Notes under the pieces: model-generated
Databases searched by the model: none
Seen by the model: only the letters and a program-made list of their open reading frames with translations
What the model was told of the DNA's origin: nothing
Made by a program: the position numbers and the translations under genes
In this document: in pieces, positions 1 to 34,741 of the stretch
Numbering within the stretch: position 1 is the first letter of the stretch
How the letters are laid out: the number at the start of each line of letters is the position of its first letter
Origin: a virus
IMG/VR virus record: IMGVR_UViG_3300037502_000482
Location: 1 to 34,741 of that record
DNA length: 34,741 nt
Direction: 5' to 3' (one strand)

Positions 1-167
1 CACCTCTTTAACCTTCGGCGGTCTGCCCCTGCGTTTGGGCAATTCTACCACTTCTGCAACGGTAGGCACTTGGTCTTTTGGAACCCAACCAAGTGATTTT
101 GCTAATTCGATGTTTTCGGGGTTGATGGATATCTCAACACCACTGGGCTTTACCCAAATTTGTGTCA
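1..167. repeat. Terminal redundancy, left copy (closes the genome)
   Basis: These 167 bases reappear at 34575-34741, matching at 165 of 167 positions. The mismatches are at 127 (G here, A at the right end) and 129 (A here, C at the right end). The gene across this point reads through intact when the ends are joined, so the repeat marks circular closure or a concatemer of a unit genome of about 34,574 bp. A T7-style direct terminal repeat of this size exists in nature, but its two copies should be identical, and the head genes here are of the headful P22 type. Confidence 0.95.
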
Positions 168-171
168 CCAT
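1..171 (-). CDS. 57-aa protein with AT-hook-like C-terminus (stop lies across the closure)
   Basis: ATG at 171-169. The frame stays open to base 1 and its stop is the TGA at 34574-34572 on the other side of the closure, giving 57 residues. The first 45 residues are mixed and include VKPSGVEI and LAKSLGWVP. The tail carries LPKRRGRPPK, an AT-hook-like core (RGRP flanked by basic residues) of the sort that binds the minor groove of AT-rich DNA. It overlaps the stop of the preceding basic gene by 7 bp and lies in the coat-to-gp4 interval, so a virion or packaging DNA-contact role is possible but inferred. Residue 15 is Ser here and Ala in the right-end copy. Confidence 0.75.
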   Translation of the reverse strand, partial: MVTQIWVKPSGVEISINPENIELAKSLGWVPKDQVPTVAEVVELPKRRGRPPKVKEV

Positions 172-452
172 TTTTCCTTGTTTGCCCAGTAGGCTGCGCT
201 CATCTTGCCCTTTGCAATGTTCTTGGAGTGACGCGCCTTGAACGATGCTCGGCGTTTACGATCTGCTTCAGACTCACCTTCACGCTTGGGGCTACCGCTT
301 ACACCCTGCTGTCCAAAGCGAATCGTCTTCACTTGGTCACCAGACTTGGCAACAACAACGTGGGATTTCGTTGGATGGTTCGGAGTCTTCTTGGGCTTGT
401 TGTACCCAGATACTCCAGCCCTAGCCAGTCGTGGGTCTTTAGCTTTTGCCAT
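165..452 (-). CDS. Small basic phage protein, 95 aa
   Basis: This is a Lys/Arg-rich protein that begins MAKAKDPRLARAG and ends KMSAAYWANKEKW. I recognise this pattern as a small basic protein widespread in phages near head genes (possibly DUF5872, though I am not sure of the number). No catalytic motif is visible. A central segment (VVVAKSGDQVKTIRFGQQG) could be a small beta hairpin, and the C-terminal third is probably helical. The start overlaps the HNH gene end by 14 bp and the stop overlaps the AT-hook gene by 7 bp, so it is translated in series with them. A DNA-associated structural role is inferred from charge and position only. Confidence 0.8.
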   Translation of the reverse strand: MAKAKDPRLARAGVSGYNKPKKTPNHPTKSHVVVAKSGDQVKTIRFGQQGVSGSPKREGESEADRKRRASFKARHSKNIAKGKMSAAYWANKEKW

Positions 453-963
453 GATTCACCGTGTACCCATGCTCAATAAATGCTTTGTCTCTGGCTGCGA
501 TTGCGTCTTCAATCGTCCGGAAAGTTCCAACTGTTACTACGGAATTATCCTTCCCAACTCTGACGCGCCATCTACCGCTATCTTTCCGGTAAGTTATCCC
601 GCTTATCCCTGATGCAGTCTTCCTGTGTATTCGGCAGTTTCTGTTGTTATCTGCTTGAGAAACACTTCTTAGGTTTTCCCACTTGTTGTTAAGCCCATCG
701 CCGTCCAAGTGGTCTATGTGCTCAGGCTGCTCTCCAGTCATCCACACCCAAATGATTCTGTGAGCGTAAACATATTTGCCTTGGAATCCTATTCTTAAAT
801 ACGTTTTGCCCGTCCCTGATCTATGAGCATAAGGCTTTTCAGACTTCGCGCCCTTAAGACCTTTTTTGTTTTCCCAGATTGCGGTGTCTCTTATCAGCTC
901 ACCTGTTTCTGGCAAATAACGGAATTCAGCTCGTACTGCTATCGGATCTATCAATGTAGCCAT
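439..963 (-). CDS. HNH homing endonuclease with AP2 DNA-binding domain
   Basis: 174 residues. The HNH nuclease core spans about residues 67-105: an AHRIIW segment, IDHLDGDGLNNKWENLR with the catalytic His and metal-binding Asn, and a following Asn-rich stretch. Residues about 118-165 form an AP2-type DNA-binding domain (GISGITYRKDSGRWRVRVG, then GTFRTIEDAIAARDKA). This pairing is typical of free-standing phage homing endonucleases that cut a related genome lacking the gene. It sits directly after the coat gene, a common insertion point. GGGAGG lies 5 bases before the ATG. A promoter and a structured leader just upstream suggest expression independent of the coat operon. Confidence 0.93.
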   Translation of the reverse strand: MATLIDPIAVRAEFRYLPETGELIRDTAIWENKKGLKGAKSEKPYAHRSGTGKTYLRIGFQGKYVYAHRIIWVWMTGEQPEHIDHLDGDGLNNKWENLRSVSQADNNRNCRIHRKTASGISGITYRKDSGRWRVRVGKDNSVVTVGTFRTIEDAIAARDKAFIEHGYTVNHGKS

Positions 964-992
964 ATCGCCTCCCAGCGACTCCCAGAAAGTTA

Positions 993-1051
993 ACGCACCT
1001 TTGCCTAGTTGGGAGAGCTAGACTCAAGGGGTTAATTAGTCCCCGGTGCGC
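993..1051 (-). promoter_or_regulatory. Structured 59-nt leader of the HNH gene
   Basis: On the minus strand GCGCACC (1051-1045) can pair with GGTGCGT (999-993), six Watson-Crick pairs plus one G-T. This closes a domain that contains a GGGG/CCCC hairpin (1044-1028). The predicted transcription start of the promoter at 1056-1064 falls at about the first base of this stem. Read on the plus strand, the same bases look like a tRNA without its anticodon arm, with AGTTGGGAGAGC in the D-arm position and GGGGTTAATTAGTCCCC in the T-arm position. Either a 5' protective or regulatory mRNA structure or a tRNA-like remnant is possible. Confidence 0.4.
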
Positions 1052-1055
1052 TCAC

Positions 1056-1064
1056 ATTATAGCA
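1056..1064 (-). promoter_or_regulatory. Extended -10 promoter for the HNH/basic-protein genes
   Basis: The minus strand reads TGCTATAAT, a perfect consensus -10 (TATAAT) preceded by the TGn extension that allows sigma-70 recognition without a good -35. No convincing -35 is present at 17 or 18 bp. The site lies just beyond the coat stop codon and about 93 bases upstream of the HNH start. It would give this gene its own transcript from host RNA polymerase. Confidence 0.5.
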
Positions 1065-1075
1065 TTATGCCATCG

Positions 1076-2344
1076 TTAATTGCCGAAGGCTTGACCTGCG
1101 AAGAACGGGTTGAAGGTAGCGTAAGCAGGCAGAAGGTCGAAACGAATCTTCTGCTTGTTAGCGTCACCGTCCGAGTATTTGGTTACACGGATGCTCATGC
1201 CGTCTTCAGTGGTGGCAATGGTGTCAGTCATGTACAGCTTGGGCAGCTTCACAGTACCCAGACCGAACGCCTGCTTGTGGTAGAACATGGCGGGCTGGTA
1301 GGTGGTGGAAGCCGAACCCAGCAGGGTTACAACGTCACCAGATACCGGAGCCGAGGCCACAGTGTTGTACTGACCGTTAGCTTCGTAGATCGCAGCACCA
1401 GCTACAACCAGCGTACCTTCACCGGATGCACCCAGAGTTACGTCAGCCGTAACCACACCGCAGAAGATGATCGCGTTGCCGGAGGCATCAACAATCGGAG
1501 TGCGGGTGGACAGGTTCAGACGGTTGCGAGCAGCGATGGTAATGATCTCACCAGCCTTGACCGTAGCGTTGGCAGAGAAACCAGTTACAGCCAGCGACTG
1601 CTTCATGGTGTCTTTGTGGGCAACGTAGGTAACAGTCGGGTTGGCCGACAGAGTACCAGCGCGGTCAGTTGCAGTGCCGGATACATAGCTCGCCAGAGCG
1701 TTCGAGGTCAGTGCGCGGAGACCAGCGAAGTTCGGGCTGATCTGTGCCTTTTCCCAAGCGGTCTCAACCAGCTTCTGACCAACATGAAGACCGTTCTGAA
1801 CACCAGCAAGAACTGCGGCTACGAAGGGGTTAACAACGTAGTACTTCTCGCCTTCCATCGGAACACCCATAGCGTCCATGAAAGCGCCAGCACCAGCAAC
1901 ATCCGACCAAGCATCAATTGCAGTGCCGGGCGAGCCGTACTTCAGGTTGCAGTTCTTCAGCATGTAGCTCGACAGATCAAGTTCGAGGTCAGTCACCAGA
2001 CGGGTTGCCATCGGTGCCAGAATTTCCTCAAGCTGATCCAGTTCCAGTGCCTCTTCAATGTTCGTCCACTCAGTGGCAACAGTGAAGTAATCCTGAACTA
2101 CGCCAGAAGCCTTACCAGCAATGATGTCGGACTTCGTGGAGGCCGAGATATCACCACCACTGGTACGGATCGAGCGATAGTCAGTGGGACGCTTGAAGTC
2201 TACAGTCGAACCCGTGGAAGGGTTGAACTTGTTGGACAGCAGCTGCGTGTCAACAGTTTTGGTCAGAACGCGGCTGGACTCAAACTTGTCCAAGAATACG
2301 CGAGCGACCTTTCGGGTAATGTTACTACTAAGATTGTTGGCCAT
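1076..2344 (-). CDS. Major capsid (coat) protein, P22 gp5-like
   Basis: 422 residues, close to the 430 of P22 gp5. The protein begins MANNLSSNITRKVARVFLD. It has the N-terminal helix, the EALELDQLEEILAPMATRLV spine-helix region, and a Gly/Thr-rich middle (about 215-330) where P22 coat carries its inserted telokin-like domain. The tail is LLPAYATFNPFFAGQAFGN. The family adopts the HK97 fold and builds the icosahedral shell around scaffold. It follows scaffold by 11 bp with GGAGA before the ATG, and portal-scaffold-coat order matches P22. The plus strand opposite is also open for 550 codons, but that frame is a shadow. Confidence 0.95.
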   Translation of the reverse strand: MANNLSSNITRKVARVFLDKFESSRVLTKTVDTQLLSNKFNPSTGSTVDFKRPTDYRSIRTSGGDISASTKSDIIAGKASGVVQDYFTVATEWTNIEEALELDQLEEILAPMATRLVTDLELDLSSYMLKNCNLKYGSPGTAIDAWSDVAGAGAFMDAMGVPMEGEKYYVVNPFVAAVLAGVQNGLHVGQKLVETAWEKAQISPNFAGLRALTSNALASYVSGTATDRAGTLSANPTVTYVAHKDTMKQSLAVTGFSANATVKAGEIITIAARNRLNLSTRTPIVDASGNAIIFCGVVTADVTLGASGEGTLVVAGAAIYEANGQYNTVASAPVSGDVVTLLGSASTTYQPAMFYHKQAFGLGTVKLPKLYMTDTIATTEDGMSIRVTKYSDGDANKQKIRFDLLPAYATFNPFFAGQAFGN

Positions 2345-2355
2345 TGTGGCATCTC

Positions 2356-3192
2356 CTATTCAAATGTAGCACCCTTTGGGCCTTTCGGCTGTGGGCTGAT
2401 CCCCGAGTTGCGGGGTTGGTTCAGCGGGTCAGGTGCCTTGGTTACCTTGGGTTTCATGGCAACGGCTTTGGCCTTCAAGTCAGTCGCAAGTCGCACAGCG
2501 GCCATTGTTACCGGCATCTGTACAAGCCTCTCAAGTTCTAACTGGTTCTTGGCAAGGTACTTCGTGAGCAGTGGCCCGTGGTCATCGGCAAGAATCATCT
2601 CTACCAATGCCGGGTCAATCCCGTATCCTGCGACAAGCGTTCCAGCCTCTTGTAGCTCTGCCGCCGCAACACCGAGTTTATTGGCTCGTTCTGCGTAGGC
2701 TTTGACTTCTTCCTGCTGTCGTTCCTGCTGCCGTCTTTGCTGCTCCAAGTCGGCCTGCTGACGCTGCCAAAGCAGTGTCTGCTGTTGTGCCTCCCAAGCC
2801 GCAGCCTCGCGGATGGCTTGATCCCTCTGAACCAGCCTTTGTCTGTACTCAACGTCTGAGAGTGCAAACGGGTCTGGCGCTTCAGGGACTATCGGCCTTC
2901 CTTGCTGGGGAATTTTCGCTTCAAGTTCTTCAAGTCGCTTGCGGAGTGCTTCGGCTTCACGCTCTTTTTCACGGAGCTTGAAAACCTTTTTACCCACAGC
3001 CTCATTGAAGATTCGCTGCTGTTCCTCAGTAAACTCAACAGGTTTTTCGTGTGTTGAGTCGCCACTATCCGGTGCTGATTCGGAGTCAGGCTCTGGAGTT
3101 TCCTCCTGCTCTTCCTGACCTTCAGTTTCTGGTAGGTCGTCTTCCTGCTCGATTAGATAACCACCATCATCTGGTTGCAGCTCTTTGCTCAT
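2356..3192 (-). CDS. Scaffolding protein
   Basis: 278 residues of very charged, Glu/Gln/Lys/Arg-rich sequence. The first 60 residues are acidic and disordered-looking. Residues about 70-95 and 120-170 are strong coiled-coil helices rich in Gln and Arg. The C-terminus is basic and Pro/Gly-rich (KAVAMKPKVTKAPDP), as expected of the coat-binding end of a P22 gp8-type scaffold. Position between portal and coat supports this. AAGGGG lies 8 bases before the ATG. Assignment rests on composition and synteny, because scaffold sequences diverge quickly. Confidence 0.9.
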   Translation of the reverse strand: MSKELQPDDGGYLIEQEDDLPETEGQEEQEETPEPDSESAPDSGDSTHEKPVEFTEEQQRIFNEAVGKKVFKLREKEREAEALRKRLEELEAKIPQQGRPIVPEAPDPFALSDVEYRQRLVQRDQAIREAAAWEAQQQTLLWQRQQADLEQQRRQQERQQEEVKAYAERANKLGVAAAELQEAGTLVAGYGIDPALVEMILADDHGPLLTKYLAKNQLELERLVQMPVTMAAVRLATDLKAKAVAMKPKVTKAPDPLNQPRNSGISPQPKGPKGATFE

Positions 3193-3213
3193 GATTGCCC
3201 CTTTAAGGTAGAT

Positions 3214-3263
3214 GCCACGAATAGGGTCGTGTACCCGGTCTTACGCCACGAAGAAGGTCGTGT
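3214..3263. repeat. Two direct copies of a hairpin-forming 19-mer before scaffold
   Basis: The plus strand at 3214-3232 reads GCCACGAATAGGGTCGTGT and at 3245-3263 reads GCCACGAAGAAGGTCGTGT, 17 of 19 identical and 31 bp apart. Each copy is itself an inverted repeat, CACGA-N6-TCGTG, with the differences confined to the loop. The pair occupies the 111-bp portal-to-scaffold spacer, 22 bp upstream of the scaffold start. An mRNA-processing or stabilising pair of hairpins, or a dimer-protein operator, would fit. Confidence 0.75.
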
Positions 3264-3286
3264 GCCTGTTCACAGTCTGTCACAAG

Positions 3287-3303
3287 TTGACAAATATTGT
3301 CAA
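3287..3303. promoter_or_regulatory. Palindrome directly after the portal stop
   Basis: TTGACAA-ATA-TTGTCAA is a perfect inverted repeat with 7-bp arms and a 3-base centre, directly abutting the portal stop codon (3304-3306). Each strand contains a consensus -35 hexamer TTGACA, but no matching -10 lies 16-18 bp downstream on the minus strand. There is no T-run, so it is not a standard terminator. It looks like an operator half-site pair. Confidence 0.45.
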
Positions 3304-5508
3304 TTACCTCACAAACGGATTCAAGGCACTAACCACCTTCAACTGGTTGTCGATGGCTTGGCCTTGGGTCGCTACCTGATCGCGCTGAATCTTGGCACCT
3401 GCTTCCTGTGCCTTGATCTGCGTGTTCATTCTCTGAGTTTCAGCGTTGAAGGAATCAAGCTGGAGATTAGCTTGGTCGGTCTGGAGGCCCATCTGAAGTT
3501 TCTGCGCCTCAAGTTGAATTCGGGCCATCTCAAGCTGGAGTTTCTGCATATCCACCTGCGCCCGCATCTGGTCGGCTTGGGCTTTTGCCATCTCGGCCTG
3601 AGCCAGAACCATTGCAGGGTCTTGAGCCTGACCTTGCATCTGCATCTTGGCTTGAAGTTCAGCCTTCTCTTCATCGGTCATCTGGGACTCAGGGATAATC
3701 CCTTGAGCCAGCATTTGAGCGCGTCTGCGTTCAGCAAGAGCGTCAGCAACAGGAGAGACCACGTTCCTCAACAGCAGATCACCACCGAGCTTGAGGATGT
3801 CGGGATCGACCTGAGCTAGATCAATCATCGTTCTCAGAGTTTGTTCTTGGCGATTCCTGAAGCTGGGGCCAGCCTTACACACTACGTCATACGTTCCTTC
3901 AGACAGGTCGTTGACCTTCACCACCCGCCCGGTCTGGCCGTCAATGACTTCCTGATTGATGGGCTTCATTTCCATTGAACCATCTTCGTACATCAAGCGC
4001 ATTTGACGCTGGTTGTCGTAGACCTTGGGGATCGTGGAGACAAGGATTTTGCCGGTATGACCAATGGCAATTTCCATTGCTTGGAAGTATTTGTGGGTGC
4101 CGTTATCACCTTTGTTCTGGAGCCGCTCAATCGCTACACCAGACTGAAGGCCCGGATTGTCGCCCATGTTCGAGGCAAACATCCCAGCGGACATTCCGAT
4201 AATGCCGCGCATTGCTTCGGAGATCGTCCTAAGTCCGGGGTTGATCTGAGCACCGCCCTGCTGCTGGGGAGCGCCGGGAACCTGTGGATCAGGGTTGTAG
4301 AACTGGACGGGATCGGTATTTGTGTTCAGGGTCTGGAGCTGGAGTTCATGCCCAGCAGCCTGAGCCATCGTCATCCAGTACTTAGCCCTCGGAGCCAGAG
4401 CGCCTTCCTCAATCTCACGGGACAGTGAATAGTTCAGAACTCGCTGGGAATCCATGAGCTTTTCTACTGCGCCGTAATAGATTGTCTTGTTCTCAAGAAT
4501 CTTGAAGTTGGCGTAAACAGGGACAACAGGCAGATAACAGAAAGCTGTATCCCGATCATCCTCAAGCCAATCCGAGGCATCGAAGAGACGCGAACAAACC
4601 TTCTTGTACTTGCGCTCACGCCTGCGGACTTCGGTAACACCCATCTGCAACAGTTCGTCTTTGATGGTTTCAAAGTCATCATTGACTTCATGCACTTGGC
4701 CGTTCGACATCAAGACCAGTTCGCGCATTTCCTCCTCAACGTACAGGAGTTCACCAATCACAACCACCTCTGCCTTGTCGTAATAGGCATCACCCTCGCG
4801 GTCATCGGATACACTCGAACCAGAACCTTCAGGCCAGCGAGCGTAATATTCCTCGGTGGAAATCGGATGCAGCACGAAGCAATAACGAGCATCTGACTTG
4901 TCTTGCAACTGAGCGGACGGATCAAACCATACTCGGTCAACAGCGTTGCCGATAGGTTCAATCAACAGGTCTTGGTCGAAAGAGTTGTCGTCAGCAAACT
5001 TCTGAACCACTCGCCACGCATCGAAGCCGCAGGTCACAGCACCCCTGCCTGCGTGAGAGTAGATCAGGGAAGCGTTCGAGATCGTTTCAAGGTTGCGGAT
5101 GATTGCGTCATAAGTCTCGGCAACGTCCTTAGATGCCGATCCACCAGCGGGAGAGACCTTGATATCGAAGTCAGCCTGCTCAAGTTCGCCTGCAATCTGG
5201 TCAACAATGGGAGACGCCATATCGAACGTATAGCGCGGCTTGTTGATGTTGTTGTTCCACCAGTAAGGCTCCCACTGACCATCCCGCTTGGAAACGAACA
5301 GATGGGCTTCCCTAGCCTTCTCACGGTTGTCGTGGTCGGCCCACTGGGCAGCCTTCAGCAGATTGATAATGGCATCGTGGGAATCGTACTTGTCCTCAAT
5401 GTCGAGGATTTCATCACCCTTCTCCACTGCTTTCTTACTGACGTAACCATCGTCTTCGGAGTCCATCTCGGAGCCGTTCTCGTATTCAGCCATTAGCGTC
5501 CACCCCAT
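3304..5508 (-). CDS. Portal protein, P22 gp1-like
   Basis: 734 residues, against 725 for P22 gp1. The twelve-subunit portal is the DNA channel and the docking site for terminase and for the gp4-like adaptor. An acidic N-terminus precedes the core, which includes RYTFDMASPIVDQIAGELEQ and later YFQAMEIAIGHTGKILVS. The final 110 residues are a long Gln/Ala/Met-rich helix with QADQMRAQVDMQKLQLEMAR-like periodicity, matching the C-terminal barrel of P22-type portals. The start overlaps the large-terminase end by 16 bp. Synteny with TerL, scaffold and coat is as in P22. Confidence 0.95.
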   Translation of the reverse strand: MGWTLMAEYENGSEMDSEDDGYVSKKAVEKGDEILDIEDKYDSHDAIINLLKAAQWADHDNREKAREAHLFVSKRDGQWEPYWWNNNINKPRYTFDMASPIVDQIAGELEQADFDIKVSPAGGSASKDVAETYDAIIRNLETISNASLIYSHAGRGAVTCGFDAWRVVQKFADDNSFDQDLLIEPIGNAVDRVWFDPSAQLQDKSDARYCFVLHPISTEEYYARWPEGSGSSVSDDREGDAYYDKAEVVVIGELLYVEEEMRELVLMSNGQVHEVNDDFETIKDELLQMGVTEVRRRERKYKKVCSRLFDASDWLEDDRDTAFCYLPVVPVYANFKILENKTIYYGAVEKLMDSQRVLNYSLSREIEEGALAPRAKYWMTMAQAAGHELQLQTLNTNTDPVQFYNPDPQVPGAPQQQGGAQINPGLRTISEAMRGIIGMSAGMFASNMGDNPGLQSGVAIERLQNKGDNGTHKYFQAMEIAIGHTGKILVSTIPKVYDNQRQMRLMYEDGSMEMKPINQEVIDGQTGRVVKVNDLSEGTYDVVCKAGPSFRNRQEQTLRTMIDLAQVDPDILKLGGDLLLRNVVSPVADALAERRRAQMLAQGIIPESQMTDEEKAELQAKMQMQGQAQDPAMVLAQAEMAKAQADQMRAQVDMQKLQLEMARIQLEAQKLQMGLQTDQANLQLDSFNAETQRMNTQIKAQEAGAKIQRDQVATQGQAIDNQLKVVSALNPFVR

Positions 5509-6917
5509 CCGGCAAATTTGATTGTGGCCACCTGATTCATGATGGCCTTGGGTGAATACATACTCATCATCAACGAATCACCCATGTTCGGAGACGGTAG
5601 CTGGTAGGGCTTCTTTGCCATTTCCAGCTTGCTCATGATCTGTATCTTACCATTGTTGTTGCGTTTTAGGGGAATCCGGCAGACCTCGGCCCTTAACTGG
5701 TCAAGGCTTTCCATGTTTGAAGACAGGGAGATCATCTCGTCTGGATTGATGTACTTCTTCTGCTCAACTGCTCGCCAAGTGGCCTCGAACCGTTCCCGCA
5801 GCTTCCACCAATACTGGGCGCGTTTGTTGTAAAACGTGTCCCGGTTGGTCTTGTGTTGATCCTTGTCACTGGCATAGATCGAATCCGCATCATCGGGAGA
5901 TTCACTTCCCCTGAACATCCACCACTGCATCTTCGTTCCACTGAGTGCCTGCTCAACCTGCCGCTTTAAACTAATGCCCATCCCGTCACAGTCCCACACA
6001 AACCAATCAGCACCAGCCTTCCGTGCTTCCTCAAGCGCCCAGTCCATACCGACATTAGAGTCACCTGTTGTCTTCTCCATAACTTGAAGCACAACCGAAC
6101 CCCTGCGGATAGCCAGACCCTTCGTATCCCCGCCTTCATCGGAAGGATCGTGGGACGCAATGATTGCCCCTTCAGGCTTAAAGCCCAGCTTCTCATGGGC
6201 GTCAATGGCAGCGTCAAACCACTCTACCGGGATGATCGAATCTTCAACCTCATCGTAGTATTCCCCCAACCAGATATGACGATAAAGGGCGGTTGACAGG
6301 TTGGACTGGTCGTATGCCCGTTCCTGCTCGAGTACGTCAGGGAAGAATGGGTTGTCGTCATAGTTCACCCAGATGATGAGATGCAGGTCATCTTCGTAGT
6401 ACCTGTCACGCCTGAGCTGCTTCTCGAATGGCTTTATAAACCGCTGGGAGAAAACATCGGATGAATGCCTTGGATTACCCGTCATCCATATCTCGGAGTC
6501 CTCAGAGCGCAGCGTAGGGGTCAGAGCCTTGAGCGAATCGAAAGAGATGGTCTGAGCTTCTTCCACCCAGAACCGCTTGAACCCGTGCATCGATTTGATG
6601 CCCTCGGGATTCCTAGCTAGACCACGGAACTTGAACGCATCATGCCCTGCATACTGGATGGCAGTGGATTGAACCTTGAACCCCTGAAGGTCTAAGCGTT
6701 CGATCTCAGCGGACAGGAGAGCATGAACCGAGTCATCCATGCTTACTTGGAACTCACGGAAGCAGGCAGTGCGAATCCCCTTCGTCTGGGCATCCATCAA
6801 GCAGATATCCCCGACCGATTGACTCTTGCCGCTCCCCCTACCGCCTATGATGATTTTGAACCGCTTGGGCTTCTGTACCAGCGGCAGCAAGGCTCTAGGC
6901 AGGGTCATCTCAGGCAT
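5493..6917 (-). CDS. terL: Terminase large subunit
   Basis: 474 residues, near the 499 of P22 gp2. This is the ATP-driven packaging motor and headful nuclease. Walker A is GGRGSGKS at residues 25-32. Walker B with the catalytic Glu is RFWVEEA at 115-121. The coupling motif region WMTGNPR follows. The RNase-H-like nuclease begins near residue 254 with SHDPSDEGGD, supplying acidic metal ligands, and continues through VWDCDGMG. The start overlaps TerS by 8 bp and the end overlaps portal by 16 bp, the usual tight packaging operon. Confidence 0.96.
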   Translation of the reverse strand: MPEMTLPRALLPLVQKPKRFKIIIGGRGSGKSQSVGDICLMDAQTKGIRTACFREFQVSMDDSVHALLSAEIERLDLQGFKVQSTAIQYAGHDAFKFRGLARNPEGIKSMHGFKRFWVEEAQTISFDSLKALTPTLRSEDSEIWMTGNPRHSSDVFSQRFIKPFEKQLRRDRYYEDDLHLIIWVNYDDNPFFPDVLEQERAYDQSNLSTALYRHIWLGEYYDEVEDSIIPVEWFDAAIDAHEKLGFKPEGAIIASHDPSDEGGDTKGLAIRRGSVVLQVMEKTTGDSNVGMDWALEEARKAGADWFVWDCDGMGISLKRQVEQALSGTKMQWWMFRGSESPDDADSIYASDKDQHKTNRDTFYNKRAQYWWKLRERFEATWRAVEQKKYINPDEMISLSSNMESLDQLRAEVCRIPLKRNNNGKIQIMSKLEMAKKPYQLPSPNMGDSLMMSMYSPKAIMNQVATIKFAGWGGR

Positions 6918-7278
6918 CGACTACCCTTACCGTCCACTCGGTTTGAATTGGCCCGCCATCGGCACCCGTCTGTTCTACTCTGTCCGTTTCCTTGAATCCC
7001 ATCTGGGTCTTGGCATAGAACATCGCGGCCCGAATGCAGTCAGCGTATGTAGCGCCATCCTTCAGGGATGTGCCAGATGCAGCTTGGAACAAAAACCGCC
7101 CAACCTGACCGTGAGCCTTCGCCATAGCCTCGTCCATGATCTCGCGGTAATACTTGCTTAAAGTCTTGTCGTCAATGCCGATATAAGCAGCCACCTGCTT
7201 TACGGGAACGCCGTAGCTAATCAGAGCAGCCACTTCTGCCCTGCTCTTTTCGGTTGGCTCATGCGGTCTGCGGGACAT
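6910..7278 (-). CDS. terS: Terminase small subunit
   Basis: 122 residues. Residues about 10-50 form a helix-turn-helix (AALISYGVPVKQVAAYIGID, then KTLSKYYREIMDEA), followed by a helical oligomerisation segment and a short beta tail ending TVRVVDA that would contact TerL. The family binds pac DNA as a ring. It is a little shorter than P22 gp3 (162). The ATG overlaps the Mom-like gene stop as TAATG, and the end overlaps TerL by 8 bp. Confidence 0.9.
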   Translation of the reverse strand: MSRRPHEPTEKSRAEVAALISYGVPVKQVAAYIGIDDKTLSKYYREIMDEAMAKAHGQVGRFLFQAASGTSLKDGATYADCIRAAMFYAKTQMGFKETDRVEQTGADGGPIQTEWTVRVVDA

Positions 7279-7949
7279 TAGATTGCCTCCGCTGAAGATT
7301 GGAGCGTACAGGTCGGAGTCGCACCGCCCAGATCAGGGGGGAACCCTGATTCCTGCTCTTTTGTACGCTTAGGATATGGTTTGCTCAAATGGGTTATACG
7401 TTGGCGCATTTCATTGTCTAAAGGCATTAAATAAGTGTGTTTACCCTGCACTTTCTTTTTTATCATATTTTTTTGATCTACACCTGCATCATCAACAGTT
7501 TTTTTGTGTGACCACTTTCCGTTGTACCAAACCTTGATGGCAGTGCTAGATAAGCCTCGATAAATCCAATTTGCTGCCTGATATATCCCGCCATGATGCT
7601 TTTGATCTGGGTCTGCATAAGAGATGACTAATTTAAGATCAGTGCTTTGCTTTTTAAGAAAATTGATCGCAATAGCCATAATTCTTGATATTGGTGTTTT
7701 GTGCTTTGCTATAGCAATTCTGACAAGCTCACAGCCCTGATCCTGTGTAAGCCCATAACCTTTGACCATGTTGCAGTTTGCGCCCCTGCCAAATATAACC
7801 ACTCCGATAAATTTGCCAGACTCCCAAACCCCGATTTTTACTAACTTGCCAACAGGTAGGCATCTTGAATAATGCCAATTCTCACAAGCATACTTTGCAG
7901 CCTCATGTGTTGCCCAATCTATTTTTAATTCAATCTTAGACAAGACCAC
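7278..7949 (-). CDS. mom-like: Mom-family DNA adenine modification protein
   Basis: About 223 residues from the GTG at 7949. Phage Mu Mom, a GNAT-fold enzyme, converts adenine in DNA to a methylcarbamoyl form that resists restriction. Features fitting the family are NWHYSRCLPVGK near residues 24-35, IGVVIFGRGAN, the CELVRIAIAKH segment with SRIMAIAINFL, and SYADPDQKHHGGIYQAANW. The ATG at 7997 would overlap the upstream gene by 62 bp. AAAGG precedes the GTG at 7949 and a TTG at 7943, and both give a small overlap, so I prefer these; which one is used is unsure. The basic tail (MRQRITHLSKPYPKR) may bind DNA. It stands between ParB-like and terminase genes. Confidence 0.85.
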   Translation of the reverse strand: MVLSKIELKIDWATHEAAKYACENWHYSRCLPVGKLVKIGVWESGKFIGVVIFGRGANCNMVKGYGLTQDQGCELVRIAIAKHKTPISRIMAIAINFLKKQSTDLKLVISYADPDQKHHGGIYQAANWIYRGLSSTAIKVWYNGKWSHKKTVDDAGVDQKNMIKKKVQGKHTYLMPLDNEMRQRITHLSKPYPKRTKEQESGFPPDLGGATPTCTLQSSAEAI

Positions 7950-8133
7950 CAAACCTTTCTTTTCTGAACTTGTCGCAAAACGACTGAATCGCATCATTTA
8001 TAGATTCATTGGCTGGCGAAATCATAACAACCTTTTTGCCATCAATAAGCCCTGTATATACCTTTGAATTGCCCAAACTTTTGGTTTCAAAACATGCCAA
8101 AATGTTTTTGTTTTTTTGTTCTTCTGTAATCAT
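7936..8133 (-). CDS. Hypothetical 65-aa protein in the ParB/Mom cassette
   Basis: I do not recognise it. It begins MITEEQKNKNILACFETKS, has a short beta-like stretch (SKVYTGLIDGKKVVMISP) and ends in a basic helix (FCDKFRKERFGGLV). The start overlaps the ParB-like stop as ATGA and the end overlaps the Mom-like start by about 14 bp. In phage Mu the gene before mom encodes Com, a small translational activator. This protein lacks Com's Cys zinc site, so position alone hints at a partner role. Confidence 0.75.
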   Translation of the reverse strand: MITEEQKNKNILACFETKSLGNSKVYTGLIDGKKVVMISPANESINDAIQSFCDKFRKERFGGLV

Positions 8134-8654
8134 TTTTCATGACCTCTGCTGTCAAATTCCTCTAAACAGTTTGGGCAGATAACAACTTTTGGTTCTAGCT
8201 GATCCAGTTTCCCTTGGTCATCTTCTGTCCCCGGCGCAAAGTCTGGTTCGTCAAACATCGACGTTAACTCGCCCATATCAAAACCAGTCAGAGCAAGATC
8301 AAACCCATTGGCATCAAGGTCAGACAGCTCAATCTTCAGTAGATCAACATCCCATGCGCTATCAAGAGCCAGCCGGTTATCCGCGATCACATAAGCCCGC
8401 CTCTGAGCCTCGGTAAGGTGGTCAGCCTCAATCACCGGCACTTCATCCATGCCCAGCTTTTTAGCCGCCATAACCCTGCCATGCCCTGCCACGATGCCAT
8501 TGTCACCATCCACAATAACCGGATTCAGGAAGCCAAACTCTTTAATGCTGGCAGCGATCTTCGATACCTGCTCATCCGAGTGCGTCCGGCTGTTCCGGGC
8601 ATACGGAATCAGGCTGTCTACAGGCAATGCTTTATAGGTCGGAAATTTAGACAA
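8130..8654 (-). CDS. ParB-like (ParB/Srx fold) protein
   Basis: 174 residues. The N-terminal ParB domain has LIPYARNSRTHSDEQ, then IKEFGFLNPVIVDG, and the signature GHGRVMAA at residues 57-64, followed by LTEAQRRAYVIADNRLA. In many phages this domain is fused to, or lies next to, a DNA methyltransferase. Here the methyltransferase is missing and a Mom-like enzyme follows one gene later. The C-terminus ends in a Cys pair (VVICPNCLEEF) and a His, half of a zinc-finger pattern. A role in directing or regulating DNA modification is inference. It joins the 65-aa gene by ATGA. Confidence 0.9.
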   Translation of the reverse strand: MSKFPTYKALPVDSLIPYARNSRTHSDEQVSKIAASIKEFGFLNPVIVDGDNGIVAGHGRVMAAKKLGMDEVPVIEADHLTEAQRRAYVIADNRLALDSAWDVDLLKIELSDLDANGFDLALTGFDMGELTSMFDEPDFAPGTEDDQGKLDQLEPKVVICPNCLEEFDSRGHEK

Positions 8655-8799
8655 GTGTTGCTTTCCCTTTCTTCTTCTTGGCTCTACGGGCTACGTCCAG
8701 AGCAATTGCGACTGCCTGCTTCTGGGGTTTTCCGGATGCCATCTCAGTTTTGATGTTCTGGCTGACTGTCTTCTTTCCATACCCTTTCTTCAATGGCAT
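8647..8799 (-). CDS. 50-aa Lys-rich DUF6496-like protein
   Basis: The ATG at 8799 gives MPLKKGYGKKTVSQNIKTEM, then GKPQKQAVAIALDVARRAKK and a stop at 8647. I recognise this as the small basic family DUF6496, common in phages near packaging genes. The helix QKQAVAIALDVARRA and the Lys-rich ends suggest nucleic-acid contact, but no function is established. It overlaps the upstream gene by 10 bp and the ParB-like gene by 8 bp. Confidence 0.88.
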   Translation of the reverse strand: MPLKKGYGKKTVSQNIKTEMASGKPQKQAVAIALDVARRAKKKKGKATLV

Positions 8800-9002
8800 A
8801 CCCCTTCCTCCCATGTCTCCCAGATATGATCTAGCCCCTTGTACAGCCCAACTTGATCTACCTTAGCCTGCTTCGCTGTCTCAATTATCAGCGTACATAA
8901 TACGCACAGGATAATGTCGTTGGTTGCCTGACTGTCGGCAATGGTATCACAAAGCGTATCCCAAAGCTCCTGCGCTTGTGTTTGTATCTGGTTTTCAGTC
9001 AT
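8790..9002 (-). CDS. Hypothetical 70-aa protein
   Basis: An acidic, helical protein with QTQAQELWDTLCDTIADSQ, a hydrophobic middle (NDIILCVLCTLIIETAKQ) and an aromatic end (HIWETWEEGVCH). The middle stretch of about 14 residues is long enough to pack as a buried helix, but it is interrupted and doubtful as a membrane span. The start overlaps the ribbon-helix-helix gene by 8 bp and the stop overlaps the DUF6496-like gene by 10 bp. No family recognised. Confidence 0.75.
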   Translation of the reverse strand: MTENQIQTQAQELWDTLCDTIADSQATNDIILCVLCTLIIETAKQAKVDQVGLYKGLDHIWETWEEGVCH

Positions 9003-9534
9003 CTGCCACCCCGTTGTGGATGGTTAGGGCGTCAATTTGGTCGATTTCTGGCCCCGTGCCAATGGCCTGAGCGGACAGCTTATAGACTTTGTCGCCTTTC
9101 CAGTATTCAGAGGATGTCTCGGTCCAAACTGGAGCAGAGACCCACGCCTCAATTTTGTTATCGCGGATGAACTGCGTCAGTTGATCTTCGCAGGCGGCCT
9201 GCCCCTTGTCCATGTGGACCTTAAACAGGTCTTCGTTCTGCCTGATTTCGTCGTGGACGATGAAAGCTCTGGCGAACGTAAATGGCTTGCCGGGGTGGTC
9301 GGGATTGGTCGGGATCTTGGCCACTTCCATGACCAGCGGCTTGATTACCAGCGGCTTGTTTGGCGTATCTTCAGCAGTGGGCAGGGAGGCTTCTAAAATG
9401 CGCCATAAGGCTCCGTTCATTGACTCCCCTGTACGGGCAGCCTCCGCCTCTAATCGCTCCCACAACGCAATAGGAAGCCTTAGGGAGCGTGTTCTGGTGG
9501 GAAGGTTCCCGTGATTACGTTTGCCTCGCTTCAT
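8995..9534 (-). CDS. Ribbon-helix-helix (Arc-like) DNA-binding protein
   Basis: 179 residues from the ATG at 9534, preferred over a GTG at 9561 because GGGGGCGG precedes the ATG and it overlaps the preceding mini-gene stop as ATGA. Residues about 14-53 match an Arc/MetJ fold: strand TRSLRLPI, then helices ALWERLEAEAARTGESMNGA and LWRILEASL. Residues 60-179 are a separate domain with VHDEIRQNEDLFKVHMDKGQ and WVSAPVWTETSSEYWKGD, which I do not recognise. It could be a transcriptional regulator of the middle or late genes. Fusion of a small repressor domain to a larger unknown domain is the unusual point. Confidence 0.85.
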   Translation of the reverse strand: MKRGKRNHGNLPTRTRSLRLPIALWERLEAEAARTGESMNGALWRILEASLPTAEDTPNKPLVIKPLVMEVAKIPTNPDHPGKPFTFARAFIVHDEIRQNEDLFKVHMDKGQAACEDQLTQFIRDNKIEAWVSAPVWTETSSEYWKGDKVYKLSAQAIGTGPEIDQIDALTIHNGVADD

Positions 9535-9635
9535 ACTACCGCCCCCGCAAAAATCAGCCACACAAGGCCGTATATGTAACCGGCTCCCAATATCCCGCCG
9601 CCAATGATGCCAGCCCAGTAAATGATTGTTTTCAT
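9531..9635 (-). CDS. 34-aa single-span membrane peptide
   Basis: ATG at 9635, with GAGGG 8 bases upstream. The product begins MKTIIYWAGIIGGG and ends YGLVWLIFAGAVV. Almost all of it is hydrophobic, with GIIGGGILGAG, a Gly-zipper-like stretch that favours helix packing in membranes. Its TGA overlaps the following ATG as ATGA, so translation is coupled to the ribbon-helix-helix protein. Function unknown; lysis or host-membrane effects are possible. Confidence 0.75.
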   Translation of the reverse strand: MKTIIYWAGIIGGGILGAGYIYGLVWLIFAGAVV

Positions 9636-9654
9636 GTCATGCCCTCAAAGTGAT

Positions 9655-9672
9655 GCCCCGGCGTACCGGGGC
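9655..9672. promoter_or_regulatory. GC-rich hairpin between small genes
   Basis: GCCCCGG-cgta-CCGGGGC is a perfect 7-bp GC stem with a 4-base loop. It lies between the 65-aa gene (stop at 9707) and the 34-aa membrane-peptide gene. No T-run follows on either strand, so it is a transcript-stabilising or pausing hairpin, or a weak attenuator, rather than a standard terminator. Confidence 0.5.
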
Positions 9673-9706
9673 GGTAAATGTTTCAAAAGAATGTATCAAA
9701 TTACAT

Positions 9707-9904
9707 TTACTGCAATACCTGTTCTGCCTCGTATTCCGCTTTGTAAGCAATACGAAGGGCTTTTAGGTTTTGCGCTGATTGTTGCAGCGCCATGGCGCTG
9801 ATTTGGCCGTTTTCATACATTACTGTTACTTCATGATGCTGCGAATAGGCTCTTTTGTATTCTTGTGCGATCTTTTTGCAGGAAAGGTGACTATATGCGT
9901 TCAT
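9707..9904 (-). CDS. Hypothetical 65-aa protein
   Basis: The product begins MNAYSHLSCKKIAQEYKRAY and is mostly amphipathic helix, with SAMALQQSAQNLKALRIAYK and AEYEAEQVLQ at the end. AGAGGG lies 8 bases before the ATG. A possible 14-codon minicistron upstream ends in TGA overlapping this start. No family recognised. It is the first gene after the helicase, across a 109-bp AT-rich spacer. Confidence 0.75.
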   Translation of the reverse strand: MNAYSHLSCKKIAQEYKRAYSQHHEVTVMYENGQISAMALQQSAQNLKALRIAYKAEYEAEQVLQ

Positions 9905-10013
9905 TGTCTTGCCCTCTGTTTGTTGCCGCCCGTTGTGTTCGGCATGGGTATATATTGCAACACTCTTTGGATGGATGCAACACTTTTTTTAAATTATTTT
10001 GTAACTTTTTTTA
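9905..10013 (-). promoter_or_regulatory. AT-rich spacer with repeated GTGTTGCA
   Basis: Between the helicase stop and the 65-aa gene. On the minus strand GTGTTGCA occurs twice exactly 20 bp apart (GCAACAC on the plus strand at 9957-9963 and 9977-9983), followed by ATATATA. TTGCAT could serve as a -35 but the spacing to TATATA is 20 bp, so the promoter call is weak. Two A/T runs (plus-strand T7 at 9984-9990 and T7 near 10009-10015) flank the segment. Confidence 0.35.
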
Positions 10014-11492
10014 TCAATCTTTCCGCATCCAATACGCTTGTCCTTTCTGGTATTTAATCGCTTTGTGAATCAACCAGTTATGCACTTCAGGCAGGGGCGG
10101 CTTCGATAGGTCGATTGTTACGCCCCTAGGCCAGACCCCGAACTTCTCCCGGTACTTGTGGGCAGCGTAGCCGTCCGAATATCCCTTCGAGCGAGAGTAG
10201 GACAGCAAGGAGGAATACCATCTGGACTTCTCAGCCATTGAATACGCCCTGACCTTTTCGAGTTTACCCAGCATTGTTCCGTCCGTCTGGAGCTGCTCCC
10301 GGATAGGGATCATGTACCCACATTGGCATTTGATCCCCATCATCTCCCGTTTGCAGAGTGGACAAGTTTGAACACGCTTTTCCTTTTCGTCCCGTTCTTT
10401 CACTTGTCGGGCTTCGGAGAAGTTCTTGTCCCCATTGTCCAGTTCATCAGGGATCAAGGATTCAGCGAAACCATGTCTTGCAACATTCCCGGCATGGTCT
10501 AAGTAAATGGCTTTGTCCTTCCCCGGCGAGGTTCGGAATATCCTGCCAGCCCGCTGTTGGTAAACAATAAGAGACCTTGTAGGGAAGCAGTCAATCAAGG
10601 TACGGACGCTGGGAGCATCGTAGCCGGTGTTCAGCAGACGCGAACAGGAAAGGACGGTAATCGTTCCGTCATCGTGGGCTTTAAAGAGTCTCTTGCGTTC
10701 CTCCTCACCCATATAGCCGTCAATGTGCGCAGCAGGGATTCCGGCTTCAATGAAGAGGTCGACAAGGTACTTAGAATGTTTGATCGAAGGGCTGAATGCT
10801 ATGGTCTGGCCTACGCCATGCTCCCTCCAGTTTTTAACTATGTCACCAGCTAGAGTCTTGTCGTCCTCGATAGCTTTAGCCAGTGCATCCGGGTCATAGT
10901 CAGAACCGCCGGTAGACAAGGATTTGGTTTTAATCCCCTTTACGTCCACCGATCTGCCACCGTAGTAATCAACTGGACAAAGGTAGCCTTGGTCGAGCAG
11001 TTCTTGGGTAGTAATCGGGACAATCAAATCGTCATAGACTTTCCCTAGTCCCTTCGAGTATGGCGTAGCACTTAACCCAATGAATGGCACGTTATCGTAG
11101 CGATCCATGAGGTCAGTCATAGAGTCGTACAAGGTGTGACATTCATCAACGATAGCTAGGTCTATTTCAGGCTTCCGTTTCCGCCTAGCTACAGTTTGAA
11201 TACTCGCAATCTGTACCGGCTTGGACGGATCGGTGAGATAGTGGTCTGCCTGCATCACCCCGAAATCCAATCCCAGAGCCTCGAAAGCATCAATGGTCTG
11301 GTCGATTAGCTTCACCCTGTCGGCAAAGAACACCACTCGCTTACCCTTCTCAGCAGCAGCCCTCAAGATGTAGGCAGCAGTTATAGTTTTTCCGAATGAG
11401 CAAGGAGCAGCCAACAGTGGACGTTTATGGCCTGTTGCCAGTGATTGCCGGAGTAGCTCTACAGCTCGAATTTGATGCGGTCTTAGGTTCAT
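10014..11492 (-). CDS. SF2 DNA helicase (DECH box)
   Basis: 492 residues from the ATG at 11492, chosen because AGGG lies 8 bases upstream; an in-frame GTG further up has no such site. Motif I is the variant APCSFGKT at residues 29-36. Motif II is DECH near 113, motif III is SATP, and motif VI is QQRAGRIFR. A C-terminal zinc ribbon is seen as CPLC and CQCG. After this comes a Trp/Tyr/Lys-rich domain (KYREKFGVWPRG). The protein would unwind or anneal DNA at replication or recombination intermediates. It and the DUF1376 protein are the only replication genes seen; no DnaB, primase or polymerase is present. Confidence 0.93.
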   Translation of the reverse strand: MNLRPHQIRAVELLRQSLATGHKRPLLAAPCSFGKTITAAYILRAAAEKGKRVVFFADRVKLIDQTIDAFEALGLDFGVMQADHYLTDPSKPVQIASIQTVARRKRKPEIDLAIVDECHTLYDSMTDLMDRYDNVPFIGLSATPYSKGLGKVYDDLIVPITTQELLDQGYLCPVDYYGGRSVDVKGIKTKSLSTGGSDYDPDALAKAIEDDKTLAGDIVKNWREHGVGQTIAFSPSIKHSKYLVDLFIEAGIPAAHIDGYMGEEERKRLFKAHDDGTITVLSCSRLLNTGYDAPSVRTLIDCFPTRSLIVYQQRAGRIFRTSPGKDKAIYLDHAGNVARHGFAESLIPDELDNGDKNFSEARQVKERDEKEKRVQTCPLCKREMMGIKCQCGYMIPIREQLQTDGTMLGKLEKVRAYSMAEKSRWYSSLLSYSRSKGYSDGYAAHKYREKFGVWPRGVTIDLSKPPLPEVHNWLIHKAIKYQKGQAYWMRKD

Positions 11493-11495
11493 GCG

Positions 11496-11568
11496 ATTAC
11501 CCTGTTTACCGTAGTTCAGGCCAGCCGAGTACAAGAATATTCATCACCTTGTTTACCCGTAGTGCAGG
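11496..11568. repeat. Imperfect direct repeat covering the helicase leader
   Basis: Plus-strand 11496-11520 (ATTACCCTGTTTACC, then GTAGTTCAGG) and 11543-11568 (ATCACCTTGTTTACCC, then GTAGTGCAGG) match at 22 of 26 aligned positions, 47 bp apart. On the minus strand the downstream copy carries the helicase ribosome site (CAGGG). The upstream copy carries AAGGTG just before an ATG that opens a 12-codon frame ending at 11506. The leader thus looks like a duplicated translation-initiation region. Confidence 0.6.
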
Positions 11569-11627
11569 CTTGTTGAGCATTAGTACTTGAATATATATCT
11601 GGTGTCTGGTGTTGTATTACCAAATCG

Positions 11628-11662
11628 ATACGAAAATCATACGAATGGTATACGAATCGTAT
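11628..11662. repeat. Three 11-bp phased ATACGAA repeats (iteron-like)
   Basis: ATACGAA begins at 11628, 11639 and 11650, exactly 11 bp apart, so the copies face the same side of the helix. The last copy extends to ATACGA-A-TCGTAT (11650-11662), a 6-bp inverted repeat. The surroundings are AT-rich (ATATATAT at 11591-11598 and TATAAAGCATATCG just beyond). The position is between a DUF1376 replication gene and the helicase. A replication-initiator binding array or a cooperative operator would look like this. Confidence 0.7.
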
Positions 11663-11680
11663 AAAGCATATCGTGTATAG

Positions 11681-12013
11681 CTAGGTTGGAATCTCCGGCG
11701 TTTGCCATCGTTTCCGAATATTCCTTGAGTTCACCACCCTGCGCTGTTCTGCCCTAGTAAACTCCTTCACGGCCTTTTTGTTGATGTAGCCTTCAGGGAT
11801 CAGCGTCCAATACTTCTCACATATGAAATCAACCGAAGCCTTTTCAGACCGGGTTGTTGCACGCAGCAATAGGTATAGCTCATCACCAACAGGCAATGGC
11901 ATTTCAGTTGAATAATGGTAGTCCAGCATGAGACAGAAAACGCCATGCTGCTGAAGGGTCAAAGTTCCGGTATCGCGCAAATAGTCGCCCGGAAAACGGC
12001 GATAGAAGTTCAT
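11681..12013 (-). CDS. DUF1376-family replication protein
   Basis: 110 residues that start MNFYRRFPGDYLRDTGTLTL and continue QQHGVFCLMLDYHYSTEMPL. This is the DUF1376 (YdaU-type) N-terminal domain, often found at the front of phage replication initiators or beside helicase loaders. The usual long C-terminal part is missing: the protein ends shortly after the basic segment RAEQRRVVNSRNIRKRW. That is not clearly a truncation, since no decayed remainder is seen downstream. Its neighbours, the iterons and the SF2 helicase, support a replication role. Confidence 0.85.
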   Translation of the reverse strand: MNFYRRFPGDYLRDTGTLTLQQHGVFCLMLDYHYSTEMPLPVGDELYLLLRATTRSEKASVDFICEKYWTLIPEGYINKKAVKEFTRAEQRRVVNSRNIRKRWQTPEIPT

Positions 12014-12017
12014 GTGC

Positions 12018-12079
12018 TTGTCCGTGTTTTTTGTCCGCTGTTTAAATCTGCCAGTGGCCGCATGGGTAAGCGGACAAAA
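12018..12079. promoter_or_regulatory. Inverted and direct TTGTCCG repeats upstream of the replication gene
   Basis: TTTTGTCCGCT (12029-12039) and AGCGGACAAAA (12069-12079) are a perfect 11-bp inverted repeat with a 29-base loop. A further TTGTCCG lies at 12018-12024, 13 bp from the first. The nearer arm ends 16 bp before the DUF1376 start codon. Operator sites for a dimeric regulator or an mRNA hairpin that hides the start are both plausible. Confidence 0.55.
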
Positions 12080-12183
12080 CCATCTACGGGATCAGTCGTA
12101 GACCGGCCACCAGCAAGAACATCATATCACTTTCTGATAATGCGTTGTATACTGCTCCTGTAAGCCCTCAGAAGTACCGCTTT

Positions 12184-12210
12184 AGCCCCTCCTCACGGTT
12201 GGGGCTTTTT
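12184..12210 (+). terminator. Rho-independent terminator reading on the plus strand
   Basis: AGCCCC (12184-12189), an 11-base loop, GGGGCT (12201-12206) and a run of five T (12206-12210). The T-run follows the stem only on the plus strand, although all genes here are on the minus strand. It may stop an antisense or divergent plus-strand transcript. A plus-strand TGTATACT near 12149-12156 is a candidate -10 for such a short RNA. Confidence 0.6.
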
Positions 12211-12211
12211 C

Positions 12212-12388
12212 TTATTCAGTCTTCTTGAATCTACCATCAGGCCCACGATTGTCATTCTTCTGAGCCTGCTTGAGCATTTCAGTTTGAATTTCGTGCTTGA
12301 TTTTGAGTAGGTCGTATTTCTCCTTTACCAGATCAAGTTGAAGGTTCAGGCGCTTGATTTCTTTCCAAGGATTCCAGATCACTTTCAT
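12212..12388 (-). CDS. Hypothetical 58-aa coiled-coil protein
   Basis: The ATG at 12388 overlaps the upstream stop as ATGA, with GGAGG just before. It begins MKVIWNPWKEIKRLNLQLDL and continues as one long charged helix (VKEKYDLLKIKHEIQTEMLK), ending NRGPDGRFKKTE. The heptad pattern suggests a coiled coil. It is the last gene before the 12.0-12.2 kb regulatory spacer. No family recognised. Confidence 0.75.
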   Translation of the reverse strand: MKVIWNPWKEIKRLNLQLDLVKEKYDLLKIKHEIQTEMLKQAQKNDNRGPDGRFKKTE

Positions 12389-12531
12389 TCCTCCACAGTT
12401 TGACCACAGGTTAAACACTTATAGTTCACAATCACCGGCACCAGCGTCCCTTGTCTCGACTCGTACCTTACGCGGGGGACTAGCGTGTGCGCAGAATGCT
12501 GCTCGGTCTTTGTTTGACAGGGCATAGTCAT
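12385..12531 (-). CDS. Small zinc-ribbon-like protein, 48 aa (overlaps next gene)
   Basis: Begins MTMPCQTKTEQHSAHTLVP. The end, VPVIVNYKCLTCGQTVEE, has a CxxC knuckle, and an earlier Cys and His could complete a zinc site. Its first 113 bases lie inside the 85-aa gene in another frame. The C-terminal part outside the overlap looks protein-like and its stop forms ATGA with the following gene, which supports it. The start is uncertain. Confidence 0.5.
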   Translation of the reverse strand: MTMPCQTKTEQHSAHTLVPRVRYESRQGTLVPVIVNYKCLTCGQTVEE

Positions 12532-12676
12532 AGCCTGACATTCCGATGGGGATTTGTTCGACACTTCCTCCACGCGCTTTGAACTCCTCAATCTGCTGCT
12601 GCAATTGGTCTACCCATTCAGGCTGTTTTCGATGCCCAGTCTCGGTTAAGACGTATCTCCGGTTACTTCGATTCAT
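12419..12676 (-). CDS. Hypothetical 85-aa phage protein
   Basis: From the ATG at 12676: MNRSNRRYVLTETGHRK, then WVDQLQQQIEEFKARGG and SVEQIPIGMSGYD. The segment with an amphipathic helix followed by GG-x5-IPxGxS resembles small phage proteins I have seen without known function. The start overlaps the Cys-rich mini-gene by 14 bp. The last 38 codons share DNA with the zinc-ribbon-like frame, so one of the two frames may be overcalled there. Confidence 0.7.
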   Translation of the reverse strand: MNRSNRRYVLTETGHRKQPEWVDQLQQQIEEFKARGGSVEQIPIGMSGYDYALSNKDRAAFCAHASPPRKVRVETRDAGAGDCEL

Positions 12677-12821
12677 GGCACTTCTCATCGTGATGGCAAT
12701 GGATGCAAATAGGTGGCGTTCGTTCCAATGGCAAGATGATCGGTTCATAGTGGTCGCAGATTGATGGAACCAAGCGGCCCCACGTTATCGGATCACATTT
12801 GCACTTTTGTATGTCAGTCAT
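12663..12821 (-). CDS. 52-aa Cys/His-rich mini-protein
   Basis: The ATG at 12821 overlaps the DUF3310 stop. The product has an N-terminal CKCDP pair, a lone Cys-Asp-His in the middle and a C-terminal cluster, CIHCHHDEKCHESK. Six Cys and several His in 52 residues indicate a small zinc-binding fold. GGAA lies a few bases before the start. Possible roles include nucleic-acid binding or capture of a host protein. Confidence 0.75.
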   Translation of the reverse strand: MTDIQKCKCDPITWGRLVPSICDHYEPIILPLERTPPICIHCHHDEKCHESK

Positions 12822-13026
12822 TTCCGTATTCCATTTCGATTAGCATTTCGATGCAGTGGATCGCCTTCAACAAGTCCTGTTTACCGCCCTTCACTTTGTA
12901 CCTTGTGACATACTTGATGGCGGTGTGCTGGCAGGCGTTGAGATTGTTTTTCATGCTGTACTCCATCGGCTGTATTGGCATGAATTTGTAATGGTCGCCA
13001 CCAACCTGTTTGTTGATTGCTGTCAT
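12814..13026 (-). CDS. DUF3310 family protein
   Basis: 70 residues. The signature VGGDHYKFMPIQPMEYSMKN is followed by TAIKYVTRYKVKGGKQDLLK and a helix IHCIEMLIEME. This matches DUF3310, a small phage family sometimes labelled nucleotide kinase without proof. The usual Gly-Asn before IKYV is replaced by HTA. It ends 8 bp into the 52-aa gene. Confidence 0.93.
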   Translation of the reverse strand: MTAINKQVGGDHYKFMPIQPMEYSMKNNLNACQHTAIKYVTRYKVKGGKQDLLKAIHCIEMLIEMEYGND

Positions 13027-13038
13027 CGCATTACCTCC

Positions 13039-13476
13039 TTAGTTTATTTTTATTGCTTCAGACAGTTTTTGAAGCTGCCCAGACTTTTCCATTTCGGCCA
13101 GTGTATGCATGGCAGTTGCAGCTCTTTCTAGAAGAATCACCATCCTTTCAAGCCTGTCGAAATTTGCAGCTTTCTCTATTTTAGATAAGCCTGCCGCCAT
13201 CGTGTCTGCCGCTGTACGCACTGTTGAGCTAGCCTTCTTTGCGCTGTCTGAAAACTCGGTGTGTGTCTTGTTGAAAGCACTTATGACTGTGGAAAACCGC
13301 TTGTTTGCATCTTCGGTAATTTCAATTGCTTTATACACATCAGTGTTCATATTTTTTGCCACCTTAGTAAAATAATCTTCAATTAAAATACACTTCATCA
13401 CCGCTTGATCTACATCTTCCGAGCGATATAACGGGCCATCCTTGTCATATTTGACCGGAACAACCATAACATTCAT
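13039..13476 (-). CDS. Hypothetical helical protein, 145 aa
   Basis: A short beta start (MNVMVVPVKYDKDGPLYRS) precedes long amphipathic helices from about residue 25 to the end, including FSTVISAFNKTHTEFSDSAK, RTAADTMAAGLSKIEKAAN and LERMVILLERAATAMHTLA. It looks like a coiled-coil bundle. No membrane span or signal peptide. The start overlaps the MazG-like stop by 4 bp. No family recognised. Confidence 0.8.
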   Translation of the reverse strand: MNVMVVPVKYDKDGPLYRSEDVDQAVMKCILIEDYFTKVAKNMNTDVYKAIEITEDANKRFSTVISAFNKTHTEFSDSAKKASSTVRTAADTMAAGLSKIEKAANFDRLERMVILLERAATAMHTLAEMEKSGQLQKLSEAIKIN

Positions 13477-13787
13477 CGCATCACCTCATTATCCCGGATA
13501 AATACTCCGTTACCGTTGAGATACCCTTTGCGATCCTTGATCTGGTAGTAGGCAATCCCCAGACACTCCTCCAGTGTAGTACCAGACATCACCGCCAGGT
13601 TGTTCAACACCACAAGACAGTCACCGATATCATCACGCACATCGCGCTGCTTTGCGATATTGGAAGCCAGTTCGCCCATCTCTTCCATTAGTTTCAGGTA
13701 CTGGGTTTCCCGTTTGCCGTTGCGAAATATCAGTTTTTGCTCAGACCATTCTGTTATCAATTCGATCAAAATTTTAATGTCTGTCAT
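13473..13787 (-). CDS. MazG-like nucleotide pyrophosphohydrolase
   Basis: 104 residues. The metal-binding pattern of the all-alpha NTP-pyrophosphatase fold is present: KLMEEMGELASNIAKQ with paired Glu, and RDDIGDCLVVLNNLAV with the Asp pair. Phage MazG enzymes are thought to act on (d)NTPs or ppGpp and shift host nucleotide metabolism. The start overlaps the stop of a 30-aa membrane peptide and the end overlaps the next gene by 4 bp. Confidence 0.9.
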   Translation of the reverse strand: MTDIKILIELITEWSEQKLIFRNGKRETQYLKLMEEMGELASNIAKQRDVRDDIGDCLVVLNNLAVMSGTTLEECLGIAYYQIKDRKGYLNGNGVFIRDNEVMR

Positions 13788-13876
13788 AAAATCCTCATGA
13801 TGATTGCAGTTAAAAGAAGAACAGCGGTTAACATGAAAAAGACGGTCAGTGTGAGTTGGGTTAAAAGTCGGATCAT
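13784..13876 (-). CDS. 30-aa single-span membrane peptide
   Basis: ATG at 13876, with GGAGGAAGGG directly upstream. Product MIRLLTQLTLTVFFMLTAVL then LLTAIIMRIL. Residues 8-27 are one continuous hydrophobic span flanked by Arg3 and Arg28. It is linked by ATGA to both neighbours. Very short size and the strong ribosome site suggest a genuine membrane mini-protein. Function unknown. Confidence 0.72.
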   Translation of the reverse strand: MIRLLTQLTLTVFFMLTAVLLLTAIIMRIL

Positions 13877-14223
13877 TTCCCTTCCTCCCCAGTCAGGAAC
13901 TCGCCAATCGCAATTGCTGCGGCCATTGTTGCGGCTTTGCGCTGGGCAAGGTCGCCGGAGCCATCGGCTACAGTCATATCGACCACTGCATCGAATACGT
14001 CATTGATGGTGGTTATATCAATGTCCCTAACCAGCTTCCGCACCGCCGTATCCAGCACGGCCCAATCCGCACTTCCGGCTTCGATGTCGGCCCAAGGTTG
14101 CCAGTCTCCCATTTCGCCTTTGCGCACGACCAATGGGCGGCCATAAATTCCGCTCCAGCCAACATCTACTTCATCCAGCACCAGCCGCGCAGCTGCTTCG
14201 ATCTGCTCTGCTGTGTAGGTCAT
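13873..14223 (-). CDS. Hypothetical 116-aa protein
   Basis: The ATG at 14223 has AGGAGG about 6 bases upstream. It begins MTYTAEQIEAAARLVLDEVD, includes YGRPLVVRKGEMGDWQPWAD, and ends with an Ala-rich helix (QRKAATMAAAIAIGEFLTG). Acidic overall. Joined to its neighbours by 4-bp overlaps within the small-gene train. No family recognised. Confidence 0.8.
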   Translation of the reverse strand: MTYTAEQIEAAARLVLDEVDVGWSGIYGRPLVVRKGEMGDWQPWADIEAGSADWAVLDTAVRKLVRDIDITTINDVFDAVVDMTVADGSGDLAQRKAATMAAAIAIGEFLTGEEGK

Positions 14224-14501
14224 TTCCCCACCTCCTGCGCCAGAGCTGCATCGCACTCCATAATATCCGCGCACCGATTGCACGCCGGGTGTCCGCAGCC
14301 ACAAAAATGCTGGCTTCGCATCATGTGCAAAGCCTCCCGCAGCACCGATTCCCTCCGCTCTGACGCCTCTAACTGCGAGCGCATTGCAGTGAATTCTGCG
14401 GCAGACTCAGTCAGCAGCTTCACATAAACTGTATACTCCTCGCCTCCGCTTTCTTCAGCGTAACTCAGCGCCATTTCTGCAAGTTGTTCGATTGTGCTCA
14501 T
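14220..14501 (-). CDS. Hypothetical 93-aa protein with Cys cluster
   Basis: The ATG at 14501 has GGAGGG 8 bases upstream. It begins MSTIEQLAEMALSYAEESGG, then a helix (SQLEASERRESVLREALHMM) and a Cys cluster FCGCGHPACNRCADIMECD. A zinc-binding role for the cluster is likely. This layout, a helix then a Cys/His cluster, is common among small phage early proteins. No named family. Confidence 0.8.
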   Translation of the reverse strand: MSTIEQLAEMALSYAEESGGEEYTVYVKLLTESAAEFTAMRSQLEASERRESVLREALHMMRSQHFCGCGHPACNRCADIMECDAALAQEVGK

Positions 14502-14971
14502 ACCACGCCCTCCGCGTTCAATATCGCCGCCATGCGCTCGGCTTGTTCTTCGGTATGGACGAAGGGGAGGCCAGTGTATGCGAAACCCCAACGATCAGGT
14601 TTCCATTTCATGTCATCAACATTAAAATACACCGTCCAATTGCGCTCGCCAGCGTTGTGCCCACCAGCATCCGGATCAACCTGCAGCGCTGCCTGAATGA
14701 TCTTGTGCGCTCTTGTAAACAGCTGGGCAGCTTTCTCAGCGGCTCCTCGGGCGGCGAAGCAGTTGCCATACTCAAGCCTCCGATTATCGGGCGCATCGTC
14801 TACCCAATACGCAGGACACGTATCACCATAAATGCCGATAAACCAATACTGTTGGCGCAGTGAAGGCCTCCACAACCCCTGCGGCTTTTCTACCTCCTGA
14901 ACGATATTCTCCAGCACAGCCAGCCGTGCGCGGATGGTCTCGATCTCTTTCAATGTGTCTTGCTTGTTCAT
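14498..14971 (-). CDS. Hypothetical 157-aa protein
   Basis: The ATG at 14971 overlaps the stop of the upstream Cys-rich mini-gene. A coiled-coil start (KEIETIRARLAVLENIVQEV) precedes a Trp/Tyr-rich globular part: WFIGIYGDTCPAYWVDDAP, AAEKAAQLFTRAHKIIQAAL, and WTVYFNVDDMKWKPDRWGFA. The YGN, GWAYTG-type and EEQAE-RM segments recall small phage proteins of unknown role. No catalytic motif recognised. Confidence 0.8.
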   Translation of the reverse strand: MNKQDTLKEIETIRARLAVLENIVQEVEKPQGLWRPSLRQQYWFIGIYGDTCPAYWVDDAPDNRRLEYGNCFAARGAAEKAAQLFTRAHKIIQAALQVDPDAGGHNAGERNWTVYFNVDDMKWKPDRWGFAYTGLPFVHTEEQAERMAAILNAEGVV

Positions 14972-15114
14972 GCCTTGCCCCTCCATACATATTTTCTACT
15001 CGGTTCGTAGTTGTCACAGGCCTCTTTAGGCTGGAGACACCAGAAACCATCAGGGCACTGGCATCCTTCATGGCGCACCAGTACCTCACCGCCTACTCCA
15101 ATCAAGGGCTTCAT
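14968..15114 (-). CDS. 48-aa Cys-rich mini-protein
   Basis: ATG at 15114, overlapping the upstream stop as ATGA. The product runs MKPLIGVGGEVLVRHEG, then CQCPDGFWCLQPKEACDNYE, and a basic tail. Four Cys in 16 residues suggest a metal-binding or disulphide knot. Its TGA overlaps the next ATG. Function unknown. Confidence 0.7.
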   Translation of the reverse strand: MKPLIGVGGEVLVRHEGCQCPDGFWCLQPKEACDNYEPSRKYVWRGKA

Positions 15115-15545
15115 AGATCATCCTCCAGTTCTCTGTAGGCGGCGAGGGCAGTTTGCATTTCGTCATACGCAGCATCATACTGCGCTGGCGTGTCTGACTG
15201 ACTCAGCATTTTGTGGGCGGCCTCTGCCAGCCTCTCGGCGTGGGCGCGGTAGTCAATGGATTCAGGCTGGTTGTACTGGTCATATACTGCATCAAAAGCC
15301 GCCTCAATGGCATCGTGCTCGGCTTCCTCCCACGGAGCAGGAACCGGGTTGCCGGTGGAGTCGCAGAATATCCATTTTGCGCGGCAGGTGGACATCATTG
15401 TTTTGCCAGAGATAATCCTCTCGATGTTATTTTTGTCCAGTATCCAATAATCACCATCCTCGTCCACGTCATGTACCTTATACACTTCCCCTACCGTCAG
15501 ATACTCCGGCACCGGCCCGCCAGTTTTTACATACAGTGTTTTCAT
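15111..15545 (-). CDS. Hypothetical 144-aa protein
   Basis: The N-terminal half is beta-rich (TVGEVYKVHDVDEDGDYWIL, then KAKWIFCDST-like strands), resembling a small barrel that could bind nucleic acid. From residue 70 it is helical and acidic (AEHDAIEAAFDAVYDQYNQP and RLAEAAHKMLSQS). It ends ATGA into the 48-aa gene. No family recognised. Confidence 0.8.
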   Translation of the reverse strand: MKTLYVKTGGPVPEYLTVGEVYKVHDVDEDGDYWILDKNNIERIISGKTMMSTCRAKWIFCDSTGNPVPAPWEEAEHDAIEAAFDAVYDQYNQPESIDYRAHAERLAEAAHKMLSQSDTPAQYDAAYDEMQTALAAYRELEDDL

Positions 15546-15546
15546 G

Positions 15547-15771
15547 TCATTTCTCCCTTGCTTCGAGCATGGCGTCTGCCATTGCGTACGCGTCTATAGC
15601 AATGTGCGGCATCTTATTACCGGCTCGGTAGTATCCAGCCCGGCTTACTTCCCCCTGCATCGCCTTCGCCGCAAAGTAGTCGCGCAGGGTCATGCCGTTT
15701 GACCATACGGGCATGCCGTTGTTGCCTGTGTAGCTGCCGGGAAACGCTGGCCCACCTGTGTTCTTGTTCAT
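15547..15771 (-). CDS. Conserved small phage protein, 74 aa
   Basis: The pattern GGPAFPGSYTGNNGMP, GMTLRDYFAAKAMQGE and a final IDAYAMADAMLEAREK is a widespread phage small-protein type. I recognise it but know of no function. The DYFAAKAMQ helix and the C-terminal ADAMLEARE helix are the conserved parts. AGG precedes the ATG. Confidence 0.85.
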   Translation of the reverse strand: MNKNTGGPAFPGSYTGNNGMPVWSNGMTLRDYFAAKAMQGEVSRAGYYRAGNKMPHIAIDAYAMADAMLEAREK

Positions 15772-15938
15772 ACCTTCCCCCTCGGTTTGTACCTGATTTT
15801 GTCCAGATCAAGGCTGCGTATGTAGCTGTTGAACCTGCCTAGCACTTCGCCTCTTGTCTGGCCGAACCATGTCAGCTTTACCAGCCCATCATCGCTGGTG
15901 AGCATCCACCAGTGTTCGCTAATCCTTTTGAGTACCAT
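15768..15938 (-). CDS. Hypothetical 56-aa protein
   Basis: ATG at 15938, formed with the preceding stop as TAATG. The sequence MVLKRISEHWWMLTSDDGLV, WFGQTRGEVLGRFNSYIRSL and a basic end (KIRYKPRGKV) looks like a compact beta-beta-alpha domain. Net charge is positive. Its stop overlaps the next ATG as ATGA. No family recognised. Confidence 0.72.
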   Translation of the reverse strand: MVLKRISEHWWMLTSDDGLVKLTWFGQTRGEVLGRFNSYIRSLDLDKIRYKPRGKV

Positions 15939-16129
15939 TATTCATACTCCTTGTGGCTGCCGATCTGTTCGTTTACGTCATAGCCTTCTTGATACTCCTC
16001 CCATTCCTTAGTATCAGGCTTGAGCCAGATGATAGTCTTGCCAACCATCTTGTGCGGCACCCGGCCCCTGCGGTAGTAGGAATCAGCAGCGCCACGGTCA
16101 AACGGACTGCCATGCGATTGATCAGTCAT
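15938..16129 (-). CDS. Conserved small phage protein, 63 aa
   Basis: The pattern SPFDRGAADSYYRRGRVPH, a middle GKTIIWLKPDTKEWEEYQEG and a final YDVNEQIGSHKEY are a recurrent phage family seen in many tailed phages. Role unknown. It lies between two mini-genes in the coupled train, sharing overlaps with both. Confidence 0.85.
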   Translation of the reverse strand: MTDQSHGSPFDRGAADSYYRRGRVPHKMVGKTIIWLKPDTKEWEEYQEGYDVNEQIGSHKEYE

Positions 16130-16221
16130 GCCAGCACCCCGTCAACAATGGAGATCAGAATGTACAGCCACACTGCGTAGACGCAGGCGGTAGTCAGAAA
16201 AGTATTGATTGCTCGCTTCAT
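16126..16221 (-). CDS. 31-aa single-span membrane peptide
   Basis: ATG at 16221, with GGGGG about 5 bases upstream. Product MKRAINTFLTTACVYAVWLY then ILISIVDGVLA. After a short basic head (K2, R3) residues 7-30 are hydrophobic, giving an inside-positive single span. It overlaps neighbours by 4 bp on both sides. Function unknown. Confidence 0.72.
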   Translation of the reverse strand: MKRAINTFLTTACVYAVWLYILISIVDGVLA

Positions 16222-16418
16222 GCAGCCCCCTTGATGCCGTATTCGGCTTCCAGTTCAGCAACCTGCTTAGGCGTAGCCCAGCACGAAATAAGCTCGTTAT
16301 CTTTCAGGGTGCGCAGAGAGTCATAGAAAGACTGGTAGGACAGGAATTCACCCTCGGGATGCGCTTCGTGCGTGATGCCGTCAGCGGTCGTGGCGTGTAA
16401 ACAGACTAGGTTATTCAT
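16218..16418 (-). CDS. Hypothetical 66-aa protein
   Basis: The product begins MNNLVCLHATTADGITHEAH. Two strands and a helix are followed by DNELISCWATPKQVAELEAE. The start overlaps the upstream stop as ATGA. No family recognised. Confidence 0.75.
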   Translation of the reverse strand: MNNLVCLHATTADGITHEAHPEGEFLSYQSFYDSLRTLKDNELISCWATPKQVAELEAEYGIKGAA

Positions 16419-16588
16419 ATTGCACCCTCCATATCTTCGAGTGCAGTCACCAGCCCATCAAAATCCTCATTGGGGCCAAGTAATTGCGCCAGCATGACAA
16501 CAGTATCAAATGGGATGCCGGTATCTTCGGCAAGGCATTGCAGGTAATGCTTGCGGCTTTCGTAGCCGTGGGCTTGATAATCATTCAT
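16415..16588 (-). CDS. Conserved small phage protein, 57 aa
   Basis: ATG at 16588, with GAGGAGCTG upstream. The segments GYESRKHYLQCLAED and AQLLGPNEDFDGLVTALEDM form a pattern seen in numerous phage small proteins, a helical pair. No function known. It ends ATGA into the 66-aa gene. Confidence 0.78.
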   Translation of the reverse strand: MNDYQAHGYESRKHYLQCLAEDTGIPFDTVVMLAQLLGPNEDFDGLVTALEDMEGAI

Positions 16589-16635
16589 GTTGCAGCTCCT
16601 CAGTAATCTGCCTTTTTGCTGGCAGTGGACGGAAC

Positions 16636-16669
16636 TGTAAAGCCCTTGCTTTAGCTTGTAAAGCCCTTG
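16636..16669. repeat. 13-bp direct repeat and hairpin at the ninG stop
   Basis: TGTAAAGCCCTTG occurs at 16636-16648 and 16657-16669. Between and across them GCTTTA-gcttg-TAAAGC (16648-16664) forms a 6-bp hairpin that contains the ninG stop codon. No T-run follows on the minus strand, so termination would be weak. Confidence 0.5.
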
Positions 16670-17274
16670 GATGTAACAATTTGTCGCCAGTCTCGGGAAG
16701 GCGGTTCTCCGCGCTCTAATCGCCGGATTTCCTCTGCCACCTCAGAACGCATCTGTATCAGCTCCTGAGCAGTCCACGCTCGAACCCTTGGGGCAGTATC
16801 CAGATAGTCCAGAATCTCGCTCCCGTAGCGTTCCAGAAGCCCCTGACGGTATCCCTCGACAGCGCCTGAGTTATAGAGATTACAGTAGGTGCATTGGCCG
16901 TGGATATTGAGAAGATCGTAGCGTAAACCGCTATTCGCTCCACGGCTTTTGAAGTGGCCTGCATTGCGCAGTCGCCCACCACCGTCTGGCCTACCGCATG
17001 AGATACACGGTTTTCCCGAGTCGAGCAAAAGGCAAAGGCGGTTGACAGCGGATTGTGTGAGCTTGTGCTGGTGCCGGATATCGCCTTCCTTGACTTTGGC
17101 CTTTTGGGCCTTCTGAGCCTTGATCTTAGCCTTCTCACGGGCCTTCTGAGCCTTGGCCCTGCCGTAGTCAACGGCGTGTTGTAGTGAGCAAAAAGAGCCT
17201 GCCGGGAGCCTCAGAACTGAATCTGCTGGATGGTACTCCCGACAGTGTAGGCAACGAATCTTACTGTTCGCCAT
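16651..17274 (-). CDS. ninG: NinG recombination protein
   Basis: 207 residues, close to lambda NinG (204). The N-terminal Cys pair (CLHCREYHP) and early basic coiled coil (REKAKIKAQKAQKAK) are followed by the conserved core LLDSGKPCISCGRPDGGGRL, NAGHFKSRGAN and NIHGQCTYCN, the zinc and HNH-like region. In lambda, NinG (Rap) is a structure-specific endonuclease acting on recombination intermediates in the Red pathway. It follows exonuclease, annealing protein and SSB-like genes here, which fits. Confidence 0.93.
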   Translation of the reverse strand: MANSKIRCLHCREYHPADSVLRLPAGSFCSLQHAVDYGRAKAQKAREKAKIKAQKAQKAKVKEGDIRHQHKLTQSAVNRLCLLLDSGKPCISCGRPDGGGRLRNAGHFKSRGANSGLRYDLLNIHGQCTYCNLYNSGAVEGYRQGLLERYGSEILDYLDTAPRVRAWTAQELIQMRSEVAEEIRRLERGEPPSRDWRQIVTSKGFTS

Positions 17275-17428
17275 CTTTTGCTAATATTTCCATATCTTCG
17301 TCATGCCAGCCTGCGACCCACCAAGACCGCCTCCAGTCAGTCTTTGAGAGATTGCAGGAATCGGTAGGGAAGCCAGCCCTCCTAGCCTGCCTCCCTAGAT
17401 CGTACATTTGTGATTCAATTGCGTTCAC
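17261..17428 (-). CDS. RMF/CrpP-like 55-aa protein
   Basis: A GTG at 17428 overlaps the upstream TGA as GTGA. The pattern YDLGRQARRAGFPTDSC, then DWRRSWWVAGWHDED matches the ribosome modulation factor fold as found in many phage and plasmid small proteins: G-x2-A-x3-G-x5-C, then R-x2-W-x3-GW. The Pro after Cys25 is replaced by Asn. Bacterial RMF dimerises ribosomes, and CrpP was reported as a plasmid relative. The phage versions have no established role. The start could instead be the ATG at 17407. Confidence 0.8.
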   Translation of the reverse strand: MNAIESQMYDLGRQARRAGFPTDSCNLSKTDWRRSWWVAGWHDEDMEILAKDGEQ

Positions 17429-17715
17429 TTTGATTTGCTTACAGAAGAAAAAGCAGACGGCGGAAGCATGATCTGGCTGATAACGGTCATTTCTATATGT
17501 GCGCCACGATTAAGCAAATCCTGTCTTACTTCTGGTTTCATTTGTGCGATTGCGGTTATGCAACTACGAACAGACCTATAGCCACGAGCTTTTTTTATGT
17601 CGTTTCTAAATTTATGATCTCGACACAGATACCGACCAATTCTGCTGCGAATGACAATTTTTAAATATTCAGATTGTGCTGATTCAAGCAGTTGTGCGCT
17701 TTTGCTTTTTTTCAT
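17425..17715 (-). CDS. Hypothetical basic 96-aa protein
   Basis: Lys/Arg-rich with a helical start (SAQLLESAQSEYLKIVIRSR), RDHKFRNDIKKARGYRSVRS and a hydrophobic stretch (CITAIAQMKPEVRQDLLNRG). Probably nucleic-acid binding by charge alone. Its stop overlaps the RMF-like start. No family recognised. Confidence 0.75.
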   Translation of the reverse strand: MKKSKSAQLLESAQSEYLKIVIRSRIGRYLCRDHKFRNDIKKARGYRSVRSCITAIAQMKPEVRQDLLNRGAHIEMTVISQIMLPPSAFSSVSKSK

Positions 17716-17726
17716 AATGCCCTCGT

Positions 17727-18146
17727 TTATTTTTCATGAATTGGCCATGGAACCGAGACGCCAAACTTGTTAGCTAAATGACGATTCAGGACTTCGTATA
17801 CTTTTACATACTCCATCCGTTCAGGCTCAACTGTAGACTCTTTGTCCAACATGATCTTTTGGATAGGTCGCCACAGATGTTCCTTAGCCATCACCCCGTC
17901 ATCATCCCAAGGGATATCGATCTCCGGTTTCAGCGTTTTCTTCATGTCATACCCAGCATCGTTAAGTGCTTTTGACACCTCCTTTAGCCAGATATGGAGA
18001 CTTGAATTCTGCTTGAGCGTTCGCTGCTTCCCGTGTCGCCAAGTGAAAATGACATATTTGTGCTTCTGATAATGTTCCTGCGCAAAGTTCATGAACTGCC
18101 GCAAGGAGAAATCAGAATTCACGATCCACTGGAAACCGTCACTCAA
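17727..18146 (-). CDS. NinB-like recombination-associated protein
   Basis: 139 residues. After a basic strand (KYVIFTWRHGKQRTLKQNSS) comes a helix LHIWLKEVSKALNDAGYDM, then the conserved EIDIPWDDDGVMAKEHLWRP and the end VYEVLNRHLANKFGVSVPWP. I recognise this as a common phage protein placed with recombination genes and often labelled NinB. The R-x-L-x-QN start agrees with NinB proteins, which bind single-stranded DNA. Its exact family remains less sure than that of NinG. Confidence 0.85.
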   Translation of the reverse strand: MSDGFQWIVNSDFSLRQFMNFAQEHYQKHKYVIFTWRHGKQRTLKQNSSLHIWLKEVSKALNDAGYDMKKTLKPEIDIPWDDDGVMAKEHLWRPIQKIMLDKESTVEPERMEYVKVYEVLNRHLANKFGVSVPWPIHEK

Positions 18147-18345
18147 TGGCTTCCAGAGCAGCCATTAACTGCCCTGCCTCCATGTTCAATTTGCTGGCAA
18201 TCCGCGTAATCGTGGAATACTTAATGTTTTCCCGCTTAAAGTAGGAATGCAGAAGCTGTGGAGATGATTCAATCACGCGAGCAAAATCAGACTGGTTCGC
18301 GTAATTGGACAGAACGTATTTCTTGAGCTTTTCACCCATGTGCAT
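18139..18345 (-). CDS. Small XRE-type HTH protein
   Basis: 68 residues. Helix-turn-helix seen as SDFARVIESSPQLLHSYFKR followed by STITRIASKLNMEAGQLM, within a compact all-helical fold like Cro. GAGG lies 7 bases before the first ATG. It is the only Cro-like gene. No CI-type repressor faces it, so it is more likely a timing regulator than part of a lysogeny switch. Confidence 0.8.
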   Translation of the reverse strand: MHMGEKLKKYVLSNYANQSDFARVIESSPQLLHSYFKRENIKYSTITRIASKLNMEAGQLMAALEAIE

Positions 18346-18354
18346 AAGATATCC

Positions 18355-18597
18355 TCAGAACGGAACGTCAAGGTTGTCGTAAGCTGCTGGAGCGTTTTGC
18401 TTGGGCTGCTTCGGTTCTTTCTTCGTGATCTTGAAGCTCAAGCTGGGCTGGTTCTTGGATTTATCACCAACCCAAGCATTCACCCAATATTCAACCCCAT
18501 CCACGTTTATTGAGCCAGTGTGAGTCGGGTGCTTGTCGGTCTTGCGGTCTTTGTTCGGCCATACCGCGCCGGAATTGGTATTGTCGTACTGTGTCAT
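18355..18597 (-). CDS. Small SSB-like protein with acidic DVPF tip
   Basis: 80 residues. A beta-rich core opens MTQYDNTNSGAVWPN and continues HTGSINVDGVEYWVNAWVGD and SLSFKITKKE, as in a short OB fold. A Lys/Pro/Gln linker leads to the last residues AYDNLDVPF, which resemble the DDIPF tip by which SSB recruits partner enzymes. Single-strand DNA binding is inferred. Its place after exonuclease and annealing protein supports that. Confidence 0.85.
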   Translation of the reverse strand: MTQYDNTNSGAVWPNKDRKTDKHPTHTGSINVDGVEYWVNAWVGDKSKNQPSLSFKITKKEPKQPKQNAPAAYDNLDVPF

Positions 18598-18758
18598 TTC
18601 ATCACCTCTTGGTCGTAGGAAATTAAAATTATCTGACGGTTTACTGATTGCAAAGCCATGTTCCAGACTTCGCCGATTAGGTGCTGAATTTCTTCTGGCT
18701 CCTCACTAAGCTCAGCTCCTCCAAACCATTCCCGGTACATCAACTCCAACATGCTCAT
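18594..18758 (-). CDS. Hypothetical 54-aa protein
   Basis: The ATG at 18758 overlaps the exonuclease stop as ATGA. An acidic helical protein: MSMLELMYREWFGGAELSEE, then EIQHLIGEVWNMALQSVNRQ and ILISYDQEVMK. Its TGA overlaps the SSB-like start. No family recognised. Position makes it part of the recombination operon. Confidence 0.75.
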   Translation of the reverse strand: MSMLELMYREWFGGAELSEEPEEIQHLIGEVWNMALQSVNRQIILISYDQEVMK

Positions 18759-19345
18759 CGCTTGAATGCCTCCACGTTGGTTTTGATATTTGCTACAAGC
18801 TCTTTCAGCGCCTCATGCAGCACTTTGCAAAAGGCATCATCCCTCTCAACCCTCACCAATAGTGGCTTCATGTCTGGATGATACGAAAGGAAATCGCACC
18901 AAGGCTTATCCATCACGAGCATTTGACCTTGCACCTGTGGAATATAGGCTGCCGGAATCGTGCCTTCCCGCAGGTACTCGATGTGCGTATGGGCCAGCGG
19001 ACATTTGATCTCCAGCAAACCATCGCCAATCACACCATCTGGCGAACAACCAAACCCATCATCGTGAATACAGAAGCCTACCTGCTCGACAGGGCCAGCG
19101 ATCAGCTCATAATAAGCCTTTGCCTCTGCTTCCATCTCAGTGCCTCGCTGCATCGCTTCAGATGGTTCCTGTTGCTCTGATCGGACAGTGAGAATATCAG
19201 CCACCAGCCGATTCAGATAACCCTCAACCTGAGTAGATTTCTTTCCGGTGGGTGTAATGACCTTTGCGAAATTAGAGGCGCTTGGCACACCCAATCTGGC
19301 TGCATACCACTCAGGCGAGCGTTGATCTACGTTGATGATTCTCAT
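18755..19345 (-). CDS. YqaJ/lambda-type exonuclease
   Basis: 196 residues. PD-(D/E)xK nuclease motifs are in order: QRSPEWYAARLGVPSASN, the RGTEMEAEAKAYYE helix, GCSPDGVIGDGLLEIKCP with the catalytic Asp, Glu and Lys, and YIPQVQGQMLVMDKPW. Lambda exonuclease of this family degrades 5' ends to leave single strands for the annealing partner. Adjacent Sak3-type and SSB-like genes complete a Red-like set. Confidence 0.95.
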   Translation of the reverse strand: MRIINVDQRSPEWYAARLGVPSASNFAKVITPTGKKSTQVEGYLNRLVADILTVRSEQQEPSEAMQRGTEMEAEAKAYYELIAGPVEQVGFCIHDDGFGCSPDGVIGDGLLEIKCPLAHTHIEYLREGTIPAAYIPQVQGQMLVMDKPWCDFLSYHPDMKPLLVRVERDDAFCKVLHEALKELVANIKTNVEAFKR

Positions 19346-19917
19346 GCATCACCTTTCTGGCTGATCTTCTTTTCAAGAGCCAGCTTGGCTTTCTGGAAAT
19401 CAGATTGCTTGAGATTAGAAATGGTTGAGATGCCAAAGAATTTTAAGAACGCAGGCATATCAATGTCGCCGTCCAGCGAGGCAATCATCGCGTGGAGTTC
19501 TTTGCTCTGATCTTCAGTGATCGGGGAATACAGGCGATCCAGTTCAGCCTGCGGCAAATCCTCGCCCGCATAGATGTAATGCCCAAGGCCGTACAATGCC
19601 AAGCATTTTACGAGGCAGCGCATCATCGCCGTATTGGTAGCGAATGCGTCAGGATTCTGGATGGATTTATTGCGGTGATCCATTACTGGCAACCACATTC
19701 TGCGGGAGCATTCACCGATGTTGACAGTGCAGAACACCATCATGGTCTGGTCGGGGAATACCTGCGGAGGATCGAACGAATAGGTGGCATCTGGGTAGTG
19801 CTCCATCAGGACGCCCCAAGCCCAAGCCCAAGACAGGTAAGAAAGCCCGTTCTTTTTCTCAACGTGCGCGGTGCAGTCAATAGCAGAGAGTTTCTGCCAA
19901 ATTTCTTTATAATTCAT
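19342..19917 (-). CDS. Single-strand annealing protein (DUF1071/Sak3 type)
   Basis: 191 residues from the ATG at 19917, with AGGG 8 bases upstream; an in-frame GTG at 19947 looks less used. Core motifs are GLSYLSWAWAWGVLMEHYPD, then MVFCTVNIGE, FATNTAMMRCLVKCLALYGL and GHYIYAGEDLP. This pattern matches the DUF1071 (Sak3) group of phage Rad52-like annealases, which pair with exonucleases in phage recombination. It is the first gene after the promoter. Confidence 0.92.
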   Translation of the reverse strand: MNYKEIWQKLSAIDCTAHVEKKNGLSYLSWAWAWGVLMEHYPDATYSFDPPQVFPDQTMMVFCTVNIGECSRRMWLPVMDHRNKSIQNPDAFATNTAMMRCLVKCLALYGLGHYIYAGEDLPQAELDRLYSPITEDQSKELHAMIASLDGDIDMPAFLKFFGISTISNLKQSDFQKAKLALEKKISQKGDA

Positions 19918-19954
19918 ATAATTAGCCCTTTGTGTGCGGGATTGCACGGGGCTA

Positions 19955-19984
19955 AGTATAAAACATGGGATTTAGAGAAGTAAA
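19955..19984 (-). promoter_or_regulatory. Sigma-70-type promoter of the early/recombination operon
   Basis: On the minus strand TTTACT (19984-19979) and TATACT (19960-19955) are 18 bp apart: 4 of 6 and 5 of 6 matches to -35 and -10. Transcription would start near 19948 and enter the annealing-protein gene. The site lies between the last lysis gene and the first early gene, the natural start of the unidirectional map. Confidence 0.55.
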
Positions 19985-19988
19985 GCGG

Positions 19989-20468
19989 TTATTTAAGGAA
20001 AAGTGCGCGTTCATCATTCCTGCGCTTGACCAACCCCGGCAGAACCTTCCCGTTAGATTTAGTCCATTTCAGGAACTCATTGGCAGTGCCTTCTATGTCA
20101 CCCCGGTTGTACTTCATCCGCAGGGTAGATGATTGCAGACTGCCAAGGCCCACGTTGAAAGAGAAGGAAACCAAGGCATCGAAGTGTGATTGATTATCAG
20201 CAGAGCTAGGGCACAGTCTAAGTACGCCGCTCTCAAAACGCTGTAGATCAGATCGAAGAATCGCATCAATCCCGCCATCGCTCCACACCTTGTCATGCTC
20301 AGGCTTTAATGGGTACGCCTTGCGATCTGCGAACTTGAGTTTGGCTTGTTCTGGATACAGGACATGGCCGTAACCAATCGTCCAGAGTAGCGCAGGACAA
20401 CGGTATGGCTTATTCCGCTTGCCCTCATGGTGCTTGATGACTTCAATCGCTGAATCACTGACCTTCAT
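19989..20468 (-). CDS. Endolysin, phage lysozyme (GH24)
   Basis: 159 residues. The GH24 catalytic triad pattern E-x8-C-x5-T is seen as Glu15, Cys24 and Thr30 (HHEGKRNKPYRCPALLWT), followed by IGYGH. Later FDALVSFSFNVGLGSLQSST and FLKWTKSNGKVLPGLVKRR are typical of T4/R21-type muramidases. There is no signal peptide or signal-anchor, so it depends on the holin for release. The start overlaps the holin stop as ATGA. Confidence 0.96.
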   Translation of the reverse strand: MKVSDSAIEVIKHHEGKRNKPYRCPALLWTIGYGHVLYPEQAKLKFADRKAYPLKPEHDKVWSDGGIDAILRSDLQRFESGVLRLCPSSADNQSHFDALVSFSFNVGLGSLQSSTLRMKYNRGDIEGTANEFLKWTKSNGKVLPGLVKRRNDERALFLK

Positions 20469-20947
20469 TTCTTGAATGCTTGCGAACCAAAATGAAATGC
20501 CACGATACTTGACCAGATGATCTGAGTCTCCTCATCCCATAGCAGAGCCATTGCATCCTCGAAATTCACGCCGGTCTGAATTGCGTAGTAGAACCCGAAC
20601 CCGTCTACAGCACAGAGCAGCAGGAACATTCCGTAGGTAATCAGGGGACGGACTAGAGCGCGGAGGTTAATCACCCATGTCGATGCACCCTTGCCGATTT
20701 CGATGTCGTGCTGCATAAGAGCAGAGCGTTCTGAAATAGCTGCCTGAATAGCCACTTGTTCAGTCTTGATCTCTTCGAGTCTCTGCTGGGCAATGTAGCC
20801 CCTCTCGGCCATCTCAAGTTCGTGTTCTTTCGCAGCCTGAAGCAAAAGCAATTCATGCTTCTTGTCTTGCCGGTCTTGGAAGAAATCCAATAACTTCGGA
20901 AGACCACCAGCCAGAAATGAGATAACAGTCGAGAGTAAAGTCAGCAT
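20465..20947 (-). CDS. Holin-like protein (3-TM GTA-type)
   Basis: 160 residues. A short hydrophobic N-terminus (LTLLSTVISFLAGGLPKLLD) leads into a charged coiled coil (about 28-85). Two hydrophobic segments follow, RPLITYGMFLLLCAVDGFGF and IIWSSIVAFHFG. This matches holins of the 3-TM superfamily found in gene transfer agents and marine phages. Directly before lysozyme, which fits. Confidence 0.85.
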   Translation of the reverse strand: MLTLLSTVISFLAGGLPKLLDFFQDRQDKKHELLLLQAAKEHELEMAERGYIAQQRLEEIKTEQVAIQAAISERSALMQHDIEIGKGASTWVINLRALVRPLITYGMFLLLCAVDGFGFYYAIQTGVNFEDAMALLWDEETQIIWSSIVAFHFGSQAFKK

Positions 20948-21423
20948 TATTCAACCTTCCCGTATAGCCACATGGATACCAGAACTGGTATTGCAAAAAT
21001 CAACAAAATGAGTCCAACAGCAAGCGCATTCTGGATAGCCTTAGCCCTGCGCCTACGCTGAAGCATAGCGGTACGTTCTCGGCCCTCCCTGAGTTGTCTG
21101 CGCTCTTCCATCATCTCCCGATAGGCATCAACACCGAAGCGGTAAACAATGAGTTCGCGGAGTTCCTTCTCTTGCTGTTCGATCTTCTTCCTGCGAGTAA
21201 GATTCTCAAACGCCTCTTGCTCGACCGAACCTTTATGCAGCAGCTTCTTGAAAAGAGGAGGATCGCGGGACTCCTCTTCTGCTTGCTTGAGATCAGCACA
21301 GGCAGAGAACCATGTACCAAGCTGCCCGCCTACGTCCTCAATCTCCCGACCCGCTTCCACCGCTTTCTTGATAAAGTTGAAAGCAGCAGAGGCAGTGGCA
21401 AAAGCTGTGACAGGATCAAGCAT
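20947..21423 (-). CDS. Lysis-region membrane protein, 158 aa
   Basis: Starts MLDPVTAFATASAAFNFIKK. A long charged coiled coil (residues about 60-125, very rich in Arg and Glu) precedes one C-terminal span, NALAVGLILLIFAIPVLVSM, and a short tail. I have seen this protein type beside holins in environmental phages, without known function. A lysis accessory or membrane-tethered role is inferred. Its stop overlaps the holin start as TAATG. Confidence 0.85.
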   Translation of the reverse strand: MLDPVTAFATASAAFNFIKKAVEAGREIEDVGGQLGTWFSACADLKQAEEESRDPPLFKKLLHKGSVEQEAFENLTRRKKIEQQEKELRELIVYRFGVDAYREMMEERRQLREGRERTAMLQRRRRAKAIQNALAVGLILLIFAIPVLVSMWLYGKVE

Positions 21424-21425
21424 GG

Positions 21426-21668
21426 CTATTTGTCCGCTTTTTTGTCTAGCTTTGAGAATACCTTGTCGAAGTTCTGATTCATCTCTTGCCGGAACAAATG
21501 CATATCCTGCCGGAACTCCTCACGACTCAGGAGAGCAGCCTGTTCCTTCTGCAAGGTTTCAATCTTGCGGTCTTGCTCTTTGTTGTCTTCGCGTGTCGAT
21601 TTCACAAAGTAGGCAACCACGGCACCTGCTCCAGTTATCAATGCGTCAATGAGGTTAGCGTCCGGCAT
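21426..21668 (-). CDS. Lysis-region 80-aa protein
   Basis: A short hydrophobic N-terminus (NLIDALITGAGAVVAYFV) is followed by a long charged coiled coil with EDNKEQDRKIETLQKEQAAL and FRQEMNQNFDKVFSKLDKKA. The layout recalls XhlA-type small lysis proteins turned round. AAGGA lies about 6 bases before the ATG. Role inferred from neighbours only. Confidence 0.8.
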   Translation of the reverse strand: MPDANLIDALITGAGAVVAYFVKSTREDNKEQDRKIETLQKEQAALLSREEFRQDMHLFRQEMNQNFDKVFSKLDKKADK

Positions 21669-21677
21669 GACTATTCC

Positions 21678-22163
21678 TTACGGCTTCACGGGCCAGTCGA
21701 TAGAAGTAGGGAATCCAGCTTGCTGTGGAATGTCTCTCAGAGCCTGACGATACGTTGCCCACTCGGCAGGTACGGCTTGCCCAGACTCCAGAGACTTCAC
21801 CACCATCCAATCGCATTCAGCCAGCAGACGGTCACGGGTATCACGGGCAGCCTTGGCAAACTCCACATCTTTCTGTGCTTTGTAAGCGGCCTCCTGTTCA
21901 GCGGCTGTGGTTTCACCGTCAACGAAGATCGGGCCGAGTATGTACTTGGTGTACCACTTGCCATTGACCTGCTCGACACCGTCACGCTGGCTGTACTGAT
22001 ACACCGTGCCACCAGACGCCTGCGGGCCTTCCAATACAGGGTCGGCACCAAAGCTGTCCAGAATCTCTACAGACAACTGAGGCGGGAAGCTAGTGTCTTT
22101 ATGCAGGCTTCTGAACTCTGATTCCTGCATGGTCTGGCCTGTGTCTCGAATACGGATTTCCAT
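21678..22163 (-). CDS. Tail-fibre assembly chaperone-like protein
   Basis: 161 residues from the ATG at 22163, preceded by GAGG. The first 95 residues (MEIRIRDTGQTMQESEFRSL and so on) are beta-rich. The C-terminal part RDTRDRLLAECDWMVVKSLE, WATYRQALRDIPQQAGFPTS and DWPVKP is the Phage_tail_APC pattern: a helix, CDW, W-x2-YRQALRDIP and a WP end. It lies after two tail protein genes, where such chaperones usually sit. Confidence 0.9.
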   Translation of the reverse strand: MEIRIRDTGQTMQESEFRSLHKDTSFPPQLSVEILDSFGADPVLEGPQASGGTVYQYSQRDGVEQVNGKWYTKYILGPIFVDGETTAAEQEAAYKAQKDVEFAKAARDTRDRLLAECDWMVVKSLESGQAVPAEWATYRQALRDIPQQAGFPTSIDWPVKP

Positions 22164-22170
22164 AGTTACC

Positions 22171-24078
22171 TCATGCGATGGCAAGGAAGATGAAAGTGCC
22201 ACCGTTGGCGTTGATGGCTGCGGGTGCTGTGCTGCTGATCTCAAACCCTGCGCTGTAGCTGTCGATATAGTCTGTGCTGGTGACTTCAGCGGCTGTGCTG
22301 TTCAGGAGCAGGTACGGATCATTACCCGCAACTATACCCCTTGCGCTGTCCCAAACGTACCAGTCGCCAGTAGAGTCGGTGCGTTTGATGAGAACGAACC
22401 TTGCGCCCCCAGTGAAGCCACAGTCTATTTGCTTGGTTGTGCCAGCGCCTGTGTAGCTGCCGACTTTGGATACGCCCGCAAGAGTTGCGAATAAATATGC
22501 GACAAAAGTTTCGCCACTATTATTCCCGGTTGAAGAACCTAAAGAAAAAACAGAACTTGTTGGTGTTGTGCTGTTCCACCACGTAACTGGACCAATATTA
22601 GCATTTGTAAGGTCTAATCTAACTCCACCAGTATTCCCAAGGGCGCTTGAATATACTAGCCAACCAATCGCGGCGCTTCTGCATTTTACAATCATCAACT
22701 CAGGTACAGCAGCCAAGTTGTGATTTATCGTTCTCGCAACACCAGTCCCCGTATAGCACACCACATCAAAGAAGCCGGGGGCGCGGCGGAAGTTCCATGC
22801 TATATAGTTAAAACCGCTAGAATTGAGCTGGCCTCCATTAAATTTTACGGCAGTATTGCTGTCAAACCCTATATTTAACAATGAGCTTTCAGCGGCTGTC
22901 GATTGAGTTTCTAAAGATGCTGCCGAGCCTCTTAATCGGTCTAAAGCATATTTGCCTCCAGCATCTCGAATAGAATTCAGCATTAAATCGACAGGAAAGT
23001 TCGTCGTTTGTGTTTGTGCAGAGCTGGTTCCAGCGTAAGCATTAGGGCTAAACACACTCGTCCCACTGGTCGGCACTTTCATCGGGCCACGGCGAATGGC
23101 GATGTAGATGACCGACTGACCTGCTCCCCAGAATGTGTCTTGCCATCCAGTTGCTGTTGGTTTTATATACCCAACACCTAGCGTTTGCGCCGCGTCCGAA
23201 TTATTCCACTCTAGGTATTCCAACCCCGTGTACGACATACCGCGCATCGTATCTATAACTTCCCAGTCTCCAGTTGCATTTGTCCTTCTTGTTGCAATGA
23301 ACTGTGGTTCCCATCCAAGATTTATAGTGTCGTTGCCAGTAGACGTATAAAAACCGCACGAAATCACATTTTCCGTGCCAGACAACCCAAAGCCGCCTGC
23401 GTCATGTGCCCACAGGTATGCAACATACGTCCCACCGCTCGCATTTGTATCCGTAGAAGTCCCAACAGAAAACACCGTAGTAGTCGGCGTTGTAGAGTTC
23501 CAAACAGTTGTATCGGTTGTAGCAGCGGACGCCGGGTTTGCCATGTTCATGACTTGGGTTCCGGCCAAAGCCCTGTGCCACGTTGCCCAATTTGATGTGG
23601 CGTCAGTTCGCTTAATCATCATAAAGCCAACAGAGGCCCCGAGGTTGTGGGAGATGGTGCGATTGGAGCCGTTCCCCGTATACGTCACAACATCAAAGAA
23701 CTTCTCCTGCTTGCGGAATGTCCATGAGGCGTAGGTTGAGTTAATCCCATTAACTTCATATCTATTTGTATCTAAGCTAAATCCAGTAGAGTCAAAAGAA
23801 GATAGCCATCCCGCTCCGCCTTGTGCCGCTGTGGTATTTGTTACCAGCCCTGCGTCTGCACCTCTTAATGTGTCAAAAAGACGATTAGGTGAGGTAGCGC
23901 TTTGAGCACTTGTATTCCTGCCCTTAATCCACACCAACCCACCCTCACCAGCCAGATCAATCCCGTTGGTGATGGTCTGCGTAGAGCCGTTGCCAGTGTA
24001 GAGGTAGGTCGAGAATACGGATTCCACGAAAACTGGTTCGGCACTAAGCGATGCGGCTAATGCTTTTTTAGCAAACAT
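22171..24078 (-). CDS. Modular repeat tail protein (DUF7483-type)
   Basis: 635 residues from the ATG at 24078, which shares an A with the preceding stop (TAATG). Repeated module starting Y-T-G-x-G with FVxIKRTDxTGDW-type cores occurs near residues 27, 133, 243, 442 and 542. Segments 70-160 and 380-470 repeat as a larger block (LFDTLRG / DRLRG, then FFDVV-YTG). This is a tail-tip or receptor-binding type found in many environmental phages. Receptor not known. Cys occurs in few modules only. Confidence 0.85.
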   Translation of the reverse strand: MFAKKALAASLSAEPVFVESVFSTYLYTGNGSTQTITNGIDLAGEGGLVWIKGRNTSAQSATSPNRLFDTLRGADAGLVTNTTAAQGGAGWLSSFDSTGFSLDTNRYEVNGINSTYASWTFRKQEKFFDVVTYTGNGSNRTISHNLGASVGFMMIKRTDATSNWATWHRALAGTQVMNMANPASAATTDTTVWNSTTPTTTVFSVGTSTDTNASGGTYVAYLWAHDAGGFGLSGTENVISCGFYTSTGNDTINLGWEPQFIATRRTNATGDWEVIDTMRGMSYTGLEYLEWNNSDAAQTLGVGYIKPTATGWQDTFWGAGQSVIYIAIRRGPMKVPTSGTSVFSPNAYAGTSSAQTQTTNFPVDLMLNSIRDAGGKYALDRLRGSAASLETQSTAAESSLLNIGFDSNTAVKFNGGQLNSSGFNYIAWNFRRAPGFFDVVCYTGTGVARTINHNLAAVPELMIVKCRSAAIGWLVYSSALGNTGGVRLDLTNANIGPVTWWNSTTPTSSVFSLGSSTGNNSGETFVAYLFATLAGVSKVGSYTGAGTTKQIDCGFTGGARFVLIKRTDSTGDWYVWDSARGIVAGNDPYLLLNSTAAEVTSTDYIDSYSAGFEISSTAPAAINANGGTFIFLAIA

Positions 24079-25700
24079 TAGGCATTCCCCACTCGTGCGC
24101 CGTAGATGGTACTTCCTACCTTCCATAACTGAATCACAGTAAAGCCGCTGGTGTTCAACGTAGGAGCGTTGCCGTTATCGGTTTTCCACGTTACTGCTAC
24201 GGATGACCATGTAATCGTGTAGGCAGTGCCGTCATCAATCATCAACGTCAGGGATTGACCCGCAGCCCATGTGCCAGCCGTAGGGGTGGAGTTCCCCGTC
24301 AGCGTCCACGTTTGAATGGAGCCATTTGTAGGCGACAGCGCCGGAGTCGTGCTGGACGGGATTGCGTAGACTTCTTCCGTGTAGCCATCATTGATCGTAG
24401 GGCCAGAGACGGTCGGAGAAGTGCCAAACACCAAAGCCCCCGATCCAGTTTCATCCGTTACAGCAGAGGCAAGGTTGGCACTAGACGGCGTTCCAAGAAA
24501 TGTCGCTATACCAGCACCAAAAGACGTTATACCTGTGCCGCCATTGGCTACAGCAAGCGTCCCGGTTACTTGAGTCGCAAGGTTGATGCTTGTCGCTATT
24601 GCAGCAGAGTCTTGCCATCCAGAACCGTTATAAATCCTTGTGGTGTTTGACGTAGTGTTGAAGTACATCGCACCCGTGACAAGAGGATTCCCATCATTAT
24701 CAACAGACGGATCACTAGCCTTCGCACCAAGATAGCGGTCATCAAACAGATCATAACTAGCTGCTGCGTTGCTGGCACTAGTAGCAGCAGCACTTGCCGA
24801 GTTAGCCGCATTGGTCGCACTGGTAGAAGCCGCAGTAGCGTAGTTAGAAGCATTGGTAGCCTGAGTGCTTGCAGTCGATGCAGATGCAGCCGCATTGCTC
24901 TCAGATGTAGCCGCATTGCTCGCTGACGTAGATGCAGCACTTGCACTGGAAGCCGCATTACTGGCCGAGGTAGCAGCAGCACTAGCACTAGATGCAGCAG
25001 CGGCAGAAGTGCCTACCCACCAAGACGGAGAGCTTGATGGGACATGGTTCGTGTTGGCATTCTGGAGAGAGGTGTACAGGATGCCATCTGTTCCAACCAC
25101 GTTTGCGTTAATCGCATAGGTGGCAGTCGAACTCCATACCAACTGAATCGGAACCCACCAAGAAGTTTCAGTGGATGGATTTTTGTTCAGGTTTGCATTC
25201 TGCAAAGACTGGTAAACAATGGTGTTGTAGGTGACTACCGAGCCGAGGTTGTAAGTCGTGCCAGCGTTCCACTCTACCGAATACAAGAACGTCCAGTAAC
25301 CAGAAGTGGTAACAGGGTTGTTATTAACGTTACCGTTGACCAGCGAGACGTAGAACTCACCATTAGACCCCTGAACGACATCGTTGGCGTTGTAGTCTTT
25401 GGATGCAATCCAAGCGTTGCCAAAGGTCGATGCAGTATCGCCCACGGGATCGCGTACAAGGATTTGCGTATCGTCCGACTTGGTGAGGATCGCTTTAGCA
25501 ACACCGTCAAAAAAGATATTAGGCTGGCGACCTGCGGCAGTGAGGATTACCGGGTTTGAATTGGCAATCGTATAGTTGATGTCCGCATAGGTGTTCTTGG
25601 GAGTCGTGGTTCCCGTTTCGTAGAAGTAGATTTTACCGCTGACAAGGGGATTGCCAGCATCGTCAAAGTATTGTGTATCCAGCGAACCGAAGCGGGCCAT
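24078..25700 (-). CDS. Tail fibre with P22-type N-terminus and Ala/Ser shaft
   Basis: 540 residues. The N-terminus MARFGSLDTQYFDDAGNPLV, then GKIYFYETGTTTPKNTYAD is a head/tail-binding domain common in podophage fibres. Residues about 95-230 hold three repeats of a W-x-Y/N-G-x2-V-type carbohydrate-binding module (YNLGSVVTYNTIVYQSLQNA). Residues 231-320 are Ala/Ser/Thr repeats (SASNAASSASAASTSAS) forming a coiled shaft. A further domain YLGAKASDPSVDNDGNPLVT follows, then a beta-rich tip. Likely a trimeric receptor-binding fibre. Confidence 0.93.
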   Translation of the reverse strand: MARFGSLDTQYFDDAGNPLVSGKIYFYETGTTTPKNTYADINYTIANSNPVILTAAGRQPNIFFDGVAKAILTKSDDTQILVRDPVGDTASTFGNAWIASKDYNANDVVQGSNGEFYVSLVNGNVNNNPVTTSGYWTFLYSVEWNAGTTYNLGSVVTYNTIVYQSLQNANLNKNPSTETSWWVPIQLVWSSTATYAINANVVGTDGILYTSLQNANTNHVPSSSPSWWVGTSAAAASSASAAATSASNAASSASAASTSASNAATSESNAAASASTASTQATNASNYATAASTSATNAANSASAAATSASNAAASYDLFDDRYLGAKASDPSVDNDGNPLVTGAMYFNTTSNTTRIYNGSGWQDSAAIATSINLATQVTGTLAVANGGTGITSFGAGIATFLGTPSSANLASAVTDETGSGALVFGTSPTVSGPTINDGYTEEVYAIPSSTTPALSPTNGSIQTWTLTGNSTPTAGTWAAGQSLTLMIDDGTAYTITWSSVAVTWKTDNGNAPTLNTSGFTVIQLWKVGSTIYGARVGNA

Positions 25701-25703
25701 CGT

Positions 25704-27638
25704 TTATTCTCCCATATTAGGCGCTAATGTGGTGCCAGCAAGAGCCGCCGTCATTGTTGGTGCGCCTGCAAGTGATATGATACTGGATTGCAGGCTTTTG
25801 AGCACTTCACGGTCTGTTAGAGCCTTGCGCACAATTTGCGGGTCTTGAGAGATCAAAATTTTTGCAACCTGCGCCTTCTGAGATGACGTTAGACTTGGAG
25901 CAAATTGCGAAACGATGCGATCAAGAACATTGGCAGCAGCTCCCATATCACCGGCCAAGGCATCCGCAGCAAGCCTCCCTGTCCCTACAGCGCCAGAGAT
26001 AACCCCGGTTCTTTTCGATGCTTCTAATGTCGGAGCCGTTGAAGAGCCGCCTAGCAATGTATTTGCGGCCATCTGTGACTGCCTTGCTACTCCCAGCCTT
26101 TCTAATGCCGCGTCTTGCATATTGCTAGGATAAATGATCCTAAAAATTCTGCCTTCCTTGCTTTCGGGATCGGTTAACCTAGCCACTACTGAGGCTTTAT
26201 TGCCTCCTTCAATCTGTGCATTTAACCGCTCTAAATATCCCATACGATAAGCCTGAATCAGCCCGGGGTCTTTGGATTTCAGAATATCCGCAAACTCAAC
26301 CTCAACTTCATCCGCTGATCTTGTATTTGATGTTTTACCGGCTTGGTAATTTTCCCTTCTGGCTCTAACAAGTCTTGCCTGTTCTCTTGCTGAAGCCAAT
26401 TCAGGGGAAGCCAAATCAATTGAATCCCTGAGACTTCTTTCTGCCGCCCCAAGATTTACCCCAACCGTTGCATTTGCACCGCCCGATCTCTGAAGCGAAC
26501 GGCTTTCATCTGCAATAATCCTGCGCAACTGCTCCGCATCACGCATGGTAGGAAGCATTCTAAAAGAGACTACACCCTTATCATCAATGGTAAAAAAAGG
26601 ATCGCGCCCAGTTTCAGACTTGAATGCGTTTTTAAGCTGATTGCCCCCGCTTGGGAATCGAGCAATAGCCTCATACATTTGATCTACAACTTCTTGCGGA
26701 GCATCTTGCACATTTGCAAATGCTTCCCCGTACGCTTTGTTTTCAAGCTGCCTAGACAAAGTGGCATCCGCTCGCATTTGCCTGTAAATATTACGATCCA
26801 GACCAGCCGCAAGTCCTGACCTAATGATATTCCTAGCTTCACGCCTAGTGGCGGCAGGGCGAGATGTATCCGCTCCAGTTTGGGTTGGCCGTCTAGCAAA
26901 TTCACCGCGCAACAATGTGCTGGCTTCCCCGCTGCCCATAAACGGACGCAACGCTAAAGCAACATTAGGGTCTTCTGCAATCAATTCACCCCGAGCTATC
27001 CTAGCCATAGCTTCGTCTGGAGTAATCCCGGCCTCTTCAGCAATTCGCTGAACTTCATTGGTCACGGCATTCCTTGCCCGACTACCAGAAACAAATCGTA
27101 GTGATTCGCTCAAAATATCAGCACCTTTCAGAGCGCCAGCCGTTCCGGCGAATGTTGCACCACCAGTTCCAGCGCCAAGCGCAGCACCTGTAGCAATCTG
27201 CATTGGTTCTTGAAACCTTTCAGATACAGGCTGTTCCATTGCGCCTACTGTCTGCACTGCACCTTCAACACCGCCAAGCCCGATTACTTTTGCCAAATTC
27301 GGGAAAAACTGGGTAAAAACCCCGGTCATAGGTGCAGGGCTTCTAGTAACGGCAGACAAGATAGCAGACGGGGCAACAGCGCCCATGAATTCCAAGGCCA
27401 TTGCCTCGTTAGGAGATTGCGCCTTGTAGTTCTCAATTTTTTGCCTGATCTCTTGGGCAACCTCTTCTTTTGGCCTGCCGGTAGCAGCAGAAACCAAAGC
27501 CGCTTCGAGTTCATCAGCAGTGTTCAGGCTGACCCCTTGTGCAACAGTTCGCATCCTTTGGCTTGGCGCATTACCAAAAACTGCGCTTTTGCCACGCACA
27601 CGATCAAGGGCAGCTTGCTGTTCTGGTGTTAAAGCCAT
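25704..27638 (-). CDS. DNA-ejection/internal virion protein (gp16-like)
   Basis: 644 residues, close to P22 gp16 (609). N-terminus MALTPEQQAALDRVRGKSAV, a hydrophobic Gly/Ala segment around 150-175 (GAALGAGTGGATFAGTAGAL) that could cross a membrane after ejection, and long helical regions with RRPTQTGADTSRPAATRREA. Last of the four helical virion proteins, as gp16 is last in P22 (7-20-16). Function from synteny and composition. Confidence 0.8.
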   Translation of the reverse strand: MALTPEQQAALDRVRGKSAVFGNAPSQRMRTVAQGVSLNTADELEAALVSAATGRPKEEVAQEIRQKIENYKAQSPNEAMALEFMGAVAPSAILSAVTRSPAPMTGVFTQFFPNLAKVIGLGGVEGAVQTVGAMEQPVSERFQEPMQIATGAALGAGTGGATFAGTAGALKGADILSESLRFVSGSRARNAVTNEVQRIAEEAGITPDEAMARIARGELIAEDPNVALALRPFMGSGEASTLLRGEFARRPTQTGADTSRPAATRREARNIIRSGLAAGLDRNIYRQMRADATLSRQLENKAYGEAFANVQDAPQEVVDQMYEAIARFPSGGNQLKNAFKSETGRDPFFTIDDKGVVSFRMLPTMRDAEQLRRIIADESRSLQRSGGANATVGVNLGAAERSLRDSIDLASPELASAREQARLVRARRENYQAGKTSNTRSADEVEVEFADILKSKDPGLIQAYRMGYLERLNAQIEGGNKASVVARLTDPESKEGRIFRIIYPSNMQDAALERLGVARQSQMAANTLLGGSSTAPTLEASKRTGVISGAVGTGRLAADALAGDMGAAANVLDRIVSQFAPSLTSSQKAQVAKILISQDPQIVRKALTDREVLKSLQSSIISLAGAPTMTAALAGTTLAPNMGE

Positions 27639-27645
27639 ATTTACC

Positions 27646-28788
27646 TCACTTGAACGTGCTTTGTTCTGCTGGGGTCATTGAGTTCCACTCATCAAGAGTG
27701 ATGCCTGCATCTTTTGCAGCTTGCGGAAGTCCAGCAATTCGGTTGATTTGTGCTTGCAGTTCAGGAGACAGAATTGATCTGCTACTTACCTCCCTCAACT
27801 TTCTAACAGCCTGCGCCCGCGTAAGCTCACCAGATATGACCTGCTCTGCAATATCGGCCCTTTCTTGGTTGATCGCATTTTTTGCCATTAGTGACTGAAT
27901 TGTAAGCTGCTTAACTTCAGTGGACGCTCCAAGATTGCCAATGCTATTCAGCAGCACATCTATATCTTTATCCGATTGCGCTCCCGAACCCGGCACCCTG
28001 AGAGATGGCAGAACCTGATTGGTAATCCCAATAAATGCGGAATTCGCATCATTGAAGGTTGGGAACATTCTGGATATCTGGGCAGGGATAGCTCCGGTAG
28101 TAGTCAAAGGAGCAAGCTGCATAAGCATCTCTAACTGCGGAACAGCAGAGGCACTTACTGCTGCGCTATCCAATGCTGTCGCAAGCTGTTGGTCAATATT
28201 CTTGGCAAGTTCTGGGCTTGCACCCTGTTCACCAATGGTCACCACTGTAGATGGTGCAGTAGGCGCAGCAGGAAGGCTTGCTACCTGCCTAGTGCCAACA
28301 AACCTTGACTGGCCGGGGCTTAGCGTGAATGCTTCTTCTTCTGGCTTCTGTAACAAGCCACGGTCATAAAACGCTGCGGCAGTCTGAGCAAGCTGGGAAG
28401 TCAGCATATTGCCAGCCATCGGATCGCCAGCGGCAGCCCTGCGAGCCATGTTGTAGATCATGGGAGTGATGTCGCCCTCCATTGCGCCACCCAGTTGCTG
28501 GTCAAGCCTCATGCGATCCTCCGCAAGAGCGATAATGCTTTCCCAGTCTCCACGCGCAGCCATTTTCAGACCAGCGTCAACGTCTTGGGCATTAGCCTGC
28601 ATTCGAGCCTGCATCATCTCAAAGTTCTGCATCCTACCCTGTTGTGCGCGTTGGGCCTGTGCTGCCTCGAACTCCTGCTGGCGCATTCTGGCTTCCTGTT
28701 CCTGAGCCATCTGCTGACGGAACTGGGGAACCTGATTGGATACTGCGGCACCAAGGCCACGGAGGAGCAAGCCGATATCTTGAGCCAT
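27646..28788 (-). CDS. DNA-ejection/internal virion protein (gp20-like)
   Basis: 380 residues, Gln/Ala/Met-rich. A coiled-coil start (QEQEARMRQQEFEAAQAQRA, then MQNFEMMQARMQANAQ) precedes helical segments and a Pro/Ala/Val linker (VASLPAAPTAPSTVVTIGEQ). The gene starts by TAATG after the previous one. Position between the repeat-rich 593-aa protein and the gp16-like protein supports an ejection role. No motif proves it. Confidence 0.78.
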   Translation of the reverse strand: MAQDIGLLLRGLGAAVSNQVPQFRQQMAQEQEARMRQQEFEAAQAQRAQQGRMQNFEMMQARMQANAQDVDAGLKMAARGDWESIIALAEDRMRLDQQLGGAMEGDITPMIYNMARRAAAGDPMAGNMLTSQLAQTAAAFYDRGLLQKPEEEAFTLSPGQSRFVGTRQVASLPAAPTAPSTVVTIGEQGASPELAKNIDQQLATALDSAAVSASAVPQLEMLMQLAPLTTTGAIPAQISRMFPTFNDANSAFIGITNQVLPSLRVPGSGAQSDKDIDVLLNSIGNLGASTEVKQLTIQSLMAKNAINQERADIAEQVISGELTRAQAVRKLREVSSRSILSPELQAQINRIAGLPQAAKDAGITLDEWNSMTPAEQSTFK

Positions 28789-30569
28789 TAGCGAACACCT
28801 CCAAGTCTTGCCGCCAGCAGGTTCGTGCTAAATACATTGAACGGCTGGCCGGTGCCGGGATTGATGTAACCCTGCGGAACCTGTTGACCGCCACCCTGAA
28901 TCATTCTTGCACTAGGAGAAATGCCCTGCATGAATCCGGTTCCCTGCATCTGCTGTCCAGACCTACCACCAGCAAGATCATATCCAAGGGCGGCTGCATT
29001 CAGTGCATTGCCAAACGCCTGACCATAGCTGAACGGTTGAGCCTGAGCAAACGGCTGTCCAGCAAGTGCAGATGCCTGATTGATAGCGAGACCCTGTTGA
29101 GCAGCGGCTTCTTCCTGTGCTGCTTGCTGGGCTGCTGCAATCTGATCTGCGGTATAAGTCTGAGACAGGTTCAATCCAGCGGTTCCGTACTGGCTCAGAA
29201 GGTTAGCAAGATTGCTACCTTGTGATGCCCCAAGGTTGGCAAGGTTGACAGTGGTATCGCCAATCTGACCTGCAAGCATCTCGCCCGCCCTTGCCCTCTG
29301 GTTAGCTGTGTTCAATGCAGCCTGAGCTTGAAGGTTGGCAATGTTGGTTCCAGTGGACGAAGCAAGGTTTGCAAGGTTCACACCATACTGGCTTCGCTCA
29401 CCTGCTAGGCCCTGACGCTGACCTGCAATGTTCTGAGCAGTTCCAGTACCAAGGTTTGCAAGATTCGTCCCCATCCCGGTGAGAATGTCAGCACCAGCAC
29501 CTGCGGCTTGCATTCCCATCCCAGACAGTCCAGACAGATTCTGAATCTGCTGCTGAAGCCCCTGACTCGCCAAGCCCTGACCAAAGCGGACAAGTTCCTG
29601 TTGTACCCGACCTCCACCCAGCCCACCTGTTGCAGCAGCACCGGCCAAGGTAGACCGCTCACCCTGCTCACGAAGGAATTGGATATACGGGCTTTCAACG
29701 TAAGCCTGTTGGAATGCTTCAGGCCCAAGCGCACCAGACAGCGCCAGTTGCTGCTGGAGAGCCGTTGTCCCGGCCTGCTGGTAAGGGGTGAACATCCCGC
29801 CAGCTTGGCCGTAGGTGCGCTCTATATCGCCACGAGCTACTTGCCCAGCCGCTCTCAGGTCGTCAATGTTCAAACCATAAAGCCGGGCGACTTCTTCCAT
29901 TGCAGGCCCGAGATCAGCCCTTGCAGCGGTCTCAGCACCTCGAAGCGTTCCGGTCGCAGTATTCACCCCAGTGGTGAGTGCTTGTTCAAATCCAGCCAAT
30001 CCAGTCGGGATGCTTTCTGCTCCAGCCTGTACCGCATTTCCAAGACGCTGATTGATAGTACCGACATCAACACCAGTAGCTTGCGAAAGCTGAATAGGCG
30101 TAACACCGTACTGCGTCATCATGGCAGCGATTTGCTGGTCAGAGATGCTGGGGTTTGCTGCAATGTAGGCCCGAATCTGATCGTTGCTTACTTGACCAAC
30201 TTGCGGATTCTGTTCTGCTACCCGACCCGTCAATGCTTGAGCTTGGGCCAAATCCATCCCGCCCAGCGATGCCAGTTCTTCAGCGGATACACCGAGATTC
30301 CTTGCAACAATCGCTCGGTTGATATCATTGATGTCACCACGATTCCCAGTGATGTTCTGATACTGAGCTACTTGGATTGAAGCGGGAGCATTCGGAAGTT
30401 GGGTGTTACCCATCGCCAGAGCAACGGTCTGGGGAGGCACCCCATATAAATCCATTGCGCTCTGAATCTGCTCCTGACTGGCGTTCGGATTCTGGGCAAA
30501 CCATGCCTGAATCTGCCTCATCTGGTTGTCAATGGGCTGTGCTGCAAACTGTTCGGCAGGCGTTGCCAT
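28788..30569 (-). CDS. Repeat-rich ejection/internal virion protein
   Basis: 593 residues, Ala/Gln/Gly-rich. The N-terminus has two copies of a helical unit, at about 22-54 (WFAQNPNASQEQIQSAMDLY, then GV) and 131-166 (YIAANPSISDQQIAAMMTQY, then GV). Between about 350 and 480 there are several NLANL repeats (GTNLANLGTG, VNLANLASS, VNLANLGAS, SNLANLLSQ), suggesting a solenoid or amphipathic assembly. The end is Gly/Pro/Gln-rich. It is in the ejection-protein position. Confidence 0.82.
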   Translation of the reverse strand: MATPAEQFAAQPIDNQMRQIQAWFAQNPNASQEQIQSAMDLYGVPPQTVALAMGNTQLPNAPASIQVAQYQNITGNRGDINDINRAIVARNLGVSAEELASLGGMDLAQAQALTGRVAEQNPQVGQVSNDQIRAYIAANPSISDQQIAAMMTQYGVTPIQLSQATGVDVGTINQRLGNAVQAGAESIPTGLAGFEQALTTGVNTATGTLRGAETAARADLGPAMEEVARLYGLNIDDLRAAGQVARGDIERTYGQAGGMFTPYQQAGTTALQQQLALSGALGPEAFQQAYVESPYIQFLREQGERSTLAGAAATGGLGGGRVQQELVRFGQGLASQGLQQQIQNLSGLSGMGMQAAGAGADILTGMGTNLANLGTGTAQNIAGQRQGLAGERSQYGVNLANLASSTGTNIANLQAQAALNTANQRARAGEMLAGQIGDTTVNLANLGASQGSNLANLLSQYGTAGLNLSQTYTADQIAAAQQAAQEEAAAQQGLAINQASALAGQPFAQAQPFSYGQAFGNALNAAALGYDLAGGRSGQQMQGTGFMQGISPSARMIQGGGQQVPQGYINPGTGQPFNVFSTNLLAARLGGVR

Positions 30570-30573
30570 GTGA

Positions 30574-31068
30574 TTACCTCAGAGCTTGAGCAGTCGGGAA
30601 GGGCGCAAAGGTCGGAGTACCCTGCGGCAATTGAGCCTGTCCAAAGATACCGGCGAGCAGATTGGGATCATAGCTAATCGTCTGCGGCTGCATCTGGCTG
30701 TAGTCAATCTTGCCACCAAGAATCGCAGCCCTCTGCATCGGGAGACCTGCAAGCAGCATCCGTTGAGCGGCTAGATTTCCCTGCTGTTGAAGATTCGCAG
30801 TAGGCCCGTACAACTGACCAATCATCCCAAGACCCTGCTGCATACCCTGCTGGCGCATCTGGGAACCCATGCCGAGAGCTTCACGGCGAACATTCTGGGC
30901 AGCTTCGTAGCCGGGTCGCAGAGCCTCAAGTCCAGCGCCAGTGCGAGCCGCAGCCGCTTCATTGGCCTTGTTGACTGCTTTGCCTTGAGCGCGTCTATCA
31001 AGCGCACTGCCTGCCAGAGAACCAGCAGCCCCTACGCCAGCAGCTAAAATTGCAGTTTCAATACCCAT
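30574..31068 (-). CDS. DNA-ejection protein (gp7-like, small)
   Basis: 164 residues, opening MGIETAILAAGVGAAGSLAG. The N-terminal Gly/Ala hydrophobic segment is followed by Gln/Arg-rich helices (AAQNVRREALGMGSQMRQQG) and a Pro-rich end. P22 gp7 (229 aa) is a small helical ejection protein in this position. The start overlaps the GNAT-like gene by 11 bp. Confidence 0.8.
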   Translation of the reverse strand: MGIETAILAAGVGAAGSLAGSALDRRAQGKAVNKANEAAAARTGAGLEALRPGYEAAQNVRREALGMGSQMRQQGMQQGLGMIGQLYGPTANLQQQGNLAAQRMLLAGLPMQRAAILGGKIDYSQMQPQTISYDPNLLAGIFGQAQLPQGTPTFAPFPTAQALR

Positions 31069-31423
31069 GTTCCCACCTCTCTCCGACTTTTCGGAATTGA
31101 AGAAATTCTAACATTTTCCCAAGAGCTTTTCTCTCATCTGGTGCGGTTGTCCAAATTTTTGAAAAGCCCTGATTATGCAACCATTCAAGCCCTTGCTTCA
31201 TCGTTTCTCGGACTTCACCACGATCACGGTACTTGCAGGCTACATGGATTTCCAACTCGTCCCTGTCCGGCTTTGCGACTACCAAAAGCCTCTCGTCCAT
31301 AATGAGCGTTATCCAGTCCAGCCCAATGCCCTGCGGATCAACACTCAGCAACTTGATAACAGACGGGTCGCGGAGATACTCCAGCGCCTCACTGTCATCG
31401 CAAGCCCTTACACTAATTTCCAT
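31058..31423 (-). CDS. GNAT-like acyltransferase-fold protein
   Basis: 121 residues. Strands (MEISVRACDDSEALEYL, GLDWITLIMDERLLVVA, LEIHVACKYRDRGEV) precede a helix (MKQGLEWLHNQGFSKIWTTA) and a C-terminal RKALGKMLEFLQFRKVGERW, the usual helix-strand end of small GNAT-fold phage proteins (compare T7 gp13-type). Acetyl-CoA binding cannot be shown. Overlaps both neighbours. It may be a virion protein or an assembly factor. Confidence 0.78.
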   Translation of the reverse strand: MEISVRACDDSEALEYLRDPSVIKLLSVDPQGIGLDWITLIMDERLLVVAKPDRDELEIHVACKYRDRGEVRETMKQGLEWLHNQGFSKIWTTAPDERKALGKMLEFLQFRKVGERWEHGY

Positions 31424-31662
31424 CCTTGTGTTACATCCCCGCCGATATCAGGGAGCATCTTCCGGTACTCAATAGAACCGGCTGCTCCGGTGGAATCAAT
31501 GTAAAGCGAATACTGCCTTGCTGTAACAACACCTTCGGGCGAACCCGTGCCGATGATCGGAATGCTCAAAGACGCATCCAGAGTCCATGTCCTGAACTGC
31601 TGCGTCATCGTTCTGTTTTCTTCAACGATGGGATTAGCTGCATTCAGTCTAGGCCCGGTCAT
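31408..31662 (-). CDS. Hypothetical 84-aa protein in the tail module
   Basis: Beta-rich: FRTWTLDASLSIPIIGTGS, GVVTARQYSLYIDSTGAAGS and a WKLV end. It starts ATGA with the gp10-like stop. P22 has gp26 (needle) in this position, but this protein is too short and lacks the long coiled coil. No family recognised. Confidence 0.75.
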   Translation of the reverse strand: MTGPRLNAANPIVEENRTMTQQFRTWTLDASLSIPIIGTGSPEGVVTARQYSLYIDSTGAAGSIEYRKMLPDIGGDVTQGWKLV

Positions 31663-33107
31663 TTAGCCCCCGGCAAGATGTCTGCGGTCATCTGAATGAT
31701 GACTGGCTTAACAGGGTCGGACAGGGTGAATCTGAATACCTCGAACCTTGAAGCCCGGCCGTTCCTGCGCCAGATTGCTCTGCGGTTGTACTCACCTATT
31801 TTCCCGAGTTCACGCATCCTTTGATCTGACCACGTTTTACCATCCACGCTTCGATCCATTGCAATCACCGGATTCGAGGCAGAGACATTGCCAACGCCTG
31901 ACTCGACAGTAAGCTCAAGAGACGGAACGAAGATCGATTGGTTGTTGTTCTGGAAAGGCTGAGTGGCAACAGTGCGGATGATGTTCCCGCCGTATTCGGT
32001 ATACAGATCAGGATTCAGCTTACCTATTCTGCCGTCAATCAGATCACCACAGAAGATATGGTTGTAGGCTTGGGTCAAACCAGAAACCCTGTAACCTACC
32101 TGCTCGCCTTCAATGTAGGACTTCCGCTCATGCCACCTCTTGGAAGCATGGTCATAGACTAGAGTCGAATTCGGCAAAGCAAAGGCCACAAAGTAAGCCC
32201 CGTTCTGCGAGTACGTCCACGCATACACGTTAGCCAATTGATCGTTCGTGAGTGCTTTCAGAATGAAGTCAATTGCAACCGTGGATATCTTCTGTGTGGA
32301 GTTCCCCGCAAATGCCCAGATGGCAGGGGATTCATTCTGTCCACCGCCTACCCACATGAACGTATCTTGCGTGTTAATCAGAGAGTAAGGGGAGAACACC
32401 CCTTTATCCAAAAACAGTCCCGACCTCTGAAAAGGAAACTCAGCACCGCCGATATTCTGGAAAGCCTCAAAGGTCTGACTTCCAGAGATGAACAACTGGT
32501 TCTTAAACACAATCGGCGCAACGATGTTGTCAGGATCAGACTCAGCCGTCCCATAATCCAGTGCGTTCCAGCTCAATCCGTTATTGATAGCAGAGACGAT
32601 AAACTTCTTGGTATCCGTGGAGACAACGAAGTAACCATCAATGAACACCACAAACTGCGGATTACCATTTGCGGTAAAGTCTACGTCAGTGATCTGGGAG
32701 AAGGTGTCCGTCACATGGTTGTAGATGTACCCATTCCCGCCCGGAACCAGAACCAGCATCTGCGTCCCGTTATCGGCAATCGAACAACGGGCAGTCCCTG
32801 CAACCGTCCCGATTTCAACCAGATCATAAATCTCAGTCGGAACAACCTGAGTCTGATCCATTCGGTACAGCTTGGTTCCGTTTACGAAGTAAGGCACACC
32901 AGCCATCGTGTGAGCGCCCCTGTTCGCTTGCAGGATCGTGCCAGTAGTTTCTACCTGCTCAATCCCCGGCGTTCCCCTGAGCGTTTCTGGAGCCAATGCG
33001 GGTGCGCTTTCTACTACGGTATACCAGTTCGTACACTCCTGAGCCGAGATCGGCAAAGAGTTCGATACATAGAAACCGTTAGTAATCGGCAGCGTGACAA
33101 TAGGCAT
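31659..33107 (-). CDS. Tail completion protein, P22 gp10-like
   Basis: 482 residues, close to P22 gp10 (472). Start MPIVTLPITNGFYVSNSLPI, then SAQECTNWYTVVESAPALAP and LRGTPGIEQ. Beta-propeller-like repeats fill the middle (VFIDGYFVVSTDTKKFIVS, VFKNQLFISGSQTFEAFQN). The end WRRNGRASRFEVFRFTLSDP is characteristic. The family plugs the tail machine and retains packaged DNA. Confidence 0.93.
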   Translation of the reverse strand: MPIVTLPITNGFYVSNSLPISAQECTNWYTVVESAPALAPETLRGTPGIEQVETTGTILQANRGAHTMAGVPYFVNGTKLYRMDQTQVVPTEIYDLVEIGTVAGTARCSIADNGTQMLVLVPGGNGYIYNHVTDTFSQITDVDFTANGNPQFVVFIDGYFVVSTDTKKFIVSAINNGLSWNALDYGTAESDPDNIVAPIVFKNQLFISGSQTFEAFQNIGGAEFPFQRSGLFLDKGVFSPYSLINTQDTFMWVGGGQNESPAIWAFAGNSTQKISTVAIDFILKALTNDQLANVYAWTYSQNGAYFVAFALPNSTLVYDHASKRWHERKSYIEGEQVGYRVSGLTQAYNHIFCGDLIDGRIGKLNPDLYTEYGGNIIRTVATQPFQNNNQSIFVPSLELTVESGVGNVSASNPVIAMDRSVDGKTWSDQRMRELGKIGEYNRRAIWRRNGRASRFEVFRFTLSDPVKPVIIQMTADILPGAK

Positions 33108-33949
33108 TAGAGCACACTCAGTACCGCATTGACCGCGATTACACCGTCAGTCGTGGACTCATTCCTGACATACAGTTCAAGGTAATCGTTCTGGTTCAGG
33201 ACTAAGTTGGCAAATGTTGCAATCGCCCTCGGAGCGCCAGACGAAATCGTGTCCGTCATCTTGGTAGAAACAACCGAACCATTCTTTGCGATGAACAGCG
33301 AAATCTTGTGGTTGCTTCCAGATGAAGCATCCAGAGTAGCAATGGCGTTAACAATGTGGCGGCTAGTCTGGCCAGTGAACGTCAGCTTGCCATCCGTTGC
33401 CCCAGTCCAGCCCGAGGAAATATCCCCCAGCGTAAATGTACCTGCCACCTTCACCGGAGTTGCCGTAGATGAAATCGTGGTGGCAGTCGCATTACCTGCC
33501 ATCGAAACACTGGCATAGGAAGCCGTTTCAGTCGAAGCAATCTCAATCGTCTGGCCTGACGTTGTGACAGCAATACCAGCCCCACCAACCAAGCTAACGA
33601 AGGTCGGACTCGCCGCTGCGATATTCTGCATCAAAGGCTCGCCCGTGGTGTTAACAGTGAAGTTGTGGGCTATCTCGATTCCGTTTTCAGCCGAGACGTT
33701 AGTAACAATCCCGGCCCCATCTTCCAGATTTCTAATGAAGTTATCCGTACCCTGAATATCCAGCACCGGAGTACCAGTAACTGCGCCATCCTGCTGAATC
33801 GTTCCAGTTACACCCAATCCCGAAAGGAAGTTGTCGTAGGTTATCTTGTAGTTATAACCATTAACGAAAAATCCCAGATACGAACCAGAGAGAATGCTGG
33901 TCTGTGCGGTAAACTCAGATTGTTTTACACCATACGCTCTATCAGGCAT
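33107..33949 (-). CDS. Beta-rich 280-aa virion protein (decoration or tail-needle role unclear)
   Basis: The ATG at 33949 is preceded by GGAG 9 bases upstream; a longer frame exists but its extra residues look like shadow sequence. N-terminal region MPDRAYGVKQSEFTAQTSIL, then Gly/Val/Thr-rich repeats, and a C-terminal jelly-roll-like domain (KVAGTFTLGDISSGWTGATD, KISLFIAKNGSVVSTKMTDT). Similar C-terminal domains occur in head fibres and needle tips. It lies between gp4-like and gp10-like genes, where P22 has no gene. Confidence 0.8.
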   Translation of the reverse strand: MPDRAYGVKQSEFTAQTSILSGSYLGFFVNGYNYKITYDNFLSGLGVTGTIQQDGAVTGTPVLDIQGTDNFIRNLEDGAGIVTNVSAENGIEIAHNFTVNTTGEPLMQNIAAASPTFVSLVGGAGIAVTTSGQTIEIASTETASYASVSMAGNATATTISSTATPVKVAGTFTLGDISSGWTGATDGKLTFTGQTSRHIVNAIATLDASSGSNHKISLFIAKNGSVVSTKMTDTISSGAPRAIATFANLVLNQNDYLELYVRNESTTDGVIAVNAVLSVL

Positions 33950-34424
33950 TGGTTTGATTCTCCAGCGCAATAGTGCCAATAGTCTCAGCGAGAATAGACT
34001 CCTCGCTGTCAGGGTAGAAGTTCCATGTCCAGCCATAGCCGACATCGGAGTTGCCAGAACCAATCGGGAGAGTCGCAGGCATCCGCGTACCACCAATGGT
34101 CTGACCAAGCATTCTCATCGCCTGTAGACCTTCACGGGCCTGCAAGACAAGCGCATCTGATACAACCCCGCCGTAATCAGGGGCAACTTCAATCGCAAGG
34201 TTTGCAATCAGCCCACGGAGAGCGCCAACAGGGACAGTGACTTGATCGCCAAGATTGGACACTTGCGTGTAGCCCAAATGCACACCGGACGCATCCAAGG
34301 CGAGCATATAGTTGTTCATGGCGAAGATGAAATCTTGATACTCGTCTGCTTCAAGCGGAGCCTCAGAAGCCTGAACCAGTATCCGCTGGAGAGATGCCTT
34401 TGCGACTTGGGCAACCGTAGCCAT
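33942..34424 (-). CDS. Head-to-tail adaptor, P22 gp4-like
   Basis: 160 residues, against 166 in P22 gp4. N-terminal MATVAQVAKASLQRILVQAS, then EAPLEADEYQDFIFAMNNYM and a core GALRGLIANLAIEVAPDYGG. The C-terminal region YGWTWNFYPDSEESILAETI fits. Family members bind beneath the portal. In P22 gp4 also has peptidoglycan-cleaving activity, not testable here. Confidence 0.92.
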   Translation of the reverse strand: MATVAQVAKASLQRILVQASEAPLEADEYQDFIFAMNNYMLALDASGVHLGYTQVSNLGDQVTVPVGALRGLIANLAIEVAPDYGGVVSDALVLQAREGLQAMRMLGQTIGGTRMPATLPIGSGNSDVGYGWTWNFYPDSEESILAETIGTIALENQTNA

Positions 34425-34570
34425 TACTCAAACCTCGCCTTAGTCTTGGCAGATTGCTTGAATGCCTTAGCGGTTGGTGCGCCCTTGGTTCCCGGCTTGC
34501 GCATCTTCTCGCCGGAGCCTTCTGCAATTCGCTTCCGTTTTGCGTGAATGTTTGCGTACAAGCCTTTCAT
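34424..34570 (-). CDS. 48-aa Lys/Arg-rich protein
   Basis: ATG at 34570. The product begins MKGLYANIHAKRKRIAEGSG, continues EKMRKPGTKGAPTAKAFKQS and ends AKTKARFE, with a TAA that overlaps the gp4-like ATG (TAATG). I recognise this small basic type from many phages, in which it lies beside structural genes; function unknown. Confidence 0.85.
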   Translation of the reverse strand: MKGLYANIHAKRKRIAEGSGEKMRKPGTKGAPTAKAFKQSAKTKARFE

Positions 34571-34571
34571 G

Positions 34572-34741
34572 TCACACCTCTTTAACCTTCGGCGGTCTGC
34601 CCCTGCGTTTGGGCAATTCTACCACTTCTGCAACGGTAGGCACTTGGTCTTTTGGAACCCAACCAAGTGATTTTGCTAATTCGATGTTTTCGGGGTTGAT
34701 AGCTATCTCAACACCACTGGGCTTTACCCAAATTTGTGTCA
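34572..34741 (-). CDS. AT-hook-like 57-aa protein, right-end copy (5' cut by window end)
   Basis: Same gene as at 1-171, here carrying the stop (34574-34572) but cut one base short of its ATG. Codon 15 (34703-34701) is GCT, alanine, instead of TCC, serine, in the left copy. The stop is 1 bp from the 48-aa gene start, so the two are translated together. Confidence 0.75.
   Translation of the reverse strand, partial: TQIWVKPSGVEIAINPENIELAKSLGWVPKDQVPTVAEVVELPKRRGRPPKVKEV
34575..34741. repeat. Terminal redundancy, right copy
   Basis: Repeats 1-167 with mismatches at 34701 (A for G) and 34703 (C for A). See the left copy. Confidence 0.95.

Follow-up and report, generated by a model that had tools for sequence, protein, structure and literature searches.

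Covarying pseudoknots predicted in phage scaffold mRNA leaders, a probable control of scaffold amount

In the window, which is the whole stretch of 34,741 nucleotides analyzed here, a short inverted repeat occurs twice in the 111-nt gap between the portal and scaffold genes (Table 1). The copies are located at 3214-3232 and 3245-3263, with 19 nt each, 2 differences and an offset of 31. Read on the minus (coding) strand, they are ACACGACCTTCTTCGTGGC (3263-3245) and ACACGACCCTATTCGTGGC (3232-3214). The first-pass annotation had described two 19-mers ahead of the scaffold, 17/19 identical and 31 bp apart, which is exact by both the coordinates and the comparison of the copies. The exact pattern CACGA-N6-TCGTG occurs 2 times in the record, both in this gap, and the backward-read control pattern 0 times. 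Allowing up to 3 mismatches, the 19-mer consensus matched only the two copies, and 100 shuffles gave a mean of 0.02 matches and none with two. The bare 10-base pattern with 2 mismatches had 8 matches against 12.6 expected, no rarer than chance, so the signal lies in the exact copies. A repeat search over 3150-3350 listed no repeats.

The same annotation had read the copies as plain hairpins on the plus strand, with changes confined to the loop. The repeats and the confinement of the changes stand. The strand and the plain form do not, since the genes are read from the minus strand and, in each copy, the sequence on the 5' side of the stem pairs with the first three loop bases (AGG:CCU in the upstream copy and GGG:CCC in the downstream copy). 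The copies differ only in the loop because these loop bases pair with the 5' flank. The differences between them would therefore amount to one compensated change plus loop drift. The two hairpins are well supported as the second stems (S2) of two tandem H-type pseudoknots predicted in the leader of the scaffold(-coat) mRNA, the downstream one ending 23 nt before the scaffold ATG.

Table 1. Positions of the predicted elements and the surrounding genes in the window
Feature	Position	Strand	Description
Terminase	6917-5493	minus	precedes portal
Portal gene, 734 aa	3304-5508	minus	upstream neighbor; PF16510 P22_portal, E 2.4e-143
Candidate -35 TTGACA	3298-3303	minus	directly 3' of portal stop codon; read in sequence
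Candidate weak -10 CAGACT	3274-3279	minus	TG one base upstream (extended -10, TG-A-CAGACT); 18 nt from -35; 3/6 consensus; 6 nt before stem 1
Pseudoknot 1	3247-3267	minus	S1 AGG 3267-3265, L1 CA, S2 CACGA 3262-3258, S1' CCT 3257-3255, L3 TCT, S2' TCGTG 3251-3247
Pseudoknot 2	3216-3236	minus	S1 GGG 3236-3234, L1 TA, S2 CACGA 3231-3227, S1' CCC 3226-3224, L3 TAT, S2' TCGTG 3220-3216
Weak hairpin CCT-TAA-AGG	3200-3208	minus	3' arm holds part of the Shine-Dalgarno sequence
Shine-Dalgarno AAGGGG of scaffold	3198-3203	minus	read in sequence
Scaffold gene, 278 aa	2356-3192	minus	PHROG 8865 head scaffolding protein, E 2.7e-22
Coat gene, 422 aa	1076-2344	minus	next downstream; PF11651 P22_CoatProtein, E 5.4e-65

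The scaffold of the window had no Pfam match. Its candidate promoter falls below the cut of both scans that we used (sigma70 consensus, and -10-like hexamer with a 4/6 cut), and the sigma70 scan gave 16 promoters in the window against 18.2 in shuffles, which is no excess. Elsewhere on the minus strand, the window encodes an HNH endonuclease downstream of the coat gene (439-963) and, beside the terminase genes, a Mom-like DNA modification protein (7278-7997; PHROG 1384, E 1.7e-58).

Relatives were collected among metagenome viruses, with three window proteins (portal, scaffold, coat) plus the coat of Pseudoalteromonas phage H6/1 as queries and taking the best 80 matches of each. From 204 scaffold leaders, 74 non-redundant ones (less than 85% alike) were kept; 22 loci yielded no leader, L228 and L214 were excluded because their start was wrong or truncated, and a minimum leader length of 60 nt was applied. 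The looser caller found a pseudoknot in 60 of the 74 leaders, compared with 25/740 shuffles and 28/700 other windows, leaving 14/74 without a call. Two of the leaders without a called pseudoknot (L197 and L216) carry a hairpin, then a T run, then another hairpin before the start. In a general scan of the 74 leaders, 35 beat all 40 shuffles, while four did no better than about half of their own shuffles, or worse; single leaders are often not significant alone, and the details of some calls seem incorrect (L105, L204). A fixed motif was present in 35/74 scaffold leaders, in 19/6927 other windows on the same strand and 21/7210 on the opposite strand, and in 0/209 upstream regions of other ORFs (100 aa or more). 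A third match of this motif in the window (minus 9676-9656), 95 nt before an ORF for an Arc-like repressor (9561-8995), was taken as chance, as the background rate predicts about 2-3 in this record.

The predicted fold is shared by many P22-like and Sf6-like phages, cultured ones such as Sf6, IME_EC2, ZP9 and H6/1 included. A pseudoknot of this form ranks first or second among the candidates in Sf6, NM-3, phiSG1, MS2 LVA, CUS-3, IME279, PfAn1, ct3Oc712, H6/1, Vibrio 340E47.2 and ZP9, and likewise in ST231, IME_EC2, Lumpael, Kc237, Skarpretter (a score reached by 12/100 shuffles) and C130_2. It was called in APSE-1, Kc259 and STP9. Slightly relaxed limits gave a call in 21 of 23 named phages against 20/460 shuffles, though many of these phages are close relatives and the call in IME10 is weak. 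Nine of ten prophage loci (Yersinia, Arsenophonus) were tried and five gave a leader, three of them identical; all 5/5 had a pseudoknot, the Yersinia one with an unpaired base. Even with the wider limits, no pseudoknot was called in P22 or ct76p945. The leader of P22 gene 8 has a candidate of its own (GUGU-ACAC with CGGC-GCCG), reached by 1/200 shuffles. This candidate is broken in IME10 and was rejected by the caller, so membership of P22 in the family is unsupported.

The stems of the element change together among relatives. Uncompensated stem substitutions had been proposed as the observation that would speak against a paired structure; on examination, stems had changed with compensation instead, for example CACGA/TCGTG, CGCGA/TCGCG, CTCGG/CCGAG, CCAGA/TCTGG, CCTGA/TCAGG, CGTGA/TCACG and CCCAT/ATGGG. 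The loop and the 5' flank likewise remain complementary in H6/1-like leaders (CTG/CAG, ATG/CAT, GAG/CTC, CAG/CTG, GTG/CAC, CCG/CGG), and the plain-hairpin reading was rejected on account of the covariation between loop and flank. The family keeps a geometry of 3-5 bp in S1, 1-3 nt in L1, 4-6 bp in S2, no L2 and 2-6 nt in L3. Few bases are nearly fixed among the 60 called leaders, namely the last L1 base (A in 56/60) and the first S2 pair (C-G in 58/60). An idea suggested by the window, that the main function is loop pairing with the Shine-Dalgarno sequence (CCU with AGG), was rejected as a general rule because such pairing is impossible in leaders whose loop begins with CAG, CAT or CTC.

We examined S1 in two ways that do not depend on the pseudoknot call. 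When hairpins were chosen blind to S1, 43/97 had a strict Watson-Crick 3-bp S1 (loop bases 1-3 against the flank) at L1=2. Among the 35 other registers, 29 stayed under 5%, five reached 5-9% and one reached 16/97 (L1=3, offset 1), this exceptional register being partly an outward extension of the same S1 helix. In the fixed register, repeated on all 84 hairpins with none dropped, 45 had a 3-bp S1 with G-U allowed, whereas partner-shuffled sets had a mean of 8.0 and a maximum of 16 in 2000. An alignment of 41 rows, drawn from 66 hairpins, gave a covariation score of 0.687 against 0.133 when shuffled and at most 0.14 with slid partners, and 96.5% of its cells pair against 68.6% shuffled. In the same alignment, further pair types (16 vs 15.2 shuffled) are not above the shuffles, and pairs with changes on both sides (5 vs 3.9; 18/500) do not stand out. 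Standard pairs of several types, G-U included, swap for each other. The invariant C-G pair of this alignment is by choice, because hairpins whose S2 does not start with C were dropped; six whose S2 starts with C were dropped by hand (L047_17, L104_44, L104_25, L105_50, L184_19, L234_42).

Changes were also counted on a coat-protein tree that covers 71 leaders, of which 57 have a pseudoknot call. The three S1 pairs had 12, 19 and 21 both-side changes and 1, 0 and 1 one-side changes, and the S2 pairs had 2, 12, 22 and 16 both-side changes and 0, 2, 0 and 0 one-side changes, all conditional on the call. Across these leaders, S1 takes 22 different triplet sequences and S2 takes 26 different quartets. 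Because the tree counts are conditional, the argument for S1 rests on the S1-blind and fixed-register tests. The covariation of S2 is less clean than that of S1, because S2 was always chosen for pairing.

The element is attached to the scaffold gene rather than to the portal gene. At most loci compared, portal and scaffold are 0.26-3.7 kb apart (the window with its 111 nt and L089 with 123 nt are close-packed), and despite this distance one or two hairpins stay directly before the scaffold. A role in -1 frameshifting at the portal end was rejected, as the element stays with the scaffold across up to 3.7 kb. Regarding the intervening DNA itself, three loci carry an extra ORF of 327-588 aa between portal and scaffold (L097:1774-2757, L025:2445-3821, L010:5307-7073) which is absent in the window. 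These ORFs start with MAESALR, are otherwise very different, matched nothing in Pfam or PHROGs at E 0.01, and look like a swappable, cargo-like protein. In H6/1 (L182), four small opposite-strand ORFs occupy the same slot (2390-3079).

The called pseudoknots end 14-50 nt before the scaffold AUG, and in 43 of the 60 leaders the distance is 14-29 nt with a median of 24. All spacers of 34 nt or more (17/17) hold an extra hairpin, compared with 404/850 shuffled ones, and in some this is a second pseudoknot. In one group of leaders, which includes L202, L222 and L243, a third hairpin, often GTC-GAAA-GAC or GGC-GAAA-GCC, is placed between the pseudoknot and the Shine-Dalgarno sequence. A small hairpin whose 3' arm holds the Shine-Dalgarno sequence occurs in 33/60 leaders against 247/1200 spacer shuffles, with stems such as CCT/AGG, CTC/GAG, CCTTT/AAAGG and TATCC/GGATA. 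Upstream, a -10-like hexamer (4/6 cut) ends 6-11 nt before S1 in 43/58 leaders against 299/1160 shuffles, and in 9/58 leaders such a hexamer lies 24-29 nt before S1. It is absent in six of 52 leaders listed, Sf6 among them.

The comparison of leaders shows the predicted fold, places it upstream of the scaffold and close to the start codon, and ties it to the scaffold gene rather than to the portal. The proposed link between an RNA element and the scaffold gene holds to this extent, with the form corrected from a plain hairpin to a pseudoknot. The leader element is probably a control of scaffold amount. From the short AUG distance, the frequent Shine-Dalgarno hairpin and the loyalty to the scaffold, we infer that the pseudoknot acts on the initiation of scaffold translation. 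By analogy, we favor with modest confidence a translational operator for scaffold autoregulation, whose putative bound factor is the scaffold itself. Unassembled scaffold protein would bind the leader pseudoknot, and the bound scaffold would cover the ribosome site, or close it together with the weak Shine-Dalgarno hairpin. Scaffold synthesis would then proceed only while the coat protein uses scaffold up, as a counterpart of P22 scaffold autoregulation that may work like the operator of T4 gene 32. This operator is ranked first because of the T4 gene 32 precedent and the P22 autoregulation. Points against it include the strongly acidic N-terminus of the scaffold, the leaders lacking a call and the many leaders that fall short of significance when taken singly. 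P22 also weighs against it because autoregulation is known there, yet P22 has no conserved pseudoknot of such form. If true, the leader pseudoknot would couple capsid assembly to translation, and tandem copies, as in the window, may serve as a graded or cooperative switch.

We cautiously place this autoregulation operator ahead of two other roles. The pseudoknot may instead form the 5' terminus of the transcript and shield the scaffold-coat mRNA from 5'-end-dependent decay, as in ompA, raising the yield of scaffold and coat. The position of the -10-like hexamer would put the transcript start at the pseudoknot or slightly upstream of it, and scaffold and coat are needed in excess. However, Sf6 has no -10-like site, and its pseudoknot, like those of NM-3 and phiSG1, is contained in the last part of the portal reading frame; the AUG spacing is also tighter than a stabilizer needs. 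A pure 5' stabilizer or an RNA-processing site, as the first-pass annotation had suggested, is less likely as a general role because of this portal-frame location, the missing Sf6 site and the short distance to the scaffold start, and we consider the stabilizer unlikely. A ribosome standby site or translation enhancer, in which the pseudoknot, bordering the 30S footprint on its 5' side, would keep the initiation region open and boost scaffold with no regulator, seems similarly improbable. The median distance to the AUG and the hairpins in all longer spacers are consistent with it, but the two conserved stems, the tandem copies in some leaders and the frequent Shine-Dalgarno hairpin look more like a regulated site, and a simple enhancer would have no need of a pseudoknot.

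Rather more doubtful is an RNA site for another ligand, which could be the coat or portal protein, a ribosomal protein of the host or a small molecule; scaffold would again be the output under control. Small pseudoknots serve as r-protein operators and riboswitches, and the few nearly fixed bases would suit such a site; the element has no Rfam 15 match at gathering score in the loci scanned, however, and the remaining sequence varies freely, arguing against a small-molecule pocket. Dyad operators of a DNA-binding protein, which the promoter-like site beside the hairpins in most leaders would allow, are very improbable, since both arm pairs vary by compensation in a kept geometry, interleaved inverted repeats with compensating arms and interchanging standard pairs including G-U are expected of RNA rather than of a protein's DNA site, and Sf6 lacks the promoter-like site.

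Pseudoknot operators are a known kind, and the scaffold-leader family and its gene are, as far as could be seen, new. Rfam 15, STAXI and preQ1 included, gave 0 gathering-score matches in the window, 15 relatives and 15 more loci, and permissive scans of two stretches gave sub-threshold hits only, none convincing. The element would add an RNA family without an Rfam 15 match. The scaffold-leader pseudoknot was not found in the literature searched, which covered few subscription journals, and the available passages of PMC12005531, PMC3185693, PMC2629481 and PMC9962691 contain nothing on autoregulation. We put at about even the chance of a new widespread RNA family through which free scaffold shuts off its own synthesis in P22/Sf6-type phages of marine and enteric hosts. 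The question can be put to the test directly in Sf6, a Shigella phage, and in IME_EC2 and C130_2, phages of E. coli or its relatives, all of these being laboratory hosts.

Among known systems, the preQ1 riboswitches are also compact pseudoknots and sit near the Shine-Dalgarno sequence, whereas the stems and loops of the scaffold element are free to vary and it lies upstream of scaffold genes. The ompA 5' stem-loop belongs to an abundant mRNA and lies at its 5' end or close to it; in contrast, the scaffold element is a pseudoknot close to the AUG, and in Sf6 it occurs without a promoter-like site. The coordination of scaffold with coat in P22 has been known as a phenomenon since the 1980s, and Wyckoff and Casjens reportedly described this scaffold autoregulation in 1985, with control after transcription. 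We know of no defined RNA target for it. The gene, the gene order and the protein class are the same as here, whereas P22 has a CGGC/GCCG hairpin and no conserved pseudoknot. The STAXI motif likewise consists of tandem small pseudoknots predicted by comparative genomics, but it has two, usually three copies with frequent UUCG loops and lies near DNA-manipulation genes (PMC2864571). The T4 gene 32 operator is a pseudoknot that nucleates binding of the gene's own product, together with a less structured tract of >40 nt with UUAAA/UAAA repeats (PMC535899). No such tract was found here, as the window spacer is 23 nt with one UUAAA, and two UAAA occur in 4/60 spacers. In both systems, a phage gene has a small pseudoknot on the 5' side of its ribosome site. 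The T4 gene encodes a ssDNA-binding protein, whereas here the gene is the scaffold and its regulator is putative; the scaffold spacers are mostly 14-29 nt and a Shine-Dalgarno hairpin is frequent. The scaffold leader may thus be a second phage case, beside T4 gene 32, of a leader pseudoknot sensing a phage protein.
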